This document shows positions 1 through 64,000 of a DNA stretch of 64,000 nucleotides, piece after piece. The translations under genes were made by a program, and so were the position numbers. How positions within the stretch are numbered: the stretch's first letter is position 1; the number at the start of each line of letters is the position of its first letter. The notes beneath the pieces are model-generated. The model did no database searches, had not been told where the DNA came from, and worked only from the letters and a program-made list of their open reading frames with translations. Location of the stretch: positions 5,145,501 to 5,209,500 of the forward strand of contig NZ_CP108109.1 of the NCBI RefSeq assembly GCF_036199905.1. Direction: 5' to 3'. The stretch comes from Streptomyces sp. NBC_00223. Lineage in GTDB: Bacteria > Actinomycetota > Actinomycetes > Streptomycetales > Streptomycetaceae.

Positions 1-255
1 CTGCACGACAAGATCGTGTCCAACATCCAGGAGATCAGGGCGCGCGGCGCCCGGACGATCGTCATCGCGGAGGAGGGGGACGAGTCGGTGGTCCCGTACG
101 CCGATCATCTGATCCGCATTCCGCAGGTCCCGGTGCTGTTGCAACCCCTGGTCGCCACGGTGCCGTTGCAGGTGTTCGCCTGCGAGCTGGCGACCGCGCG
201 GGGCAACGAGGTGGACCGGCCGCGGAATCTGGCGAAGTCGGTGACCGTCGAATGA
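1..255 (+). CDS. glmS: Glutamine-fructose-6-phosphate aminotransferase, C-terminal end (partial)
   Basis: The reading frame is open from base 1, so the gene starts outside the window; 84 codons remain. Residues such as [34 protein letters not shown] and the end NLAKSVTVE are typical of the second SIS (sugar isomerase) domain and of the conserved GlmS C-terminus, which ends in K-S-V-T-V-E. The enzyme makes glucosamine-6-phosphate for peptidoglycan. Its stop overlaps the acpS start by 4 bases, indicating translational coupling. The gene order glmS-acpS is usual in Streptomyces. Confidence 0.95.
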
Positions 256-620
256 TCGTGGGCGTCGGTATCGACGTGGCCGCGGTCGACCGGTTCGCGG
301 CCTCGCTGGCCCGCACCCCCGGGATGGCCGAGCGGCTCTTCACCCCGGCGGAGCTTCGGCTCCCCTCGGGTGCGCCGCGCGGTACGGCCTCGCTGGCGGC
401 CCGGTTCGCGGCCAAGGAGGCCCTGGCGAAGGCCCTGGGGGCGCCGGGAGGTCTGCACTGGCTGGACGCGGAGGTCACCACGTCCCCCTCGGGCCAGCCC
501 TTTCTGGCGGTCACCGGCACGGTGGCGGCCCGCGCCGCCGCCCTGGGCGTCCGCACCTGGCACGTCTCCCTGAGCCACGACGCGGGCATCGCCTCAGCCG
601 TGGTCATCGCGGAGGGCTGA
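252..620 (+). CDS. acpS: Holo-[acyl-carrier-protein] synthase AcpS
   Basis: This 122-residue protein transfers the 4'-phosphopantetheine arm of CoA to the serine of acyl carrier proteins, and is needed for fatty acid and polyketide synthesis. It has the two family signatures: [13 protein letters not shown] near the start (Asp8, Mg2+ ligand) and [13 protein letters not shown] (Glu56 in the F-x-x-K-E-A motif), and [14 protein letters not shown] near the end. The length fits the trimeric AcpS family. The ATG sits in an ATGA overlap with the glmS stop. Confidence 0.96.
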
Positions 621-663
621 TCCGAGCACCGGCAGACCGCGAACCCCCGCCCCAAGGCCCGTG

Positions 664-818
664 CCCGAGCCGACGCTCGCCGTTGATCCGGTGGGACCGG
701 CAGACCTGGAGCCGTGCCGGACCGGTTCCGGCCTGACGATGCCCTCGTTGCCGCGATTCAGAGCCCGCCACTCATCGGCGCCGCTCCGCGAAGACATTTC
801 TCCGACGAAGATCCTCAC
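664..818 (-). pseudogene. Decayed YoeB-type toxin remnant next to the antitoxin
   Basis: Reading down from a GTG at 818 that overlaps the antitoxin stop by 4 bases gives MRIF..., then NRGNEGIVRPEPVRHG, which resembles the mid-section of YoeB/Txe toxins (RxGNEGIGKPEPLKHG). One base later, in the next frame (711 down to 664), it continues LQVCRSHRINGERRLG, resembling the YoeB segment LxGxWSRRINDEHRL. The N-terminal region with the usual WEDYxxW helix is missing, there is a one-base frameshift after the PEPVRHG segment, and the usual VY...YHY end is absent. I infer a toxin gene inactivated by internal deletion and frameshift. The position is exactly where a yoeB would sit after yefM. Confidence 0.7.
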
Positions 819-1072
819 TCGTCGTCCGCCCGTTCCCGTACGGAGCCGGCGCCGTTCTCCAGTCGGTTGATCGAGGCCAGCAGCCGCTGTGCGTTGGCCG
901 GGCTCCGCAGCAGGTAGGCGGTCTCCCGCAGCGACTCGTAGTCCGCGAGGGGAACGATGACCACCGGCTCGCGCCCCGCCCGGGTGATGATGATCTCCTC
1001 GCGGTCGTCGGTGACCGCGTCGAAGATCTCGGCGTAGCGAGCCAGTGACTCGGAATACGTCATGGTCTTCAT
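815..1072 (-). CDS. Type II antitoxin, Phd/YefM family
   Basis: This 85-residue protein reads MKTMTYSESLARYAEIFDAV, then EEIIITRAGREPVVIVPLADYESLRETAYLLRSPANAQRLL. That is the classic Phd/YefM fold: an N-terminal DNA-binding beta-alpha unit and a C-terminal toxin-neutralising helix containing ETAYLLRSPANA. The protein would normally bind its own promoter and neutralise a YoeB-type RNase. Start: ATG at 1072 with an AAAGGCGG-like ribosome site; a second ATG three codons later is possible. The partner toxin directly downstream is degraded, so this is an apparently orphan antitoxin. Confidence 0.9.
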   Translation of the reverse strand: MKTMTYSESLARYAEIFDAVTDDREEIIITRAGREPVVIVPLADYESLRETAYLLRSPANAQRLLASINRLENGAGSVRERADDE

Positions 1073-1162
1073 GACCCGCCTTTCGCCGATGGGTACCGGA
1101 AGTATGGCAAAAGGGTAGGCAAGCCGGGTCGGGGAAACAGTGCGGGGAGTGGAGGGAGTGGT

Positions 1163-2623
1163 ATGCGGTACGGGTATGGGGTGCGGGGGGTGCGGGAGGC
1201 CGAAGGGGCGGTCATGGCGCGGTCGGCCGAGGGGGCGCTGATGCAGCGGGCGGCCGCCGGGCTGGCCGCGGTGTGCGCCGACGTACTCGGACGGGTGTAC
1301 GGGTCCCGGGTCGTCGTGCTCACCGGCAGCGGCTCCAACGGCGGGGACGCGCTCTTCGCGGGCGCCCGGCTGGCCCGCCGCGGCGCCGGGGTCACCGCCG
1401 TCCTGCTCGCCCCGGACCGTACCCACCCCGAGGGCCTGGCCGCGCTCCTCGCGGCGGGCGGGCGGACCGCCACCCCCGAGGAGGGAGTCGCGGCCGTCGG
1501 CCGCGCCGACCTCGTACTCGACGGCATCACCGGAATCGGCGGAAAGGGCGGGCTGCGGCCCGACGCCGCCACCCTGGCCGAGGCCGCCCGGCACGCGCGC
1601 GCGGCCGTCGTCGCCGTCGACCTGCCCAGCGGCGTGGACGCCGACACCGGCGAGGTACCGGGCGACGCCGTGCACGCCGATGTGACCGTCACCTTCGGCA
1701 CGTACAAGCCCGCGCTGCTCATCGACCCCGCCGCCGAACTGGCCGGCGCGCTCCGGCTCATCGACATCGGGCTCGGCCCCGACCTCGGCGCCCCCGACGT
1801 CGCGGCCCTCCAGCACGCCGACGTCGCCGCGCTGCTGCCGCGCCCGGGCGGCGAGAGCGACAAGTACCGCCGGGGCGTGGTCGGCGTCGCGGCGGGCTCC
1901 GAGCGCTACCCGGGCGCGGCCGTCCTCGCCGTGTCGGGCGCGCTGCGCGGCGGCGCGGGGGCCGTACGGTACGCCGGGCCCGGCGCCGAAGCCGTACTGG
2001 CCCGGCACCCGGAGACGCTGGTCTCGCCGGGTTCGCCGCGGGCGGCGGGCCGGGTGCAGGCGTGGGTGGTCGGCCCGGGACTGGGCGACGGCGCCGACGC
2101 GCACACCGCCGTGCGCGAGGTGCTGGCCTCGGACGTACCCGCGCTGGTCGACGCGGACGGACTGCGCCTGCTGACCCCCGAGGCCGTACGGGGACGGACC
2201 GCGCCGACCGTACTGACCCCGCACGCGGGGGAGGCGGCCGCGCTGCTGGGCTGGGCGCGCGAGGAGGTCGAGGCCAGACGGCTGCACGCCGTACGGGAGT
2301 TGGCGGCGCGGTTCGGCGCGACCGTGCTGCTCAAGGGGTCCACGACGCTGGTCGCCGAACCGGACGGCTCCGACCCCGTGCGGGTCAACCCGACCGGCAC
2401 GGCGTGGCTGGCCACCGCCGGCAGCGGGGACGTGCTGTCCGGCCTCACCGGCTCGCTGCTCGCGGCGGGCCTCGGGCCGGGCGACGCGGCCTCCTGCGGT
2501 GCGTATCTGCACGGCCTGGCGGCCAGGCTCGCGGCGGGACACCCCGGCGGCCCGCTGTCCGCGCTGGACGTGGCGGAGGCGCTGCCACGGGCGTGGCGCG
2601 GCGTGGGAGAGACCGGGAGCTGA
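1163..2623 (+). CDS. nnr: Bifunctional NAD(P)H-hydrate epimerase / ADP-dependent NAD(P)H-hydrate dehydratase
   Basis: This 486-residue two-domain metabolite-repair enzyme restores hydrated, inactive NADH/NADPH. The N-terminal epimerase (YjeF_N) part shows SAEGALMQRAAAGLA and the substrate loop GSGSNGGDALFAGARL; VVAVDLPSGVDADTGEV follows. The C-terminal kinase-like dehydratase (YjeF_C) shows GAGAVRYAGPGA, VVGPGLGDG, VLTPHAGEAAALLG and GTAWLATAGSGDVLSGLTGSLLAAG, the last being the nucleotide/catalytic loop. The ATG at 1163 gives the expected N-terminus for the family. It lies between acpS and alr, as in other Streptomyces. Confidence 0.95.
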   Translation: MRYGYGVRGVREAEGAVMARSAEGALMQRAAAGLAAVCADVLGRVYGSRVVVLTGSGSNGGDALFAGARLARRGAGVTAVLLAPDRTHPEGLAALLAAGGRTATPEEGVAAVGRADLVLDGITGIGGKGGLRPDAATLAEAARHARAAVVAVDLPSGVDADTGEVPGDAVHADVTVTFGTYKPALLIDPAAELAGALRLIDIGLGPDLGAPDVAALQHADVAALLPRPGGESDKYRRGVVGVAAGSERYPGAAVLAVSGALRGGAGAVRYAGPGAEAVLARHPETLVSPGSPRAAGRVQAWVVGPGLGDGADAHTAVREVLASDVPALVDADGLRLLTPEAVRGRTAPTVLTPHAGEAAALLGWAREEVEARRLHAVRELAARFGATVLLKGSTTLVAEPDGSDPVRVNPTGTAWLATAGSGDVLSGLTGSLLAAGLGPGDAASCGAYLHGLAARLAAGHPGGPLSALDVAEALPRAWRGVGETGS

Positions 2624-2758
2624 CCGCGACCGGGGCGGCAAGGGGCCGCCAAGGGGCCGCCAATGGGCTGCCAAGCGGCGCAAAGGCGCGGGAAACGGGC
2701 GCGATCCCGGGGAGCCGCAGCTCACGCCGGGCGCCGTCGGCCTGAGAGACTGGGCGGG

Positions 2759-3901
2759 ATGAACGACAAGGACCTGCGCGCCCACGCGCTGATCGACCTG
2801 GCCGCGCTGCGCGCGAACGTCGCGGCACTGCGCGCGAAAGCGCCCACCGCCGCGTTCATGGCCGTCGTCAAGGCGGACGGCTACGGCCACGGCATGGTCC
2901 CGTGCGCCCGGGCCGCGCTGGAAGGCGGCGCGACCTGGCTGGGCGTGGCCACGCCCGAGGAGGCGCTGACGCTGCGCGCGGCCGGAGTCGGCGGCCGGGT
3001 GCTGTGCTGGCTGTGGAACCCGGGCGGCCCCTGGCGGGCCTGTATCGAGGCCGACATCGATGTGACGGTGAGCGCGCGCTGGGCGCTGGACGAGGCCGTG
3101 GCGGCGGCGCGCGCCGCGGGCCGTACCGCCAAGGTGCAGCTGAAGATCGACGCCGGTCTCGGCCGCAACGGCGCCCAGCCCGAGGAGTGGCCCGATCTGA
3201 CCGCCGCCGCCCGCGCGGCCGAGCGCGAGGGGCTGATCCGGGTGACCGGCGTCTGGGCCCACTTCTCCTGCGCGGACGAGCCGGGCCACCCCTCGATCGA
3301 CCGTGAACTCGCGGTGTTCCGTACCGCGTTGGCGCAGGCCGAGGACGCGGGCCTGACCCCGGAGGTCCGGCACATCGCGAACTCGCCGGGCACCCTCACC
3401 CTGCCCGAGTCCCACTTCGACCTGGTCCGGCCCGGTGTCGCGATGTACGGCATCTCGCCGGTGCCGCAGGTCGGCGGGCCCGAGGACTTCGGGCTGCGCC
3501 CGGTCATGACGTTCGCCGCCCGGCTCGCCTCGGTCAAGCGGGTGCCGGGCAACCACGGCGTCAGCTACGGCCATCTCTACGTCACCCCGGGCGAGACGAC
3601 ACTCGCGCTGGTCCCGGTGGGGTACGCCGACGGTGTGCCCCGGCACGCGTCCGGCGCCGGTCCCGTACTGGTGGCCGGCAAGTGGCGGACGGTGGCGGGA
3701 CGGGTCGCGATGGACCAGTTCGTGGTGGACCTCGGCGGCGACGCCGCGTCCCCCGGCGACGAGGCGATCCTCTTCGGGCCGGGCGACCACGGCGAGCCGA
3801 CGGCCGAGGACTGGGCCCGCGCCTCGGGCACGATCGCCTACGAGATCGTCACCCGGATCGGCCCCCGCGTGCCCCGCGTCTACGTGGGCGGGCAGCCGTG
3901 A
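2759..3901 (+). CDS. alr: Alanine racemase
   Basis: This 380-residue PLP enzyme interconverts L- and D-alanine for peptidoglycan. The PLP-binding lysine is in MAVVKADGYGHG (Lys38), and the second catalytic base is Tyr270 in NHGVSYGHLY, followed by LVPVGYADGVPR. LKIDAGLGRNG and HIANSPGTLTLPESHFDLVRPGVAMYG complete the family signature. The ATG at 2759 was chosen over an earlier in-frame start at 2663 because the upstream translation is basic low-complexity sequence with no family similarity. Confidence 0.96.
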   Translation: MNDKDLRAHALIDLAALRANVAALRAKAPTAAFMAVVKADGYGHGMVPCARAALEGGATWLGVATPEEALTLRAAGVGGRVLCWLWNPGGPWRACIEADIDVTVSARWALDEAVAAARAAGRTAKVQLKIDAGLGRNGAQPEEWPDLTAAARAAEREGLIRVTGVWAHFSCADEPGHPSIDRELAVFRTALAQAEDAGLTPEVRHIANSPGTLTLPESHFDLVRPGVAMYGISPVPQVGGPEDFGLRPVMTFAARLASVKRVPGNHGVSYGHLYVTPGETTLALVPVGYADGVPRHASGAGPVLVAGKWRTVAGRVAMDQFVVDLGGDAASPGDEAILFGPGDHGEPTAEDWARASGTIAYEIVTRIGPRVPRVYVGGQP

Positions 3902-3951
3902 GCCGGCCCCGCGCCGTACGTGTGCCGCGCCCCGGGAACGGCTGACCCCGC

Positions 3952-5148
3952 ATGGCCGAGGGCGTGAAGTGGGAGCGGGCCGGGCTCGTCGGCGCCGCGA
4001 TCGGCGTGGTGGCCGCGGGGGCGGCGGCCGGCGTGGCCATCGAGCGGGCCACCGTCAGCCGGGGCGTACGGCGCAAGGCGCGCCTCGCACTCGACGCGAC
4101 CGGCCCGTACGGCAGTCTGCGCGGCGCCCCGGGCACGGCGCTCGCCGAGGACGGCACCGAGCTGTACTACGAGGTCGAGGAGGCCGACCCCGAGCCGCCG
4201 CCGGAGCCGCGCAAACGCGGCTGGCTGCGGCGCCAGGCGCTGGCCAGGGCCGCCCATCCGCCGGTCACCGTGGTGTTCTCGCACGGGTACTGCCTCAACC
4301 AGGACTCCTGGCACTTCCAGCGCGCCGCCCTGCGCGGCGCCGTGCGCGCGGTCTACTGGGACCAGCGCAGCCACGGCCGCAGCGAGCGCGGCCGCGACCA
4401 GCGGTCCGGCGGCCCCGCGACCATCGACCAGCTGGGCCGCGATCTGCGGGCCGTGCTGGACGCGGCCGTCCCCGAGGGCCCGGTCGTGCTGGTCGGGCAC
4501 TCGATGGGCGGCATGACGGTGATGGCCTTCGCCGACCAGTTCCCCGCGTACGTCGAGGAGCGCGTCGCGGGCGTCGCCCTGATCTCGACCTCCTCGGGCA
4601 AGCTGGCCGCCGTCACCCTGGGCCTGCCGGTGATGGGCGCCCGCGCCTTCCGCGCGGTGGCCCCCGGCCTGCTGCGGATACTCGGCAGCCAGGCCGAACT
4701 GGTCGAGAAGGGCCGCCGGGCCACCGCCGAGCTCTTCACCGGGATCATCAAGCGGTACGCCTTCGGCGCGGACGACATCGACCCGGCGGTCGGCCGGTTC
4801 GCCGAGCGGATGATCGAGTCCACGCCGATCGACGTGGTCGCGGAGTTCTACCCGGCGTTCACCGAGCACGAGAAGGGCGACGCGCTCGCCGTGCTCGACG
4901 GACTGCCCGGGCTCGTACTGGCCGGGGACCGGGATCTGCTGACGCCGAGCGCGCACAGCGAGGAGATCGCCGACCGGCTGCCGGAGGCCCGGCTGGTGGT
5001 CGTGGAGGGCGCCGGGCACCTGGTGCTCTTCGAGCGGCCCGGCCTGGTCGACGCGGCCCTCGCCGGGCTGATCGCGCAGTCGGCCGAGCGCGTGGGGGCG
5101 CCCGTGCCGCAGCGGTTGCGGGACCTGGCGGCGGCGCCCGACGCGTAG
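3952..5148 (+). CDS. Alpha/beta hydrolase, membrane-anchored N-terminus
   Basis: This 398-residue protein has a hydrophobic N-terminal segment (AGLVGAAIGVVAAGAAAGVAI, roughly residues 9-29), likely a signal anchor, followed by an alpha/beta-hydrolase fold. FSHGYCLNQDSWHFQ is the oxyanion-hole region, YWDQRSHGRS follows, and VVLVGHSMGGMTVMAF is the nucleophile elbow with Ser184. LVLAGDRDLLTP should hold the acid and VEGAGHLVLFERP the histidine. The substrate cannot be read from sequence; the family covers esterases and lipases. It lies between alr and tsaE, a conserved place in Streptomyces. Confidence 0.9.
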   Translation: MAEGVKWERAGLVGAAIGVVAAGAAAGVAIERATVSRGVRRKARLALDATGPYGSLRGAPGTALAEDGTELYYEVEEADPEPPPEPRKRGWLRRQALARAAHPPVTVVFSHGYCLNQDSWHFQRAALRGAVRAVYWDQRSHGRSERGRDQRSGGPATIDQLGRDLRAVLDAAVPEGPVVLVGHSMGGMTVMAFADQFPAYVEERVAGVALISTSSGKLAAVTLGLPVMGARAFRAVAPGLLRILGSQAELVEKGRRATAELFTGIIKRYAFGADDIDPAVGRFAERMIESTPIDVVAEFYPAFTEHEKGDALAVLDGLPGLVLAGDRDLLTPSAHSEEIADRLPEARLVVVEGAGHLVLFERPGLVDAALAGLIAQSAERVGAPVPQRLRDLAAAPDA

Positions 5149-5159
5149 CATTCGGCACC

Positions 5160-5837
5160 ATGGGCACACCGCACGACCACCCCCGTACCGCAGGAGCGGG
5201 CACCGCTCAGGACGCCCCCGCACCCCGGGACGCCTCCGTACCCGAGGCCGGCTCCGCGCCTCGGTCCCAGTCCGGACCCGCCGTCCGGATCACCGTCCGC
5301 ACCGCCGACCGGATGCGCGAGCTGGGGCGGCGGCTGGCCCGCCTGCTGGCCCCCGGCGACCTGGTCCTGCTCAGCGGGGAGCTGGGCGCGGGCAAGACCA
5401 CGCTGACCCGCGGGCTGGGCGAGGGCCTGGACGTGCGGGGCGCGGTCACCTCGCCGACCTTTGTGATCGCCCGGGTGCACCCCTCGCTGTCCGGCGGCCC
5501 GGCCCTGGTCCATGTGGACGCCTACCGGCTCGGCGGCGGCCTGGACGAGATGGAGGACCTGGACCTCGATGTGTCGCTGCCGGAGTCGGTGGTGGTCGTG
5601 GAGTGGGGCGAGGGCAAGGTCGAGGAACTGTCGGACGCCCGGCTCCAGGTCGAGATCTCCCGAGCGGTCGGGGGAGCGTACGAGGCCGGAGACGGCTCAG
5701 AGGGCTCAAAGGGCTCAGAGGGAGAGGCCGCAGACGGCGACGACGCCGGGGACGACGTGCGCGAGGTCACGGTCACCGGGATCGGGCCGCGCTGGGCCCG
5801 CGAGGACCTGGCCGTTCTCGGCGTTCGGGGGGCTTGA
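5160..5837 (+). CDS. tsaE: tRNA threonylcarbamoyladenosine biosynthesis ATPase TsaE
   Basis: This 225-residue protein is the ATPase that works with TsaB and TsaD in N6-threonylcarbamoyladenosine formation at position 37 of ANN-decoding tRNAs. The P-loop is SGELGAGKTTLTRGLG (Lys79), followed by VTSPTFVIARVH, LVHVDAYRL and VVVVEWGEG, all canonical. It is longer than usual: about 40 extra residues at the start, and an acidic Gly/Ser/Glu-rich insert (EAGDGSEGSKGSEGEAADGD) near the end. Both additions look like low-complexity linkers. tsaB and tsaD lie close by on the same strand. Confidence 0.94.
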   Translation: MGTPHDHPRTAGAGTAQDAPAPRDASVPEAGSAPRSQSGPAVRITVRTADRMRELGRRLARLLAPGDLVLLSGELGAGKTTLTRGLGEGLDVRGAVTSPTFVIARVHPSLSGGPALVHVDAYRLGGGLDEMEDLDLDVSLPESVVVVEWGEGKVEELSDARLQVEISRAVGGAYEAGDGSEGSKGSEGEAADGDDAGDDVREVTVTGIGPRWAREDLAVLGVRGA

Positions 5838-5943
5838 GCCGACAGCCTGTCGGGAAGATGTTGCGCCGGGGCCCGCCTCCGTGGTCTGCTGGAGACAGGC
5901 ACCTGGTGAGGGTTGCCTAACTTCTCGTCACGAGGAGGCGCGC

Positions 5944-6150
5944 ATGTCGGCCCAGAACCCGCAGGACCAGCACCTCGACGCTTCCGCCGCGCCCGCGGCC
6001 ACCCCTTCGGTCCGTGATCTGCTGGCGTCCTGTGCGGCCGCCCGCACGGTCTCCACACCGCCGCGGGACACCCCCGCCGCGCCCCGGATCGCCGGTCCGC
6101 GTCCCGCCGCCCGGCCGCCCCGGGAGACCCGGGGACGCGACGCGGCCTGA
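5944..6150 (+). CDS. Small hypothetical protein, Ala/Pro/Arg-rich
   Basis: This 68-residue ORF (MSAQNPQDQHLDASAAPAAT then SVRDLLASCAAARTVSTPP) is preceded by a strong ribosome site, GAGGAGG, 6 bases before the ATG, which is the main reason for calling it. The start resembles short, polar Streptomyces proteins of unknown role. The second half is Pro/Arg-rich and probably disordered. It follows tsaE by about 100 bases. No recognisable domain; function unknown. Confidence 0.6.
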   Translation: MSAQNPQDQHLDASAAPAATPSVRDLLASCAAARTVSTPPRDTPAAPRIAGPRPAARPPRETRGRDAA

Positions 6151-6184
6151 GCCGCGGTACCGACCCCTCACTCGAACGGGTGAA

Positions 6185-6703
6185 TTACGGCACGACTTCG
6201 ATGTCGCTGCCGATCGCCGCCCGCTGCCACAGCGCGGCGCCGTCCGCCCGTGTCTGGCGGATCGCCCCGGACCGCCGGTCGGGGACGTGCGGGCCGAGCG
6301 AACCGTTGAGGGCCGCGCTGAAACCGACGTTCGTGCCGTCGGTCGCCGCGAAGAGCACGACGTGCTCGACCGGCTCGCCGTCGCCGCCCCTGCCCTGGGC
6401 GCCGCGCGCGAAGACCGTGTGGCTGCCGGGCGAGGGCGCCAGCCCGCCCGCCGTCACCCGGTAGGTGCGCAGCACCGCGTCGTGGTCGCCGACCAGCCAC
6501 ACCCGCGCCTGGCCGACGCTGTAGACCACCCGCGAGCCGGTGCCGGAGTCCGCGGGCAGCCCCTGCCGGTCGCCGGCCGGCCGGGCGGCGGCGGCGACCG
6601 GCGGGGCCGGGATGCCGGGCGCCTGCGCCGCGAGCACCCCGACGACGGCGAGCGCCGCCGCGACGAGTCCGGTGACCACCGCGCCCGACCTGATCCTCGT
6701 CAC
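6185..6703 (-). CDS. Secreted conserved hypothetical protein (possible non-catalytic L,D-transpeptidase-like fold)
   Basis: This 172-residue protein has a clear signal peptide (SGAVVTGLVAAALAVVGVLAAQAPG). The mature part contains VYSVGQARVWLVGD, YRVTAGGLAPSPGSHTVFARG, HVVLFAATDGTNVGFSAAL, SGAIRQTRADGAALWQ and ends GSDIEVVP. The order (repeated pattern, display of a G-T-N-V-G-F segment, then a G-x-I-R-x-x-x-x-D loop) recalls YkuD-type L,D-transpeptidases, but the catalytic S-H-G-C-I-R motif is replaced by SGAIRQTR, so no cysteine or histidine is present. The fold link is my inference. The GTG start has a GGGAGG ribosome site. It is divergent from tsaB. Confidence 0.8.
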   Translation of the reverse strand: MTRIRSGAVVTGLVAAALAVVGVLAAQAPGIPAPPVAAAARPAGDRQGLPADSGTGSRVVYSVGQARVWLVGDHDAVLRTYRVTAGGLAPSPGSHTVFARGAQGRGGDGEPVEHVVLFAATDGTNVGFSAALNGSLGPHVPDRRSGAIRQTRADGAALWQRAAIGSDIEVVP

Positions 6704-6840
6704 GGTGCCGCCTCCCGTTCAGCGCGTTACGCAAAATGTCAGTATCTGCCACTGTTTATTGGAATTCGTCCGAAGTTGACGTTAGCAGTTGTCCGGCCCA
6801 CCGCCCCGGCGCCGCGAGCGCGCGCCGTACCCTTGGCTAC

Positions 6841-7506
6841 GTGCTGCTGCTTGCCTTCGACACCGCCACGCCCGCCGTCACCGCCGCCCTTCACGACGGG
6901 GAGCGGGTGCTGGCCGAGTCCACGGTGATCGACGCGCGCAGGCACGGCGAACTCCTCGTCCCCGCCGTCGACCGGGTGCTGGTCACCGCGGGCCGTGAGC
7001 TCGCCGAGGTCACCGGCGTCGTGGTCGGCGTCGGCCCCGGCCCGTACACCGGGCTGCGGGTCGGCCTGGTGACCGCCGCGTCCTTCGGCGACGCCCTCGG
7101 CATCCCCGTCCACGGCGTCTGCACGCTGGACGGACTCGCCTGGGCGGCCGGCGAGGCCGGACTCGACGGCCCCTTCGTGGTCGCCACCGACGCCCGCCGC
7201 AAAGAGGTGTACTGGGCGCGGTACGACGGCCCCGGACACCGCGTCACCGAACCCGCCGTGGACCGCCCGGCCGACATCGCCGACGCCGTCGGGGGGCTGC
7301 CCGCCGTCGGCGCGGGCGCCGAGCTGTACCCGGAGGTCTTCACCGACCGTCGTCCCGACCCCGCCCATCTGTCGGCGGGCGCCATGGCCGCCCTCGCCGC
7401 CCACCGCCTGGCGGCCGGCGAGCGCTTCGCCCCCGTCCGCCCGCTCTATCTGCGGCGCCCCGACGCCCAGGTCCCGGCCGGCTACAAGGCGGTACTGCCG
7501 AAGTGA
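6841..7506 (+). CDS. tsaB: tRNA threonylcarbamoyladenosine biosynthesis protein TsaB
   Basis: This 221-residue actin-like (ASKHA) scaffold dimerises with TsaD in the t6A complex. VLLLAFDTATPAVTAALHDG at the start and GVVVGVGPGPYTGLRVGLVTA are the family signatures, with FVVATDARRKEVYWARYD later. The GTG at 6841 gives the typical LLAFDTAT start; the in-frame ATG at 6736 would add 35 residues without family character and lies in the promoter region shared with the divergent gene. The stop overlaps the rimI start. Confidence 0.94.
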   Translation: MLLLAFDTATPAVTAALHDGERVLAESTVIDARRHGELLVPAVDRVLVTAGRELAEVTGVVVGVGPGPYTGLRVGLVTAASFGDALGIPVHGVCTLDGLAWAAGEAGLDGPFVVATDARRKEVYWARYDGPGHRVTEPAVDRPADIADAVGGLPAVGAGAELYPEVFTDRRPDPAHLSAGAMAALAAHRLAAGERFAPVRPLYLRRPDAQVPAGYKAVLPK

Positions 7507-8048
7507 CCAACGCCGTCCCGAGCGAGATCGTCCTGCGGGAGATGCGCTGGTGGGACCTGGACACCGTACTCGCCCTCGAACACGCCCTGTTCCCCGAGGA
7601 CGCCTGGTCGCGCGGTATGTTCTGGTCCGAACTGGCCGACGCCCGCCACCCCGGGGCCACCCGCACCTACCTGGTCGCCGAGACCCCCGACGGCCGGCTC
7701 GCCGGTTACGCCGGGCTCGCCGCCGTCGCCGGGACCGCTGACGTACAGACCATCGCCGCCGCGCGCGAGCACTGGGGCACGGGCCTGGGCGCACGGCTGC
7801 TGACCGCCCTGCTGCGGGCCGCGACCGCCGCCGAGTGCCATGAGGTGCTGCTGGAGGTACGGGTCGACAACGCCCGCGCCCAGCGCCTCTACCAGCGCTT
7901 CGGCTTCGAGCCCATCGGCCTGCGCAGGGGCTACTACCAGCCCGGCAACGTGGACGCGCTCGTGATGCGGCTCACCGACCCGGCCGCCGCCTCCACCACG
8001 ACCGCCGGCGAACTGCCGGGCGTACAGGAAACAGAGATCCATGGCTGA
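7503..8048 (+). CDS. rimI: Ribosomal protein S18 alanine N-acetyltransferase-like GNAT enzyme
   Basis: This 181-residue GNAT acetyltransferase begins [29 protein letters not shown], typical of RimI (W-D/F-P-x-x-x-W-S). The acetyl-CoA loop is [24 protein letters not shown], and [32 protein letters not shown] is motif B with the Y-x-x-x-G-F segment. RimI acetylates the N-terminus of S18 in E. coli; the actinobacterial substrate may be broader. The GTG start overlaps the tsaB stop (4 bases) and the gene overlaps tsaD by 8 bases, giving a coupled tsaB-rimI-tsaD operon. Confidence 0.93.
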
Positions 8049-9207
8049 CGAACCCCTTGTCCTGGGCATCGAGACCTCGTGCGACGAGACCGGTGTCGGT
8101 GTCGTGCGCGGGCACACCCTGCTCGCCGACGCCGTCGCCTCCAGCGTCGACGAACACGCCCGCTACGGCGGTGTCGTGCCCGAGGTCGCCAGCCGCGCGC
8201 ACCTGGAGGCGATGGTCCCCACCATCCAGCGCGCGCTCAAGGAGGCCGGGGTCACCGCCCGCGACCTCGACGGCATCGCCGTCACCGCCGGGCCCGGCCT
8301 CGCGGGCGCGCTGCTGGTCGGCGTCTCGGCCGCCAAGGCGTACGCCTACGCGCTCGGCAAGCCGCTCTACGGCGTCAACCACCTCGCCTCGCACATCTGC
8401 GTCGACCAGCTCGAACACGGCGCCCTGCCCGAGCCGACGATGGCGCTGCTGGTCTCCGGCGGCCACTCCTCGCTGCTGCTCGCGCCCGACATCACCGGCG
8501 ACGTACGGCCGCTGGGCTCGACCATCGACGACGCGGCGGGCGAGGCGTTCGACAAGGTGGCCCGGGTGCTCGGCCTCGGCTTTCCCGGCGGCCCGGCGAT
8601 CGACCGGCACGCGCGCGAGGGGGACCCGAAGGCGATCGGCTTCCCGCGCGGTCTGACCGGCGCACGCGACCCGCTCTACGACTTCTCCTTCTCCGGTCTC
8701 AAGACCGCCGTGGCCCGCTGGGTCGAGGCCCGGCGCAGGGACGGCCAGGACGTACCGGTCGCCGACGTGGCCGCGTCCTTCCAGGAGGCCGTGGTGGACG
8801 TGCTGACCCGCAAGGCGATTCGGGCCTGCAAGGACAACGGCGTCGACCATCTGATGATCGGCGGGGGAGTGGCCGCCAACACCCGGCTGCGCTCGCTGGC
8901 GCTGGAGCGCTGCGCCGACGCCGGCATCCGGCTGCGGGTGCCGCGCCCGGGGCTGTGCACGGACAACGGCGCGATGGTCGCGGCGCTCGGCGCGGAGATG
9001 GTGGCCCGCGGCCGGCCGTCGTCCACCTTCGACCTGCCCGCGGACTCCTCGCTGCCGGTCACGGAGGTCTCGGTGCCGGGGCACACCCACCCGCCGGAGG
9101 GCCACTCCCACGAGCACGGGCACGCGCGCGACCACGGACACGCGCACGCGCCGGGCCACTCCCACGACCACGTGCACGAGTTGAGCAAGGACAACCTCTA
9201 CGGATGA
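8041..9207 (+). CDS. tsaD: tRNA N6-adenosine threonylcarbamoyltransferase TsaD with His-rich tail
   Basis: This 388-residue enzyme transfers the threonylcarbamoyl group from threonylcarbamoyl-AMP to A37. [15 protein letters not shown] starts the ASKHA domain, [11 protein letters not shown] supplies the metal-binding H-x-x-x-H, followed by [36 protein letters not shown] and [13 protein letters not shown]. The core is normal, but the last 45 or so residues form a histidine-rich tail (13 His within about 37 residues, [15 protein letters not shown]-type), ending ELSKDNLYG. The tail could bind Ni2+/Zn2+. The gene overlaps rimI upstream and the small ORF downstream (ATGA). Confidence 0.95.
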
Positions 9208-9470
9208 CCGTCACCCTGATGTGGGAGGCCGCCGCCGCCGAGGGCCGCGGCCCCCAACTCCTCGACTGGGCCCGGGAGGAGGCCGGCGACCTGCCCGGCA
9301 CCCCCCGCCGCCGGGAATTCCTCACCGCGCCCGGCGACCGGGTCCTCGTACTCAGCTGGTGGGACGAGCCCTACGACGCCGAGCTGCCCGAACTCCCCGA
9401 GCCGCCCGCCGAGTTGGTGCGCCGCGAGGTGCACCGCTGGCGGTTCGTCTCGGTGTCGGTCGAGTCCTGA
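9204..9470 (+). CDS. Conserved hypothetical small protein
   Basis: This 88-residue protein ([66 protein letters not shown]) is coupled to tsaD through an ATGA overlap. The WE...A.EG....LLDWA pattern and alternating strands suggest a small ferredoxin-like or dabb-type alpha/beta barrel subunit, but I cannot name a family. It is probably cotranscribed with tsaB-rimI-tsaD. Function unknown. Confidence 0.78.
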
Positions 9471-9477
9471 CGGGCTG

Positions 9478-10659
9478 TCAATTCCCGCGGACCGGCTGCC
9501 CGATCAGCATCGAGGGCGCCCCCGCCACCCGGGTCAGGAAGACCGTGGCCGCGTGCGGACCCTGCGGCTTCACCCGCCTCCTGACCTCCTCCGGCTCCAC
9601 CGCCGAGCCGCGCTTCTTCACCGTCAGCGTGCCGACCCCGCGCTCGCGCAGCAGCGCCTTGAGCCGCTTCAGGCCGAAGGGCAGCACATCGGTGATCTCG
9701 TACCCGGTCGCGTACGGTGTCGGGCGCGCCGCGTCGGCCGTCACATAGGCGATGGTCGGGTCGATCAGGCCGCCGCCCAGCTCCTCGGCCACCGCGGCGA
9801 CCAGATGCGCGCGGATGACGGCGCCGTCCGGCTCGTACAGGAAGCGTCCGACCGGCAGCACCGGCGGGTCGGGCAGGGTGCCGCGGCTGTGGAGGGCGGC
9901 GCCGGAGGGCAGCAAGGTGGCCCGTACGGTGCCCGGTTCGGTGCCGAACCACAGCGCGGCCTCCTTCACGTCCCCGCGGTCCGAGACCCACTCGGCCTCC
10001 GCGTCGGCGGGTACGGCCTCGTGCGGGATGCCGGGCGCGACCTTCACCGCCGCGTGCGGGACCGTACGGGCGGCGGTCAGCGCCCAGGACAGCGGCGGGG
10101 AGTACGCCTCCGGGTCGAAGGTGCGGCCGCGTCCGGTCCGGCGGGCCGGGTCCACGAACACCGCGTCGTACGCCCCCGTGGCGACCTCGGTCACGTCGGC
10201 GTGGCGCACCTCGATCCGGTCGGCCAGGCCCAGCGCCTCGGCGTTGGCGCGGGCCACCGCGCAGGTCAGCGGGTCGCGGTCGACGGCGAGCACCTCGATC
10301 CCGGCCCTGGCCAGCGCGATCGCGTCGCCGCCGATGCCGCCGCACAGGTCCGCGAGCCGGCGCACGCCCAGCGCGGCGAAGCGCTCGGCCCGGTGGGCGG
10401 CGACCGAGGCGCGGGTTGCCTGCTCCACGCCGTTGGGCGTGAAGTACATCCGGTGGGCGTCCTCCGCGCCGAACTTCGCGACCGCGCGCTGCCGCAGCCG
10501 GGCCTGGCCGAGCGCCGCCGACACCAGCGCGGGGTCGTACGTCCGCCGCAGCCGGGTGGCCGCGGCCAGTTCGTCGGCGGGGTCGTGGTCGCGCAGCGCG
10601 TCGAGCAGCGCCTGCCCGTCCCCGGTCAGCAGCGCGGCAAAGCCCTCGGAATCGTCCAC
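9478..10659 (-). CDS. Class I SAM-dependent methyltransferase (THUMP-like domain protein)
   Basis: This 393-residue protein has the SAM-binding Rossmann motif VRRLADLCGGIGGDAIALARAG followed by VLAVDRDPLTCAVARANAEAL (motif II acid) and TGAYDAVFVDPARRTGRGRTF (motif IV, D-P-A/P-R). The N-terminus contains YFTPNGVEQATR, frequent in this family, and the C-terminus has LKRLKALLRERGVGTLTVKKRGSA, a THUMP-like nucleic-acid-binding part. An RNA base or possibly protein substrate is likely but not known. GTG at 10659 was chosen; longer in-frame ORFs run into repetitive non-coding DNA. Confidence 0.88.
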   Translation of the reverse strand: MDDSEGFAALLTGDGQALLDALRDHDPADELAAATRLRRTYDPALVSAALGQARLRQRAVAKFGAEDAHRMYFTPNGVEQATRASVAAHRAERFAALGVRRLADLCGGIGGDAIALARAGIEVLAVDRDPLTCAVARANAEALGLADRIEVRHADVTEVATGAYDAVFVDPARRTGRGRTFDPEAYSPPLSWALTAARTVPHAAVKVAPGIPHEAVPADAEAEWVSDRGDVKEAALWFGTEPGTVRATLLPSGAALHSRGTLPDPPVLPVGRFLYEPDGAVIRAHLVAAVAEELGGGLIDPTIAYVTADAARPTPYATGYEITDVLPFGLKRLKALLRERGVGTLTVKKRGSAVEPEEVRRRVKPQGPHAATVFLTRVAGAPSMLIGQPVRGN

Positions 10660-10700
10660 GCGATCATTCTCCCGCCGCCGAGGGTGCCCTGGGGCCCGGG

Positions 10701-11050
10701 GCGCCGGGTGTACGGGCGTGCCCGGCTCTTTCCCCCCGCCGGGCGGGTGTGCCGGCATCAGCACCTGTTTCCCGCCGCCGCGGCCTGCTTTTACCGCCCC
10801 TGCGGCGGGCGTTGCCGGCGGGGGCGCTTGTTTTCCGCCGCCGTGGTGGGACGCGGCATGGTGGTTTCCGGCGGTGCCCTGCGGCCCGGGGCGCCGGGCA
10901 TACGGGCGCGTGCCCAGCTCTTTCCCCCGGCGGGGGCGCCTGTTTTCCGCCGCCGTGGTGGGACGCGGGATGGTGGTTTCCGGCGGTGCCCTCCGGGCCG
11001 GGGTGCCGGGCATACGGGCGCGTGCCCGGCTCTTTCCCCCGGCGGGGGCG
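10701..11050. repeat. Diverged tandem repeats, about 111 bp period
   Basis: This stretch between the methyltransferase start and the CIRCE region is built from related blocks. GTGGTTTCCGGCGGTGCCCT occurs at 10861 and again at 10972, giving a period of 111 bases. The block containing GCTCTTTCCCCC recurs near 10733, 10917 and 11029, and TTTTCCGCCGCCGTGGTGGG near 10831 and 10942. The first copy is more diverged. ORFs run across it on both strands, but the predicted proteins are low-complexity and show no family, so I treat it as non-coding. Confidence 0.8.
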
Positions 11051-11115
11051 TTGCCGGCGTGGGCGCCATCTCCGCCGTCGCGGGGCGTCGCGGACGCGTC
11101 CGTACGGGTACGCCA

Positions 11116-11142
11116 CTGGCACTCCGCTTGACCGAGTGCTAA
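11116..11142 (+). promoter_or_regulatory. CIRCE operator 1 (HrcA site)
   Basis: The inverted repeat CTGGCACTC - 9 bases - GAGTGCTAA matches the CIRCE consensus (TTAGCACTC-N9-GAGTGCTAA) except for two bases in the left arm. CIRCE is the binding site of the heat-shock repressor HrcA. It overlaps the -35 box of the groES promoter. Confidence 0.92.
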
Positions 11143-11156
11143 GAGCGTCCTAGTCT
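11128..11156 (+). promoter_or_regulatory. Vegetative (HrdB-type) promoter of groES-groEL1
   Basis: TTGACC at 11128-11133 and TAGTCT at 11151-11156 are separated by exactly 17 bases, a good -35/-10 pair for the principal sigma factor. The -35 box lies inside CIRCE 1, and the expected start point falls at the beginning of CIRCE 2, so repressor bound at either site would block initiation. Confidence 0.8.
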
Positions 11157-11161
11157 CAGTT

Positions 11162-11188
11162 CTGGCACTCGACACCGTTGAGTGCCAG
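11162..11188 (+). promoter_or_regulatory. CIRCE operator 2 (HrcA site)
   Basis: CTGGCACTC - 9 bases - GAGTGCCAG is a perfect inverted repeat with the CIRCE arm and spacer lengths, 46 bases after the first copy. It covers the predicted transcription start of the groES operon. Confidence 0.9.
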
Positions 11189-11290
11189 CAGTTCAGCGAC
11201 GGGCAGGTCCGGCACCCGCGACGACGGGCCTACCAGGTCGCCGACCCTGACAGACACTCCCGTGAGCCCTTTGAAGGGGGAGGTCGGATC

Positions 11291-11599
11291 GTGACGACCG
11301 CCAGCACCAAGGTTGCCATCAAGCCGCTTGAGGACCGCATTGTGGTCCAGCCGCTCGACGCCGAGCAGACCACGGCCTCCGGCCTGGTCATCCCGGACAC
11401 CGCCAAGGAGAAGCCCCAGGAGGGCGTCGTCCTGGCCGTGGGCCCGGGCCGCTTCGAGGACGGCAACCGGCTGCCGCTCGACGTCGCCGTCGGCGATGTC
11501 GTGCTCTACAGCAAGTACGGCGGCACCGAGGTGAAGTACAACGGCGAGGAGTACCTCGTCCTCTCGGCCCGCGACGTGCTCGCGATCATCGAGAAGTAG
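11291..11599 (+). CDS. groES: Co-chaperonin GroES
   Basis: This 102-residue heptameric lid of the chaperonin has [38 protein letters not shown] (the roof loop and mobile loop region) and the end [16 protein letters not shown], all typical. The GTG start at 11291 follows a GGGGGAGG ribosome site. Expression should be heat-inducible through the two CIRCE sites upstream. groEL1 follows after 136 bases containing a terminator-like hairpin. Confidence 0.97.
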
Positions 11600-11625
11600 T
11601 TCGCGGCTTCACCGCAGCCGTGATC

Positions 11626-11677
11626 CCGCCCCGGGTTTCCGTGTCCTCAAGGCCCGGGTGCCCGGGGCGGTTTCTTT
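11626..11677 (+). terminator. Hairpin between groES and groEL1
   Basis: CCGCCCCGGG (11626-11635) pairs with CCCGGGGCGG (11661-11670), followed by TTTCTTT. The 25-base loop also contains CCCGGG, which can pair differently. It is probably a partial terminator lowering groEL1 relative to groES. Confidence 0.6.
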
Positions 11678-11726
11678 GACCGTCCTGCCGTCCGTGACGA
11701 CGTGATTAGACGAGTAGACGAGGTAG

Positions 11727-13358
<1,632 letters not shown>

Positions 13359-13407
13359 CGCGATCGCGTCAAGCACCTGACAGTCCGTACGAAGTCCGTA
13401 CGACAGC

Positions 13408-13457
13408 CGCCCGAGGCCCGGCGGACCCCCGGTAAGGGGTCCGCCGGGCCTCGGGCG
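13408..13457 (+). terminator. Strong hairpin terminator after groEL1
   Basis: A perfect 22-bp stem (left arm 13408-13429, right arm 13436-13457) with a 6-base loop CGGTAA. The stem is G+C-rich; there is no long T tract, as is usual in Streptomyces. Confidence 0.88.
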
Positions 13458-13679
13458 TTGTGGCGTTCGGTTGTTCAAGAAATGGTCACAGTAGGGTAAC
13501 GCTTCTCCCTGTGAGGTCCGGCGAAACGGTCGAAGCCGGAGCAGGGATGCACCCGGTATGACCGGTCATTCCCCCATCTCACCCCGTGTGTAAAGACCTT
13601 GACGGTCAATCAGCGAAGACTGTTGGATACACGCTGTTTGAGTTCGTCCGAGTGTTCGATCCTGGGGTGTGGGGTTCAT

Positions 13680-16600
13680 ATGGGGTGGGGGGAGCCGCGC
13701 GCAGCGCGCGGCAAAGGAAACGCATGGAGACGCGGGTCCCTGTCGGCGGTGACGGCGCTGCTCGTCGTCGCGCCGATGCTGGGCCTCGGGGCCGCGCCCG
13801 CGACCGCGGACGCCGGGACGCCCCCGGCGCAGACGGAGGATCAGAAGGCGCTCGCGGAGGCCCAGCGCACGGGTCAGCGGGTGGAGATCGCCGGGCAGGC
13901 GACGGAGAACACCACGACGTACGCGAACCCGGACGGGCTCACGTTCACGCTGGAGGACTCCGCCGTACCGGTCCGGGCGAAGAAGCCCGGCGGCGGCTGG
14001 CAGACACCGGACGCCACGCTGGTCCGGCGCCCCGACGGCTCCGTCGGGCCTGCGGCCGCGGTCGTGGACATGTCCTTCTCCGGCGGCGGTGACGGCGCCG
14101 GCCTGGTACGGATCTCCGAGCAGGGCAAGTCGCTTCAGGTGGGCTGGCCGGGCCGGCTGCCCGCGCCCGTGCTCAGCGGCGCCAGCGCGCTCTACCCGGA
14201 CGTCCTGCCGGACGTCGACCTGAAGGTGACCGCCACGGTCGAGGGCTTCCAGCACGTGCTGGTCGTCAAGACCCCCGAGGCGGCCCGCGATCCCAGGCTC
14301 AAGAAGGTCGACTACACGCTCAGCAGCGACGGTCTGACCGTCCGCACGGGCACCGACGGCGACCTGGCCGCCGTCGACGGTGAGGGCCGGACCGTGTTCC
14401 GGGCGCCGCGCGCCCAGATGTGGAACTCGGCCGGCGCGGTACGGGACGAGGCCCCGGCGGCCCCCGCGGCGACCGGCCGCGCCGCGGCGCGGACCGGCGC
14501 GACGCCCGGCGACACGCAGACGGACGCGCCGCCGCCCGGCACCACCGCCTTCGCCGCGACGCCCTCCGGCGAGGGCGTGGTGGACCGCTCGCAGCAGCCC
14601 GGACAGGGCGACGACGTCGCGGAGATGCGGACGACCGTCACCGACCACTCGGTCTCGGTGGTCCCCGACGCCGATCTGATCGGCCGGACCACCGAGGCGC
14701 AGTACCCGCTCTACATCGACCCGACGGTGACGTGGAGCGGGGACGAGCGCACCCTGCTGCGCTCGGACGGCTACAAGTCGTACAACTTCGGCAACGGCAC
14801 CGACAACGAGGGCTCCGGGATCGGCCACTGCGGCACCTGGAACGGCTACTACTGCGGTCCCGGCTACACCCAGCGGCTCTACTTCGAGTTCTCGCCGACC
14901 AGCCTCAAGGGCAAGTCGGTGCTGTCGGCCACCTTCCGGGCCACCGAGACCTGGTCGTTCTCCTGCGACGCGCGCTGGGTGGACCTGGAGCGCACGGACA
15001 ACATCTCGTCGTCCACCGCCTGGTCGTCCAAGCCCAAGGACCTGGACCTGATGGTGGACCGCAATGTGTCGGCGGGCCGCGGCTCGGCGTGCAGCCCGTC
15101 CCAGCCCACCAAGGCGATCGACTTCACGGACAACGCGGAGGAGACCAACGAGAATCTGACCCCGACGGTGAAGAGCTTCGCCGCGGGCAGCTTCTCCCGG
15201 CTGACGCTGGAGCTCAGGGCGCACGACGAGTCGGACACCAGCGCCTGGAAGCGGTTCAAGAACGACGCCGTGCTCGCGGTGAAGTTCGTCGCCACCCCCG
15301 CGCTGCCCAAGACGCCCGGCCTGGTCACCGGTGACGGCGTGATCTGCTCCACCAACTCGGCCGACCCCACCATCGTCAGTGACCCCACACCGCTGGTCTC
15401 GGGCCGCCCGCAGACGGCGGCCGGCGGCGAGTCGGGCGCGAATCTGCGCATCCGGTGGCGTACGGACAAGTGGGACGGCTCGACCTGGGTGACGGCGTTC
15501 ACCGATGTCACCCGGCCGACCTCCGGATACGTGGCCAACCTCGCCACCCAGACGGCCAGTCTGCCCACCCTCCAGGAGGGGACGAAGTACCGGCTCAAGG
15601 CGCTGACCCTCTCCTTCTACGAGGGCGGCACCAACCAGCTGAACACCGGCTACACCACGCCGTGCTACTTCACCGTGGACTCCACAGCGCCCAAGGCCCC
15701 GGTGATCACCATGGGCAGCCCGTACACCGCGTGCACCGCCACCTCCTGCGCGCCGGCCGGCGGTCCCGGCACGAAGGGCACCTTCACCTTCGCCCCCGCG
15801 TCGGGGGACACCAACAACGTCGCCTACCAGTACAAGCTGTCGACGGACACGGCCTGGTCCGCGGAGATCGCGGGCGCGACCGTGCACAAGGACATCGTGC
15901 CGGGCAAGGCGGGCACGTATCAGCTGACCGTCCGCGCCAAGGACTCGATCGGCCGGTGGGGCGCGCAGTCGCTGGTGGACTTCCTGGTCGCGGCGGGCGC
16001 GGGTCCGGTCGCCCAGTGGCACTTCGACGAGGCGTCAGGTGTCGCGGTGGACTCCTCCACCACGGTGGCGGCCAACCAGCACAACGCCACCCTGTCCACG
16101 ACCGGGGCCACCCGTGACGGCCGCGGCCGCCGCGGCGAGATCCTGCACGACGCCTCGGGCGTGCCGGTGACCACCCCGGCCACCGACAAGGGCCTGTCCC
16201 TGGACGGCACCTCGGGCTACGCGTCGACCGCGGGGCCGGTGCTGGAGACCCGGTCGGCGTACACGCTCTCCACGTGGGTGCGGCTGGACGACCTCAGCAA
16301 GAACCAGATCCTGCTCTCGCAGGACGGCACCCGCTACAGCCCGTTCATCATGGGCTACGACAAGGGCCTGGCCACCTACTTCTTCGGAGTGAAGGAGCAG
16401 GACGCCGACACCGGCACCGCGTACTACGGCATCAAGGACACGCGGGCCGCCCAAGTGGGCCAGTGGACCCATCTGCTGGGCACCTACGACCCGGCGACTC
16501 AGGAGATCAAGCTCTACGTCAACGGGATCCTCCAGGGCACCACGCACACCGCCGGTTCCTGGTCCGCGACGGGCGCGTTCCAGATCGGCCGGTACAAGTG

Positions 16601-17417
16601 GGCGAACCTCTACCAGTACAACACCCAGGGCATCATCGACGAGGTCAAGGTCTGGCAGCGCACGCTGACGCCCGACGAGGCCCTTGTCGAGGCGCGCTCG
16701 CTGGACACGGGCGGCTTCGGCCAGACCGAGCTGGTCGGCGCGTGGGACCCGGCGAACGCCAGCGGCACCTCGCTGGCCGACACCGCCTCGGGCTACGGGC
16801 GTTCGCTCACGCTGACCGGCGGCGCCTCGCTCGACGGTGAGTCCCTCGTGCTCGACGGCGTCAACGGCGCCGCCACCACGCCGGGCGCGCTCGTCGACGA
16901 CTCCGGCTCGTTCACGGTCACCACGGCCGTGTCCCTGGACGGCGCCAAGCTGGCGGCCAAGCCGGTCGGTTACGTCGGGCAGGTGGTCGGCCAGCGCACC
17001 GCGAGCGGTTCGTCCTGGGGCTTCTGGTTCCAGCTGACCGGCAAGTCCACGGTGCTGGACGAGGACACGCTGGAGGAGAAGACCGTCCCGGTGGGCATCT
17101 GGCACTTCGGGCGGCTCAACAGCGACGGCACCTTCACCTCCGTGGTGTCCGACGAGACCGCCGCGATGGACAGCGCGGTCCGGCTGACCGGTGTGTTCAA
17201 CGCCCAGGACGGCACCGTGAGCCTCTACCTCGGCCACAACCAGAACGGCGAGGAAAAGGCGTACACCGCGCAGGTCGGCACGGGTGAGTTCGCGGTCGGC
17301 GCGTCCTACGCCGGGACCACCTGGCAGCACTACCTGCCCGGCCGGATCACCGATGTGCGGGTCTGGGCCGGCGCGATGGTGAGTTCCGAGCAGATCGACC
17401 AGCAGGTGGGCGACTGA
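13680..17417 (+). CDS. Large secreted LamG-domain protein
   Basis: About 1245 residues. A signal peptide (RRGSLSAVTALLVVAPMLGL, ending ATADA) is followed by an N-terminal region common to RHS-associated Streptomyces proteins (YANPDGLTFTLEDSAVPVRA, LYPDVLPDVDLKVTATVEGF, YPLYIDPTVTWSG), a beta-rich middle, and two concanavalin/LamG-type domains. The first spans roughly AGPVAQWHFDEASGVAVDSS to IIDEVKVWQRTLTPDEA, the second LVGAWDPANASGTSLADTAS to GRITDVRVWAGAM. The start is uncertain: ATG 13680 is used; a TTG at 13599 is in frame but improbable. It is followed by the RHS gene after 136 bases and probably acts with it at the cell surface, perhaps binding carbohydrate. Function otherwise unknown. 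Confidence 0.85.
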   Translation: MGWGEPRAARGKGNAWRRGSLSAVTALLVVAPMLGLGAAPATADAGTPPAQTEDQKALAEAQRTGQRVEIAGQATENTTTYANPDGLTFTLEDSAVPVRAKKPGGGWQTPDATLVRRPDGSVGPAAAVVDMSFSGGGDGAGLVRISEQGKSLQVGWPGRLPAPVLSGASALYPDVLPDVDLKVTATVEGFQHVLVVKTPEAARDPRLKKVDYTLSSDGLTVRTGTDGDLAAVDGEGRTVFRAPRAQMWNSAGAVRDEAPAAPAATGRAAARTGATPGDTQTDAPPPGTTAFAATPSGEGVVDRSQQPGQGDDVAEMRTTVTDHSVSVVPDADLIGRTTEAQYPLYIDPTVTWSGDERTLLRSDGYKSYNFGNGTDNEGSGIGHCGTWNGYYCGPGYTQRLYFEFSPTSLKGKSVLSATFRATETWSFSCDARWVDLERTDNISSSTAWSSKPKDLDLMVDRNVSAGRGSACSPSQPTKAIDFTDNAEETNENLTPTVKSFAAGSFSRLTLELRAHDESDTSAWKRFKNDAVLAVKFVATPALPKTPGLVTGDGVICSTNSADPTIVSDPTPLVSGRPQTAAGGESGANLRIRWRTDKWDGSTWVTAFTDVTRPTSGYVANLATQTASLPTLQEGTKYRLKALTLSFYEGGTNQLNTGYTTPCYFTVDSTAPKAPVITMGSPYTACTATSCAPAGGPGTKGTFTFAPASGDTNNVAYQYKLSTDTAWSAEIAGATVHKDIVPGKAGTYQLTVRAKDSIGRWGAQSLVDFLVAAGAGPVAQWHFDEASGVAVDSSTTVAANQHNATLSTTGATRDGRGRRGEILHDASGVPVTTPATDKGLSLDGTSGYASTAGPVLETRSAYTLSTWVRLDDLSKNQILLSQDGTRYSPFIMGYDKGLATYFFGVKEQDADTGTAYYGIKDTRAAQVGQWTHLLGTYDPATQEIKLYVNGILQGTTHTAGSWSATGAFQIGRYKWANLYQYNTQGIIDEVKVWQRTLTPDEALVEARSLDTGGFGQTELVGAWDPANASGTSLADTASGYGRSLTLTGGASLDGESLVLDGVNGAATTPGALVDDSGSFTVTTAVSLDGAKLAAKPVGYVGQVVGQRTASGSSWGFWFQLTGKSTVLDEDTLEEKTVPVGIWHFGRLNSDGTFTSVVSDETAAMDSAVRLTGVFNAQDGTVSLYLGHNQNGEEKAYTAQVGTGEFAVGASYAGTTWQHYLPGRITDVRVWAGAMVSSEQIDQQVGD

Positions 17418-17553
17418 CGCGTCCGGATGCCGGGGACGGCGGCGCGCGGGGGGACCGCGCGCTGCCGCTCCCCCCTCCGGCCGTTCCCGCGCATCACTCT
17501 TCGCACTCTCCGCAACTTCTCGCGATCTTCAACGACAGGGTGGGGGCTCATTC

Positions 17554-20500
17554 ATGGCGTTCGGGTTGGGCGCATCGAGACGATGGTCGCAAGGGGTGCG
17601 CCGACGCTGTGTGCGCGCCTCGGTGACCGTGGCGGTGCTGGCGCTCGCGGTGCCGATGGGCATCGCGCAGGCCGCGTCCGCGCAGACCACGACGGCGCAG
17701 TCGGCGAAAGCCGGTCTCGGCCGGCCGGACGTCCCCGACCAGCGGGTGAGCAAGGTCGCCGCGGTCAAGGGGCTGGGCGCCGCCCGGGCGCGGGCCGCCG
17801 TGACCCGGGACGCGGCGGCCAACGCGGCCTCGGCGGCCGAGGCGACGGCCGAGCGCAGGGCCGCCTGGCCGAGGCCGGGCCGGGCCGACGTGCCGCTGAC
17901 CGCGGCGGGGACCGGGACGGCACACGCCGGCGGACTGCCGGTGACGGTGGACGTCCCCGCGGCGACGTCCGGCGGCCGCGCGGCCGCCGGGTCCGCGCGG
18001 GTCGAAGTGCTCGACCAGCAGGCCGCCCAGCGGGCCGGGGTCACCGGCGTACTGCTGACCGCGGGAGCCGAGGAGCCGGGCCGGGCCGAACTGCGGGTCG
18101 ACTACAGCGGCTTCGCCGGCGCGATCGGCGGCGGCTGGGGACAGCGGCTGGGACTGGTCACGCTGCCGCAGTGCGCGCTGACCACCCCGGAGAAGCCCGA
18201 GTGCCGGGTCCAGACCCCGGTGGCCTCGCACAACGACATCGGCGGGCACACCGTCTCCGCGCAGGTCGACCTCCCGCGGGCCGACTCCGGTCTGTCCACC
18301 CAACTGGTCGGCGGTACCGCCGTCCTGGCGCTGACCGCGGCCGCCTCCGGCAGCGGTGAGTCCGCGGCCGGCACGGGCGACTACGCGGCGACTCCGCTGT
18401 CGGAGTCCTCCTCCTGGAACGCGGGCAGCAGCTCGGGCTCGTTCAGCTGGTCGTACGACTTCGGGCTGCCGCCCGCGGCCGCCGGACCCGTACCGGCCCT
18501 GTCGCTCGGCTACGACTCCGGCAGCGTCGACGGCCGCACCGCCACCAGCAACAACCAGGGCACCTCCGTCGGCGAGGGCTTCGACCTCAGCAACTCCTAT
18601 GTCGAGCGCTCCTACGGCGGGTGCGACGACGACGGCCACGACAAGGTGTACGACCTCTGCTGGAAGTACGACAACGCGACGCTGGTGCTCAACGGCAGGG
18701 CGTCCAAGCTGGTCAAGGACGACACCACCGGCGACTGGCACCTCCAGGGCGACGACGCCTCCAAGGTGACCCGCTCCACCGGCGCCGACAACGGTGACGA
18801 CGACGGCGAGTACTGGACGGTGCTGACCGGCGACGGCACCAAGTACGTCTTCGGCCTCAACAAGCTGCCCGGGGCCGGCACCGAGCGCACCAACTCCACC
18901 TGGACCGTACCGGTGTTCGGCGACGACTCCGGCGAGCCCGGCTACTCCTCGGGGAGCACCTTCGCCGACCGCTCGCTGACCCAGGCCTGGCGCTGGAACC
19001 TCGACTACGTCGAGGACATCGACGGCAACGCGGCGACGTACTGGTACACCAAGGAGACCAACTACTACAAGAAGAACAAGGCGACCAAGGCGGACGCCGG
19101 TTACGTCCGCAGCGGCTATCTGAACAAGATCACCTACGGTCTGCGCAAGGACGCCCTCTTCACCGACGACGCCGACGGCAAGGTCACCTTCGCCTACGCC
19201 GAGCGCTGCACCGCCTCCGACTGCTCCAGCCTCACCAAGAGCACCGCGGAGAACTGGCCGGACGTGCCCTTCGACGCCATCTGCGCCAAGGACGACGACG
19301 ACTGCAAGGCACCCGCGCCCTCGTTCTTCTCCCGCAAGCGCCTCACCGGGATCAGCACCTTCTCCTGGAACCAGTCGACGAGCGCCTACGACCCGGTCGA
19401 CACCTGGGCGTTCGTCCAGGAATATCTGGACGGCGGTGACATCGGCGACTCCAGTGACCAGGTGCTGACCCTGAAGTCGATCAAGCGCACCGGCCAGGCC
19501 GGCACGGCGATCACCCTCAACCCGGTGACCTTCACCTACCAGATGCGGCCCAACCGGGTCGACGGCACCGACGACATCCTGCCGCTGACCCGCCCCCGGA
19601 TCTCCACCGTCACCTCGGAGACCGGCGCGATCACCACCGTCACCCTGTCCGCGCCCGAGTGCGTGCGCAGCCAGGTGCTCACCGCGGCCGAGGACACCAA
19701 CACCCGCAACTGCTACCCGCAGTTCTGGCACATCAACGGCGCCCTGGAGTCGTCGGTCGACTGGTTCCACAAGTACCGGGTGCTGGACGTGCTGGTCTCC
19801 GACCCGGCCGGGCAGAACGAGCCGGTCGAGTACACCTACGACTACTCCGGCGCGGCCTGGCACCACAACAACGAACCGATGACCCCCAGCGACGAGCGCA
19901 CCTGGTCGGACTGGCGCGGCTACCGCCAGGTGACCGTCTACAGCGGCTCGGTCGTCGCCGAGCGCAGCAAGACGGTCTCGATCTACCTCCAGGGCATGAA
20001 CGGGGACAAGAAGAAGGACGGCACGACCCGTTCGGTGTCCTTCGCCCCGCTGACGTCCCCCGCGCTGTCGGTCGCGTCCATCACCGACAGCGACGTGTAC
20101 TCGGGACAGTTGCGCGAGCAGGTGACGTACGACGGCTCGACCGCGATCAGCGCGAGCGTCTACGACCCCTGGTCGCACGAGACCGCCCGCCAGTCGGTGA
20201 GCGGCGCCCCCGACGTGGTCGCGCACTTCGTCGGCACCGCCAAGACCACCAGCTACACCTACCGGACCGTGCCGCAGACCTGGCGGTCGCGGAGCGTCGC
20301 CACCACCTTCGACAGCTACGGGATGCCCGTCACCGTCGACGACTCCGGTGACAACGCCGTGAGCGGGGACGAGACCTGTGCCCGCACCTGGTACGCCCGC
20401 AACGACGCGGTCGGCCTCACGAGTCTGGTCTCCCGCACCCGTTCGGTGGCCAAGCCCTGCTCCACGGCCGAGGCGTCGCTGAACCTGCCGGCGAACACGG

Positions 20501-23500
20501 ACACACGCGGCGACGTGCTCTCCGACACCGGCGTCGTCTACGACAACGCGCAGGCCACCGCCTGGACCGCGAACCAGACGCCGACCAAGGGCCGGACCAC
20601 CTGGAGCGGCCGGGCCACCGGCTACCCGGCGCACGCCGACACGAGCGGCGAGCGGCCGCCGACGGGCTGGCAGACCAGCAGCACGATGGGCTACGACGTC
20701 CTCGGCCGGCTGACCAGCACCACGGACGCGGCGGGCAACACCACGGGCGCCACGTACACCCCGCTCACCTCGGGTCCGGTGACCAAGCTGGTCACCACCG
20801 ACGCCAAGGGCTTCAAGACCACCGACTTCATCGACCCCCGCCGCGGACTGGCGCTGCGCTCGTACGACGCCAACCTGCAGAAGACCGAGACGCAGTACGA
20901 CGCGCTCGGCCGGCTGCTCTCGGTCTGGGAGCCGAACCGCGACAGCGGCGCGGGGCAGAGCCCCAATCTGAAGTTCGCCTACCACCTCTCCAACGACAAG
21001 CCGTCGTGGATCTCCTCGGCGAAGCTCAAGGCCGACGGCACCACGTACAACACGACCTATGTGATCTACGACGCGCTCCAGCGTCCCCTCCAGACCCAGT
21101 CCGCGACCCCGCTGGGCGGCCGGCTGCTGACCGACACCCGCTATGACTCGCGCGGCAACAGCTACGAGACCTTCGCCGACATCTTCGACAGCACGACCGC
21201 GCCGAACGGCACCTACACCCGGGCCGAGTTCGGTGAGGCGCCCAGCCAGATGGAGACGACGTTCGACGGCGCCGGACGGGAGACCAGCAGCTCGCTGTAC
21301 GTGTACGGGGTGAAGAAGTACACCACCACCAGCACGTACACCGGTGACTCCACGGCCACCACCGCGCTGGACGGCGGTACGGCCAAGCGCTCGATCACCG
21401 ACGGGCTCGGCCGGGTCGTCGAGACCCGCGACTACAACGGCACCAGCCCCGCCGACGCCCAGTACGGCGGTGGTGTCGGCGCCTCCTACTCCTCGGTGAA
21501 GACCGAGTACGGCCTCGACGGCAAGCCCAGCCGGGTGACCGGTCCCGACGGCTCGCGGTGGACCTACGCCTACGACCTGTTCGGCCGCCAGGTCAGCACC
21601 GGCGACCCCGACAAGGGCACCACCGTCACCGGCTTCAACGGGCTGGACCAGGCGATCAGCACGACGGACTCGCGCGGCCGCACGGTCCTGACCGCGTACG
21701 ACGTGCTGGGCCGGATCACCGGCACCTGGAACGGGTCGAAGACCGACGCCAACCAGCTCACCGCCGACACCTACGACAGCGTCCTCAAGGGGCAGCTGAC
21801 GTCGGCGGTCCGCTACATCGGCGGCAAGAACGGCAAGGCGTACGGCAAGACGGTCACCGCCTACGACAACATGTCCAACCCGGTCGAGACGCAGATCACG
21901 CTGCCCGCCGACGACCCGCTGGTCACCGCGGGTTCGCCCGCCACCTTGACGTTCTCCAGCTACTACGGCATCGACGGCACGCTGAAGAACACCACGGAAC
22001 CGGCGCTGGGCGGACTGCCGTCCGAGACCGTCAACTACGGCCGCAACGGCTTCGGCGCGGTCACCACGGTCAGCGGCGCCACCGGCTATCTGCTGGCCAC
22101 CGACTACTCCGCGCTGGGCCAGGTCAACCAGCTGACGCTGGGCATGAGCGCCTCGGCCAACAAGAACACGTACATCACCAACACCTTCGAGGAGGGCACC
22201 GGCCGGCAGACCCGCAGCCTGGTCACCGACCAGACCCAGCCCTACGCGCTCCAGGACCTGAACTACGGCTTCGACAAGGCGGGCAACGTCACGTCGATCA
22301 CCGACACCAGCACCCTGGGCGGCACGGAGAGCGCCGAGACACAGTGCTACGGCTACGACGGCCAGCGCCGGCTGACCGAGGCATGGACACCCTCGTCCCA
22401 GAACTGCGGCACCGCCCGCAGCGCCTCCGCACTGGCCGGACCGGCCCCGTACTGGACCGGCTACACCTACGACACGGCAGGTCAGCGTGCCACCGAGACC
22501 GAGCACAAGGTCACCGGCGACATTCTGACGTCCTACTGCTACCAGGGCGGCCAGCCGCACACCCTCAGCGGCACCCGGCCCGGCGCAGGCGGCTGCGACA
22601 CCCCGGCCACCGGCTACGTCTACGACTCGACCGGCAACACCACCCAGCGGCCGGGCGACACCGGGACCCAGAACCTCCAGTGGTCCCCGGAGGGTTACCT
22701 CAGCCAGATCACCGAGAGCGGCCGGTCGACGGACTACGTCTACGACGCCGCGGGCGGTCTGCTCGTGCGCAGCACCAGCGACGGCGAGCGGATCCTCTAC
22801 GCCGGAGCGACCGAACTGCATCTGCGCGCCAACGGGACCACCTGGGCCCAGCGCTACTACGGCAACGGCACCGCCACCCTGGCCGTCCGCACCAACGAGT
22901 CGGGCAGCCAGCAGCTGTACTTCCTGACCGGGGACCAGCACGGCACCTCCACGGTGGCCGTGAAGTCCGACACCCAGGCGTTCGTCAAGCGCTTCCAGTC
23001 GCCTTTCGGCCAGACCATCTCCGCCGGTTCCACCGGCGACTGGCCGGACGACAAGTCCTTCCTCGGCGCACCCGAGGACACCGGGACCGGGCTCACCCAG
23101 ATCGGGGCACGCCAGTACGACCCGGACACCGGTCAGTTCATCAGCGTCGACCCCGTGCTCGACGCCGACCACGACCAGACCATGAACGGCTACTCGTACG
23201 CGGGCAACAACCCCACCACGTACAGCGACCCCTCCGGACGCCAGTTGGAGGAATGCGCGACCGGCAAGATCAAGTGCGTCGGCGGAATGCCGGTGACCAC
23301 CGGGAGCCAGGGCGCGCCCTGCCCGAGCCTGAACAATCCGCAGTGTCCCGAATACCGCGGCGGCAGCGGCAAGGGCGGAGGCGGCGGTTCATCGGGTGGC
23401 GGCAGCAAGGGCGGCGGTATGTGCCCGAGTCTGATCAACCCCAATTGCCCCGAATACCGCGGCGGCGGCGGTGGCGGCGGCGTGAAGGCCGGGGCGTGCC

Positions 23501-24168
23501 CGAGCCTGACGAACCCCAATTGCCCGGAATACAACAGCGCCCAGGGTGCGGGTAAGCACGACAACGCGCTCAAGGACGTCCTTTCCCACTGGACATCGTC
23601 CACCGGATGCGCCGACGAAGGATTCGGCGGACGGGTCTGCGCGGCACTGAACGGAATTCTGGCCGGCGGCGGGACCATGGCGAACGCCCCGCCGGATCTC
23701 GCCAAACGCTGGAGCGCCATCATCAGCGTCTTCAACAATCCCAACGCCGACGCGGCGGAACTCGAAGAAGCGATCAAGGGACTGGCCAATTTCCTCAAGA
23801 CCCCCGCGGCCCTGAAAATGGCGTCGATGGTCGCGGGCGACAAGGTCCAGATCCAGAACGCGCGATTCGGCGCGGAACTGCCGGGACTCACCCGATATCT
23901 CAAGGTGGCGAACGGCATCGGACTCGGACTCACCGCCTGGTCGAACTACCAGGCCACGAATGGAAATGTGGCCGAGACAGCGGTGACCACCGGCGCCGAC
24001 ATGGGCATGATCTGGGCCAGCGCGCTGATAGGCGCGGAGATCGGCACCGCCATTCCTGTGCCCATCGTGGGTACGGCAGTGGGGGTTACGGTGGGAGCCG
24101 TTGCTGGTATCATCACGACCAGCATCACCAACAACGCGATAGACAAGGTCTGGCACAAATGGTTCTGA
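17554..24168 (+). CDS. Secreted RHS/YD-repeat protein with C-terminal candidate toxin domain
   Basis: 2204 residues. A signal peptide (SVTVAVLALAVPMGIAQAASA) precedes a long beta-rich shell with many YD repeats (GYDVLGRLTSTTDAAGNTTG, YDALGRLLSVWEP, YDLFGRQVSTGDPDKG). The RHS core (LTQIGARQYDPDTGQFISVD then SYAGNNPTTYSDPSGRQ, about residues 1847-1898) marks where RHS proteins usually cleave. The last ~305 residues are different: three CPSLxNPxCPEY units in Gly-rich linkers (near 1922, 1956 and 1982), then a helical part, and a hydrophobic Gly/Ala end (IGAEIGTAIPVPIVGTAVGV). This end recalls glycine-zipper pore-forming domains; that role is inferred. From about 23,560 the codons become visibly richer in A/T, a sign of separate acquisition. 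Confidence 0.9.
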   Translation: MAFGLGASRRWSQGVRRRCVRASVTVAVLALAVPMGIAQAASAQTTTAQSAKAGLGRPDVPDQRVSKVAAVKGLGAARARAAVTRDAAANAASAAEATAERRAAWPRPGRADVPLTAAGTGTAHAGGLPVTVDVPAATSGGRAAAGSARVEVLDQQAAQRAGVTGVLLTAGAEEPGRAELRVDYSGFAGAIGGGWGQRLGLVTLPQCALTTPEKPECRVQTPVASHNDIGGHTVSAQVDLPRADSGLSTQLVGGTAVLALTAAASGSGESAAGTGDYAATPLSESSSWNAGSSSGSFSWSYDFGLPPAAAGPVPALSLGYDSGSVDGRTATSNNQGTSVGEGFDLSNSYVERSYGGCDDDGHDKVYDLCWKYDNATLVLNGRASKLVKDDTTGDWHLQGDDASKVTRSTGADNGDDDGEYWTVLTGDGTKYVFGLNKLPGAGTERTNSTWTVPVFGDDSGEPGYSSGSTFADRSLTQAWRWNLDYVEDIDGNAATYWYTKETNYYKKNKATKADAGYVRSGYLNKITYGLRKDALFTDDADGKVTFAYAERCTASDCSSLTKSTAENWPDVPFDAICAKDDDDCKAPAPSFFSRKRLTGISTFSWNQSTSAYDPVDTWAFVQEYLDGGDIGDSSDQVLTLKSIKRTGQAGTAITLNPVTFTYQMRPNRVDGTDDILPLTRPRISTVTSETGAITTVTLSAPECVRSQVLTAAEDTNTRNCYPQFWHINGALESSVDWFHKYRVLDVLVSDPAGQNEPVEYTYDYSGAAWHHNNEPMTPSDERTWSDWRGYRQVTVYSGSVVAERSKTVSIYLQGMNGDKKKDGTTRSVSFAPLTSPALSVASITDSDVYSGQLREQVTYDGSTAISASVYDPWSHETARQSVSGAPDVVAHFVGTAKTTSYTYRTVPQTWRSRSVATTFDSYGMPVTVDDSGDNAVSGDETCARTWYARNDAVGLTSLVSRTRSVAKPCSTAEASLNLPANTDTRGDVLSDTGVVYDNAQATAWTANQTPTKGRTTWSGRATGYPAHADTSGERPPTGWQTSSTMGYDVLGRLTSTTDAAGNTTGATYTPLTSGPVTKLVTTDAKGFKTTDFIDPRRGLALRSYDANLQKTETQYDALGRLLSVWEPNRDSGAGQSPNLKFAYHLSNDKPSWISSAKLKADGTTYNTTYVIYDALQRPLQTQSATPLGGRLLTDTRYDSRGNSYETFADIFDSTTAPNGTYTRAEFGEAPSQMETTFDGAGRETSSSLYVYGVKKYTTTSTYTGDSTATTALDGGTAKRSITDGLGRVVETRDYNGTSPADAQYGGGVGASYSSVKTEYGLDGKPSRVTGPDGSRWTYAYDLFGRQVSTGDPDKGTTVTGFNGLDQAISTTDSRGRTVLTAYDVLGRITGTWNGSKTDANQLTADTYDSVLKGQLTSAVRYIGGKNGKAYGKTVTAYDNMSNPVETQITLPADDPLVTAGSPATLTFSSYYGIDGTLKNTTEPALGGLPSETVNYGRNGFGAVTTVSGATGYLLATDYSALGQVNQLTLGMSASANKNTYITNTFEEGTGRQTRSLVTDQTQPYALQDLNYGFDKAGNVTSITDTSTLGGTESAETQCYGYDGQRRLTEAWTPSSQNCGTARSASALAGPAPYWTGYTYDTAGQRATETEHKVTGDILTSYCYQGGQPHTLSGTRPGAGGCDTPATGYVYDSTGNTTQRPGDTGTQNLQWSPEGYLSQITESGRSTDYVYDAAGGLLVRSTSDGERILYAGATELHLRANGTTWAQRYYGNGTATLAVRTNESGSQQLYFLTGDQHGTSTVAVKSDTQAFVKRFQSPFGQTISAGSTGDWPDDKSFLGAPEDTGTGLTQIGARQYDPDTGQFISVDPVLDADHDQTMNGYSYAGNNPTTYSDPSGRQLEECATGKIKCVGGMPVTTGSQGAPCPSLNNPQCPEYRGGSGKGGGGGSSGGGSKGGGMCPSLINPNCPEYRGGGGGGGVKAGACPSLTNPNCPEYNSAQGAGKHDNALKDVLSHWTSSTGCADEGFGGRVCAALNGILAGGGTMANAPPDLAKRWSAIISVFNNPNADAAELEEAIKGLANFLKTPAALKMASMVAGDKVQIQNARFGAELPGLTRYLKVANGIGLGLTAWSNYQATNGNVAETAVTTGADMGMIWASALIGAEIGTAIPVPIVGTAVGVTVGAVAGIITTSITNNAIDKVWHKWF

Positions 24169-24224
24169 CCTGAGTTGATCCGCCCGGCCGGTGATGAATA
24201 TCGCGACGAGACGGGAATGATCAG

Positions 24225-24656
24225 ATGGCTCTGCTGGCAGCCGGACTGATATCTCTCGCCGTCGCGATATTCCACGGGGTGTACGTACTGCGAAAGCTGT
24301 GGAACGACCCCCGGTACGCCGACAAGATGGTGATCTCGTTCTCGCGTCTCCCGTACAGCCCCGCGGTCCATCGCGGGGCTGTACGGGCTTCGCTGCTGCT
24401 GACCGCGATGGCGGCGACCATCAGCGTGTTCTTCTTCGCCGCGGCCGTTTCCGATCTCCAGGGAAACGAGGGCCGCGACGCCGGCAGCCTGGTGGCGCTG
24501 ATCGCGCTCTTCCTCTTTCTGGCCTGCTTCGCCACGCATCTGTCGATCATCTGGTTCAACTTCCCCCGGCAGCTGGCGCTTCCGAGCATGCGGGAGGACA
24601 CCGGAATGGTGATCGCCGCCTTCCGCCGCCGCTTCTCCTCCGCCAAGGGCCGCTGA
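24225..24656 (+). CDS. Small three-helix membrane protein, candidate immunity protein to the RHS C-terminal domain
   Basis: This 143-residue protein lies 56 bases after the RHS gene on the same strand. Three membrane segments are visible: ALLAAGLISLAVAIFHGVYV (2-21), ASLLLTAMAATISVFFFAAA (about 55-74) and SLVALIALFLFLACFATHLS (about 88-107). The short positively charged C-terminus (FRRRFSSAKGR) should be cytoplasmic. Position and membrane topology fit an immunity protein against a pore-forming toxin tip, but this is inference; no family is recognised. A perfect 15-bp inverted repeat lies inside the coding region. Confidence 0.75.
   Translation: MALLAAGLISLAVAIFHGVYVLRKLWNDPRYADKMVISFSRLPYSPAVHRGAVRASLLLTAMAATISVFFFAAAVSDLQGNEGRDAGSLVALIALFLFLACFATHLSIIWFNFPRQLALPSMREDTGMVIAAFRRRFSSAKGR
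24351..24386. repeat. Perfect 15-bp inverted repeat inside the candidate immunity gene
   Basis: CCGTACAGCCCCGCG (24351-24365), a 6-base loop GTCCAT, then CGCGGGGCTGTACGG (24372-24386). It encodes part of the segment PYSPAVHRGAVRA between the first and second membrane helices. It could form a very stable RNA hairpin within the message. Confidence 0.9.
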
Positions 24657-24702
24657 CCGCACGCCGATCGGGCGGTGTGACGGTATCGCGCCGGACGGCC
24701 GC

Positions 24703-25479
24703 TCAGCGTTTGGGATCGTAACGGCGGCCCGCGCCCGTGGAGACGGCCCCGAAAAGCCCGGACGGCACATGCCGGGCAAAGGCGACGGCCACCTTGTACC
24801 GCACGTCGGGGACGCTGACCACCCGGCCCCGGGCGAGATCGCGGAGCGCCGCGGCCACCACCTTGTCGGCGTCGAGCCAGGCCCACGACGGCAGCCGCTC
24901 GGCGTCCATTCCGGCCCGCTGATGGAATTCGGTCCGCACAAAGCCCGGGCACAGGGCGAGAAAACGGATACCGCTGCCGCGCAGCTCCAGGGCGACGCCC
25001 TCGGTGAACCGTACGACCCACGCCTTGCTCGCGGAGTAGGTCCCGCGCGGCATGAAGGCGGCGACCGAGGCCACATTGATCACGAAGCCGCGGCCGCGCT
25101 CCCGCATCCCCTCGGCCGCCGCGGTGGTCAGCCGCAGCACCGCCTCGCAGTGCACCCTCAGCATCGCCAGATCCTCGCCCACCGGGGCGTCGAGGAACCG
25201 TCCCCGGTTGCCGAACCCGGCGTTGTTGACCAGCACGTCCACCGGGCGGCCGACGTCCCGCAGCCGTGCCTCGACCGCCGCGATGCCCTCCTCCGTCGCG
25301 AGGTCGGCGGGCAGCACCTCCACCTCGACCCCGTACGTCTCGCGCAGGTCCGCCGCGGAGTCGGCCAGCCGCTGTTCGTCCCGCGCGACCAGGACGAGCC
25401 CGTGCCCGTCGGCCGCCAACCGCCGTACGAACGCCGCGCCGAGCCCCGCGGTCGCCCCCGTCACCAGTGAAGTCGTCAT
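24703..25479 (-). CDS. Short-chain dehydrogenase/reductase (SDR) family oxidoreductase
   Basis: 258 residues with the classical SDR layout: LVTGATAGLGAAFVRRLA (T-G-x-x-x-G-x-G cofactor loop), DVLVNNAGFGNRG, INVASVAAFMPRGTYSASKA with the active-site Ser and Y-x-x-x-K, and ALCPGFVRTEF. An Arg after the second strand (VARDEQR) favours NADP(H). The C-terminal segment WLDADKVVAAALRDLARGRV resembles DltE/YqjQ-type SDRs. The substrate is unknown. It stands alone between the RHS region and the MOSC gene. Confidence 0.92.
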   Translation of the reverse strand: MTTSLVTGATAGLGAAFVRRLAADGHGLVLVARDEQRLADSAADLRETYGVEVEVLPADLATEEGIAAVEARLRDVGRPVDVLVNNAGFGNRGRFLDAPVGEDLAMLRVHCEAVLRLTTAAAEGMRERGRGFVINVASVAAFMPRGTYSASKAWVVRFTEGVALELRGSGIRFLALCPGFVRTEFHQRAGMDAERLPSWAWLDADKVVAAALRDLARGRVVSVPDVRYKVAVAFARHVPSGLFGAVSTGAGRRYDPKR

Positions 25480-25519
25480 GGGGGAACCCTAGGCGGCCGT
25501 GGGGGACGCCCGGGCGCGG

Positions 25520-26185
25520 CTACCGCCTCGCCAGCCGCGCGCGGATCGCCTCCGCGTACGAGACGTTGAGCGCGTCCTTGGCCGCCATCGCCCGCGGCAG
25601 CAGCTCCGGCTGTGTCGTCATCGCCCGGAACAGGAAGCCGACCGTCACCTCGTGGGCGGGCCTGGCGATCACCTCGATGGGGTCGCCTGCGGCGATCTCC
25701 CCGGGGACGAGCACCCGGAAGAAGGGCCCGGGAACAGCGGCCTGGGTGAAGCGCTTCACCCAGCCCTTCTGGTCCAGCCACCCGGCGAAGGTCCGGCACG
25801 GGATCCGCCCCGAGGTCACCTCCAGCACGACCGTCCGGCCGATCCGCCAACGCTCGCCGACCAGCGCGGAGTTGACGTCGATGCCGGTCGTGGTCAGATT
25901 CTCGCCGAAGGAGCCGGGGGTGAGGTCGCGGCCCAACTCCTTCTCCCAGCGGTCCAGATCCTCACGGGCGTAGGCGTACACGGCCTGGTCGTCGCCGCCG
26001 TGGAAGCGCAGATCGCACACCGCGTCCCCGGCCACCCCGCTGCCGGCCTGTCCGGCGGGCCCGGGCGCGGCCACGGACACCGCCCCGGCGACCGGCCGTT
26101 TGTCGATCCCGGTGACGCCCCCGGCCGAGTCGGTGTAGGGCACGGCGAGCGGGCGGGACACATTCACGGACAGCACTCGGGCCAT
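25520..26185 (-). CDS. MOSC domain-containing protein (YiiM-like)
   Basis: 221 residues. DLRFHGGDDQAVYAYAREDL, PGSFGENLTTTGID and VTSGRIPCRTFAGWLDQKGW carry the YiiM-type MOSC signature; the conserved Cys is in R-I-P-C-R. VKRFTQAAVPGPFFRVLVPGEI and GDPIEVIARPAHEVTVGFLF are the C-terminal 3-alpha region. MOSC proteins bind molybdenum cofactor and act in reductive detoxification of N-hydroxylated compounds. The partner reductase is not adjacent. Confidence 0.9.
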   Translation of the reverse strand: MARVLSVNVSRPLAVPYTDSAGGVTGIDKRPVAGAVSVAAPGPAGQAGSGVAGDAVCDLRFHGGDDQAVYAYAREDLDRWEKELGRDLTPGSFGENLTTTGIDVNSALVGERWRIGRTVVLEVTSGRIPCRTFAGWLDQKGWVKRFTQAAVPGPFFRVLVPGEIAAGDPIEVIARPAHEVTVGFLFRAMTTQPELLPRAMAAKDALNVSYAEAIRARLARR

Positions 26186-26348
26186 GGGCCAACCCTAAGC
26201 GGTGCCACGGGCCGGCCGCCCGCGAACGGCCGGGCCTCGCCGGGAAGTCGAAGGAGCCGGGCGCCGGATCGCGGGTCGACCCGCCCTCCCGGCGGTCATG
26301 GGCGCGGGCACCTTCGTGGTGGTGGGCACAGTGGTGGGCCTCTGTCCC

Positions 26349-27113
26349 TCAGCCCTCGCGGAGGTACGGCGTGGTCACGCTGAGCGGAACGAATCCCAGC
26401 CGCTCCAGGATCGGGCGGCTCTGGTCGGAGGCGTCCACCTGGAGGTAGGGGAAGCCGTGTTCGGCGGCGAGCCGGGCCCGGTGGGCGACCAGCGCGCGGT
26501 AAATTCCGCGCCCCCGCCACTCCTTGAGGGTGCCGCCGCCCCACAGGCTCGCGAAGTCCGTACCCGGGTGGAGTTCCATGCGCGCCCCGCACACCGGCAC
26601 GTCACCGGCCATCGCCACGGTCATCAGCACGGTGTCGGCGCGCTCGGCGAGATCGTCGAGCAGCCGCGCGCGCAGATGGTCCGCGCTCGCGCCGAACGCC
26701 TGCTCATGGACGGCCGCCAGCAGATCGACACCGGCCGGGTCCGTGACCGCCTCCAGCCGTACGCCCTCCGGCGGCGCCGCATCCCGGGCCAGCTCGGCGA
26801 CCTCTGCGACCATCAGCGTCTCCGGGGGGTCCGGTACGAAGCCGGCCGCGCGCAGGCGGTCACCGAGGTCGGCGGGGCGGTCGTGGGAGTACAGCTTCCA
26901 CTCGTACTCCGGGCCGGCGCCCTCGGGGGAGGCGAGCCAGGCCAGCTCGGCGGCGATCGCGGCGTCGGCGCTGTCCTCGTCGAGCCGCGACCAGGTGACG
27001 GTGGCCCAACCGTCGGGGCCGCCGCCCGTCTCCCGCCCGACGGTCGTCCCGGCGGGGAAGGCGGCGCGGCGCATCTGGGCGTCGAAAAGGGCGAGGGTAC
27101 GAACGGGGTCCAT
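26349..27113 (-). CDS. GNAT family N-acetyltransferase
   Basis: 254 residues. The N-terminal half (MDPVRTLALFDAQMRRAAFP, EYEWKLYSHDRPADLGDRLRA) is a degenerate GNAT-like part; the C-terminal half has VLMTVAMAGDVPVCGARMEL, LWGGGTLKEWRGRGIYRALV (acetyl-CoA loop R-G-R-G-I/Y) and YLQVDASDQSRPILERLGFV. The tandem arrangement is usual in Streptomyces GNATs of unknown substrate. No operon partner is evident. Confidence 0.88.
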   Translation of the reverse strand: MDPVRTLALFDAQMRRAAFPAGTTVGRETGGGPDGWATVTWSRLDEDSADAAIAAELAWLASPEGAGPEYEWKLYSHDRPADLGDRLRAAGFVPDPPETLMVAEVAELARDAAPPEGVRLEAVTDPAGVDLLAAVHEQAFGASADHLRARLLDDLAERADTVLMTVAMAGDVPVCGARMELHPGTDFASLWGGGTLKEWRGRGIYRALVAHRARLAAEHGFPYLQVDASDQSRPILERLGFVPLSVTTPYLREG

Positions 27114-27174
27114 CCCGGCATCCCATCACGCCGGGCCCGTCCGCCCAACGCGTTTTCCCCGCCCGCGCGGGGGC

Positions 27175-28368
27175 TCACAACGGCGAGAGCGGGGCCAGCG
27201 CGGACAGGGCGCGGGCGACGTCCTCGTCGGTGTTGTGCAGATGCAGCGCGAACCGCACATTGCCCGCGCGGGCCGAGAAGTGGACGCCGGCCTCGGCGAG
27301 CCGCCCGGCGGCCTGCGCGGGCGCGTCCGGGACGGCGACGATCGCCGAGTCCCCCGGCACCGGGGTGAAGCCCAGCTCCGTGAGCCCCGCGCGCAGCCGC
27401 CCGGCCAGCGCCACGTCGTGCGCGTGGATCGCCGCCACGCCCAGCTCCTCGACGAGCGAGAGCGAGGCCGCCGCCCCGACGAAGGGCAGATACGCCGGCC
27501 GCGCGTCGAACCGCCGGGCCCCGGGCGCCAGCCGATCCACCGGCCCGTAGCAGGACTCCCACGGATCGTCGCCCGCGTACCACCCGGCGAACGCGGGGGA
27601 CAGCGTCGGCTCGGCGCCCTCCCGTACGGTCAGGAAGCAGGCACCGTGCGGGCTGACCATCCACTTGTAGCCATGGCAGATCACATAGTCGTACTCGTCC
27701 GCCCGCAGCGGCAGCCACCCCGCCGACTGGGTCGCGTCGAGCAGCACCCGGGCCCCGTACGCCCTCGCCGCCGCCCGGATCGCGGGCAGATCGGCCGGCC
27801 GTCCGTCAGCCGACTGCACGGAGCTGACCGCGACCAGTGCCGTCTCCGGCCGTACCGCCTCGGCGACCCGGGACAGCGGCACGGTCCGCAGCACCAGATC
27901 GGGCCGGGCCGCGAACGGCTGCACCACCGAGCTGAACTCCCCCTCCGCGGTCAGCACCTCGGCCCCCGCCGGCAGATGCGCGGCGATCAGTCCGACCCCG
28001 CCCGCGACCGTGCCGGCCAGCGCCACCCGCTCCACCGCCACCCCGGTGATCCGGGCGTACGCGGCCCGGCTCGCGGCGACCGACTCCTCGTACACGTCGA
28101 GGCGGGGGCGCCCGTCGGCCCAGGCGTCCAGGGCCCGGCGCAGCGCGGCGATCGTACGGGCCGGGGCGAGGCCGAGCGTGGCGGTGTTGAGATAGCCGGG
28201 CGCGATGTCCGCGTACTCGGCGCGGACGGCCTCCCGGAAGGCGGCTTCGGCGGCGCGGGCCGCCGCGGTGGCCCCCGCGGCTGTGGCGGTGCCGGGGGCC
28301 GCGGCTCGCGGAGCCGCGCTGGAGATGCCGGAGCCCGTGGCGAACGTGAGCGATTCGTTGGCGTCCAT
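27175..28368 (-). CDS. Aminotransferase class V-fold PLP enzyme (isopenicillin N epimerase/cysteine desulfurase-like)
   Basis: 397 residues. YLNTATLGLAPARTIAALRR, VALAGTVAGGVGLIAAHLPA (phosphate-binding loop), VRPETALVAVSSVQSADG, LLDATQSAGWLPLRADEYDY (the Asp that pairs with PLP) and VICHGYKWMVSPHGACFL (PLP lysine) give the class V layout. No catalytic cysteine loop typical of sulfurtransfer is visible, so epimerase/lyase activity is more likely. ATG 28368 was chosen (MDANESLTFATG); an upstream start would cross the control region. It is divergent from a LysR regulator, its probable activator. Confidence 0.88.
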   Translation of the reverse strand: MDANESLTFATGSGISSAAPRAAAPGTATAAGATAAARAAEAAFREAVRAEYADIAPGYLNTATLGLAPARTIAALRRALDAWADGRPRLDVYEESVAASRAAYARITGVAVERVALAGTVAGGVGLIAAHLPAGAEVLTAEGEFSSVVQPFAARPDLVLRTVPLSRVAEAVRPETALVAVSSVQSADGRPADLPAIRAAARAYGARVLLDATQSAGWLPLRADEYDYVICHGYKWMVSPHGACFLTVREGAEPTLSPAFAGWYAGDDPWESCYGPVDRLAPGARRFDARPAYLPFVGAAASLSLVEELGVAAIHAHDVALAGRLRAGLTELGFTPVPGDSAIVAVPDAPAQAAGRLAEAGVHFSARAGNVRFALHLHNTDEDVARALSALAPLSPL

Positions 28369-28409
28369 GCGGCTCAGCCTGACCGCCCCTCGCCTCAAAG
28401 TCCATCGTT

Positions 28410-28426
28410 GATATCTGTCGAGTATC
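28410..28426. promoter_or_regulatory. Candidate LysR-type operator (T-N11-A)
   Basis: GATA - 9 bases - TATC forms a dyad containing the T-N11-A pattern (T28412, A28424) typical of LysR-type regulators. It lies in the 83-base gap between the divergent aminotransferase and lysR genes, 26 bases before the lysR start. Confidence 0.6.
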
Positions 28427-28451
28427 CCTAAGGATCGCTTATGGTGAACGT

Positions 28452-29372
28452 ATGATCGAGCCACGCCATCTCCGCGTCCTGCGCGCGGTGGCCCGTACCG
28501 GCTCCTTCTCCGCCGCCGCCCGCGAGCTGGGCCTCACCCAGCCCGCCGTGAGCCAGCAGATGAAGGCGCTCGAACACTCCGTCGGCACCCCGCTGCTGGT
28601 CCGCGGCCCCCGCGAGATGCGGCTGACCGAGGCGGGCGAGGCCCTGGTGCGGCACGCGGTCGGCATCCTCGCCGGGCTGACCGCCGCAGAGGAGGAGGTC
28701 GCCGCGATCGCCGGGCTGCGCGCCGGGCGGGTCCGGCTGGCCTCCTTCCCGTCCGGCAGCTCCACCCTCGTCCCGTGCGCGGTCGCGGACATGCGCGCCC
28801 GGCACCCGGGCACCAAGATCTCGCTGGTCGAGGCCGAGCCGCCGCGCTCGGTGGAGATGCTGCGCGCGGGCGACTGCGACATCACCCTGGCGTTCCGCTA
28901 CGTGGATCTGCCGACGCCGTCCGAGGAGTCGTGGGACGACCTGGTGGTACGGCCGCTGCTGACCGACCGGCTGGTCGCCGTGGTCCCGCGCGGCCACCGG
29001 CTGGCCGGACGCGGTACCGCGGTGCCGATCCGGGAGCTGTCGGGGGAGGAGTGGATCGCGGGCTGCCCGCGCTGCCGCAGGCATCTGGTCGAGATGTGCG
29101 AGCGGGCCGGTTTCACCCCGCGGATCGACTTCGCCACCGACGACTACCCGGCCGTGGTCGGCCTGGTCGCGGCGGGTCTCGGGGTGGCCGTACTGCCAGA
29201 ACTGGCGCTGGAGTCGGTGCGGCCGAAGGGCGTGGCCGTCGTCGAGCTGCGGCCGGCCGTCCAGCGGGAGGTGGTGGCGCTGACGCTGCCGGACCTCGCG
29301 CATGTGCCGGCCGTGGACATGATGCTGGGGCGCCTCGCGCGGGCGGGGCTGAAACGCCCGATCGAGTCCTGA
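28452..29372 (+). CDS. LysR family transcriptional regulator
   Basis: 306 residues. The N-terminal winged HTH reads LRVLRAVARTGSFSAAAREL, GLTQPAVSQQMKALEHSVGTPLL, typical of LysR. The C-terminal periplasmic-binding-like effector domain contains VRLASFPSGSSTLVPCAVADM and GDCDITLAFRYVD, and a cluster GCPRCRRHLVEMCERAGF with three cysteines, common in a Streptomyces subfamily. It faces the class V aminotransferase with an operator-like dyad between, so it likely regulates that gene and itself. Confidence 0.92.
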   Translation: MIEPRHLRVLRAVARTGSFSAAARELGLTQPAVSQQMKALEHSVGTPLLVRGPREMRLTEAGEALVRHAVGILAGLTAAEEEVAAIAGLRAGRVRLASFPSGSSTLVPCAVADMRARHPGTKISLVEAEPPRSVEMLRAGDCDITLAFRYVDLPTPSEESWDDLVVRPLLTDRLVAVVPRGHRLAGRGTAVPIRELSGEEWIAGCPRCRRHLVEMCERAGFTPRIDFATDDYPAVVGLVAAGLGVAVLPELALESVRPKGVAVVELRPAVQREVVALTLPDLAHVPAVDMMLGRLARAGLKRPIES

Positions 29373-29516
29373 CCGCCGCCCTGAGCGCACGCCTGACCGC
29401 GGCCCTCACCCAGGGGCCGCCCGGCGAAGGGCGCGCCCCGGACACCGGCCGCGGCTGAGGCGGGGCCCGTGTCAGGGGTCCCCGCGGAATCGATTCTTCG
29501 GTTGTGGGGGCGGTGC

Positions 29517-29834
29517 TCAGGGACTCGCCGCGTGTTCCGGACTCATCGGCGTCCGATTTCGCGAGCGTCCCATCATCGCCTCGCGCTCGTCCTCGGTCAG
29601 GCCGCCCCAGACGCCGTACGGCTCCCGTACGGCCAGGGCGTGGGTCGCGCACTCGGCGCGGACCGGGCAGCGCGTGCACACCTCCTTGGCGGCGGCTTCG
29701 CGCGCGCTGCGAGCGGCACCCCGCTCGCCTTCGGGGTGGAAGAACAGTGAGCTGTCGACACCGCGGCAGGCGGCCACGAGTTGCCAGTCCCAGAGGTCGG
29801 CGTTGGGGCCGGGAAGGCGGGAGAAGTCTGCCAT
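29517..29834 (-). CDS. whiD: WhiB-like Fe-S developmental regulator WhiD
   Basis: 105 residues, nearly superimposable on what I recall of S. coelicolor WhiD (MADFSRLPGPNADLWDWQLV, SSLFFHPEGERGAARSAREA, YGVWGGLTEDERE). Four cysteines (Cys23, Cys53, Cys56, Cys62) ligate a [4Fe-4S] cluster, and GVWGG is the Wbl turn. WhiD is required for spore maturation and acts with the principal sigma factor region 4. The ATG is preceded by GAGGGG. It is divergent from bldM, as in S. coelicolor. Confidence 0.96.
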   Translation of the reverse strand: MADFSRLPGPNADLWDWQLVAACRGVDSSLFFHPEGERGAARSAREAAAKEVCTRCPVRAECATHALAVREPYGVWGGLTEDEREAMMGRSRNRTPMSPEHAASP

Positions 29835-29901
29835 TGCTCATCCCCTCGAAGAGTGCGTGACGGCCATGGCGCTCGGTCGTACACGACCGCACATCTGACC
29901 G

Positions 29902-29926
29902 TACATCTACTGTCGTAGTAGATGTA
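29902..29926. promoter_or_regulatory. Perfect inverted repeat upstream of whiD
   Basis: TACATCTAC (29902-29910), 7 bases, GTAGATGTA (29918-29926). It lies 68-92 bases upstream of the whiD ATG in a locally A+T-rich control region. Position and symmetry fit an operator for a dimeric regulator. I do not recognise the motif as a BldD, WhiA or WhiG site. Confidence 0.6.
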
Positions 29927-30156
29927 AATATGACTCTTCGCCAATCTAGCGGCGATTACCCCACGGACCAGAAAAGAGCCGCCAAACAGTGCAAACTCCG
30001 GCATAACACCCGTTCGGCAGTATCGTCCGTGCCTCGGGTGGTGCTTCGGGATGGCCACCGACCTCGGAAAACCTCAATCACCGCTCGTCTGACCTGCGGC
30101 GTGAGCGCTCGGTGCGCGCATGATCACGTAGAGTGTCGATAACCCCGATCCGACTT

Positions 30157-30184
30157 CGTAACTCTTTCGGGTGAGGGTCGTTGA
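30157..30184 (+). promoter_or_regulatory. Sigma-BldN-type promoter of bldM (p1)
   Basis: CGTAAC (30157-30162) and CGTTGA (30179-30184) separated by 16 bases match the sigma-BldN consensus as I recall it from the chaplin/rodlin and bldM p1 promoters. Transcription would begin near 30191, leaving about 125 bases of leader before the bldM start. A short dyad (TCGGGCA-CA-TGCCCGA, 30217-30232) lies in that leader. Confidence 0.82.
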
Positions 30185-30315
30185 GTGTGGCGGAAGCGGT
30201 TGGCGGAACGAACGATTCGGGCACATGCCCGAGACCGTCAGCCCCAACGGTGAAGATTCGTACTTCGTACAGCCTGGAGGCACAACGTGACGCGGTTCAG
30301 CTGCGGAGGGCGGTC

Positions 30316-30927
30316 ATGACTTCCGTCCTCGTCTGCGACGACTCCCCGCTCGCCCGAGAGGCCCTGCGCCGCGCGGTGGCCACCGTGCCCGGCGTCGAGC
30401 GCGTAACCACCGCGGCCAACGGCGAGGAAGTCCTCCGCCGCTGGGGTGCCGACCGCTCGGACCTCATCCTGATGGACGTCCGCATGCCCGGCCTCGGCGG
30501 GGTGGAGACGGTCCGGCGGCTGCTGTCGGCAGACCCCGGCGCCCGCATCATCATGCTCACCGTCGCCGAGGACCTCGACGGAGTGGCCCTCGCGGTCGCC
30601 GCCGGGGCCCGCGGCTATCTGCACAAGGACGCCTCGCGCGCCGAACTGCGGGCGACGGTGACACAGGCGCTGGCCGACCCCACCTGGCGGCTCGCCCCCC
30701 GGCGGCTGCGCTCCGCCGAGATGGGGGCCGCGCCCACCCTCACCGCACGCGAGATCCAGGTGCTCGAGGGCATGAGCCACGGGCGGTCCAACGCCGAGAT
30801 CGGCCGTGAGCTGTTCCTCTCCGAGGACACGGTGAAGACGCACGCCCGGCGGCTGTTCAAGAAGCTCGGCGCGTCGGACCGGGCGCACGCGGTGGCGCTG
30901 GGCTTCCGCTGGGGCCTGGTCCGTTAG
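30316..30927 (+). CDS. bldM: Developmental response regulator BldM
   Basis: 203 residues: an N-terminal receiver domain (VLVCDDSPLAREALRRAV, LILMDVRMPGLGGVETVRRL with Asp54) and a C-terminal LuxR/NarL-type HTH (LTAREIQVLEGMSHGRSNAE, SEDTVKTHARRLFKKLGASD). BldM acts as a homodimer, or as a heterodimer with WhiI, to switch on genes for aerial growth and sporulation, and functions as an atypical (not phosphorylation-gated) regulator in S. coelicolor. ATG 30316 has a GGAGGGCGG ribosome site. Confidence 0.96.
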   Translation: MTSVLVCDDSPLAREALRRAVATVPGVERVTTAANGEEVLRRWGADRSDLILMDVRMPGLGGVETVRRLLSADPGARIIMLTVAEDLDGVALAVAAGARGYLHKDASRAELRATVTQALADPTWRLAPRRLRSAEMGAAPTLTAREIQVLEGMSHGRSNAEIGRELFLSEDTVKTHARRLFKKLGASDRAHAVALGFRWGLVR

Positions 30928-31005
30928 ACCCGGTGCGCACGCCCGGGCGGGCGGTCGCCATCGGTGAAGTCGCCCACGAGTCCCCGGTTTCCCGGGGGAG
31001 GACGC

Positions 31006-31062
31006 ATGCTTGACGTATGGACTTCCTCGGGGATCGGCGGGGGCCGCAGATGGTGGACATGA
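31006..31062 (+). CDS. Possible 18-residue upstream peptide overlapping the shbA start
   Basis: ATG at 31006 follows a strong ribosome site (GGGGGAGGA, 3 bases before the ATG). It encodes [18 protein letters not shown] and stops in an ATGA overlap with an in-frame ATG (31059) of shbA. The strong site belongs to this frame and not to the first possible shbA start. Three of 18 residues are Trp. It may couple or control shbA translation, or be chance. Too short to judge by composition. Confidence 0.35.
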
Positions 31063-31754
31063 CGGAGTCGGCTTCGGCGGCTCATAACGCTTCGGGACAG
31101 AAGTACGGCCGCGATGCGGCGGATCGTCCCGCGGCGAGGCACCATGGGTGGATGCGCGACGACGACACCCCCGCCATCGGTGCCCTCGTCCGTCGCGCGG
31201 TCGACGGCGACGAACGAGCCACACACGATCTCCTTGCCCATGTCCACCCGCTCGCCGAGCGGTACTGCCGCACCCGGCTGTCCCGGCTGCCGGGTGACGC
31301 CAGGCACTTCGTGGACGACCTCGCGCAGGAGGTCTGTCTGGCGGTGCTCTGCGCGCTGCCGCGCTACCGGGATCTCGGTCGGCCGTTCGAGGCGTTCGTC
31401 GTCTCCATCGCAGCCCACAAGGTCGCCGACCTCCAGCGGGCCGCCATGCGCGGCCCCGGCAGCACGGCCGTGCCGTCCGACGAGATGCCGGAGAAGCCGG
31501 ACGACTCGCTCGGTCCCGAGGAGCGGGCGCTGCTCAACAGCGACGCGGCCTGGGCCAAGAAGCTGCTGGACCGGCTGCCGGACCATCTGCGCGAGCTGGT
31601 GCTGCTGCGGGTCGCCGTGGGGCTGAGCGCGGAGGAGACCGGGCAGGTGCTCGGGATGTCGCCGGGGGCCGTACGGGTGGCGCAGCACCGGGCGCTCAGC
31701 AGGTTGCGGGCCATCGCGGAGGAGAGCACGGCCGGGGCGCCGACGGCTGATCCG

Positions 31755-31772
<18 letters not shown>
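31017..31772 (+). CDS. shbA: ECF-like RNA polymerase sigma factor ShbA
   Basis: Up to 251 residues. Sigma region 2 is [17 protein letters not shown] ... [20 protein letters not shown] (-10 recognition helix DLAQEVCL), and region 4 is [49 protein letters not shown] (-35 helix). ShbA drives the promoter of hrdB, the principal sigma gene, in Streptomyces; assignment rests on position directly after bldM and before guaB. Starts at 31017, 31050, 31059 and 31152 are all possible; conserved sequence begins near 31152 and the longest is given. Its 3' end lies in a tandem repeat. Confidence 0.88.
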
Positions 31773-33506
<1,734 letters not shown>

Positions 33507-33530
33507 CCCCCTATTTCCTGCTATTTCCTG

Positions 33531-33567
33531 CCCACCGGCGTGCCTCTTCACCGAGCCCGCCGGTGGG
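33531..33567 (+). terminator. Hairpin after guaB
   Basis: CCCACCGGCG (33531-33540) pairs with CGCCGGTGGG (33558-33567) over a 17-base loop. No T tract follows. It is just after a short direct repeat (CTATTTCCTG twice). Confidence 0.65.
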
Positions 33568-33623
33568 CTGCGTTCTGACGCGGATATTTCTACTGGGGCA
33601 ATGGCCCGCCGATACAGGACAAT

Positions 33624-34823
33624 GTGGCCGTGACCGACCGAGATCTGGCAGACGTCCTGGGTACCCGTGAGACCGCGGCCCTGGAGTTCAAGCGCACGGC
33701 GAAGCGGGAGGGCAAGCGGGGCGACGCGATCGGCAATGCCGTTTGCGCGATGGCGAACGACCTTCCGGGCAACGGCGGCGGGGACATTCTCATCGGGGTG
33801 GCCGACGACGGCAGCCCGATGGAGGGCGTGGACACCAGTGACAAGGCGCTGCTCGCGCTCACCGATCTGCGGGACGACGGGCGTCTCCTCGACCGGCCCT
33901 CATTCACCGTGCAGGCCGGCGTGTACCGGGGCAGACCGGTCGTGCACATCCGGGTGGAGGCGTCGGTCAGCCCGCCGGTCCGGTTCGAGGGCGTGGTCTG
34001 GGTACGGCCCGGTCCCACGACGCGACGGGCGAGCCGGGACGACGAGCGGGTGCTGAGCGAGCGGCGTCGGGCACTCGACGGTCCCTTCGACAGCCGGGTC
34101 GTACCTGGCACCACGCTCGAAGATCTGGACGTCGGCCTTTTCCGTGGTTCATATCTCCCCTCGATGGTTGATCCCGACGTGATCGAGGAGAATGGCCGAC
34201 CGCTTGCCCAGCAGTTGTCCTCCCTGCATTTGACGAATCCCGGGGAGATCCCGACCGCGCTCGGCTTGCTGGTCATCGGATTCGATCCGAGCAGTCGTGT
34301 GCCGGGCGCGTATGTGCAGTTCGTTCGTTACCAGGGCACCGGTCTGGACGCACCCGTCGCGGACGACCAGGAGTTGCGGCAGAACCTGGTGGATACCGCC
34401 GCCCGACTGGAGACCGTCCTGCGCGGGCATTTGCACACACGGCTGGTCGAGGAGGGGTTCCGTGAGAGCCAGCACCCGGACTATCCCTTCGAAGCCCTGC
34501 GCGAGGTCTGCATGAACGCCTTGATGCACCGCAACTACGAGACCTCGTACGCACCGACCCGTATCGCCTGGTTCGACGACCGGATCGAGGTGACCAACCC
34601 CGGCGGGCCGTATGGACAGGTCCGGGGCGACAACTTCGACCGGGTGACCGACTACCGCAACCCCTCTCTCGCGGCGGCGATGAAGGGGCTCGGCTACGTC
34701 AACCGCTTCGGCCGCGGGATCGGGCGCATTCAGGCGGCTCTGAAGCGCAACGGGAATCCGCCCGCGCAGTTCCAGGTGGACGAGTCGTCCTGGGCCGTCA
34801 CCTTGCGGAGGACAGCCGTATGA
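33624..34823 (+). CDS. Schlafen/AlbA_2-domain and GHKL ATPase-like protein
   Basis: 399 residues. The N-terminal AlbA_2 (Schlafen-type) domain shows ETAALEFKRTAKREGKRGDA and GGDILIGVADDGSPMEGVDT. After a middle part, the C-terminal GHKL/HATPase_c_4 domain shows FEALREVCMNALMHRNYE (N box), IAWFDDRIEVTNPGGPYGQV and YVNRFGRGIGRIQAAL. Such proteins are usually regulators or components of defence and mobile loci. Its stop overlaps the next gene's ATG (ATGA), so the two form one unit. GTG 33624 or 33630 is the start. The pair interrupts the usual guaB-guaB3 order, pointing to insertion. Confidence 0.85.
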   Translation: MAVTDRDLADVLGTRETAALEFKRTAKREGKRGDAIGNAVCAMANDLPGNGGGDILIGVADDGSPMEGVDTSDKALLALTDLRDDGRLLDRPSFTVQAGVYRGRPVVHIRVEASVSPPVRFEGVVWVRPGPTTRRASRDDERVLSERRRALDGPFDSRVVPGTTLEDLDVGLFRGSYLPSMVDPDVIEENGRPLAQQLSSLHLTNPGEIPTALGLLVIGFDPSSRVPGAYVQFVRYQGTGLDAPVADDQELRQNLVDTAARLETVLRGHLHTRLVEEGFRESQHPDYPFEALREVCMNALMHRNYETSYAPTRIAWFDDRIEVTNPGGPYGQVRGDNFDRVTDYRNPSLAAAMKGLGYVNRFGRGIGRIQAALKRNGNPPAQFQVDESSWAVTLRRTAV

Positions 34824-35866
34824 CGTCCATCGCTCTGTTCAACAACAAAGGCGGCGTCGGCAAGACCACGCTGACGTATCACCTGGCCCACATGTTCCGG
34901 CGGCTGGGCCTGCGGGTGCTGGCCGTCGACCTCGACCCGCAGGCGAACCTGACATCGATGTGCCTGGAGGAAACGGAGATCGAGGAGCTCTGGGAGAACA
35001 ACTCCGAGCTCATCGGGCAGGGCGCGGTGCATCCGGCCCTGCGCGGTATGGGCCGGGTACGGGCCGGCCAGACCATCGCCGACGCTGTCCGGCCCATCCT
35101 GGAAGGGACGGGTGACATCGCGCATGTCGACCCGGCGGCCCTCATGCCCGGTCTGTGGCTGCTGCCCGGCAGCCTGGACCTGAGCCGCTTCGAGGACAAA
35201 CTGTCCAGCGAGTGGTTCAAGACTTTCGCTGGGGACATCGCGGCCATCCGGACCACCACTGCCTTCCATCGCATCGTCGAACGTGCCGCGGAATCCGTTG
35301 CCGCGGACATCGTGCTGATCGATGTGGGCCCCAATCTCGGGGCCATCAACAGGTCCGCCCTCATCGCGGCGGACACTGTGCTGATGCCGCTGGCCGCCGA
35401 CTTGTTCTCGCTCAAGGGGCTCAGCAACCTCGGCCCGACGCTGCGTGCCTGGAGGCGTGACTGGCAGCAACTGGTGTTGCCGCGCATTCCGCCGGACATT
35501 CCGGCTCCGAAGGCGGACATGACACCGCTCGGATATGTCATCATGCAGCCGGAAATGCGCCTCGACCGGCCGGTCAAGGCGTACGCACGCTGGCTGGAGC
35601 GCATCCCCTGGGTCTTCACCGCCGCGGTGCTCGACCAGCAGCCGCCGTCCCGGGACGAAGAGAAGTACCGGATCGCCACCCTGCGGAACTATCGCAGCCT
35701 GATGCCACTGGCCCATGACGCCCGCAAGCCGATGTTCGACCTCAAGCCGGCCGACGGTGCTCTGGGCAGCACCCAGAAGTATGTGCAGACGTGCTTCCGC
35801 GAATTCCGTGACCTGGCCGAGGCCGTGCTGTCCCGCCTCAGAGAGGGGGGCTTCCCCGTTGGCTGA
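34820..35866 (+). CDS. ParA/MinD-type AAA ATPase
   Basis: 348 residues. The deviant Walker A is FNNKGGVGKTTLTYHLAHMF, the A' motif VLAVDLDPQANLTSMCLEE, and the Walker B-like segment ADIVLIDVGPNLGAINRSAL, typical of ParA/Soj. A long insert follows the A' motif and a distinct C-terminal half (DEEKYRIATLRNYRSLMPLA) has no ParB-binding character I recognise. No parB or centromere repeats are next to it, so it is not a plasmid partition system. Coupled by overlap to the AlbA_2/GHKL gene, it probably works with it. Confidence 0.88.
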   Translation: MTSIALFNNKGGVGKTTLTYHLAHMFRRLGLRVLAVDLDPQANLTSMCLEETEIEELWENNSELIGQGAVHPALRGMGRVRAGQTIADAVRPILEGTGDIAHVDPAALMPGLWLLPGSLDLSRFEDKLSSEWFKTFAGDIAAIRTTTAFHRIVERAAESVAADIVLIDVGPNLGAINRSALIAADTVLMPLAADLFSLKGLSNLGPTLRAWRRDWQQLVLPRIPPDIPAPKADMTPLGYVIMQPEMRLDRPVKAYARWLERIPWVFTAAVLDQQPPSRDEEKYRIATLRNYRSLMPLAHDARKPMFDLKPADGALGSTQKYVQTCFREFRDLAEAVLSRLREGGFPVG

Positions 35867-35943
35867 GCAGGGCGGGCGGTGGGTGGGGTGGAGCCGGGCG
35901 GGGGATACTGGGGGCGCAGGTCGGACCAGGAGAGGCGCAGGAA

Positions 35944-37068
35944 GTGACTGAGATCGAGATCGGGCGGGGCAAGCGGGGCCGCAGGGCGTACGCGTTCGAT
36001 GACATCGCCGTCGTGCCGAGCCGGCGGACCCGGGACCCCAAGGAGGTCTCGATCGCGTGGCAGATCGACGCGTACCGGTTCGAGCTGCCGTTCCTCGCGG
36101 CGCCGATGGACTCCGTGGTGTCGCCGGAGACGGCGATCCGGATCGGGAACCTCGGCGGCCTCGGGGTGCTCAACCTCGAGGGGCTGTGGACGCGGTACGA
36201 CGACCCGGAGTCGCTGCTCGCGGAGATCGCGGAGCTGGACGACTCCCGGGCCACCGCGCGGCTCCAGGAGATCTACGCGGCGCCGATCCGCGAGGAGCTG
36301 ATCGGGCAGCGGATCAAGGAGGTACGGGACGCGGGCGTCGTGACGGCCGCGGCCCTCTCGCCGCAGCGGACCGCGCAGTTCTCCAAGGCCGTGGTCGACG
36401 CGGGCGTGGACCTGTTCGTGATCCGCGGCACGACGGTCTCCGCCGAGCACGTGTCCGGTTCGCACGAGCCGCTGAACCTCAAGCAGTTCATCTACGAGCT
36501 GGACGTCCCGGTGATCGTCGGCGGCTGCGCCACGTACACCGCGGCGCTGCACCTGATGCGGACCGGGGCCGCGGGCGTGCTCGTCGGCTTCGGCGGCGGC
36601 GCCGCGCACACCACCCGTAACGTGCTGGGTATCCAGGTGCCGATGGCCACCGCGGTGGCCGATGTGGCCGCGGCCCGCCGGGACTACATGGACGAGTCCG
36701 GCGGCCGGTACGTCCATGTGATCGCGGACGGCGGCTTCGGGTCGAGCGGCGATCTGCCGAAGGCGGTCGCCTGCGGCGCGGACGCGGTGATGATGGGCTC
36801 CCCGCTGGCCCGGGCCACGGACGCGCCGGGCCGCGGTTTCCACTGGGGCATGGAGGCCGTCAACCCCGAACTGCCGCGCGGCAAGCGGATGAACCTGGGT
36901 ACGGCGGGCACCACCGAGGAGATCCTGCTCGGCCCCTCGCACGCGCCCGACGGTTCGATGAACTTCTTCGGCGCGCTGCGCCGCTCGATGGCCACCACGG
37001 GCTACTCGGACCTCAAGGAGTTCCAGCGCGTCGAGGTGACGGTCTCGCCTGCCACGCGCGGCCGCTGA
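35944..37068 (+). CDS. guaB3: GuaB3 family IMP dehydrogenase-related protein
   Basis: 374 residues, no CBS insert. YAFDDIAVVPSRRTRDPKEV, LPFLAAPMDSVVSPETAIRI, GNLGGLGVLNLEGLWTRYDD and ADGGFGSSGDLPKAVACGAD place it in the IMPDH/GMP reductase superfamily. Where GuaB has the catalytic G-S-I-C-T-T-R, this protein has GGGAAHTTR, so the cysteine is replaced by His. This is normal for GuaB3. A GMP reductase-like role has been reported for a cyanobacterial GuaB3, as I recall; the actinobacterial role is not settled. GTG start with AGGAGAGG. Confidence 0.9.
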   Translation: MTEIEIGRGKRGRRAYAFDDIAVVPSRRTRDPKEVSIAWQIDAYRFELPFLAAPMDSVVSPETAIRIGNLGGLGVLNLEGLWTRYDDPESLLAEIAELDDSRATARLQEIYAAPIREELIGQRIKEVRDAGVVTAAALSPQRTAQFSKAVVDAGVDLFVIRGTTVSAEHVSGSHEPLNLKQFIYELDVPVIVGGCATYTAALHLMRTGAAGVLVGFGGGAAHTTRNVLGIQVPMATAVADVAAARRDYMDESGGRYVHVIADGGFGSSGDLPKAVACGADAVMMGSPLARATDAPGRGFHWGMEAVNPELPRGKRMNLGTAGTTEEILLGPSHAPDGSMNFFGALRRSMATTGYSDLKEFQRVEVTVSPATRGR

Positions 37069-37207
37069 GGCGATCCTCTACGGCGCCTGATCCGTACGGC
37101 GGCCTGTTCTCTCGTGCGCCCGGCCTCTCCGGCGGCCGACCGCCGGGCGGTGGACGGGGCGCGGCCAGGGGTCGGCGCGGCCGCCGGCAGATGGCGGGAT
37201 ACGCGAA

Positions 37208-37240
37208 GGGCCCGTGCCGCGGATGACGCGGTACGGGCCC
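37208..37240. terminator. Hairpin between convergent guaB3 and the membrane gene
   Basis: GGGCCCGTGCCGCG (37208-37221) and CGCGGTACGGGCCC (37227-37240) form a 14-bp stem, with one G-T wobble, over a 5-base loop. It can end transcription from either direction. Confidence 0.75.
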
Positions 37241-37359
37241 TGTCGCATGTGGCGGCCGCGAGCCGAGCGGCACTCACGCGCCCGGGACGCTGCCGGTTCG
37301 AACCGGCTCGCGCGGACCGTGCCCGCGCCGGTTTCCGTCGGCTCGCGCCGAGCGGACTC

Positions 37360-38118
37360 TCAGTTCTCGCCGAAGCGCTTGGCCAGGGCGAAGCCCGCGC
37401 CCGCCGCGAAGACGAGGAAGAAGACACGCGAGACACCGAAGTCGGACTTCCACGCCGACCACAGGTCACCGAAGTGCTGGAAGATGATCGTGCTCACCGA
37501 CATGTCCGCGCCGTGCGTGGAGAGGTAGTGACTGATGATCAGCGCACCGCCGAAGAGCTCGCCGAGTACGACCGCCGCCAGCGCGAACACCAGGGACGCG
37601 ACCGGGACGACGGGGTTGCGCCCGCCGATCTTGCCGACCACCAGGCCGACCAGCGCGCCGACCGCGATGGCCAGCAGCCGGAACTCGTAGAACGTGCCGT
37701 CGTTCTTGGACATCGCGCGCAGGATGCCGCCGTAGATCGCGGCGACCACGAGGGTCGTGACGACACCGACCAGCAGGGCCAGCGCGACGTTCTCGCGGGC
37801 CGGGGCGACGGGGGCCGGCGGCGGGTAGGCCAGACCGTTGAAGCCGGGCGCGCCCTGCGGCTGGCCGAAGGCGGGCGGCGCGCCGTAAGGCGGCTGACCG
37901 GGCTGACCCGGTTGACCGGGGGCGAAGGGCTGACCTTGCTGACCGGGCTGCACCGGCTGGGCGTACGGGTTCTGACCAGGGGCCGGCGGCTGCTGCGCGT
38001 ACGGGTTCTGCTCGCCGGGAGTCGGTTGCGCGTACGGGTTCTGCTCGCCGGGAGCCGGCTGGGCGAACGGGTTCTGGCCGCCGGGCGGTTGCTGCGGCGG
38101 CGGGACGTTGGCGCTCAT
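37360..38118 (-). CDS. Membrane protein with Pro/Gln-rich N-terminal repeats
   Basis: 252 residues. The N-terminal ~100 residues are disordered and repetitive, with units like GEQNPYAQP and GQPGQPGQPPYG. Three or four hydrophobic segments follow: ENVALALLVGVVTTLVVAAI, LAIAVGALVGLVVGKIG, PVVPVASLVFALAAVVLGEL and VFFLVFAAGAGFALAKRFGE. ATG 38118 was chosen; the longer frame lacks the pattern. It is a conserved gene of unknown function next to guaB3 in streptomycetes, as I recall. Possible role in division or surface assembly is not supported by direct evidence. Confidence 0.85.
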   Translation of the reverse strand: MSANVPPPQQPPGGQNPFAQPAPGEQNPYAQPTPGEQNPYAQQPPAPGQNPYAQPVQPGQQGQPFAPGQPGQPGQPPYGAPPAFGQPQGAPGFNGLAYPPPAPVAPARENVALALLVGVVTTLVVAAIYGGILRAMSKNDGTFYEFRLLAIAVGALVGLVVGKIGGRNPVVPVASLVFALAAVVLGELFGGALIISHYLSTHGADMSVSTIIFQHFGDLWSAWKSDFGVSRVFFLVFAAGAGFALAKRFGEN

Positions 38119-38344
38119 GAAGGGTTCCCCCGAGGACGGATTTCGGCCATCGCACAGGGCGTTGCACGGCAGCGCGGGTGCGAAGGAATGACGCCGAAAT
38201 CTAACAGGGGGGGCTGACAATCGGACAAGGCGATTCGTTGGTCGTTACAGGACCCATACAGGACGGATCCTGACGCACCGGCCGAGGCGCGGACCCCCCG
38301 GAGCCGAGGCGCGGACCCCCCTCAAAGCAGCGGCACGGACCCCT

Positions 38345-39619
38345 TCAGAGCCGGGCCGCCGTGCCAGCGGGCGTCGCCCCCCTCGTGTCCAGAAGGAGTT
38401 GGGCCTTCACGGCCAACCCCTGGAGATCGTAGGTGCGGTGGTGCTGGAGCAGCAGCGTGAGATCGGCCTCGGCGGCGGCCTCCCACAGCGCGTCGGCTCG
38501 CGGCACCGGACGGTCGAGAACGCGCCACTGCGGCACGTAGGGGTCGTGATAGCCGAGCTGGGCGCCGAGTTCGATCAGCCGGGCGCCGATCTCCCGCGCG
38601 GGTGCGCCCTCCTGACCGGCGAGGTCGGCCTTGTACGTGACGCCGACCAGCAGGACCCGGGCGCCGCGCAGCGACTTGCCGTGCTCGTTGAGCAGCGCGG
38701 CGGCCCGCTGGACGACGTACCGCGGCATCCGGCCGTTGACCTCCTGGGCGAGTTCGACCATCCGCAGCGGGTGCCCGGGTGTACGGGACCGGCCGGGCAC
38801 GCCGGTGAACGGTGGTGCCGCGTTGGGGTCGAGGGCCACGGCGGGGCCGCCGACGCCGGGCCCGGGGCGGAACGCCTGGAAGCCGAACGGCTTGGTCTCC
38901 GCGCATCGGATCACGTCCCACAGGTCCACGCCGAGTTCATGGCAGTAGACGGCCATCTCGTTGGCGAAGGCGATGTTGACATGCCGGTAGTTGATCTCCA
39001 GCAGCTTGACCGCCTCGGCCTCGCGCAGCCCGCGGGCGCGCACGATCCGCTCGGTGAAGCGGCTGTAGAAGGCGGCGGCGGCCTCGGTGCAGGCGGAGGT
39101 GCGGCCGCCGACGACCTTGGGGGTGTTGGCGAGGTGGAAGTCGCGGTTGCCGGGGTCGAGCCGGCTGGGGGAGTAGGCGAGGTGGAAGTCGCGGCCGGCC
39201 CGCAGCCCGTACGCCTCGAGCAGGGGGCGCAGGAATTCCTCGGTGGTGCCGGGGTAGACGGCCGACTCCAGGACGACGGTGGTGTGCGGGCGCAGATGGG
39301 CGGCGAGCGCCCGGGCGGCGGTGGCGACGGCGCTCAGGTCGAGGGAGTGGTCCTCGCCGAGCGGGGTGGGCGCGCAGATCACGGCGGTCCTGACCCGGCC
39401 GAGTACGGCGGGGTCGGCGCTGGCCCGGAAGCCGGAGGCGAGCATCCGCCGCAGGTCGGCGGCGGCGAGGGTGCCCGGGGGTACGCGGCCGGCGTTGATG
39501 TCGGCCGCGGCGGCGGGATCGGGTTCGTAGCCGATGACGCCGATGCCCGCGGCGGTCGCCGCCTGGGCGAGGGGAAGTCCGGTGTGGCCGAGTCCGAGTA
39601 CGGCGAGGTCTGCGGGCAT
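38345..39619 (-). CDS. Nucleotide-sugar dehydrogenase family protein lacking the catalytic cysteine
   Basis: 424 residues. It has the UDP-glucose/UDP-ManNAc dehydrogenase layout: AVLGLGHTGLPLAQAATAAG (NAD loop), VICAPTPLGEDHSLDLSAV, VVLESAVYPGTTEEFLRPLL, FHLAYSPSRLDPGN, TPKVVGGRTSACTEAAAAFY, EAVKLLEINYRHVNIAFANE, VLLVGVTYKADLAGQEGAPA. The active-site motif that normally reads G-P-G-V-G-G-H-C-I-P-V-D-P is here GPGVGGPAVALDPNAAPP, with His-Cys replaced. The two-step oxidation uses this cysteine, so ordinary dehydrogenase activity is doubtful. The protein may be an altered enzyme or a regulator. Confidence 0.88.
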   Translation of the reverse strand: MPADLAVLGLGHTGLPLAQAATAAGIGVIGYEPDPAAAADINAGRVPPGTLAAADLRRMLASGFRASADPAVLGRVRTAVICAPTPLGEDHSLDLSAVATAARALAAHLRPHTTVVLESAVYPGTTEEFLRPLLEAYGLRAGRDFHLAYSPSRLDPGNRDFHLANTPKVVGGRTSACTEAAAAFYSRFTERIVRARGLREAEAVKLLEINYRHVNIAFANEMAVYCHELGVDLWDVIRCAETKPFGFQAFRPGPGVGGPAVALDPNAAPPFTGVPGRSRTPGHPLRMVELAQEVNGRMPRYVVQRAAALLNEHGKSLRGARVLLVGVTYKADLAGQEGAPAREIGARLIELGAQLGYHDPYVPQWRVLDRPVPRADALWEAAAEADLTLLLQHHRTYDLQGLAVKAQLLLDTRGATPAGTAARL

Positions 39620-40699
39620 GGGGTTTCGGTCCTCTCCCTGGCGTCAACCATCGGGCGAGTACCACGAATGGGCTCACAGACGGCTTGAAAACAGGCTAAC
39701 CAGACAAATCACTGATATGACCTTGCGGCGCGCCGGGCAGGGGCCCCGCGCTTTCGCTTCCAGCGCGGAATCCCGCCCCCTGCCCCCCGCCCCGGGGACC
39801 TTCCCCGCCGGGGCGCCCCGCCCCCGGCCCTGACGGCCGGCCCCGCCCCCGGCCCTGGCGGCCCGCACCTCCTGGGCCTGGTGGCCTGGCGGCCCGGTGG
39901 CGCGCGGGCCCGCAGGTCCGCTGCCGGGAGGCCGAGAGATCCGAAGGTTCGGAGACCTGGGGGGTCCCGAGGCCCGGTGGCCAGTACCCCGGGGCCTGGT
40001 GGCCTGCGCTCTCGGGCCTCTCGGCCCGCAGGTCCGGAGGTCCGGTGACCTGGGAGGTCCCGAGTTCCGGCAGTCCGGGGTCTGGCGGCCCGCAAGCCTG
40101 CAAGACCGGGAGGTTCCGCGGCCCCGCGGCCTGGTGGCCCGTACTCGCCCCGGCTTGGCGCCCGTACCCCCGGGGCCTGGCGGCCCGCAGGTCCGGATAC
40201 CCGGGAGGCCCCGAGGCCCGAGACTCCGAGTCCGGGTGGCCCCGTGGCCTGGTGGCCCGGAAGCCCGGGAGGTCCGAGTCCCGGTAGTCCGGGGTCTGGT
40301 GATCTGGCGGCCCGCCCCCAGGCCCCGGGTCCTGCACAACCAGCCCCCAACCCCCACCGCCAAGCCTCCCGAGCCCGCAGCCCGCAGCCCGCGGGCCTGC
40401 GGGCCGCGGAACATCCCGGGTCTCCCGACGTCTGGGCTTGCCGGGCCCACCGAGCCACCGTGCCCCGGGACCTCGCAGGTCTCCGGACCTCCGGGCCTGC
40501 TGACCGCCGGGCCGTCCCGGGCGGTATCGGTCGGAAGGGCCGGGGGTCGTTGGCGTGCTCGGCGGTCGGACGCGGAACTGTCCATCGCAAAACATGACAA
40601 AGCGCCTCCGGTGCGCACCCGTGCCGCTGGCCGCGCGGGGCCGGGGCGGTCACTATCGAAGAGAGCCGCCCACCCAGCGACGCAGGTACGGAGGCATGG
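39620..40699. repeat. 1.08-kb intergenic region with degenerate G+C-rich repeats (39,830-40,530)
   Basis: No credible gene. The core is built of short recurring words such as GGCCTGGTGGCC, GCCCGCAGGTCCGGA, CCGGGAGGTCC and CAGTCCGGGGTCTGG. Longer echoes: CAGTCCGGGGTCTGG near 40,069 and TAGTCCGGGGTCTGG near 40,280 (about 210 bases apart), and GCCCGCAGGTCCGGA near 40,028 and 40,185. ORFs span it on both strands and in several frames, with Pro/Gly/Arg-rich products, which argues against coding. The 3' end should carry the glpD promoter. Confidence 0.75.
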
Positions 40700-42406
40700 A
40701 TGCGTACGACAACACTCGGCCCGGCCGAGCGAGCCGAGGCATTGGCCCGGATGGCCGAACACGAACTCGACATCCTCGTGGTCGGCGGGGGCGTGGTCGG
40801 CGCGGGCACCGCGCTGGACGCCGCCACCCGCGGACTGACCGTCGGCCTGGTCGAGGCCCGCGACTGGGCGTCCGGCACCTCCAGCCGGTCGAGCAAGCTC
40901 ATCCACGGCGGACTGCGCTATCTGGAGATGCTGGACTTCGCCCTGGTCCGCGAGGCGCTGAAGGAGCGCGGTCTGCTGCTGGAGCGGCTGGCCCCGCACC
41001 TGGTCAAGCCCGTTCCCTTTCTGTACCCGCTCCAGCACAAGGGGTGGGAGCGGCTCTACGCCGGTTCCGGGGTCGCGCTGTACGACACCATGTCCGTCTC
41101 CTCCGGGCACGGCCGCGGCCTGCCCGTGCACCGCCATCTGACCCGTAAGCACGCGCTGCGGGTCGCGCCCGCGCTGCGCAAGGACGCCCTGGTCGGGGCG
41201 TTGCAGTACTACGACGCCCAGGTCGACGACGCCCGCTTCGTGCTGCACCTGGTCCGCACGGCCGCCTCGTACGGCGCGCTGACCGCCAACCAGGCCCGGG
41301 TGATCGGCTTCCTCCGGGAGGGGGAACGCGTGGTCGGCGCCCGGGTGCAGGACGCCGAGTCGGGGGGCGAGTACGAGGTCAGGGCCCGCCAGGTGGTCAA
41401 CGCGACCGGGGTCTGGACCGACGACACCCAGGCCCTGATAGGCGAACGCGGGCAGTTCCACGTACGGGCGTCCAAGGGCATCCACCTGGTGGTGCCGAAG
41501 GACCGGATCCACTCGAACACCGGGCTGATCCTGCGTACGGAGAAGAGCGTGCTCTTCGTCATCCCGTGGGGCAGACACTGGATCATCGGCACCACCGACA
41601 CCGACTGGGAGCTGGACAAGACCCACCCGGCCGCCTCCAGCGCCGACATCGACTATCTGCTCGAACACCTCAACTCCGTGCTGGCGACCCCGCTGACCAG
41701 GGACGACGTCCAGGGCGTGTACGCCGGGCTGCGCCCGCTGCTGGCCGGCGAGTCGGACGCCACGAGCAAGCTCTCCCGCGAGCACACGGTGGCGCACCCC
41801 GTCCCCGGCCTGGTCGTGGTGGCCGGCGGCAAGTACACGACGTACCGGGTGATGGCCAAGGACGCGGTGGACGAGGCCGTGCACGCGCTGGACCACCGGG
41901 TGGCCGACTGCTGCACGGAGGACGTGCCGCTGGTGGGCGCCGAGGGCTATCACGCGCTGTGGAACGCCAGGGCCCGCACCGCCGCCCGCACCGGCGTGCA
42001 TGTCGCCAGGGTCGAGCACCTGCTCAACCGGTACGGCGCCCTCGCCGAGGAGGTGCTCGCGCTGGTCGCCGACGATCCGTCGCTCGGCGCCCCGATGCCG
42101 GCCGCCGACGACTATCTGCGGGCCGAGATCGTCTACGCGGCGGCCTCCGAGGGCGCCCGCCACCTGGAGGACGTACTCACCCGGCGGACCCGGATCTCCA
42201 TCGAGACCTTCGACCGGGGCACCCGCAGCGCCCGGGAGGCGGCCGAGCTGATCGCCCCCGTCCTGGGCTGGGACGCGGGCCAGATCGACCGCGAGGTCGC
42301 GTACTACGAGAAGCGCGTCGAGGCCGAGCGCGAGTCCCAACTCCAGCCGGATGATCTGACCGCGGATGCCGCACGGCTGGGCGCGCCGGATATCGTGCCC
42401 CTTTAG
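40700..42406 (+). CDS. glpD: Glycerol-3-phosphate dehydrogenase (FAD-dependent)
   Basis: 568 residues. It oxidises glycerol-3-phosphate to dihydroxyacetone phosphate at the membrane, feeding the respiratory chain. The FAD-binding N-terminus reads HELDILVVGGGVVGAGTALD; GTSSRSSKLIHGGLRYLE is the FAD/substrate signature, followed by VVNATGVWTDD and the DAO C-terminal domain (GLRPLLAGESDATSKLSREH, VVVAGGKYTTYRVMAKDAVD). The ATG has a GGAGG 5 bases ahead. It precedes the kinase cluster by about 60 bases and may be cotranscribed. Confidence 0.95.
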   Translation: MRTTTLGPAERAEALARMAEHELDILVVGGGVVGAGTALDAATRGLTVGLVEARDWASGTSSRSSKLIHGGLRYLEMLDFALVREALKERGLLLERLAPHLVKPVPFLYPLQHKGWERLYAGSGVALYDTMSVSSGHGRGLPVHRHLTRKHALRVAPALRKDALVGALQYYDAQVDDARFVLHLVRTAASYGALTANQARVIGFLREGERVVGARVQDAESGGEYEVRARQVVNATGVWTDDTQALIGERGQFHVRASKGIHLVVPKDRIHSNTGLILRTEKSVLFVIPWGRHWIIGTTDTDWELDKTHPAASSADIDYLLEHLNSVLATPLTRDDVQGVYAGLRPLLAGESDATSKLSREHTVAHPVPGLVVVAGGKYTTYRVMAKDAVDEAVHALDHRVADCCTEDVPLVGAEGYHALWNARARTAARTGVHVARVEHLLNRYGALAEEVLALVADDPSLGAPMPAADDYLRAEIVYAAASEGARHLEDVLTRRTRISIETFDRGTRSAREAAELIAPVLGWDAGQIDREVAYYEKRVEAERESQLQPDDLTADAARLGAPDIVPL

Positions 42407-42467
42407 ACGCGAGGCGTCTGGACGGACGCGCGTCGCGTGGTCGGGGGAGCGGGCGGAGGGGCGCCGG

Positions 42468-44279
42468 ATGGGCGGACAGGTCGACGAGGGACGGTTGGTC
42501 GCGGGCCGGTACCGGCTGCTGGAGCGGATCGGCCGGGGCGGCATGGGTACGGTCTGGCGCGCCGAGGACGAACTGCTCGGCCGTCAGGTCGCCGTCAAGA
42601 AGATCCACCCGCCGCAGCCGCACATGGACGACGACGAGTTGGCCACCGTCTTCGAACGCACCCGGCGCGAGGCCCGGGCCGCCGCCCGGATCAGCCACCC
42701 CAATGTCATCGTCGTGCACGACGTGGTGGACGACGCCGGGCTGCCGTCCATCGTCATGGAGTACGTGCCCTCCGCGACGCTCGGCGAACGGCTCAAGGAG
42801 CAGGGCCCGTTGCCCCCGGCCGAGGCGGCCAGGATCGGCCGGGGCATGGTCGCCGCGCTGCGCGCGGCCCACCGCGCCGGGGTGCTGCACCGCGATGTGA
42901 AGCCGGGCAATGTGCTGCTCGGCGAGGACGACCGGGTGGTGCTCACCGATTTCGGCATCGCCCAGGCGTCCGGCACCTCCACCCTGACCCGCACCGGCGA
43001 ACTCATCGGCTCCATCGACTTCCTGTCCCCCGAGCGCATCCGCGGCGCCCTGCCCGGGCCCGAGGCGGACCTGTGGGCGCTGGGCGCCACGCTCTACCAG
43101 GCCGTCGAGGGCGAGTCCCCCTTCCGCCGGCCGACGGCGATCGAGACCGCGTACGCCATCGCCGAGGAGCCGGTACGGACGCCGCTGCGGGCCGGGGCGC
43201 TCGCCGAGGTGATCGCCGGGCTGCTGGTGAAGGAGCCCGCCGAGCGGCTGTCCGCCGAGGTCGCCGAGCAGATGCTGCGGATACCGGCGGCCGAGCAGGA
43301 GACCGCGCTGGTCGACCGGGGCCGGCTGGATTCGCCGGCCCGCGGGCCCGAGCCGCCGGCCGAGAGCGCCGCCGGCCCGCCCGCGCCGAACTACACGCAC
43401 CCGGTCTACGGCGGCCCGCCGCACACGCGGAACCCGCCGTACACGCAGGGCCCGCACACCCCGAACCCGCTCGTCCAGAACCCCCACACGCCGAGTCCCT
43501 ACGACCCGCCGACCGGCTCCTCCCAGCCGCACCCCCTGTACGGTCCGCCGCCGTACACGCAGTCCACACCGCCGCCCTACTCCTCGCCCGGCAGCGGCAG
43601 GCCCCGCCGTCGCCGTATCGCCCCCTGGATCGCCGCCGCGGTCGCCGTGGCCGTGCTGGGCGCCGGGGTCGTGGTCGTCGTCCAGCATCTGCGGACGACC
43701 ACCGAGGCGGGCGGCGACGGCGGGCCGACCGGGGCGCCAGGGCCGGTCACCAGCGGGCCGGTCACCCCCGTCACGACCCCGCCGACCACGCCGACCACGC
43801 CGACCTCCGCGCCCACCACCGAGCCCCCGCCGGTTCCCGACGGCTACCACCTCGCCGAGCACCCCGACCACGGCTACTCCGTGCCCGTGCCGGACGGCTG
43901 GACGGAGAAGGTCAGCAACGGCGGCGACCAGGTCGACTACATCGACCCCACCAAGCTGGTCGATCTCAAGCTCAGCGCCCTGGACTTCGCGGCCACCAGC
44001 CCGTACGAGCACTTCAAGAACCTCGAACCCGACACCGGCGCACAGGTGGACGCCTACCACCGCGAGCGGCTGGACCCGACCACCAAGTCCGGTGATCCGG
44101 CGGCCATCTGGGAATTCACCTTCCAGGGCTCGGTGCGCAAGTACCATGCGATCGACCTCGGGTTCGGCAAGCCGGGCGGTACCGAGTACGCCGTCTATCT
44201 CTCCGCCCCGGACAGCCAATGGCAGGAATACCGGGCGGTGTTCGACACCGTGCTGGCCGGATTCCGGCAATCCGGTTGA
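42468..44279 (+). CDS. Membrane Ser/Thr protein kinase
   Basis: 603 residues. The Hanks-type kinase domain (about 12-270) has IGRGGMGTVWRA (P-loop), VAVKK (Lys44), VLHRDVKPGNVLL (catalytic HRD), LTDFGIAQ and SIDFLSPERIRGALPG. All essential residues are present. A Pro-rich juxtamembrane linker leads to a single membrane helix (APWIAAAVAVAVLGAGVVVV, about 384-404), a Thr/Pro linker, and an external domain (HPDHGYSVPVPDGWTEKVSN to VFDTVLAGFRQ) shared with the next two proteins. No PASTA repeats. The Streptomyces kinase cluster beside the gua genes has been linked to spore-wall assembly. Confidence 0.93.
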   Translation: MGGQVDEGRLVAGRYRLLERIGRGGMGTVWRAEDELLGRQVAVKKIHPPQPHMDDDELATVFERTRREARAAARISHPNVIVVHDVVDDAGLPSIVMEYVPSATLGERLKEQGPLPPAEAARIGRGMVAALRAAHRAGVLHRDVKPGNVLLGEDDRVVLTDFGIAQASGTSTLTRTGELIGSIDFLSPERIRGALPGPEADLWALGATLYQAVEGESPFRRPTAIETAYAIAEEPVRTPLRAGALAEVIAGLLVKEPAERLSAEVAEQMLRIPAAEQETALVDRGRLDSPARGPEPPAESAAGPPAPNYTHPVYGGPPHTRNPPYTQGPHTPNPLVQNPHTPSPYDPPTGSSQPHPLYGPPPYTQSTPPPYSSPGSGRPRRRRIAPWIAAAVAVAVLGAGVVVVVQHLRTTTEAGGDGGPTGAPGPVTSGPVTPVTTPPTTPTTPTSAPTTEPPPVPDGYHLAEHPDHGYSVPVPDGWTEKVSNGGDQVDYIDPTKLVDLKLSALDFAATSPYEHFKNLEPDTGAQVDAYHRERLDPTTKSGDPAAIWEFTFQGSVRKYHAIDLGFGKPGGTEYAVYLSAPDSQWQEYRAVFDTVLAGFRQSG

Positions 44280-44367
44280 CCGGACCGGGTTCGCGTCCGT
44301 AACCCCCGTTCGGGGATGATGGGCCTCCTATCAAGCCTTACCACCGCCGGCACTGCAGAGGGGACCC

Positions 44368-46242
44368 ATGAGCGAGGTCGAAGGTACCGACGGACGTGTA
44401 CTCGCCGGCCGGTACCGCCTCAACGGCGTGCTCGGCAGAGGCGGCATGGGGACGGTCTGGCGGGCCGTCGACGAGACGCTGGGCCGTACCGTCGCGGTGA
44501 AGGAACTGCGCTTCCCCGGCAATGTCGACGAGGACGAGAAGCGCCGGCTGGTGACCCGGACGCTGCGCGAGGCCAAGGCCACCGCGCGGATCCGCAACAC
44601 GGGCGCGATCACGGTCTTCGACGTGGTCGAGGAGGACGACCGGCCGTGGATCGTCATGGAGCTGGTCGAGGGCCGGTCGCTGTCCGACACGGTCCGTGAG
44701 GACGGCCCGCTCACCCCCAAACGCGCCGCCGAGATCGGGCTCGTCCTGCTCGACGTGCTCAAGGCCGCGCACGCCGAGGGCATTCTGCACCGCGATGTGA
44801 AGCCGTCGAACGTCCTGCTCGCCGACGCGGACACCTCCCAGGCCGAAGGCTCCGGGGGAGGGCGGGTCGTGCTCGGCGACTTCGGCATCGCCCAGATCGA
44901 CGGCGACCCCTCCGTCACCTCCACCGGCATGCTCGTCGGCGCCCCCTCGTACATCTCGCCCGAACGCGCCCGGGGCCAGAAGCCCGGCCCGCCCGCAGAC
45001 CTGTGGTCGCTGGGCGCGCTGCTCTACGCCTCCGTCGAGGGCCACCCCCCGTACGACAAGGGGTCCGCGATCGCCACGCTCACCGCGGTGATGACGGAAC
45101 CGGTCGGCCGGATGGACAACGCGGGGCCGCTCGCCGAGGTGATCACCGGACTGCTCGTCAAGGATCCCGCGCGCCGGCTCGACAACGCGGGCGCCCGCGC
45201 GCTGCTGACCGCGATCGCGCAAGCCCCCGACCGGCCGGCCGCGCCCCCGGCCGGCAACGCCGCCACTGTCGTCCTCGCCAACGACCCCGCCCCCGGCGGG
45301 ACCCCCGCGGTCCCGGGCGACGCGCCCGCCGTGCCCAAGGCGCCCGCCGCCGACCAGGCCCGGGTGCGGGACGCGCTGCGTACGGTCCGCAAGGCCGCGG
45401 CCGGGGCGGGACCGGCGGCGGAACCGGGCGGCTCCGAGTACGCCCCCGGCGCCGCGCCCTCCTCGCTGACCGATGTCGTACCCCGCCGCACCCTGGCCCT
45501 GGTGATCGTCGCGGTCGTGCTGGCCGTGCTCGGCACCGTCATAGGCATCGCGGTCGCCAACCACGGCGGCGGACACGGCGGCAGCGGCGACGGCAAGGAG
45601 AAGGGCGCCGCGGCCGGGCCCTCGGGCTCGCCCGCCGTGACGCACACCGGCGGCACCGCGGCGGTCGGCACCGACGACAAGTCCGCGTCGGCGCCCGACC
45701 CCGACGGCTCCTCCGCGCCCGCGACCACGGAGTCCGCCGCGACCACGGAGTCCGCCACGACCGCGCCGGGCGGCTCCGCCGACACGGTGCCGGCCGGCTG
45801 GCACACCGTCACCGGCTCGGAGGGCTACTCGATCGCGCTGCCCAAGGGCTGGACCCAGGTGGCGAGCGACAAGAACCCGTACCACAGCGGCACCCTCTAC
45901 AGAGACGGCAGCGGCTACGAGGTGCTGGTCGACTGGCTGCACACCCCGGGGCCGAGCGCACTCGCGCAGTGGCAGCACGACTCCACGCACGTGGGCCCGA
46001 CCTTCAAGAACTACGAGCTGATCTCCGTCAGGAAAGCCGATTACCGTACCTACGACGCGGCCGACTGGGAGTACAAACGGTCCTGGCAGGGTAGGCAGGT
46101 ACACGTCCTGAACCGCGGCATGGTGACGGACCCTCACCACGGCTACGCCCTGCTGATGGTCTTCCCGGTCGACGCCTGGAGCAGCGACAAGAGCGTGGAG
46201 ATCCGGAAGACCTTCTTCGCAACCTTCAAACCGGCCGAGTAA
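44368..46242 (+). CDS. Membrane Ser/Thr protein kinase
   Basis: 624 residues with the same architecture as the preceding kinase. LGRGGMGTVWRAVDETLGRT, VAVKELRF (catalytic Lys), LHRDVKPSNVLL, LGDFGIAQIDGDPSV and APSYISPERARG form a complete kinase domain. The membrane helix is LALVIVAVVLAVLGTVIGIA (about 375-394). The external part, SEGYSIALPKGWTQVASDKN to ETYRTYDAADWEYKRSWQ-type sequence and KTFFATFKPAE, resembles the sensor-like domain of its neighbour. The ATG at 44368 follows AGAGGGG. Ligand unknown. Confidence 0.93.
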   Translation: MSEVEGTDGRVLAGRYRLNGVLGRGGMGTVWRAVDETLGRTVAVKELRFPGNVDEDEKRRLVTRTLREAKATARIRNTGAITVFDVVEEDDRPWIVMELVEGRSLSDTVREDGPLTPKRAAEIGLVLLDVLKAAHAEGILHRDVKPSNVLLADADTSQAEGSGGGRVVLGDFGIAQIDGDPSVTSTGMLVGAPSYISPERARGQKPGPPADLWSLGALLYASVEGHPPYDKGSAIATLTAVMTEPVGRMDNAGPLAEVITGLLVKDPARRLDNAGARALLTAIAQAPDRPAAPPAGNAATVVLANDPAPGGTPAVPGDAPAVPKAPAADQARVRDALRTVRKAAAGAGPAAEPGGSEYAPGAAPSSLTDVVPRRTLALVIVAVVLAVLGTVIGIAVANHGGGHGGSGDGKEKGAAAGPSGSPAVTHTGGTAAVGTDDKSASAPDPDGSSAPATTESAATTESATTAPGGSADTVPAGWHTVTGSEGYSIALPKGWTQVASDKNPYHSGTLYRDGSGYEVLVDWLHTPGPSALAQWQHDSTHVGPTFKNYELISVRKADYRTYDAADWEYKRSWQGRQVHVLNRGMVTDPHHGYALLMVFPVDAWSSDKSVEIRKTFFATFKPAE

Positions 46243-46290
46243 CGGCCGCATAGCACGTATGGTGAGTAGCTGTGGACTGTCCGCATCCGC

Positions 46291-46308
46291 AACGTGAACG
46301 TTCACGTT
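46291..46308. promoter_or_regulatory. Perfect 18-bp palindrome upstream of the pseudokinase
   Basis: AACGTGAACGTTCACGTT (46291-46308) is fully self-complementary. It lies between the second kinase and the pseudokinase, 51 bases before the GTG start. It looks like an operator for a dimeric repressor of LacI or TetR type; the regulator is not identified. Confidence 0.75.
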
Positions 46309-46359
46309 CGGATCTGACCGGTTCAGTGGAGTAGACGACCGGGCCGGAAGGGGGGCGCC

Positions 46360-48423
46360 GTGGACGAATACGCGGGGCGGGTGCTCGCCGACCGCTACCG
46401 GCTGCCCAGACCGCCCGCCGACGAGTTCGAACTCGTCGAGACCAGAGCCTTCGACACCTACAGCGGCCAGGAGGTCCTGGTCCGGCAGGTGCTGCTGCCC
46501 GAGGTCGTCAGCGCCGAACTGCCGGGTGAAGACGGCGGACCCGGCGGCGAGGACGGGCTGAGCGAGAGCGCCCGGCGGGCGCTGGACGCGGCCCGCGCGG
46601 CCGCCGCGATCCCCGACCACCCCCGGCTGGTCCAGGTCTTCGACATCTTCATCGAGGGCAGCAGTCTGTGGATCGCGAGCGAACTGGTGTCCGCCCGACC
46701 GCTGGCCGCCTTACTCGCCGACCGCCCGCTGGACGCCTTCCGGGCCGCCGAGGTCGCCAACGACGTGCTGACCGCGCTGCGCGCCCTGCACGCCCACGGC
46801 TGGACCCACCGCAATGTCACCGCAAGCACGGTGCTGGTCTGCGACGACGGCCGCTCCATGCTCGGCGGCCTGGCCGCGGGCGCCGCCCAGGAGGCGCTGT
46901 GCGGCTACGACCCGCTGCCCGAACAGGTGCTGGCCGGCGGCGCCGAGCTGACCTGGCACGGCCCGCGGTCCGCGCTCGAACAGGAACGGGCCCGGCAGAA
47001 CCGGATCACCGTCGTCGGCGCCGTCACCGAGCGCTGGGCGCCCGAACAGGCCCACGAGGTGCACGAGAACTGGCGGCTGTCCCCGCCGGTCGGCCCCGCC
47101 GCCGACCTGTGGGCGCTCGGCTCGCTGCTGTTCCGCAGCGTCCAGGGCCACCCGCCCTTCCCCGAGGAGAGCGCCGCCGAACTCGTCCAGCTGGTGTGTG
47201 CCGAGCCGCCCGCCTTCGCCGAGGACTGCGGCCCGCTGCGGCCGGTCGTCGAGTCGCTGCTGCGCCCGGACCCCGAGGAGCGGCCCGAGGCCGAGGAGCT
47301 GGGCGGATGGCTGCGCTCCCTGATCCGGTCCGCGCCCGAGCCCGACCTCGGCGTCAGCGCCGTCCAGGTGCCCGCCGACCCGGCGAAGCTGCCGGTCAAG
47401 CGGCGCAGGGGCGAGCTGGTCCGCCGGCGGCGCAGGCAGCAGTCCGCCGACGATCCCTCCGGCGCGCAGCACCGTCGTCACGCCCGCGGCAAGCAGGCCC
47501 GGCCGGTCAAGACGGCCAGGGCCGATCGGCCGGTGAAGACCGCCAAGCCGCCCAAGGCGGTCGGCGCGTCCCAGAAGGCCGCCGTCACCCGCACCGCGCA
47601 CGAGAGCGCCGCGCCGCCGCGCGCGGTCCGGCCGCCGCAGTACCACGAAGAGGACGTCGTCTACCGCAGGCCCGACGGCAGCGAAGAGCCGCCACGCAGG
47701 CTCGGCGCCCGGCTGCTGATCGCGCTGCTGGTCGTCCTCGCGGCGGTGGTGGCCTACGCCCTGCTGATCATGCCGCACCGGGACGCCGTGACGGACGGCG
47801 CCGGCGGGGACCGTCAGGTGCCCGCGCAGATGCCCGGCTCCGGCGGCGGGAAACACGATCCGACAACAGCCCCGACAACCGCCCCGGCGACCAAGGCACC
47901 CTCCAAGGCGCCGACGAGCGCCGCCGCGAAGCCCCCGGCCGGCCGGACCACCGTGACCCCGCCGCCCGACCTCGGCGGCGACTTCGCGCTGCGCACCGAT
48001 CCGGCGGGCTTCACGGTCGCGGTCCACACCGGCTGGCAGCGCACGGGTGCGAACGGCCAGGGCGAGGTGCGCTACTCCGGCGGCGACCTGCGGCTGACCG
48101 TCGTGCCCGGCCGGGACACCGCCGCCGCGCACGGCAACGACCCGGTGGGCTATCAGCTGAACGAGCCCGAACTCGCCGACTTCCGCGCCTCCTCCTGGTC
48201 CTCCGCCTCGGGCCTGGAGTCCCTGACCCTGCGCGGCCACCCCGCCGCCGAGGGCGAGTACACCTACCGGGACGCGGCCGGGCGTTCGCTGTACGCCCGC
48301 AACCTCGCCATCCTGGTCGACGGCCGCTACCACGTGGTCTTCGTCACGGGCCTCGACACGCAGCGCGCCTCCGTCCAGGCCGCGTTCGACCGGGCCGTGG
48401 AGACGTACACACCGACAGGCTGA
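46360..48423 (+). CDS. Membrane pseudokinase of the Ser/Thr kinase family
   Basis: 687 residues. It follows the layout of the two kinases before it but lacks catalytic residues: the glycine loop is absent (LPRPPADEFELVETRAFDTY), the HRD motif is THRNVTASTVLV (Asp replaced by Asn) and DFG is replaced (SMLGGLAAG). Fold helices remain (PAADLWALGSLLFRSVQGHP). A basic linker follows, then a membrane helix (LLIALLVVLAAVVAYALLIM, about 453-472) and an external domain (LRTDPAGFTVAVHTGWQRTG to VQAAFDRAVETYTPTG). It may regulate the neighbouring kinases or act as a scaffold. GTG start with GGAAGGGGGG. Confidence 0.9.
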   Translation: MDEYAGRVLADRYRLPRPPADEFELVETRAFDTYSGQEVLVRQVLLPEVVSAELPGEDGGPGGEDGLSESARRALDAARAAAAIPDHPRLVQVFDIFIEGSSLWIASELVSARPLAALLADRPLDAFRAAEVANDVLTALRALHAHGWTHRNVTASTVLVCDDGRSMLGGLAAGAAQEALCGYDPLPEQVLAGGAELTWHGPRSALEQERARQNRITVVGAVTERWAPEQAHEVHENWRLSPPVGPAADLWALGSLLFRSVQGHPPFPEESAAELVQLVCAEPPAFAEDCGPLRPVVESLLRPDPEERPEAEELGGWLRSLIRSAPEPDLGVSAVQVPADPAKLPVKRRRGELVRRRRRQQSADDPSGAQHRRHARGKQARPVKTARADRPVKTAKPPKAVGASQKAAVTRTAHESAAPPRAVRPPQYHEEDVVYRRPDGSEEPPRRLGARLLIALLVVLAAVVAYALLIMPHRDAVTDGAGGDRQVPAQMPGSGGGKHDPTTAPTTAPATKAPSKAPTSAAAKPPAGRTTVTPPPDLGGDFALRTDPAGFTVAVHTGWQRTGANGQGEVRYSGGDLRLTVVPGRDTAAAHGNDPVGYQLNEPELADFRASSWSSASGLESLTLRGHPAAEGEYTYRDAAGRSLYARNLAILVDGRYHVVFVTGLDTQRASVQAAFDRAVETYTPTG

Positions 48424-48681
48424 TCCGTCCGACTGATCCGTCCGGGTGATCCGCCCGGGCGGTCTTCCGACGGGCAGGGGTCCGGGTGACCTATCCGGTC
48501 GCGCACGCCCTCCGTACCCCGCGGCCGCCCCGACCGGCCCCTTTGTCGTACCGGTGGTTACGCCGGGGCGACCTGCGGCGATGCGAATACAGCCACTGAT
48601 TGCTGGCTTAGTTGCGTGAATCATCGAAAAAGTGGCTACTGACGGGTATCCACAGCCGCCCGGCCGCCGTAATCTCGCCGC
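48424..48681. other. Intergenic gap before the aldehyde dehydrogenase gene
   Basis: About 260 bases with no gene. Near the start are three copies of a TGATCCGTCCG-type word and a small CCGCCCGGGCGG palindrome. The last 100 bases are A+T-richer and probably hold the promoter of the next gene; no clear -35/-10 pair could be fixed. Confidence 0.5.
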
Positions 48682-50310
48682 ATGACGGATTCGCCGGAGC
48701 TCAGCACCCCCCTCGCCGACGGCGCCACCGACAACCCCGTCGCGCCGCGGCCGGCCGTCACGCGCGGCCCGGGGGACGTCGTCACGCCCGATCTCGTCGC
48801 CCGGCTGACCCGCGGGGTGATCGGCTCCGGCCGCACCGCGAACCACACCCCGCTGACCGGGGAGAAGCTGGCCGATCTGCCCGAGGCCACCCCCGACGAG
48901 GTCGCCGTCGCCTATGCGCGGGCCCGACAGGCCCAGCGGGCATGGGCCGCCACCCCCGTACGCGAGCGCGCCGCCGTCCTGCTGCGCTTCCACGACCTGG
49001 TGCTCTCCCGGCAGCACGAGGTGCTCGACCTCATCCAGCTGGAGACCGGCAAGGCCCGGCTGCACGCCCATGAGGAGGTGCAGGTGGTCGCGATGGCCGC
49101 CCGGCACTACGGCCGCAAGGCCCCCTCCTACCTCGGGCCCAAGCGGCACACCGGCGCCATCCCCGCCCTGACCAGGGCCGTCGAGCTGCGGCAGCCGCGC
49201 GGGGTGGTCGGGCAGATCGCGCCCTGGAACTACCCGCTGGAGCTGTCCGTCGGCGACGCGCTGCCCGCCTTCGCCGCAGGCAACGCCGTGGTGATGAAGC
49301 CCGACACCGAGACCGCGCTGACCGCGCTGTGGGCCCGTGAACAGCTGATTGAGGCCGGGCTGCCCGCCGATGTGTGGCAGATCGTGATCGGCGAGGGGCC
49401 GGTGGTCGGCCCCGCCGTGGTCGAGCACGCCGACTATGTGTCCTTCACCGGCTCCACCCGCACCGGCCGCGAGGTGGCCCAGCGCGCGGCGGCCCGGCTG
49501 GTCGGCGCCTCCCTCGAACTCGGCGGCAAGAACGCCCTGCTGGTGCTGCGCGACGCCGACCTCGACAAGGCCGCCGACGGCGCGGTCCGGGCCTGCTTCG
49601 CCTCCGCCGGGCAGCTGTGCATCTCCATCGAACGGCTGCTGGTGGACGAGTCGGTCGCGGACGCCTTCGTGGCGAAGTTCGTCGCGCGGACCCGGGCGAT
49701 CAGGCTCGGCACGTCCCTCGCGTACGGCGCCGGCATGGGATCGCTGGCGGGTGAGCGGCAGTTGGCCACCGTCACCCGCCATGTGGACGAGGCCAGGGAC
49801 AAGGGCGCGCGGGTGCTGACCGGCGGCCGCCCGCGCCCGGACATCGGCCCGTACGTCTACGAGCCGACCGTGCTGGACGGCGTCGAGCCCCCGATGGCGG
49901 TGTGCGCCGAGGAGACCTTCGGCCCGGTCGTCTCCGTCTACCGCTTCCACGACGAGGAGGAGGCGGTCGAGCGCGCCAACGCCACCGACTACGGCCTCAA
50001 CTCCAGCGTCTGGACCCGGGACGTCCGCCGCGGAATGCGCCTCGCGGCCCGGTTGCGCTCCGGCACGGTCAACGTCAACGAGGCGTACGCCGCCACGTAC
50101 GGCAGCGTGCGCTCGCCGATGGGCGGGATGAAGGACTCCGGGCTCGGGCGCCGGCACGGCTCCGAGGGCATCCTCAAGTACACCGAGGCGCAGACCGTGG
50201 CCGTCCAGCGACTGCTGCCGCTGGCCCCGGCGCTCGGCATGGACGACGAGAGGTACGCCGCCTTCCTGAGCCGTTCGCTGCGGCTGATGAAGGCCCTGCG
50301 GATGCGCTGA
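48682..50310 (+). CDS. Succinate-semialdehyde dehydrogenase (NADP+)-like aldehyde dehydrogenase
   Basis: 542 residues. The aldehyde dehydrogenase fold shows VVGQIAPWNYPLELSVGDAL, AGNAVVMKPDTETALTALWA, VSFTGSTRTGREVAQRAA, SLELGGKNALLVLRDADLDK (general-base Glu) and CFASAGQLCISIERLLVDES (catalytic Cys). The sequence AGQLCISIER and the N-terminal RTANHTPLTGEKLADLPEAT are typical of the GabD2 branch of actinobacteria, which oxidises succinic semialdehyde. The exact substrate is inferred. The next gene, a GMC oxidoreductase, follows at 61 bases. Confidence 0.9.
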   Translation: MTDSPELSTPLADGATDNPVAPRPAVTRGPGDVVTPDLVARLTRGVIGSGRTANHTPLTGEKLADLPEATPDEVAVAYARARQAQRAWAATPVRERAAVLLRFHDLVLSRQHEVLDLIQLETGKARLHAHEEVQVVAMAARHYGRKAPSYLGPKRHTGAIPALTRAVELRQPRGVVGQIAPWNYPLELSVGDALPAFAAGNAVVMKPDTETALTALWAREQLIEAGLPADVWQIVIGEGPVVGPAVVEHADYVSFTGSTRTGREVAQRAAARLVGASLELGGKNALLVLRDADLDKAADGAVRACFASAGQLCISIERLLVDESVADAFVAKFVARTRAIRLGTSLAYGAGMGSLAGERQLATVTRHVDEARDKGARVLTGGRPRPDIGPYVYEPTVLDGVEPPMAVCAEETFGPVVSVYRFHDEEEAVERANATDYGLNSSVWTRDVRRGMRLAARLRSGTVNVNEAYAATYGSVRSPMGGMKDSGLGRRHGSEGILKYTEAQTVAVQRLLPLAPALGMDDERYAAFLSRSLRLMKALRMR

Positions 50311-50371
50311 ACCGCACCCGATCCGTACCCCCCGCCCGCATGTCGGGTACCGGAACCGCATGGGAGGACCC

Positions 50372-52270
50372 GTGTCACAGGACGAGCACGCCCAGAGCCC
50401 GGCCCGGGACGCCGGCGTGGAGGACGCCGGCCGGGACGTCACCGACCGGGACGACGACGGGGGCTATGACTACGACGTGGTCGTCGTCGGCTCCGGCTTC
50501 GGCGGTTCCGTCGCGGCGCTGCGGCTGGCCGAGAAGGGCTACCGGGTCGGCGTCCTGGAGGCGGGCCGCCGCTTCGCCCGCGAGGAGTTGCCGAAGAACT
50601 CCTGGGACGTCCGCAACTACCTGTGGGCCCCCGCCCTCGGCCTCTACGGCATCCAGCGCATCCATGTACTCGGCCATGTCCTGGTGCTGGCCGGGGCGGG
50701 TGTCGGCGGCGGCTCGCTGAACTACGCCAACACCCTCTACGTACCGCCCGCCGCCTTCTTCCAGGACCGGCAGTGGGGCGCGATCACCGACTGGCAGCGG
50801 GAGCTGGCGCCGTACTACGACCAGGCGCGGCGGATGCTCGGGGTGCGGCTCAACCCGACGCTCACACCCTCCGACGTGCATCTGCGGGCCGCCGCCGAGC
50901 GGATGGGGGTCGGCGACACCTTCCACCTGGCGCCGGTCGGGGTGTTCTTCGGCGACGGCGGGGACGCCGTCGGCGGGGAGGGCGACGGCTCCTGCGGGGT
51001 GAAGGCCGCGCCCGGCGGCGAGGTGCCCGACCCGTACTTCGGCGGCGCCGGGCCTGCCCGCCGGGCCTGCGTCGAGTGCGGGGAGTGCATGACCGGCTGC
51101 CGGCACGGCGCCAAGAACACCCTGAACGAGAACTATCTGTACCTCGCCGAGCGGGCCGGCGCCGTCGTCCACCCGATGACCACCGTCATCGGTCTCACCG
51201 AGGACCCCGGCAGGGGACACCTGGTCACCACCGTCCCCACCGACCGCCGCAGGAAGGGGCCGCGCCGGGTGCTGCGGGCCCGTCAGGTGGTGATCGCGGC
51301 GGGCACGTACGGCACGCAGACGCTGCTGCACACGATGCGCGACACCGGACGGCTGCCGGGGATCTCGGCGCGGCTCGGCGACCTGACCCGGACCAACTCC
51401 GAGGCCCTGGTGGGCGCGCAGACCACACCCGCCCGCTACCGCAGACGCCACCCGGACCGCCCGCTGGACTTCACCCGGGGTGTGGCCATCACCTCGTCCG
51501 TGCACCCCAACGACCACACCCATATCGAGCCGGTCCGCTACGGCCGCGGCTCCAACGCGATGGGCAGCCTGTCGATCCTGGCCGCGCCCCACCGCGGACG
51601 GCTGCCGCGCTGGCTGGAGTTCCTGGCCGCCAACGTCCGCCACCCGGTGCTCGGTCTGCGCGCGCTGTCCAACCACCGCTGGTCGGAACGTACGATCATC
51701 GGCCTGGTCATGCAGACCAGTGACAACTCGCTGAGCACGTACCGGAAGGCCAAAGGCCCGGGCAAGGGGCTGCTGACGGCACGTCAGGGCCACGGCGCGC
51801 CCAACCCGACGCACATTCCCGAGGGCGCGGAGGCGGCCCGGCTGATCGCGGCCGAGATCAACGGCTTTCCCGGCAGCAACGTCGGCGAGGCCGTCGAACG
51901 GCCCATGACCGCGCACTTCCTGGGCGGCTGCCCGATCGGGGCGGACCCGGAGCACGGCGTCATCGACCCGTACCACCGGCTGTACGGGCACCCGGGGATC
52001 CATGTGGTGGACGGCTCGGCGGTATCGGCGAACCTTGGGGTCAATCCGTCGCTGACCATCACCGCGCAGGCCGAGCGGGCGATGGCGCTGTGGCCCAACA
52101 AGGGCGAGCAGGACCCGCGTCCGGCCCAGGGCGCGGCCTATCGCGGGGTCGCGGCGGTGCCGCCCGTCGCCCCGGCGGTGCCGGGGGAGGCGTTCGGCGC
52201 GCTGCGGCTCCCGCTGCTGCCGGTGCCGCCCATACCACCGATAGGGTCGGTTACCCACAAAACGTCATGA
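50372..52270 (+). CDS. GMC family oxidoreductase with a ferredoxin-like cysteine motif
   Basis: About 632 residues. It has an FAD-binding N-terminus (YDYDVVVVGSGFGGSVAALR), LVLAGAGVGGGSLNYANTLY, a four-cysteine-like insert ACVECGECMTGCRHGAKNTL, and the C-terminal GMC segment TAHFLGGCPIGADPEHGVID, VVDGSAVSANLGVNPSLTIT. It resembles cholesterol oxidase/ketosteroid-type GMC enzymes. GTG 50372 was preferred over ATG 50360 because GGGAGG lies at the right distance from it. Substrate unknown; proximity to the semialdehyde dehydrogenase suggests an oxidation sequence. Confidence 0.9.
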   Translation: MSQDEHAQSPARDAGVEDAGRDVTDRDDDGGYDYDVVVVGSGFGGSVAALRLAEKGYRVGVLEAGRRFAREELPKNSWDVRNYLWAPALGLYGIQRIHVLGHVLVLAGAGVGGGSLNYANTLYVPPAAFFQDRQWGAITDWQRELAPYYDQARRMLGVRLNPTLTPSDVHLRAAAERMGVGDTFHLAPVGVFFGDGGDAVGGEGDGSCGVKAAPGGEVPDPYFGGAGPARRACVECGECMTGCRHGAKNTLNENYLYLAERAGAVVHPMTTVIGLTEDPGRGHLVTTVPTDRRRKGPRRVLRARQVVIAAGTYGTQTLLHTMRDTGRLPGISARLGDLTRTNSEALVGAQTTPARYRRRHPDRPLDFTRGVAITSSVHPNDHTHIEPVRYGRGSNAMGSLSILAAPHRGRLPRWLEFLAANVRHPVLGLRALSNHRWSERTIIGLVMQTSDNSLSTYRKAKGPGKGLLTARQGHGAPNPTHIPEGAEAARLIAAEINGFPGSNVGEAVERPMTAHFLGGCPIGADPEHGVIDPYHRLYGHPGIHVVDGSAVSANLGVNPSLTITAQAERAMALWPNKGEQDPRPAQGAAYRGVAAVPPVAPAVPGEAFGALRLPLLPVPPIPPIGSVTHKTS

Positions 52271-52681
52271 ACTCCGTCAAGTCGCGGTAATGTGTCGTCC
52301 GGCACTCCGCAGAGCGGCCGGTCCCGGGCGTCCCCGGTACCGACCGCCTCTTTGAGTCGCGACCGGGCTGCTGTCCCCTGCCGTCCGGTCACTTGCACCC
52401 ATGCGAGGTCCCACGGCGGGCGCTTGCCGCCCCCGCCTCATCGCATCGGTCACACCCCGCCCAGCTGCGTCTGAGCGGTGTCCAGTTCCACGCGTGGTGT
52501 TGGCTGCCGCCCCTGGCTGGCACGGTCACCCCCTCCAACGAAGGGGTCGCTGGGCGGTCACGTGCCGTTCGGGTGATCCCCCTCGAAAGGGTCGTCGCTC
52601 GCACGGCTACGCGCCCGGTTCGCACGGCCGTACCCGACCGCCCGCGTGCCCCTCGACGACCCGGCCTGCGCGCCCGCCGCC
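52271..52681. other. Intergenic gap between GMC oxidoreductase and chorismate mutase
   Basis: About 410 bases with no credible gene. Convergent genes flank it. The middle contains several imperfect hairpins built on CCCCCTCCAACGAAGGGG (near 52,530) and CCCCCTCGAAAGGG (near 52,580), which may end transcription from both sides. I saw no tRNA or other RNA gene. Confidence 0.5.
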
Positions 52682-53014
52682 TCAGACCCGGCCGCGGGAC
52701 AGTTCGAGCAGCGTCATGGCCAGCGCGGTGCCCGGCCGGCCGAGCGCGTCGCCGTACGCGCGCAGGATGTCCATCTCGCGGGCCAGATGGACCCGGCGGC
52801 CGCCGGCCCCGATCCTGGCCCGCTGGATCTCGCCGGAGACGGCCATCCGCTCCCGGACCAGGGCGATGATCCGCGTGTCGAGATCGTCGATACGGGCGCG
52901 GTGGTCGGCGATCACGGTCTCGGCTTCCGTCATGGTCCCGCCCGCCGCAGTGGTGTCGGTCACGGTCTGCTCCTCGGTTCGGTGTCCGGTGGTGGTGTCA
53001 CGGACTGGTGTCAC
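52682..53014 (-). CDS. Chorismate mutase (AroQ class)
   Basis: 110 residues or fewer, depending on the start. The core is a helical AroQ domain: ADHRARIDDLDTRIIALVRE, RMAVSGEIQRARIGAGGRRV, REMDILRAYGDALG. It converts chorismate to prephenate for Phe and Tyr. The Arg and Lys/Glu positions of the four-helix active site appear present. The start at 53014 gives a disordered 20-30-residue beginning; a start at the inner MTEAE is possible. An upstream leader peptide with Phe/Tyr codons and a hairpin suggest attenuation control. Confidence 0.9.
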   Translation of the reverse strand: MTPVRDTTTGHRTEEQTVTDTTAAGGTMTEAETVIADHRARIDDLDTRIIALVRERMAVSGEIQRARIGAGGRRVHLAREMDILRAYGDALGRPGTALAMTLLELSRGRV

Positions 53015-53045
53015 GGACCCGGATCCCGGCCTCGGAGGACGCGAA

Positions 53046-53077
53046 AGGCGCCCCGGGCCGAGTGGCCCGGGGCGCCT
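53046..53077 (-). promoter_or_regulatory. Attenuator-like hairpin before chorismate mutase
   Basis: A perfect 14-bp inverted repeat (53046-53059 and 53064-53077, arms AGGCGCCCCGGGCC / GGCCCGGGGCGCCT) with a 4-base loop. On the minus strand it lies after the leader peptide stop and before the chorismate mutase start, and is followed by TTTCGCG. Arrangement fits a terminator used for attenuation. Confidence 0.7.
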
Positions 53078-53098
53078 GGAAAGTCGCTCGTCAGCAGT

Positions 53099-53167
53099 TC
53101 ACACGACGCGACCACGGCAGCCGGACCGGCCGGTGCCATAGGTAAACGCGAAGGTGGACGTCTGCAT
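53099..53167 (-). CDS. Leader peptide with Phe-Ala-Phe-Thr-Tyr run
   Basis: 22 residues: [20 protein letters not shown] then VV. It begins with ATG at 53167, six bases after a -10-like CATACT on the minus strand, so the message may be leaderless. Phe6, Phe8 and Tyr10 are the end products of the pathway served by the chorismate mutase gene downstream. The stop is followed by the 14-bp hairpin 22 bases later. The combination fits a phe/tyr attenuation leader; no such system in Streptomyces is known to me. Confidence 0.6.
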
Positions 53168-53285
53168 GGCGCCAGTATGGACCACCGCCCCCACGGGGGC
53201 GCAAGGCGCTTACCGCGTCACCGGTAGAATCGGGCACAGGGCCGACAGGTCCTGGATCCCCGCACCAACCGCCGGAAGGCCGCCC

Positions 53286-54890
53286 GTGGCATCAGCGTCC
53301 CCAGCCGCCCCCGACCGCACCCCGGACACCGAGACCGACACCGTGCTGGTCGTCGACTTCGGGGCGCAGTACGCCCAGCTCATCGCCCGCCGCGTCCGCG
53401 AGGCCCGGGTGTACAGCGAGATCGTGCCCTCGACCATGCCGGTCGCCGAGATGCTGGCCAAGCGGCCGAAGGCGATCATCCTGTCCGGCGGCCCGTCCTC
53501 CGTCTACGCCGAGGGCGCCCCGACGCTCGACCGGGCGCTGTTCGAGGCCGGGGTCCCGGTCTTCGGCATGTGCTACGGCTTCCAGCTGATGGCCACCACC
53601 CTCGGCGGGACCGTCGACAACACCGGCGCCCGTGAGTACGGCCGTACCGCGCTGTCCGTCTCCCGGCCCGGCTCCACGCTCTTCGAGGGCACCCCCGCCG
53701 AGCAGTCGGTGTGGATGTCCCACGGCGACGCCTGCTCGGCCGCGCCCGAGGGCTTCAAGGTCACCGCGGCCACCGATGTCGTACCCGTCGCGGCCTTCGA
53801 GAACGACGAGAAGCGGCTCTACGGCGTCCAGTACCACCCCGAGGTGCTGCACTCCACGCACGGCCAGCAGATCCTGGAGCACTTCCTCTACCGCGGCGCC
53901 GGCCTCACGCCGACCTGGACCACCAGCAATGTCGTGGACGAGCAGATCGCCCTGATCCGCGCGCAGGTCGGCACCAGCCGGGCGATCTGCGGCCTTTCCG
54001 GCGGCGTGGACTCCGCGGTCGCCGCCGCCCTCGTCCAGAAGGCCATCGGCGACCAGCTGACCTGCGTCTACGTCGACCACGGCCTGATGCGCAAGGGCGA
54101 GACCGAGCAGGTCGAGAAGGACTTCGTGGCCGCGACCGGCGTCCAGCTCAAGGTCGTGGACGCCTCCGAGCGCTTTCTGACCGCGCTGGCCGGAATCTCC
54201 GACCCCGAGCAGAAGCGCAAGATCATCGGCCGGGAGTTCATCCGGGTCTTCGAGCAGGCGCAGGCCGAGATCGTCGCCGAGGCCCCGGGCGACCAGCCGG
54301 TCGAGTTCCTGGTCCAGGGCACCCTCTACCCCGACGTGGTCGAGTCCGGCGGCGGCACCGGCACCGCCAACATCAAGTCGCACCACAACGTCGGCGGCCT
54401 CCCCGAGGATCTGCGGTTCCAGCTCGTCGAACCGCTGCGCAAGCTGTTCAAGGACGAGGTGCGGATGGTCGGCCAGGAGCTGGGTCTGCCCGACGAGATC
54501 GTCCAGCGGCAGCCCTTCCCCGGCCCGGGCCTCGGCATCCGGATCGTCGGCGAGGTCACCCGCGAGCGGCTCGACCTGCTCCGCGAGGCCGACGCCATCG
54601 CCCGTGAGGAGCTGACCGCGGCCGGCCTGGACCGCGAGATCTGGCAGTGCCCGGTCGTGCTGCTCGCCGACGTCCGCTCGGTCGGCGTCCAGGGCGACGG
54701 CCGCACCTACGGCCACCCGATCGTGCTGCGCCCGGTCTCCTCCGAGGACGCCATGACCGCCGACTGGTCCCGGCTGCCCTACGACGTGCTGGCCCGGATC
54801 TCCACCCGCATCACCAACGAGGTCAAGGACGTCAACCGGGTCACGCTGGACATCACCAGCAAGCCCCCGGGCACCATCGAGTGGGAGTGA
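53286..54890 (+). CDS. guaA: GMP synthase (glutamine-hydrolysing)
   Basis: 534 residues, converting XMP to GMP. The N-terminal glutaminase has [40 protein letters not shown] (catalytic Cys) and [20 protein letters not shown] (His, Glu). The ATP-pyrophosphatase has [20 protein letters not shown] (P-loop). The C-terminal dimerisation part has [20 protein letters not shown] and ends [12 protein letters not shown] 53286 with GGAAGG was chosen over an earlier in-frame start. It is divergent from the chorismate mutase leader. Confidence 0.97.
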
Positions 54891-55055
54891 CGCGCGCGAA
54901 ACGCGTGACCGTCGGGGCCGGAGTCCGGCAGCGTCCGGAATTTCCGGCCCCGCGTTGAGTCACAGCGAGCGGGTGTACGTATAGCCCGGTGATGCCGCCG
55001 TACCGGAAGACTGGTCTCCGCCCGGAGGCACGGACGGTGGGAGAGGCGGGAGACG

Positions 55056-55598
55056 ATGCTTGAGGTGTGGCGGGAAACCGCGCGTCGTTACGCACTGCTG
55101 CCCTTGCGGATCTTTCTTGGTGTGACCTTTGTCTATGCCGGACTCGACAAGCTGACCAGCAACTCCTTCTTCACCGACTCCGCCAACGGCTCCCTGGTCC
55201 AGATTCTGCACGCCAGCCATGACCAGGCCGCGATCCCCGGCATGATCGACCTGGCGCTCAAGGCCCCGCACGGCTTCGGCTACCTCATCGCGATCGGCGA
55301 ACTGGCGGCCGGGCTCGGCGCGCTGGTCGGACTGCTCGGCCGGGTCGCGGCCCTGGGCGGCGCGGCGATCTCGCTGAGCCTGTGGCTGACGATGAGCTGG
55401 TCCACGACCCCTTACTACTACGGCAACGACCTTCCCTATCTGATCGCCTGGCTGCCGCTGGTGCTCGCGGGCACGCCGTATCTCTCGCTCGACGGACTGC
55501 TCGTCCGCCGCCGGGCCGGCGCGCTGCCCGGCCTTACGGTCGCTACGTCCGCCGCCGTCTCCGCCGCAGACCCCGTACGGTCCGTACCGCCTGCGTGA
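55056..55598 (+). CDS. DoxX family membrane protein
   Basis: 180 residues with four membrane segments: LRIFLGVTFVYAGLDKLTS, GYLIAIGELAAGLGALVGLL, AALGGAAISLSLWLTMSW, and LIAWLPLVLAGTPYLSLDGL. These are the features of DoxX/DoxD, linked with redox homeostasis. ATG 55056 follows GGGAGACG. Its last 56 bases overlap the end of a convergent small membrane gene. Confidence 0.9.
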   Translation: MLEVWRETARRYALLPLRIFLGVTFVYAGLDKLTSNSFFTDSANGSLVQILHASHDQAAIPGMIDLALKAPHGFGYLIAIGELAAGLGALVGLLGRVAALGGAAISLSLWLTMSWSTTPYYYGNDLPYLIAWLPLVLAGTPYLSLDGLLVRRRAGALPGLTVATSAAVSAADPVRSVPPA

Positions 55599-55767
55599 CC
55601 ACCGTGGCGGCCGCGGCGAGCGCCAGCCCGCCGCCCGCCCACGGTGCCGTACGGCGGGGGTCGGACAGGTCCCACACCCCGCACACGTCCAGGACGAACG
55701 CCGCGGCCAGGGCGAGCAGTACCAGGCCCATCACCAGGGCCGCGGGTTCGAAGCGGTGCCGCTTCAC
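55543..55767 (-). CDS. Small two-helix membrane protein
   Basis: 74 residues with two hydrophobic helices (ALVMGLVLLALAAAFVLDVC and PWAGGGLALAAAATVVTQAV) and a basic end RGLRRRRRRT. The start overlaps the stop of the PspC-domain gene by 4 bases (ATGA), so it is coupled to that gene. Its 3' end overlaps the convergent doxX gene by 56 bases. It probably functions with the PspC-type protein; no family is recognised. Confidence 0.78.
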   Translation of the reverse strand: MKRHRFEPAALVMGLVLLALAAAFVLDVCGVWDLSDPRRTAPWAGGGLALAAAATVVTQAVRTVRGLRRRRRRT

Positions 55768-57134
55768 CGGATCACCTTCAACTGGCCGACGCCGACGGTG
55801 ACCCGCAGATCGATCGTCCCGGTGGACGTTGTACCGGGCGGTGGGGCCAGGGTCAGCCGGGCTCTCTGGTCGGACTGGATCCGCACGCCGTGATTGACCT
55901 TCCCGGGCAGGACGACCTCACCGAGGCGCAAGCTGTAGTGGAGGTGCGTGGTCGCGTTCTCCGGCAGCCGCACCACCGCCTGGCCGGCGCCGACCTTCAT
56001 CCGGATCGTCACCGTGGCGCCGTTCAGCGGCAGCCGGGTCAGGTCCAGCGTGCCGATGCCCGTACCGACTTCGTAGGACTGCCGTACCGAGGCCGTGGTG
56101 GTCGGCTGCCAGGTGGTGGAGCCGACGCCGTGCCCGGTTCTGGGCAGCGTCGCCGCTCCGATCAGCGCGGCGACCGTCAGCACCGACATGACGGCGGTGC
56201 CGCCGCGCGCCCGCCCGGCGAAGGACGAGATCACGAATCCCGTGCCGAAGACGGCGAGCGCCGCGGCCAGGCCGATCTCCAGACTCACCCCCACCGGCTG
56301 GTACGCCCAGGACGCCCAGGTGCCGGCCGACGCGGCGGTCACCGCGAGCAGGAAGAGGACCAGCGGGAAGCCCCAGGACCGCTCACGGCGGACCGCCTTC
56401 TTCCGCTCGCGCCACGCCTGCTTGTCCGCCTCGCCGTAGGGGCCGTCGTCCGGGCCCCACAGATACGACGGCTCCTTCGTCAGCGGGCCGCGCCACCAGG
56501 ACGGCGAACCGCCGGGCGCCGGGGGCGGCTGGGCGGCGGGGGGCGCGTCGACCACCGCGCTCGCCGTGACCGAGGGCGCCTCGCCGGCCGCCTCCATCCG
56601 GCGGCGCTGCTGCGACCAGTACACGGCGCCGGCCGTCGCGGTGAGCAGGATCAGCGAGAACGCCTGGTTGGCGCCGTTGCCGAGCATCGACGCGTACAGC
56701 CCGCAGCCGACCAGCGCCATCAGTACGGCGGTCAGCGGGGCGCCCTCGATCCGGCCGGACAGCAGCCGGTGGGCCTCGCTCTGCTCCTCGCCCTCCTGCG
56801 GGATGACCAGCCAGCCCATGCCGTAGACGATCAGACCGATGCCTCCGGTGAGGGACAGGACGACGAGGACGACGCGGAAGATGACGGGGTCGACGTCGAA
56901 GTGGCGGCCGGCGCCGTGGCAGACACCGGCCAGGACCTTCCGGTCGGCGGCGCCGCGGGTGAGGCGGGGGCGGTCGGGGTCGGCGTCTTCCGGGCTTCCC
57001 TCGGCTTTCGCGGTGTGCCCGGCGCCCGCCGGGCCCTGGCCCCCCGGGCTCTCCCGGTCCGGGGCGATCGTGGCTCCGCCGGGCGCGGCGTCTTCCGCCG
57101 GGGGCGGGCTCGGTTCGCTGGGCTGGTCCGTCAT
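55764..57134 (-). CDS. PspC domain-containing membrane protein
   Basis: 456 residues. An acidic disordered start (MTDQPSEPSPPPAEDAAPGG) precedes the PspC domain: RKVLAGVCHGAGRHFDVDPV, IFRVVLVVLSLTGGIGLIVY. Further membrane segments follow (LTAVLMALVGCGLYASMLG, SWGFPLVLFLLAVTAASAG, IGLAAALAVFGTGFVISSFA). The C-terminal part (LDLTRLPLNGATVTIRMKVG to VTVGVGQLKVIR) is beta-rich, like a LiaF/DUF4097 sensor. Together with the opposite PspC-type kinase it probably senses envelope stress. ATG 57134 is the first good Met. Confidence 0.88.
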   Translation of the reverse strand: MTDQPSEPSPPPAEDAAPGGATIAPDRESPGGQGPAGAGHTAKAEGSPEDADPDRPRLTRGAADRKVLAGVCHGAGRHFDVDPVIFRVVLVVLSLTGGIGLIVYGMGWLVIPQEGEEQSEAHRLLSGRIEGAPLTAVLMALVGCGLYASMLGNGANQAFSLILLTATAGAVYWSQQRRRMEAAGEAPSVTASAVVDAPPAAQPPPAPGGSPSWWRGPLTKEPSYLWGPDDGPYGEADKQAWRERKKAVRRERSWGFPLVLFLLAVTAASAGTWASWAYQPVGVSLEIGLAAALAVFGTGFVISSFAGRARGGTAVMSVLTVAALIGAATLPRTGHGVGSTTWQPTTTASVRQSYEVGTGIGTLDLTRLPLNGATVTIRMKVGAGQAVVRLPENATTHLHYSLRLGEVVLPGKVNHGVRIQSDQRARLTLAPPPGTTSTGTIDLRVTVGVGQLKVIR

Positions 57135-57288
57135 ACGACCATGGTGACCGGTCGGGTGCGCCCCCGGCACCCGGCCCGACCCTGGTACGACCCTGATCCG
57201 ACCCCTGGGGGCCTGCCCGGGCTCCGGGGCAGACCTCGGGGGTCAACCCTGATGCCCGTTCACCGCGCGCTGTGTGACGATCGGGGGT

Positions 57289-58680
57289 ATGTCAGCGAGC
57301 AGCCCGCCCTCCGCGGGGACCGGATCGCCCGGCGGTCCCGGAGGTCCGGGGGCGCCCGGGGGCGTCGGGATGCCCGGCGCGTCCGGCGGTGTCCCCGGGA
57401 GCGTGTCCGGGGCCGTGTCCGGAGCCTCCTTCCTCTCCGCGCCCGCGCCCGACGACGCCGGGGTGCGCAAGCTCTACCGCAGCTCCGAGGGCCGGCTCGT
57501 CGGCGGAGTGGCCCGCGGGCTGGCCGGCCACCTCGGGCTGCCGGTGCTGTGGGTACGGGTGCTGTTCGTCGTCCTCGCCTCCTTCAACGGCATCGGGCTG
57601 CTGCTCTACGCCGTCTTCTGGTTCTTCGTGCCGCTCGGCATCGGCGGGGTCGCCGAGGCGAAGGAGCCGCGCGACGCTCGTTCCTGGCTGGCGGGCAAGC
57701 GCCCGGACAAGGGCCAGATCATGGCCCTGATCGCGCTGGCCGTCGGCACCGGCATCCTCGTCGACAACCTCAACCTCGGGGCCGCGAACCGCGCGGTGTG
57801 GCCGCTGCTCGTCATCGCGCTCGGCGTCGCCCTGGTCTGGCGGCAGGCCGACAACGCCCGCAAGGCACGCTGGGTCGAGATGAGCCACGGCAAGCGCTTC
57901 TGGCCGCTGGCCAGGGCCGCGGCCGGGGTCGCCCTGGTCGTCGCGGGCGTCACCGGCTTCATCGTCGTCCGCGGCTCCGGCAGCCACCTCGGCGGCATCC
58001 TCCAGGCAGCTCTGGCCGTACTCGTCGGCGTCGCGCTCATCGCGGGCCCGTACCTGGTGCGGATCACCCAGGACCTGTCGGCGGAGCGGCTGATGCGTAT
58101 CCGGGCCCAGGAGCGCGCGGAGGTCGCCGCACATGTGCACGACTCCGTACTGCACACCCTCACCCTGATCCAGCGGCACGCCGAGGAGCCCCGCGAGGTC
58201 GCCCGCCTCGCCCGCGCCCAGGAACGCGAGCTGCGCGCCTGGCTCTACCGCCCCGAGGGCACCGGCCGCGACGACGAGCCGACCACCCTGGCCGCCGCCG
58301 TACGGGCCGCGGCCGCCGAGGTCGAGGACGCGCACGGGGTGCCGGTGGAGGTGGTCTGCGTCGGCGACTGCCCGCTGGACGAACGCCTGGTGGCGCAGAT
58401 GCAGGCCGCGCGCGAGGCGATGGTCAACGCGGCCAAGTACGGTGGCGGTACGGCAGGGGAGGCGGTCCAGGTCTACGCCGAGGTCGAGGAGGGCAAGGTC
58501 TTCGTCTCCGTGCGTGACCACGGCCCCGGATTCGACCTCGACCAGGTCCCGGACGACCGCATGGGCGTACGGGAGTCGATCATCGGCAGGATGCAGCGCA
58601 ACGGCGGTGAGGCGCGGCTGCGTTCCGCGCCCGGCGGCGGTACGGAAGTCGAACTGGAGATGGAGAGGGTGGCGGTATGA
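57289..58680 (+). CDS. PspC-domain sensor histidine kinase
   Basis: About 463 residues. It begins with a Gly/Pro-rich tail (SASSPPSAGTGSPGGPGG), then a PspC domain (LYRSSEGRLVGGVARGLAGH, VRVLFVVLASFNGIGLLLY), membrane segments and a HisKA_3 kinase: ERAEVAAHVHDSVLHTLTLI carries the phospho-His, and VSVRDHGPGFDLDQVPDDRM is the ATPase domain. GTG 57274 is also possible. The stop overlaps the response regulator start (ATGA). Divergent from the PspC membrane protein. Confidence 0.9.
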   Translation: MSASSPPSAGTGSPGGPGGPGAPGGVGMPGASGGVPGSVSGAVSGASFLSAPAPDDAGVRKLYRSSEGRLVGGVARGLAGHLGLPVLWVRVLFVVLASFNGIGLLLYAVFWFFVPLGIGGVAEAKEPRDARSWLAGKRPDKGQIMALIALAVGTGILVDNLNLGAANRAVWPLLVIALGVALVWRQADNARKARWVEMSHGKRFWPLARAAAGVALVVAGVTGFIVVRGSGSHLGGILQAALAVLVGVALIAGPYLVRITQDLSAERLMRIRAQERAEVAAHVHDSVLHTLTLIQRHAEEPREVARLARAQERELRAWLYRPEGTGRDDEPTTLAAAVRAAAAEVEDAHGVPVEVVCVGDCPLDERLVAQMQAAREAMVNAAKYGGGTAGEAVQVYAEVEEGKVFVSVRDHGPGFDLDQVPDDRMGVRESIIGRMQRNGGEARLRSAPGGGTEVELEMERVAV

Positions 58681-59357
58681 CGTCCAACGCGGAGGAGCGG
58701 CGGGTACGGGTGGTGCTCGTCGACGACCACCGGATGTTCCGTACCGGCGTCCAGGCGGAGATCGGCACCACCGCGGAGACCGGCGTCGAGGTCGTCGGCG
58801 AGGCGGCCGACGTCGACCAGGCGGTCGCCGTCGTCACCGCGACCCGCCCCGAGGTCGTGCTGCTCGATGTGCACCTGCCGGGCGGCGGCGGGGTGGAGGT
58901 GCTGCGGCGCTGCGCCGCGCTGTCGGCGGACCCGGAGCGGCCGGTGCGGTTTCTCGCGCTGTCGGTGTCCGACGCGGCGGACGATGTGATCGGCGTCATC
59001 CGCGGTGGCGCGCGGGGCTATGTCACCAAGACCATCACGGGTCCCGACCTGATCAACTCGATCTTCCGGGTCCGTGACGGTGACGCGGTCTTCTCGCCGC
59101 GGCTGGCCGGTTTCGTGCTCGACGCCTTCGCCTCCACGGACGCGCCGCCGGTCGACGAGGACCTGGACCGGCTCACCCAGCGCGAGCGCGAGGTGCTGCG
59201 GCTGATCGCGCGCGGGTACGCGTACAAGGAGATCGCCAAGCAGCTGTTCATCTCGGTGAAGACGGTCGAGTCGCATGTCTCGGCGGTGCTGCGGAAGCTT
59301 CAGCTGTCGAACCGGCACGAGCTCACGCGGTGGGCGACGGCGAGGCGGCTGGTCTGA
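58677..59357 (+). CDS. LuxR-type response regulator
   Basis: 226 residues. A receiver domain (VRVVLVDDHRMFRTGVQAEI, EVVLLDVHLPGGGGVEVLRR with the phospho-acceptor Asp) precedes a LuxR HTH (LTQREREVLRLIARGYAYKE, VKTVESHVSAVLRKLQLSNR). It is the cognate regulator of the PspC-type kinase, shown by the 4-base overlap. Likely targets are envelope-stress genes, including the divergent pspC operon (inference). Confidence 0.94.
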   Translation: MTSNAEERRVRVVLVDDHRMFRTGVQAEIGTTAETGVEVVGEAADVDQAVAVVTATRPEVVLLDVHLPGGGGVEVLRRCAALSADPERPVRFLALSVSDAADDVIGVIRGGARGYVTKTITGPDLINSIFRVRDGDAVFSPRLAGFVLDAFASTDAPPVDEDLDRLTQREREVLRLIARGYAYKEIAKQLFISVKTVESHVSAVLRKLQLSNRHELTRWATARRLV

Positions 59358-59406
59358 GGTTCGGGGCGGTGCCGGCCGTCCTTGGGACGGGTCTGTCGCG
59401 GTCCGG

Positions 59407-59718
59407 TCAGTCGTGGTCGTCCGGCCAGACGAGCGTGTAGTCGGGGATGCGTACCGCGCGCTCCTCGACCGGGGTGTGGACGGAGTCCATCGGTACGCCG
59501 TCCGGTACCGCGCACCGGCTCAGATGGACGCCGACGAGGCACGCGTCGCACCAGAAGGACGCGTAGCCGACGCGGTCCTTCGCCGAACCGGAGAAGGCGA
59601 GGCGGAGTCCGGTGGCCCCGCAGCTCGGACAGGACGTGTCGGCGGGGGCGGGGAGCGAGGCGCAGTGCTTCTCGTACGCCGACATCCAGGCTCCCCAACT
59701 CGCCGTCAGGGCTTGCAT
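59407..59718 (-). CDS. Small zinc-ribbon protein
   Basis: 103 residues. CPSCGATGLRLAFSGSAKDR and the later YASFWCDACLVGVHLSRC give C-x-x-C ... C-x-x-C metal ligands typical of a zinc ribbon; other conserved segments are MDSVHTPVEERAVRIPDYTL. Similar Streptomyces proteins have no known function. It converges with the response regulator gene. Confidence 0.8.
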   Translation of the reverse strand: MQALTASWGAWMSAYEKHCASLPAPADTSCPSCGATGLRLAFSGSAKDRVGYASFWCDACLVGVHLSRCAVPDGVPMDSVHTPVEERAVRIPDYTLVWPDDHD

Positions 59719-60116
59719 CTCTGATCTCCCGTCAGCTCAACTCCCTGGGCGACAGACGACATTACGCCCGTACGGTCTCCGAAGGGGCCGTTTTCGCTAA
59801 CGATTGATCGCCCGCGACACGCGTACCGGGACGTACGCGGCGACCTTGACCGGGTGGAAGTCGGCGGGGTCCGCCGGGCCGGCCGTGCTGAGCGCCACCG
59901 CCGTCATGCTCCGGCCGGTGGCGCGGGCCCGCGAGCGGGCCTTCCGTGGGGCGGCGATCTCCGTGGCGGACCCGGACGCGCCGCGAAGGCGTACGACGCG
60001 GCCGGCGGTGGGTGCCGCTGTCCGGGGTGATCTCGTTCGCGTCCGGTCTGCTGGTCGGGGCCGCGGCCCCTTCGCCGTGAATGGGCCTGGGGCCTTCGCC
60101 GGCGGCTCCGCCCCGG
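59719..60116. other. Gap of about 400 bases without a convincing gene
   Basis: Overlapping ORFs exist on both strands, but both translations are basic and Pro/Arg-rich with no ribosome site or recognisable motif. The region near 59,830-60,000 has some codon-like regularity (GPAVLSATAVMLRPVARARE on the plus strand) and could be an eroded gene; I cannot support a call. Confidence 0.4.
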
Positions 60117-61214
60117 CTACGCGGCGGGCGTTGGGACGACGTCGGCGACGACGCAGCTGATGTTGTCGGGGCCGCCCGCGTCGTTGGCCAGGGCGATCAG
60201 CGCGCGGGTGGCGTCGTCCGGGTCCGGGACCGTGGTCAGGACGTGGCGGACGGCGTCGTCGGGGACGACGGCGGACAGGCCGTCGGAACACAGCAGATAG
60301 CGGTCGCCGGGCGCAGCGTCGTGCAGGCGCAGATCGGCGGCGGGCGTGGCGCCGGGGGTCAACGCGCGCAGCAGCAGGGCGCGTTGGGGGTGGGAGACGG
60401 CCTCCTGCGGGGTGAGCCGGCCCTCGTCGACCATCGACTGGACCAGCGTGTGGTCGTGGGTGATCAGGAAGAGTTCGCCTGCGCGCAGCAGATAGGCACG
60501 GGAGTCGCCGATGTGGACGAGGGCGAGGTGCGTACCCGTCCAGAGCATCGCGGTGAGCGTGGTGCCCGCCTCCTCCGCGGTGCCCGCGTCCGCGGGGGCG
60601 GTATTGCCCGAGGCGGCCACGGCGACGGCGTGGCCCGCCGACTCCACCGCGTTCTCAAGGACGTTGAGGATGTCGCCGGCCGGAATCCCGCCGGTCTCCA
60701 GCCGTTTGAGCGCGTCGATCGCAGCGGCCCCCGCAGGGGCCCCGGCGGGACCGAAGCCGTCGGCGACGGCGAGCAGTCGGGCGTCGGCGTACGCGGTGTC
60801 CTGGTTGCCGTTGCGTACGAGGCCCGCGTCGGAGCGGGCGGAGTAGCGGAGGGTGAGCGCGGTCGTCATGGAAGTGTCCTTTCCGGAGCGTGACAGATGG
60901 TCGATGAGGAAGCCCGCGAGGTCGCGGCGGGCGCCGGTGTCCGCCTCGACCCGCGCCCAGTAGGCGCGGACCTCGCGCGCGGCCTCGGGCGGATCCAGGT
61001 CGCAGACGTGCTGGATGCGCTGGAGCGGCATGCCGAGACGGCGCAGCCAGGCCACCAGCCGGGCGTGTTCGAGCTGCGCGGGCGCGTAGAAGCGGTAGCC
61101 GGTGGCGGGGTCGACGCGGGCGGGACGCAGGAGCCCGAGGTCGTCGTAGAGGCGCAGCGCCTTCGGCGAGAGGCGCGCGGCCTTCGCGAAGGCCCCGATG
61201 GTCAGCAGCTCCAT
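60117..61214 (-). CDS. MerR HTH - PP2C phosphatase fusion
   Basis: 365 residues. The first ~110 are a MerR-type DNA-binding domain with coiled coil (MELLTIGAFAKAARLSPKAL, RLYDDLGLLRPARVDPATGY, RLGMPLQRIQHVCDLDPPEA). The rest is a complete PPM/PP2C phosphatase: ARSDAGLVRNGNQDTAYADA, LLAVADGFGPAGAPAG, LVHIGDSRAYLLRAGELFLI, YLLCSDGLSAVVP and NDAGGPDNISCVVADVV carry the metal-binding Asp residues. ATG 61214 follows GGAAGGGAC. It links transcription to dephosphorylation in one protein; the Ser/Thr kinases of this window are possible partners but that is a guess. Confidence 0.92.
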   Translation of the reverse strand: MELLTIGAFAKAARLSPKALRLYDDLGLLRPARVDPATGYRFYAPAQLEHARLVAWLRRLGMPLQRIQHVCDLDPPEAAREVRAYWARVEADTGARRDLAGFLIDHLSRSGKDTSMTTALTLRYSARSDAGLVRNGNQDTAYADARLLAVADGFGPAGAPAGAAAIDALKRLETGGIPAGDILNVLENAVESAGHAVAVAASGNTAPADAGTAEEAGTTLTAMLWTGTHLALVHIGDSRAYLLRAGELFLITHDHTLVQSMVDEGRLTPQEAVSHPQRALLLRALTPGATPAADLRLHDAAPGDRYLLCSDGLSAVVPDDAVRHVLTTVPDPDDATRALIALANDAGGPDNISCVVADVVPTPAA

Positions 61215-61351
61215 GACCGTCCCTTCCGGTGGAGAAAGCGCCGGTCCGCCGGGGTGTCCGGGTCCGTGGGTCCGTGGGTCCACCGTGCGGGTTGCCCCGG
61301 GGTCAAGGTCAAGGGGGTACGGCCGCGCGGTCCGGGCGGGCGAGGCCGGCC

Positions 61352-61525
61352 CGAAGCCCTTCGGGCTGCCGCCATCCGCGCGCTGTACGACAAGGTCGCG
61401 GCCACGACGAGATCCCCTTCGAGCCGGCCCGCGCCCTCTTCACGCGCAACGACGCGCTGCGCACCCCCGGGACCGTACTGTCCCTGGCCCCGCTCAACGG
61501 CCCCACCGAGGTCACCCTGCGCTGA
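61352..61525 (+). pseudogene. Frame-shifted gene remnant
   Basis: Two overlapping frames give protein-like sequence: PEALRAAAIRALYDKVA (61352 onwards), then, after a frame change near 61400, HDEIPFEPARALFTRNDALR and TPGTVLSLAPLNGPTEVTLR with a stop at 61525. Codon use in both halves is typical. It looks like the C-terminal end of a lost gene carrying a frameshift. No family is recognised. Confidence 0.35.
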
Positions 61526-61651
61526 ACTGTCTGGCAGGGGGGTGGTGAACTGCCATCGGGGTGCGGCGGGCGGGTCCGGCCCCGGCAGGAATTCGGAGGC
61601 AGGTCGGGGAATTGTCGGCGGAGTTCTGCTATTTCGGGGCATCCGCCTTTC

Positions 61652-61908
61652 CTGGTCTTATTGAGGCAGACGGAGCAGCCGCCCGGAAATCCCTCCGGGA
61701 AAGGAAGGAATCCGTCGGACGAGACCAAGGAGTTTCCCATGAACACCGGTGACCTGATGGGCGGATACGCCGCCTACACCACCCCGAACGCCGTCCTCCA
61801 GGAGATGGCCACCACCTCCGTGAAGGCCGCCGAGGAGAGCTCGATCTCCATCTCCATCTCGATCTCCTACAGCCTGTCCCTCTCCTGGAGCGTCTCGGTC
61901 AGCTGGGT
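61652..61908 (+). repeat. Duplicated segment, copy A (leader region plus peptide gene 1)
   Basis: This segment recurs 1043 bases downstream (62695-62951) without visible gaps. It covers GGTCTTATTGAGGCAGACGG, a CCCGGA/TCCGGG hairpin (61682-61699), the ribosome site AAGGAG, and most of peptide gene 1. Similarity extends upstream (CTGTCTGGCAG at about 61,526 and 62,561) more loosely. Confidence 0.85.
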
Positions 61909-61927
61909 CGCCCCGGCCGAGGCGTGA
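61739..61927 (+). CDS. RiPP-like precursor peptide 1
   Basis: 62 residues. The N-terminal part is MNTGDLMGGYAAYTTPNAVL then QEMATTS; the C-terminal part is almost pure Ser alternating with hydrophobic residues (SISISISISYSLSLSW, SVSVSW), ending VAPAEA. No cysteine, no signal peptide. The start has AAGGAG at good spacing. The first 24 residues recur in four neighbours while the rest varies, the pattern of a leader plus core. The alternating sequence would also make an amphipathic beta-strand. Function unknown. Confidence 0.85.
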   Translation: MNTGDLMGGYAAYTTPNAVLQEMATTSVKAAEESSISISISISYSLSLSWSVSVSWVAPAEA

Positions 61928-61938
61928 GGCGGACGACC

Positions 61939-62118
61939 ATGGCTACCGACGACCTCATGGGCGGCTACGCGGTGTACACCACCCCGAACGCCGTTCTCCA
62001 GGAGATGGCCGCCGCCGGCAATGTCAGCGAGCTGCCGATCTCGGTGTCGTACTCGTACTGGCCGTCGCTCTCGGTCCAGGGCGTGTCCCTGAACCCGAGC
62101 CTGCCCTACGCCCAGTAG
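61939..62118 (+). CDS. RiPP-like precursor peptide 2
   Basis: 59 residues, beginning 11 bases after the stop of peptide 1. Leader-like part MATDDLMGGYAVYTTPNAVL then QEMAAAGN; core-like part SELPISVSYSYWPSLSVQGV, then SLNPSLPYAQ. It has two Tyr and a Trp within the alternating block and more proline than peptide 1. No cysteine. Only cassette A has this second type; cassette B lacks it. The ribosome site is weaker (GAGGCGGACG), so it may depend on coupling with peptide 1. Confidence 0.85.
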   Translation: MATDDLMGGYAVYTTPNAVLQEMAAAGNVSELPISVSYSYWPSLSVQGVSLNPSLPYAQ

Positions 62119-62150
62119 CGGGGGCCGCGAAGCGGCGGAGAGGAGAGGAC

Positions 62151-62318
62151 GTGGACACCTCTGACCTGATGGGCGGTTACACGGCGTACGTCACGCCGAA
62201 CGCCGTTCTCCAGGAACTGGCCACCACGGGGGCGACGCAGACGCCGCCCACAGCGTCGATCACGATCACGCTCAGCGTCACGGTGAGCCTGAGTTTCGTG
62301 GCGCCGCAACCGCAGTAG
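62151..62318 (+). CDS. RiPP-like precursor peptide 3
   Basis: 55 residues, GTG start with GGAGAGGAGAGGAC. Leader-like part MDTSDLMGGYTAYVTPNAVL then QELATTG; core-like part ASITITLSVTVSLSF then VAPQPQ, where Thr replaces Ser at several alternating places. No cysteine. Too short for a usual ORF list but clearly part of the family. It ends 28 bases before the shared hairpin. Confidence 0.83.
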   Translation: MDTSDLMGGYTAYVTPNAVLQELATTGATQTPPTASITITLSVTVSLSFVAPQPQ

Positions 62319-62346
62319 CGACAACCGCACAGCAGAAGTACGCCAT

Positions 62347-62377
62347 GGCCCTGCCTCCCCAACGGGAGAGCAGGGCC
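62347..62377 (+). terminator. Hairpin closing peptide cassette A
   Basis: GGCCCTGC (62347-62354) with GCAGGGCC (62370-62377), and an inner CTCCC/GGGAG pairing. The same hairpin, with the downstream sequence CGCGGCGCGTTCCGG, closes cassette B at 63177-63209, so it was duplicated with the cassette. Confidence 0.7.
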
Positions 62378-62694
62378 GCGGCGCGTTCCGGCATTCCCCG
62401 CACTGCTCCTCGGCGTCCGGCGCATTCGTCGGGCGCCGTTCCGGTCGGCGCCATCCGGCGGGCGGGGTCGCGCAGCGCGCGCGCTGTGCGCGGACCGCAC
62501 GCCCGCCGGCGGGGGCGGTGAGAGGGCGACGCCGGTCCGGGCGTGACAGGGCCGTCCGCTTGTCTGGCAGAGGGTTCGGATCTGTCATCCCCATGGCAGA
62601 ACGGCATGGCGGCGACCGCGTCCGGACAGGGAATCGCTGACAAGGGGCCGACAATTGCGGCCCGAATGCTGCTATTCCGTTGGCCCGGCCGCCT
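62378..62694. other. Spacer between the two peptide cassettes
   Basis: No gene is supported here. The left part contains G+C-rich alternating sequence (GCGCAGCGCGCGCGC near 62,471). From about 62,561 the sequence loosely resembles the region before peptide gene 1 and should hold the promoter of cassette B; conserved words are TTGTCTGGCAG, AATTG and TGCTATT. Confidence 0.5.
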
Positions 62695-62951
62695 CTGGTC
62701 TTATTGAGGCAGACGGAGAAGCCGCCCGGAAATCCCTCCGGGAAAGGAAAGAATCCGTCGGACGAGACCAAGGAGTTTCCCATGAACACTGGCGACCTGA
62801 TGGCCGGATACGCCGCCTACACCACCCCGAACGCGGTCCTCCAGGAGATGGCCACCACCTCCGCCACCGTGGCCCCCGACAGCTCGATCTCCATCTCCAT
62901 CTCGATCTCCTACAGCCTGTCCCTGTCCTGGAGCGTCTCGGTCAGCTTCGT
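62695..62951 (+). repeat. Duplicated segment, copy B (leader region plus peptide gene 4)
   Basis: Counterpart of 61652-61908, offset 1043 bases, including the CCCGGA/TCCGGG hairpin (62725-62742) and the ribosome site. Confidence 0.85.
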
Positions 62952-62973
62952 GAACCAGCCCGTCGAGGTGTGA
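62782..62973 (+). CDS. RiPP-like precursor peptide 4
   Basis: 63 residues. Leader MNTGDLMAGYAAYTTPNAVL then QEMATTS; core SISISISISYSLSLSW then SVSVSFVNQPVEV. Residues 34-55 are identical to peptide 1, while residues 29-33 and the tail differ. This suggests conservation of the core after duplication, with drift in the junction. AAGGAG ribosome site. Confidence 0.85.
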   Translation: MNTGDLMAGYAAYTTPNAVLQEMATTSATVAPDSSISISISISYSLSLSWSVSVSFVNQPVEV

Positions 62974-62985
62974 GGTTCGCGGCCG

Positions 62986-63156
62986 ATGGACTCCGCTGAT
63001 CCGATGGCCGGCCACGCGGCGTACGTCACGCCGAACGCCGTCCTCCAGGAGACGGCCGCCCCGGGACTCGCCGCCGAGACGATCACCTGGCCGTTCTCGG
63101 TCTCCCTTCCCGGGCCGCCCGGCGTCTCGGTGATCAGCGTCAGCTTCGCCCGGTAA
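62986..63156 (+). CDS. RiPP-like precursor peptide 5
   Basis: 56 residues, ATG 62986, 12 bases after the stop of peptide 4. Leader-like MDSADPMAGHAAYVTPNAVL then QETAAPG; core-like ETITWPFSVSLPGPPGVSVI then SVSFAR. The leader departs from the others at DP and GH, and the core is rich in Pro/Gly. It corresponds in position and in the YVTPNAVLQE wording to peptide 3. No cysteine. Possibly diverged or specialised. Confidence 0.8.
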   Translation: MDSADPMAGHAAYVTPNAVLQETAAPGLAAETITWPFSVSLPGPPGVSVISVSFAR

Positions 63157-63176
63157 CAACGGCACATGAACGCCTT

Positions 63177-63209
63177 GGCCCTGCCTCCCCGCGAGGGGAG
63201 AGCAGGGCC
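63177..63209 (+). terminator. Hairpin closing peptide cassette B
   Basis: GGCCCTGC (63177-63184) with GCAGGGCC (63202-63209), and inner CTCCCC/GGGGAG over a GCGA loop. It is a better stem than the copy in cassette A and ends the cassette in front of the convergent luxR gene. Confidence 0.75.
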
Positions 63210-63236
63210 GCGGCGCGTTCCGGGCGGGGCCGTCGC

Positions 63237-64000
63237 TCACGCGGTCCGCGCCTCGGCCGCGCGGTGGGTGAGGACACGGCTGGCGACGCCCACCCGGGAG
63301 GTGCAGTCGAGCTTGCGCATGATCTCGCGCATGTGGTTGACCACGGTCCACTCGGAGATCTGCAGACGGCGGGCGATCTGCTTGTTGCTCATGCCCTCGG
63401 TGACGAGTTCGCAGACCTCCGACTGCCGGGCGGTCAGGACCCCGCCGAAGCCGGCCGAGAGGTTCCCGGTCGCGTACGTGGTGGGCGCGCGCGGCGGCGC
63501 GAGGGGCACGCCGGGGCTGCCGGTGAGGCCGGGCACCCCGCCGGCACCGGACCCGCCGGAGACGCCGACCGCTCCCGGAACGCCGGGAAAGCCCGCCGAC
63601 AGGGCCGACGGCACCGGCACCGTACCGCCGCCCAACTGCGCGATCTGGTCGACCAGCCGTAGCGCCGCCCCCTCCCGCAGGGCCCGCGTGAAGTCCTGGT
63701 CGCCGAGCAGCCGCCGCAAAGGCTGTTCGAGTCCGCTCACCGCGAAGTCCGGCACCGACGCCGCCCCGAGTATCGCCTCGCGGGACGCGTAGAAGCCGCC
63801 CAGCAGCCGTACGGTGCCGAACGCCCGGTCCGACATGCCGGGACGCATCGGGCCCGCGACCACGCGGACGAAGGAGCCCAGCACCGCGACCGCGCCGAGC
63901 CCGCGCAGGCTGGCCAGCGCCCGGTGGAAGTACTCCTCGGCGCGGGCCGCGGCGCCCGCCACCCGACCGTCCGGCCCGGGAGCGCCTGCCCCCGAACCGC
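63237..64000 (-). CDS. LuxR-type transcriptional regulator (5' end outside window)
   Basis: The frame is open to the window end, so the N-terminus is missing; at least 253 residues are present. The C-terminal HTH is LTARQSEVCELVTEGMSNKQ, IARRLQISEWTVVNHMREIM, a classic LuxR/NarL tetra-helix. A long Gly/Pro-rich linker (SALSAGFPGVPGAVGVSGGS) separates it from a helical N-terminal region (LASLRGLGAVAVLGSFVRVV). No receiver Asp motif is seen in the visible part. It converges on the peptide cassettes and may control them. Confidence 0.85.
   Translation of the reverse strand, partial: GSGAGAPGPDGRVAGAAARAEEYFHRALASLRGLGAVAVLGSFVRVVAGPMRPGMSDRAFGTVRLLGGFYASREAILGAASVPDFAVSGLEQPLRRLLGDQDFTRALREGAALRLVDQIAQLGGGTVPVPSALSAGFPGVPGAVGVSGGSGAGGVPGLTGSPGVPLAPPRAPTTYATGNLSAGFGGVLTARQSEVCELVTEGMSNKQIARRLQISEWTVVNHMREIMRKLDCTSRVGVASRVLTHRAAEARTA

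Follow-up and report, generated by a model that had tools for sequence, protein, structure and literature searches.

Is the chorismate mutase (CM) gene of this locus controlled through the translation of a short leader peptide? Chorismate mutase makes the precursor from which both phenylalanine and tyrosine derive. In the window, the stretch of 64,000 nt of Streptomyces DNA that was analysed as a whole, the initial annotation had noticed an open reading frame (ORF) with Phe and Tyr codons and a strong hairpin ahead of this gene, and had read them as a Phe/Tyr-responsive attenuator on a leaderless message. The comparison of related loci supports this reading, since a hairpin whose 5′ base falls on the Tyr codon, as classical attenuation requires, is conserved and shows compensatory changes.

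The CM gene (52682–52963, minus strand, as are all features of the locus given below) has a GTG start and is preceded by GAGGAG (52970–52975), its likely Shine-Dalgarno sequence. Its product matches PF01817 (Pfam), NF005894 (NCBIfam) and TIGR01808, as well as PDB entry 2qbv (E = 1.8e-11); the Pfam and NCBIfam matches bear out the gene assignment that had been made from the letters. Judged by its sequence, the enzyme is of the AroQ-delta type, like Rv0948c of Mycobacterium tuberculosis. It belongs to the Phe/Tyr pathway, the same pathway as the amino acids featured in the leader. The gene guaA (GMP synthase) lies upstream of CM in divergent orientation. A second CM_2 domain exists in the same genome within a 575-codon open frame (L081, G000:C1:1206144-1206380), with a PF01817 score far above that of the window CM.

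Leader ORF, promoter spacing and codon choice

The −10-like hexamer CATACT (53174–53179) is separated by the six bases GGCGCC from a leader ORF of 22 codons plus TGA (53099–53167, start ATG at 53165–53167), and the presumed regulatory codons (53138–53152) are Phe6 (TTC, 53150–53152), Phe8 (TTT, 53144–53146) and Tyr10 (TAT, 53138–53140). Hexamer, spacing, ORF and codons agree exactly with the initial description. By homology we fetched 80 CM loci from records named Streptomyces, Actinacidiphila and relatives, which together with the window gave 81 loci. Such a comparison had been put forward as the way to refute the attenuation idea; the ORF and its Phe/Tyr codons were kept in all 80 fetched loci as well as in the window. 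A short ORF with codons for the end products of the pathway hence precedes CM in 81/81 loci, and in ten further families (see below).

The distance between the start codon and TTT is 24 nt in 75 of the 81 loci. Nearly all of them have a hexamer of the form [TCA]ANNNT with 6 or 7 nt between its end and the start codon, in 71/81 CATACT; no conserved −35 element was seen in the CM leader loci compared. The spacing of the hexamer implies that transcription begins with the A of the ATG that opens the leader; being conserved, it matches what a leaderless start requires and speaks for the leaderless message proposed initially.

The codons TTT, ACC and GGC are invariant (81/81 each), TAT occurs in 80/81 loci, and the earlier Phe codon TTC is kept in 78/81. 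No Trp codon is present between the start and the Tyr codon in any of the 81 loci. In neighbouring ORFs the ratios are 6:1032 for TTT:TTC and 12:758 for TAT:TAC; TTT and TAT together make up about 1% of the Phe/Tyr codons nearby, and TTT less than 1% of the Phe codons. Set against this background, the (nearly) invariant TTT and TAT point to strongly selected rare codons. The pause hairpin described below explains the choice of TAT but not that of TTT. Phe8 is always TTT (81/81; 53144–53146 in the window) although it lies outside that hairpin, and it may be a rare codon retained to promote stalling.

A mechanical scan combined a −10 element, 6–7 nt, ATG or GTG, a frame of 12–40 codons with at least three Phe/Tyr in residues 2–14 and, no more than 60 nt away, a hairpin of 10 bp or longer. 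Within the 64 kb window the CM leader was the only site returned, and in the 80 relatives (421 kb) the scan returned 77 CM leaders and no other site.

Up to the Tyr codon the reading frame is always kept, with most residues in this part varying. Beyond Tyr, the frame or the stop is changed in L002, L003, L005, L006 with its clade, L011, L023, L037 and L046, among others; these frameshifted alleles encode different C-terminal residues with the nucleotide sequence of the hairpins intact. Codons therefore matter upstream and RNA downstream. The peptide C-terminus GPSGCHGRAA is probably conserved as RNA, and selection appears to act only on the aromatic codons and the RNA. One of the loci, L031, comes from a record titled Microtetraspora glauca NRRL B-3735 and is a typical Streptomyces CM locus; the strain is probably misnamed.

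Proposed competing RNA structures

The 208-nt leader folds into a structure whose stability exceeds that of dinucleotide shuffles by 3.5 s.d. Three competing elements can be drawn, a pause hairpin 1:2, an antiterminator 2:3 and a terminator 3:4. The pause hairpin (CUAUGGCACCGG / CCGGCUGCCGUGG, 53112–53141) has a 5′ base that overlaps the Tyr codon and shows cross-family covariation; a covarying hairpin thus overlaps the regulatory codons. The proposed strand 2 of the antiterminator (CGGUCCGGCUGCCGUGG, 53112–53128) would pair with strand 3 (53064–53079), drawn as the terminator's 5′ arm with an additional CC, with p values between 0.03 and 0.3 depending on the locus in Streptomycetaceae. Inside this pairing lies a small hairpin that surrounds the leader's stop codon (53083–53112) and reads GCUUG/CAAGC in most Streptomyces, with 91–94% of cells paired and some double changes.

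The terminator-like hairpin, AGGCGCCCCGGGCC-ACTC-GGCCCGGGGCGCCT (53046–53077), has a perfect 14-bp stem, as initially described, and a 4-nt loop; it begins 21 bases after the leader stop, one base fewer than the 22 first given. In 52 sequences 99.5% of its cells are paired, with double changes at 2 pairs. It is followed in the window by UUCGCG, a weak U-tract, and lies about 70 nt from GAGGAG. Between terminator and CM gene, the 13-mer GTCCGTGACACCA occurs in two tandem copies (52993–53018). A generic promoter and terminator scan of the window gave no match, which is explained by its requirement for sigma-70 hexamers and a U-tract. Good U-tracts are found in other families, e.g. GGGGCTTTTTCG in L133 and GGGGCTTTTTTG in L136.

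Sequences from Streptomycetaceae alone were too conserved for a verdict on covariation, therefore other families were fetched. The cross-family fold test covered at least one representative of each of 12 groups and used mononucleotide shuffles and family medians. Hairpin 1:2 was more stable than the shuffles (combined p about 8e-7), as was the region with the hairpin behind the ORF (combined p 2e-10). The 2:3 pairing gave a combined p of 0.06, a rough value, as the automatic terminator assignment failed for some mycobacterial and f18 loci; the 2:3 values of L143, L185, L186 and probably of some f18 loci carry no weight, nor do those of L143, L146, L152 and L153 in a separate comparison of antiterminator energies with shuffled leaders, where terminators were mis-assigned too. 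In nearly all families the main stem of 1:2 starts no more than a few bases from Tyr, and at fixed offsets from the Tyr codon its pairs change on both sides across families: C-G/G-C at offset 5, A-U/U-A/U-G/C-G/G-U/G-C at offset 6 and C-G/A-U/G-C/G-U at offset 7. By these comparisons, the pause hairpin and the hairpin of the putative terminator are well supported.

For the antiterminator, for which the initial annotation had suggested folding, a pairing does exist and its statistical support is weak. Its energy did not differ significantly from that of shuffled leaders in most families, and no excess of covariation was seen for it within Streptomycetaceae. In L014 the 2:3 pairing reaches −25.9 kcal/mol (p 0.036), and L021 shows a triple covariation in which the leader change GGCCCG to GGTCCG goes together with the terminator change CGGGCC to CGGACC (GGUCCG/CGGACC). 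The antiterminator may be regarded as plausible and weakly supported.

Occurrence beyond the Streptomycetaceae

A covariance model searched against 296 genomes from the class matched all but one of the listed genomes of the own family and gave weaker matches elsewhere. The exception, G285, is the sole sampled family member lacking a model match, and it has no CM match either. In the own genome, the other matches were weak; they scored much lower than the genuine site, and most of them covered only the terminator part of the model.

Leaders with Phe/Tyr codons and a hairpin also precede CM in ten further families (f4, f12, f14, f18, f21, f31, f35, f37, f46 and f48), which extends the initial observation. 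The leaders read VTRSAFFFYGSGRVR in f31, VSDRRSYFYYGTGSPAAVGRA in f37, VTSAATRFFYGYRPPVAVAAV in f35, MSTQRFYGHRIPVPARV in f21, FFYALTGVRSGLGC in f14 (there also YF in L150), RFFYGIRTPAPVIAC in f46, SFFYGHRDPVSVTAG in f48 and MAMVRFYPDRPPVLDAA in f12, while f18 has leaders of the FYGGR and HFYQGPG types. The sequence after Tyr differs among the families; the hairpin persists. Second CM copies in an f1 and an f18 genome (L142, L179) lack leader and hairpin.

In f4 the leader VLxxQRRFFYGYRPAVPVV is found in one genus, which we took to be Mycobacterium because its CM is nearly identical to Rv0948c. The leader pattern occurred in 38 of 60 genomes of this genus and the reversed control gave 0; all but one of the plus-strand matches examined there lie just upstream of CM. 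No leader was present upstream of CM in seven non-Mycobacterium f4 genomes and for two second CM copies. Two of the non-Mycobacterium f4 loci, L145 and L148, have a short ORF upstream of CM (MVCPFVKQ... and MTGALASECT) that is directly preceded by a −10-like hexamer and has no aromatic run; perhaps these are decayed attenuators.

The covariance model further led to leaders in family f17, MQRNFWRFYGYRP...ALR and MRTAWSFWYGDGP...ALR, which have their own terminators and stand ahead of a DAHP synthase (L120–L127, L130–L132, L135–L137 and L139). This enzyme belongs to class I and carries a ferredoxin-like domain (PF18152 and PF00793). The pattern FWRFYGYR was found in 23 of 100 f17 genomes and 16 of 68 genera. 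Leaders with Phe, Trp and Tyr fit the first common step of the pathway, and the CM leaders with Phe and Tyr fit the branch. In the genome of the window, neither the class-II DAHP synthase nor the prephenate dehydratase showed an aromatic leader upstream.

These distributions suggest, with somewhat less than an even chance, an ancient actinomycete aromatic-amino-acid attenuator that combines a lineage-dependent target, branch-matched codons and a conserved rare UUU tuned for stalling. As part of this joint reading, the targets would be CM in most families including Mycobacterium and DAHP synthase in f17 and Corynebacterium, an assignment we hold tentatively and just short of evenly balanced. 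The codons, likewise as part of it, would be Phe/Tyr for CM and Phe/Trp/Tyr for the f17 DAHP synthase, for which the odds are also slightly adverse.

Attenuation model, alternatives and known systems

In all likelihood the element is a ribosome-mediated transcription attenuator that sets CM expression according to the charging of tRNA-Phe and tRNA-Tyr on a leaderless message. ORF, aromatic codons, promoter spacing, hairpin 1:2, the terminator-like hairpin, gene linkage and conservation can be read from the compared sequences; from them we infer where the transcript starts, that it terminates, that strands 2 and 3 pair as an antiterminator, that the ribosome stalls, and the direction of the response. 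Transcription would start at the leader ATG or at most one base away from it, and translation of the message would follow immediately. As long as Phe and Tyr were plentiful, the ribosome would pass FxFTY, reach the stop codon and mask the 3′ portion of strand 2; the 3:4 hairpin could then form and transcription would stop before the CM gene. If Phe or Tyr were short, the ribosome would halt on UUC, UUU or UAU and cover strand 1, strand 2 would pair with the emerging strand 3, no terminator would form and CM would be made. This direction, low Phe/Tyr leading to read-through, follows from the strand geometry and from the trp and phe precedents. The weak points of the attenuation reading are the antiterminator and, in Streptomyces, the weak U-tract. 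A report that changes of candidate codons left the regulation of the Streptomyces coelicolor ilvB leader unaltered, as cited in PMC1262725, also counsels caution.

It is conceivable that the leader ORF senses Phe/Tyr but acts mainly at the level of translation or through Rho, a stalled ribosome exposing or hiding RNA with an effect on the start region of CM or on a Rho site, and with the hairpin as a stability element only. The weak U-tract in the window and in many Streptomyces would suit this, as would the simple scan that found no terminator, the weakly supported antiterminator and the fact that known actinobacterial leaders often have no clear terminators (PMC1262725, PMC8079986). We consider it unlikely, because the strongest hairpin stands just past the leader stop (about 10–29 nt where resolved) and far from the CM Shine-Dalgarno sequence, is near-perfect and kept through compensatory changes, and is accompanied by the U-tracts of L133 and L136 in other families.

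That the peptide itself is the regulator, as a conserved micropeptide with a function of its own or as a nascent-peptide arrest sequence (TFVFTYGTGPSGCHGRAA), might be suspected from the amino acids after Tyr, which are highly conserved in most Streptomyces. Precisely this stretch is altered in the frameshifted alleles, which retain the RNA, and it varies between families in which the hairpin stays; the unusual T-ending third positions after Tyr are explained by pairing. We rejected this very improbable reading on account of the frameshift alleles. An ordinary hairpin next to a chance ORF in the divergent guaA–CM intergenic region would come to mind in GC-rich genomes, which have many hairpins, and short ORFs are common. 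The 77 leaders in place, against no comparable site elsewhere in the 421 kb of the relatives, and the recurrence across the class make such a non-regulatory origin scarcely credible, and it is strongly disfavoured.

The element sits ahead of an enzyme at a key branch point, and does so in mycobacteria too, whose counterpart of this CM is the intracellular enzyme Rv0948c. It might serve as a ready tool to tune aromatic flux in antibiotic producers, and natural variants for testing are on offer in the form of frameshifts, changed stems and different aromatic codons.

No Rfam covariance model, including T-box and enteric leaders, matched the window at the gathering score, and for five loci Rfam gave nothing relevant at E ≤ 0.1. 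A survey of Actinobacteria had not seen conserved RNA structures upstream of phenylalanine/tyrosine operons (PMC1262725), and among the 8 leader peptides of an RNA-seq survey of Streptomyces lividans none was for Phe/Tyr (PMC8079986). Searches of the open literature gave no prior report of a Phe/Tyr attenuator of CM. On these sequence comparisons, it is very probably a new, class-wide case of leader-peptide attenuation in many actinobacterial families including Mycobacterium.

The trpL attenuators of Streptomyces and Corynebacterium share with it a short leader peptide and have, as is proposed for the window element, mutually exclusive complementary triples and a GC-rich terminator, and the trpL leader of S. 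lividans is leaderless (PMC1262725, PMC8079986), but trpL has Trp codons and serves other genes. The Corynebacterium ilvB uORF is similar in being conserved, in carrying codons for its own end products and in having an antiterminator and a terminator, which are putative in the window element (PMC10272879, PMC11109978); it concerns branched-chain amino acids, however, and its motif is restricted to Corynebacterium. In Corynebacterium glutamicum, aroR is a Phe-Tyr-Phe leader of aroF (DAHP synthase) at which Phe limitation is reported to raise read-through (Neshat et al. 2014, cited in PMC11802643; PMC4046766). Both are actinobacterial aromatic leaders ahead of a gene of the aromatic pathway, but aroR precedes the first pathway step and the window element precedes CM. 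No aroR-like leader was present at the CM locus of L157, an f4 member with a small genome (2.3 Mb). The f17 element would share with aroR-aroF the position upstream of DAHP synthase, making aroR its published parallel. Finally, the pheL-pheA attenuator of Escherichia coli and relatives, which responds to tRNA charging (reviewed in PMC11802643), likewise has a Phe-containing leader peptide before a CM gene, and it has competing hairpins such as are proposed here. In contrast to pheL-pheA, the element described here would be leaderless and is unrelated in sequence, combines Phe and Tyr in a short core, and precedes a stand-alone CM of the AroQ-delta type instead of a CM-prephenate dehydratase fusion.

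What the first reader, a model, noticed from the sequence alone, without database searches (positions are those of the whole stretch)
61739..63156. Five tandem RiPP-like precursor peptides with a shared leader and Ser-alternating cores
Seen: five genes of 55-63 codons each begin with a near-identical segment (DLMGGYAAYTTPNAVLQE type), then a variable C-terminal half in which Ser/Thr mostly alternates with Ile, Val, Leu, Tyr, Trp or Phe (for example SISISISISYSLSLSW). None has cysteine or a signal peptide. Known: conserved N-terminus plus variable C-terminus in tandem small genes is the hallmark of RiPP precursors; linaridins and related classes need no cysteine. Inference: an undescribed RiPP family, or self-assembling beta peptides. 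I do not recognise the leader. No maturation enzyme is visible before the window end.
Basis: partly seen in the sequence, partly recalled or inferred. Interest (0 to 1): 0.85.

Follow-up and report, generated by a model that had tools for sequence, protein, structure and literature searches.

The report
Cysteine-free RiPPs built to alternate D/L
Five tandem small genes in an Actinacidiphila/Streptomyces-type bacterium encode cysteine-free precursor peptides, next to the dehydrating and reducing enzymes of class V lanthipeptides but without the ring-forming ones, which suggests a ribosomal route to long peptides with a D-amino acid at every second position, an architecture so far known from gramicidin and polytheonamide.

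Summary
In detail: five ORFs (61739-63156) share a leader and have Cys-free cores with Ser/Thr alternating with Ile/Val/Leu/aromatics. The leader is not unknown: all five match NCBIfam LxmA_leader (class V lanthipeptides), just under cutoff. The enzymes lie 2-10 kb past the window end: LuxR regulator, ABC exporter, F420-dependent reductase (LxmJ type), HopA1 lyase (LxmY) and kinase LxmK (409 bits, cutoff 315). Cys decarboxylase LanD, AviCys cyclase LanX and LanC are absent. Seven further loci (Streptomyces, Herbidospora, Rhizohabitans, Sphaerimonospora, others) resemble it: 1-6 precursors, no Cys, no LanD/LanX; K-Y-J at all but one decayed locus. In 27 precursors found by leader alone, Ser/Thr pairs two apart number 188 against 88 +/- 6 expected; adjacent pairs 29 against 91. 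Cys-type class V relatives lack this and keep LanD/LanX. The alternating loci fall in one reductase clade. Best explanation: K/Y turn Ser/Thr into Dha/Dhb, J reduces them to D-Ala/D-Abu, and the product is a lanthionine-free peptide of alternating L-hydrophobic and small D residues, probably a gramicidin-like beta-helix acting on membranes. Machinery: strong evidence. Extent of reduction and the pore: inference. I found no published description; no chemistry was tested.

The parts
61610..61738 (+). upstream region of cassette 1, duplicated at 62653-62781 (88% over the 300-nt repeat that includes gene starts); putative promoter and AAGGAG ribosome site
   Evidence: direct repeat D1 61610-61909 / 62653-62952; sequence
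61739..61927 (+). precursor gene 1: leader + core SSISISISISYSLSLSWSVSVSWVAPAEA
   Evidence: LxmA_leader E=5e-5; alternation p=0.0009, run 22
61939..62118 (+). precursor gene 2: leader + partly alternating core ISVSYSYWPSLSVQGVSLNPSLPYAQ
   Evidence: LxmA_leader E=9e-5; p=0.05
62151..62318 (+). precursor gene 3 (GTG start): leader + core SITITLSVTVSLSFVAPQPQ
   Evidence: LxmA_leader E=9e-5; p=0.00015
62346..62379 (+). terminator-like hairpin ending cassette 1
   Evidence: -44.8 kcal/mol, z -5.0; repeat of the cassette 2 hairpin (D3, D4)
62653..62781 (+). upstream region of cassette 2 (copy of 61610-61738)
62782..62973 (+). precursor gene 4: near-duplicate of gene 1, core SSISISISISYSLSLSWSVSVSFVNQPVEV
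   Evidence: LxmA_leader E=2e-5; p=0.00025
62986..63156 (+). precursor gene 5: leader + partly alternating core TITWPFSVSLPGPPGVSVISVSFAR
   Evidence: LxmA_leader E=0.03; p=0.04
63176..63213 (+). terminator-like hairpin ending cassette 2
   Evidence: -49.9 kcal/mol, z -3.7
63237..64000 (-). C-terminal part of a LuxR-type regulator (871 aa; continues to L002:8353, equivalent to window position 65852). Past the window on the same contig (L002; window position = L002 position + 57499): SDR-like 8405-8956(-), HTH protein 9155-10138(+), ABC exporter T 10819-12636(-), F420 reductase J 12767-13741(-), HopA1 lyase Y 14585-15598(-), kinase LxmK 15595-16740(-)
   Evidence: LuxR-type genes also lie near most homologous loci

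Best explanation
A RiPP cluster that uses the class V lanthipeptide dehydratase and reductase without the ring-forming enzymes. The conserved LxmA-type leader docks on kinase LxmK; K phosphorylates core Ser/Thr and lyase Y (HopA1) eliminates phosphate, giving Dha/Dhb at every second position. The F420H2-dependent reductase J then reduces these stereospecifically to D-Ala/D-Abu. With no Cys in the core and no LanD, LanX or LanC, no lanthionine forms. The product is a linear, largely hydrophobic peptide with a run of about 14-22 residues in which small D residues alternate with bulky L residues (Ile, Val, Leu, then aromatics towards the C-terminus). Such peptides can fold as beta-helices, so the likely role is a membrane-active, gramicidin-like channel or pore exported by T after leader cleavage, probably by M16 peptidases. 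Shown here by sequence: precursors, alternation, gene content, intact lyase catalytic residues. Inferred from characterised homologues: dehydration and D-reduction. Inferred from the pattern alone: full-length reduction, beta-helix, membrane action. My confidence: lanthionine-free class V-type RiPP about 0.9; Ser/Thr mostly dehydrated about 0.85; D-Ala/D-Abu at many alternating positions about 0.65; beta-helical membrane activity about 0.4.
For: LxmK equivalog, 409 bits vs cutoff 315; kinase and lyase profiles match the solved lexapeptide dehydratase LxmKY, PDB 9dk1 (E=3.5e-107 and 8.8e-81; identity of 9DK1 from PMC12141560). Y is HopA1 PF17914, and its R173, K205, R215, Y222 are invariant with the same spacing as CaoY R187, K219, R229, Y236, of which R187 and K219 are shown to be needed (PMC9486802). 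J's best family is TIGR03564 F420_MSMEG_4879, the family of LxmJ and Cao12 (PMC8068269); RosJ deletion gives a product 4 Da lighter, that is two Dha left unreduced (PMC12291118). [quoted passage not shown] Alternation z about +16 at distance 2 and -10 at distance 1, zero Cys in 27 precursors chosen by leader only. LanD/LanX occur in the Cys-type loci L068-L072 (L073 LanD only) and in none of the alternating ones searched. The eight alternating loci on the J tree lie in one clade with two Cys-free relatives (100/99), even though the kinase of L105 is far diverged. Aromatic residues are shifted towards the C-terminal end of the run (p=5e-5). L026 adds a RiPP radical-SAM C-methyltransferase (TIGR03975, 677 bits).
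Against: No chemistry was tested. LxmJ could not reduce Dhb in an S28T variant (PMC8068269), so Thr positions might stay Dhb; in massatide a second reductase makes the D-Abu (PMC11162475), and these loci have one J. Genes 2 and 5, and L066 and S. clavuligerus in the same J clade, have Cys-free cores that are only partly or not alternating, so alternation is not a strict requirement of the enzymes. The own cluster has no clustered peptidase; M16 genes lie more than 1 Mb away. Unreduced Dha/Dhb-rich products remain possible.
Confidence: 0.6

Rival explanations
1. Dehydro-peptides: K/Y dehydrate the alternating Ser/Thr but J reduces only one or a few, so the product is a linear Dha/Dhb-rich peptide (linaridin- or goadsporin-like in spirit) whose electrophilic residues or extended fold give the activity.
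For: Known class V products keep some Dha/Dhb, and J acts on selected positions: two in rosin, one in lexapeptide. Many cores are Thr-rich, and LxmJ did not reduce Dhb in an S28T variant.
Against: A dedicated J follows Y at every intact strictly alternating locus, and J, not K, best tracks the alternating loci on trees. Strict alternation has no obvious purpose for dehydro residues alone, whereas it is what an alternating D/L backbone needs.
Confidence: 0.25
2. Unmodified amphipathic beta-strand peptides (amyloid- or surface-forming), with the class V genes serving another precursor.
Against: No signal peptide; the leader is the class V leader; no other leader peptide was found at these loci, and the arrangement recurs across two bacterial families; Y keeps its catalytic residues.
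Confidence: 0.05
3. Ordinary class V lanthipeptides whose cyclisation uses enzymes or Cys encoded elsewhere.
For: Leader and dehydratase are class V.
Against: Zero Cys in 27 cores, so no thioether can form within them; LanD and LanX homologues absent within about 10-20 kb at the alternating loci searched, while present in the Cys-type loci examined.
Confidence: 0.03
4. Multi-component system in which the tandem peptides act together (hetero-oligomeric pore or two-peptide lantibiotic style), or a combinatorial set made by one enzyme set.
For: 3-6 different precursors at most loci, two co-directional cassettes here; one J, K and Y per cluster.
Against: L105 (G900) and L025 carry a single precursor, so one peptide can suffice. 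Compatible with the main explanation rather than excluding it.
Confidence: 0.35

Closest known systems
Lexapeptide (lxm cluster, Streptomyces rochei; class Va lanthipeptide)
   Same: LxmA-type leader, LxmK kinase, LxmY HopA1 lyase, F420H2-dependent LxmJ reductase; M16 peptidase pair in part of the relatives
   Different: Lexapeptide core has Cys, AviMeCys, LxmD, LxmX and one D-Ala; here no Cys, no LxmD/LxmX, Ser/Thr at every second residue, several tandem precursors
Cacaoidin (cao cluster, Streptomyces cacaoi)
   Same: Core holds a short alternating stretch ASVSASISATAS; [quoted passage not shown] acidic residue before the core SS, as in genes 1 and 4 here
   Different: Cacaoidin has Lan and AviMeCys rings, N-methylation and a glycosylated Tyr; its alternation is shorter (run 12, p=0.02)
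Rosins, massatide, sistertides (class V)
   Same: K/Y dehydration and J-type reduction of Dha/Dhb to D-Ala/D-Abu, supported by gene deletion and Marfey analysis in the papers (PMC12291118, PMC11162475)
   Different: All have Cys-derived rings; few reduced positions
Polytheonamides (proteusins) and gramicidin A
   Same: Predicted architecture: linear hydrophobic peptide with alternating L and D residues; aromatic residues towards the C-terminus as in gramicidin
   Different: Polytheonamide D residues come from a radical-SAM epimerase on a proteusin leader; gramicidin is non-ribosomal. Here D residues would come from dehydration plus reduction of Ser/Thr, and the D side chains would be only Ala/Abu
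Linaridins
   Same: Linear, dehydrated, lanthionine-free RiPPs
   Different: Linaridins use a different dehydratase and (cypemycin type) keep C-terminal Cys for AviCys; not the K/Y pair

Membership tests
LxmA-leader RiPPs (NCBIfam NF038146) | score above the curated 25-bit cutoff | tested here: inconclusive
   23.2, 22.4, 22.5, 24.7 and 14.3 bits; one of five over the cutoff only when its frame neighbours are counted; 14 of 14 aligned family members match at E <= 1; a S. clavuligerus relative is annotated as such in RefSeq
Class V lanthipeptides | stand-alone kinase LanK and HopA1 lyase LanY | tested here: met
   NF038156 409 bits vs 315; PF17914 2.6e-41; PDB 9dk1 LxmKY matches; lyase catalytic residues conserved
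Class V lanthipeptides | (methyl)lanthionine, hence Cys in the core | tested here: not met
   no Cys in 27 precursors nor in the L105 precursor
Class Va subgroup | LanD decarboxylase and LanX cyclase | tested here: not met
   homologues found in Cys-type loci L068-L072 (L073 LanD only), none in window, L002-L004, L024, L026, L028, L030-L032 or L105
Class Vb subgroup | LanC cyclase | tested here: not met
   no LanC match among the cluster proteins scanned against Pfam and NCBIfam; unclustered LanC not searched
LanJC reductases (LxmJ, CaoJC, RosJ) | F420-dependent LLM-class reductase of the MSMEG_4879 type in the cluster | tested here: met
   TIGR03564 is the best hit but below its curated cutoff (80-101 bits vs 234; the Cys-type J of L070 scores 133, also below); F420 reductase structures 1z69 and 8qq8 match
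LanJC reductases (LxmJ, CaoJC, RosJ) | reduces Dha/Dhb to D-Ala/D-Abu | not testable with these tools
   needs enzyme assay or Marfey analysis
Proteusins (polytheonamide-like) | nitrile-hydratase/Nif11-like leader and radical-SAM epimerase | tested here: not met
   the leaders' only consistent NCBIfam match is LxmA; no radical SAM among the own cluster's genes; L026 has a C-methyltransferase type, not an epimerase
Linaridins | linaridin dehydratase instead of LanK/LanY | not tested
   no explicit search for linaridin enzymes; the dehydratase found is the K/Y pair
Alternating D/L beta-helix channel peptides (gramicidin type) | sequence alternation compatible with a D residue at every second position | tested here: met
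   runs of 14-22 residues in the strict cores
Alternating D/L beta-helix channel peptides (gramicidin type) | D configuration, beta-helix fold, channel conductance | not testable with these tools
   needs purified product

The most novel reading that the evidence does not exclude
A new way for ribosomes to make alternating D/L beta-helical membrane channels: every second residue is encoded as Ser/Thr and converted by kinase, lyase and F420 reductase into D-Ala/D-Abu, giving genetically encoded gramicidin-like peptides, often several per cluster, with no thioether rings and no epimerase.
Probability: 0.4. Interest if true: 0.92.

Novelty: new variant of a known kind. Interest (0 to 1): 0.8.

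Why it matters
Peptides with alternating D and L residues form membrane channels, and the ribosomal route known to me (polytheonamide and relatives) depends on a radical-SAM epimerase. Here the D positions would be written in the gene simply as Ser/Thr, and three enzymes (K, Y, J) would suffice. That makes sequence-programmable D/L-alternating peptides directly testable in a laboratory strain, and it removes the lanthionine from what has been filed as a lanthipeptide machinery.

Tried and rejected
Unknown leader: rejected, it is LxmA-type. DNA repeat or low-complexity origin of the alternation: rejected by mixed TCN/AGC/ACG codons and by divergent cores. Lanthionine formation: rejected for lack of Cys, LanD and LanX. 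My own early idea that the non-alternating Cys-free locus L066 lacks J was wrong (notebook): J lies at its far end, so presence of J alone does not force alternation. A scan of viral contigs for J found nothing. L027, L033 and L034, returned by the kinase scan, are not part of the alternating family: no LxmA-type precursor found at L027 or L033, a Cys core at L034. Paper searches for a Cys-free or alternating class V product found none in the open library; subscription papers were not searched, so prior description is possible. No structure prediction was run, because it cannot model D or dehydro residues.

Full report
OBSERVATION. Five ORFs stand at 61739-61927, 61939-62118, 62151-62318 (GTG), 62782-62973 and 62986-63156. 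They share an N-terminal segment of the type DLMGGYAAYTTPNAVLQE and differ in Ser/Thr-rich, Cys-free C-terminal halves. Genes 1-3 and 4-5 are two copies of one cassette: the 300 nt from 61610 recur at 62653 with 88% identity, and each cassette ends in a stable hairpin.

IDENTITY OF THE LEADER AND OF THE ENZYMES. All five match NCBIfam LxmA_leader, the leader of the class V lanthipeptide lexapeptide, just below cutoff (E 2e-5 to 0.03). The window is C1:5145501-5209500 of a complete 7.96-Mb genome. Past its end, mostly on the minus strand, lie a LuxR-type regulator, an SDR-like protein, an ABC exporter, an F420-dependent LLM reductase (J), a HopA1-family lyase (Y) and a kinase (K). K is LxmK above the curated cutoff (409 vs 315 bits). 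Profiles of K and Y match the two chains of PDB 9dk1, which is the lexapeptide dehydratase LxmKY (PMC12141560). Y keeps R173, K205, R215 and Y222, in the same spacing as CaoY R187, K219, R229 and Y236 (mutagenesis of R187, K219 and R229 in PMC9486802).

RELATED LOCI. A kinase search over GTDB species genomes and searches of related genomes gave loci in Streptomyces sp. HPF1205 (L024/L029), Actinacidiphila soli (L025/L035), a same-order genome (L026), two Herbidospora (L028, L030), Rhizohabitans (L031), Sphaerimonospora (L032) and genome G900 (L105). Counting the two Herbidospora as one, these are seven loci beyond the own one. Precursors were picked with an HMM of the first 26 residues only, so the core played no part in selection. 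One to six precursors stand beside K, followed by Y and J, except in A. soli, where K is split in two frames and no J was found. In Herbidospora, Rhizohabitans and Sphaerimonospora the operon goes on with the exporter and a pair of M16 peptidases. L026 adds a RiPP radical-SAM C-methyltransferase (TIGR03975). The family is rare: 5 of 343 genomes in the family of Herbidospora; in an even draw of 395 genomes of the class, only the own genome and one weak hit, which is of Cys type.

STATISTICS OF THE ALTERNATION. Across 27 precursors, Ser/Thr pairs at distance 2 number 188 against 87.8 +/- 6.2 in within-core shuffles; adjacent pairs number 29 against 91.2 +/- 6.2. The precursors are related, so these are not 27 independent tests, but the pattern recurs at eight loci (the eighth, L105, was found later) whose cores share little sequence. 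Residues between the Ser/Thr are mostly Val, Ile, Leu, Trp, Phe, Tyr; aromatics are shifted towards the C-terminal end (p=5e-5). Ser codons in the own cores mix TCC, TCG and AGC, so selection acts on the residue. Nine other class V-type sequences (six with Cys, three Cys-free) show little or no excess as a group (distance-2 pairs 21 against 17.3 +/- 3.1); cacaoidin alone shows a short alternating stretch (p=0.02).

THE RING MODULE IS MISSING WHERE CYS IS MISSING. LanD and LanX homologues are found at the Cys-type loci L068-L072 (L073: LanD) and at none of the alternating loci searched. In class Va these two enzymes make the AviMeCys ring (PMC12291118). No LanC was seen among the cluster proteins scanned.

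PHYLOGENY. On the J tree the eight alternating rows (L002, L024, L026, L028, L030, L031, L032, L105) plus two Cys-free relatives (S. clavuligerus plasmid L080 and genome G160, L066) form one supported clade (100/99), although the kinase of L105 is so diverged that its place is unsure. The reductase therefore tracks the Cys-free, mostly alternating cores better than the kinase does. L066 and S. clavuligerus show that J can occur with partly or non-alternating Cys-free cores.

MECHANISM. Reported for characterised homologues: K/Y turn Ser/Thr into Dha/Dhb (PMC9486802); F420-dependent J reduces Dha to D-Ala (lexapeptide, as reported in PMC8068269; rosin, PMC12291118) and Dhb to D-Abu in at least one case (massatide, PMC11162475). 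Cacaoidin has five D residues (four D-Ala, one D-Abu; PMC8068269); since its core has only five Ser besides the two N-terminal ones, at least three of the four Ser in its S-V-S-A-S-I-S stretch should be D-Ala (my deduction). Inferred here: the same steps over the whole alternating run give L-hydrophobic/D-Ala(Abu) alternation over 14-22 residues. Inferred from the pattern: a beta-helix and membrane activity as in gramicidin and polytheonamide (review PMC8183687). An acidic residue stands directly before 9 of 16 runs and within four residues of 14, like the E before SSAP in CaoA, which suggests the leader cleavage site. An N-terminal Dha would be expected to hydrolyse to a blocked pyruvoyl end; this is inference.

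NOVELTY. The enzymes and leader are known kinds. The combination (K, Y, J only; Cys-free; strict alternation; tandem precursors) is not described in the papers I could search. It fails the lanthionine criterion and should not be called a lanthipeptide; it works like the front half of class V plus the D-residue step. I class it as a new variant of a known kind.

LIMITS. No product, transcript or enzyme activity was tested. Degree of reduction, especially at Thr, is the main uncertainty; channel activity is the second. The homologue in Actinacidiphila soli appears broken (kinase in two frames, no J found) or misassembled. The own cluster lacks a clustered leader peptidase.

Noticed in passing
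L002:13873-14570 (past the window, between J and Y): About 840 bp gap between J and Y filled with degenerate direct repeats (42 nt x5, 19-nt GTCCGCCGGTGCAGGCGGC x6, 82 nt x2) and a strong strand skew (AT skew about -0.6); no convincing gene. The other alternating loci have Y and J adjacent.
   Followed up: partly
L080 (Streptomyces clavuligerus plasmid pF1D1A 47501-66733): The well-known clavulanate producer carries K-Y-J, a LuxR regulator and one Cys-free LxmA-leader peptide (core ...FTPTITVTPTTEVIVSVVVSLLTPHV), without LanD/LanX annotated: a convenient strain for tests.
   Followed up: partly
L025 / L035 (Actinacidiphila soli): One strictly alternating precursor remains next to a kinase split in two frames, a poorly matching Y and no J: a decaying cluster or an assembly error.
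   Followed up: partly
L026:7869-9857 (-): RiPP maturation radical-SAM C-methyltransferase (TIGR03975, 677 bits vs cutoff 282) beside alternating precursors, reminiscent of C-methylation in polytheonamides.
   Followed up: no
L075 (G786): Five tandem Cys-containing class V precursors, some with an internal alternating stretch (AVGVSVSVSVSVHQ), a possible intermediate between cacaoidin-type and the Cys-free cores.
   Followed up: no
L066 (G160) and L052 (G356): Cys-free LxmA-leader peptides with very hydrophobic, non-alternating cores (SPWIVTTISLVVTILLPLTAS; SWTLIPLTLVTITIIA); at L066 they lie with K, Y, J, an exporter and a LuxR regulator; what these become is unclear.
   Followed up: partly
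L081 (Nonomuraea gerenzanensis 48-kb circular plasmid): A class V lanthipeptide cluster (LxmA peptide, lxmK, HopA1, F420 reductase, flavoprotein, prolyl oligopeptidase) on a small plasmid.
   Followed up: no
L082 (Streptomyces sp. NBC_01558 plasmid): Class V cluster with a tryptophan 7-halogenase next to HopA1.
   Followed up: no
window 60117-61283 (-): MerR-type DNA-binding domain in one frame with a PP2C Ser/Thr phosphatase domain, immediately upstream of the precursor cassettes.
   Followed up: no
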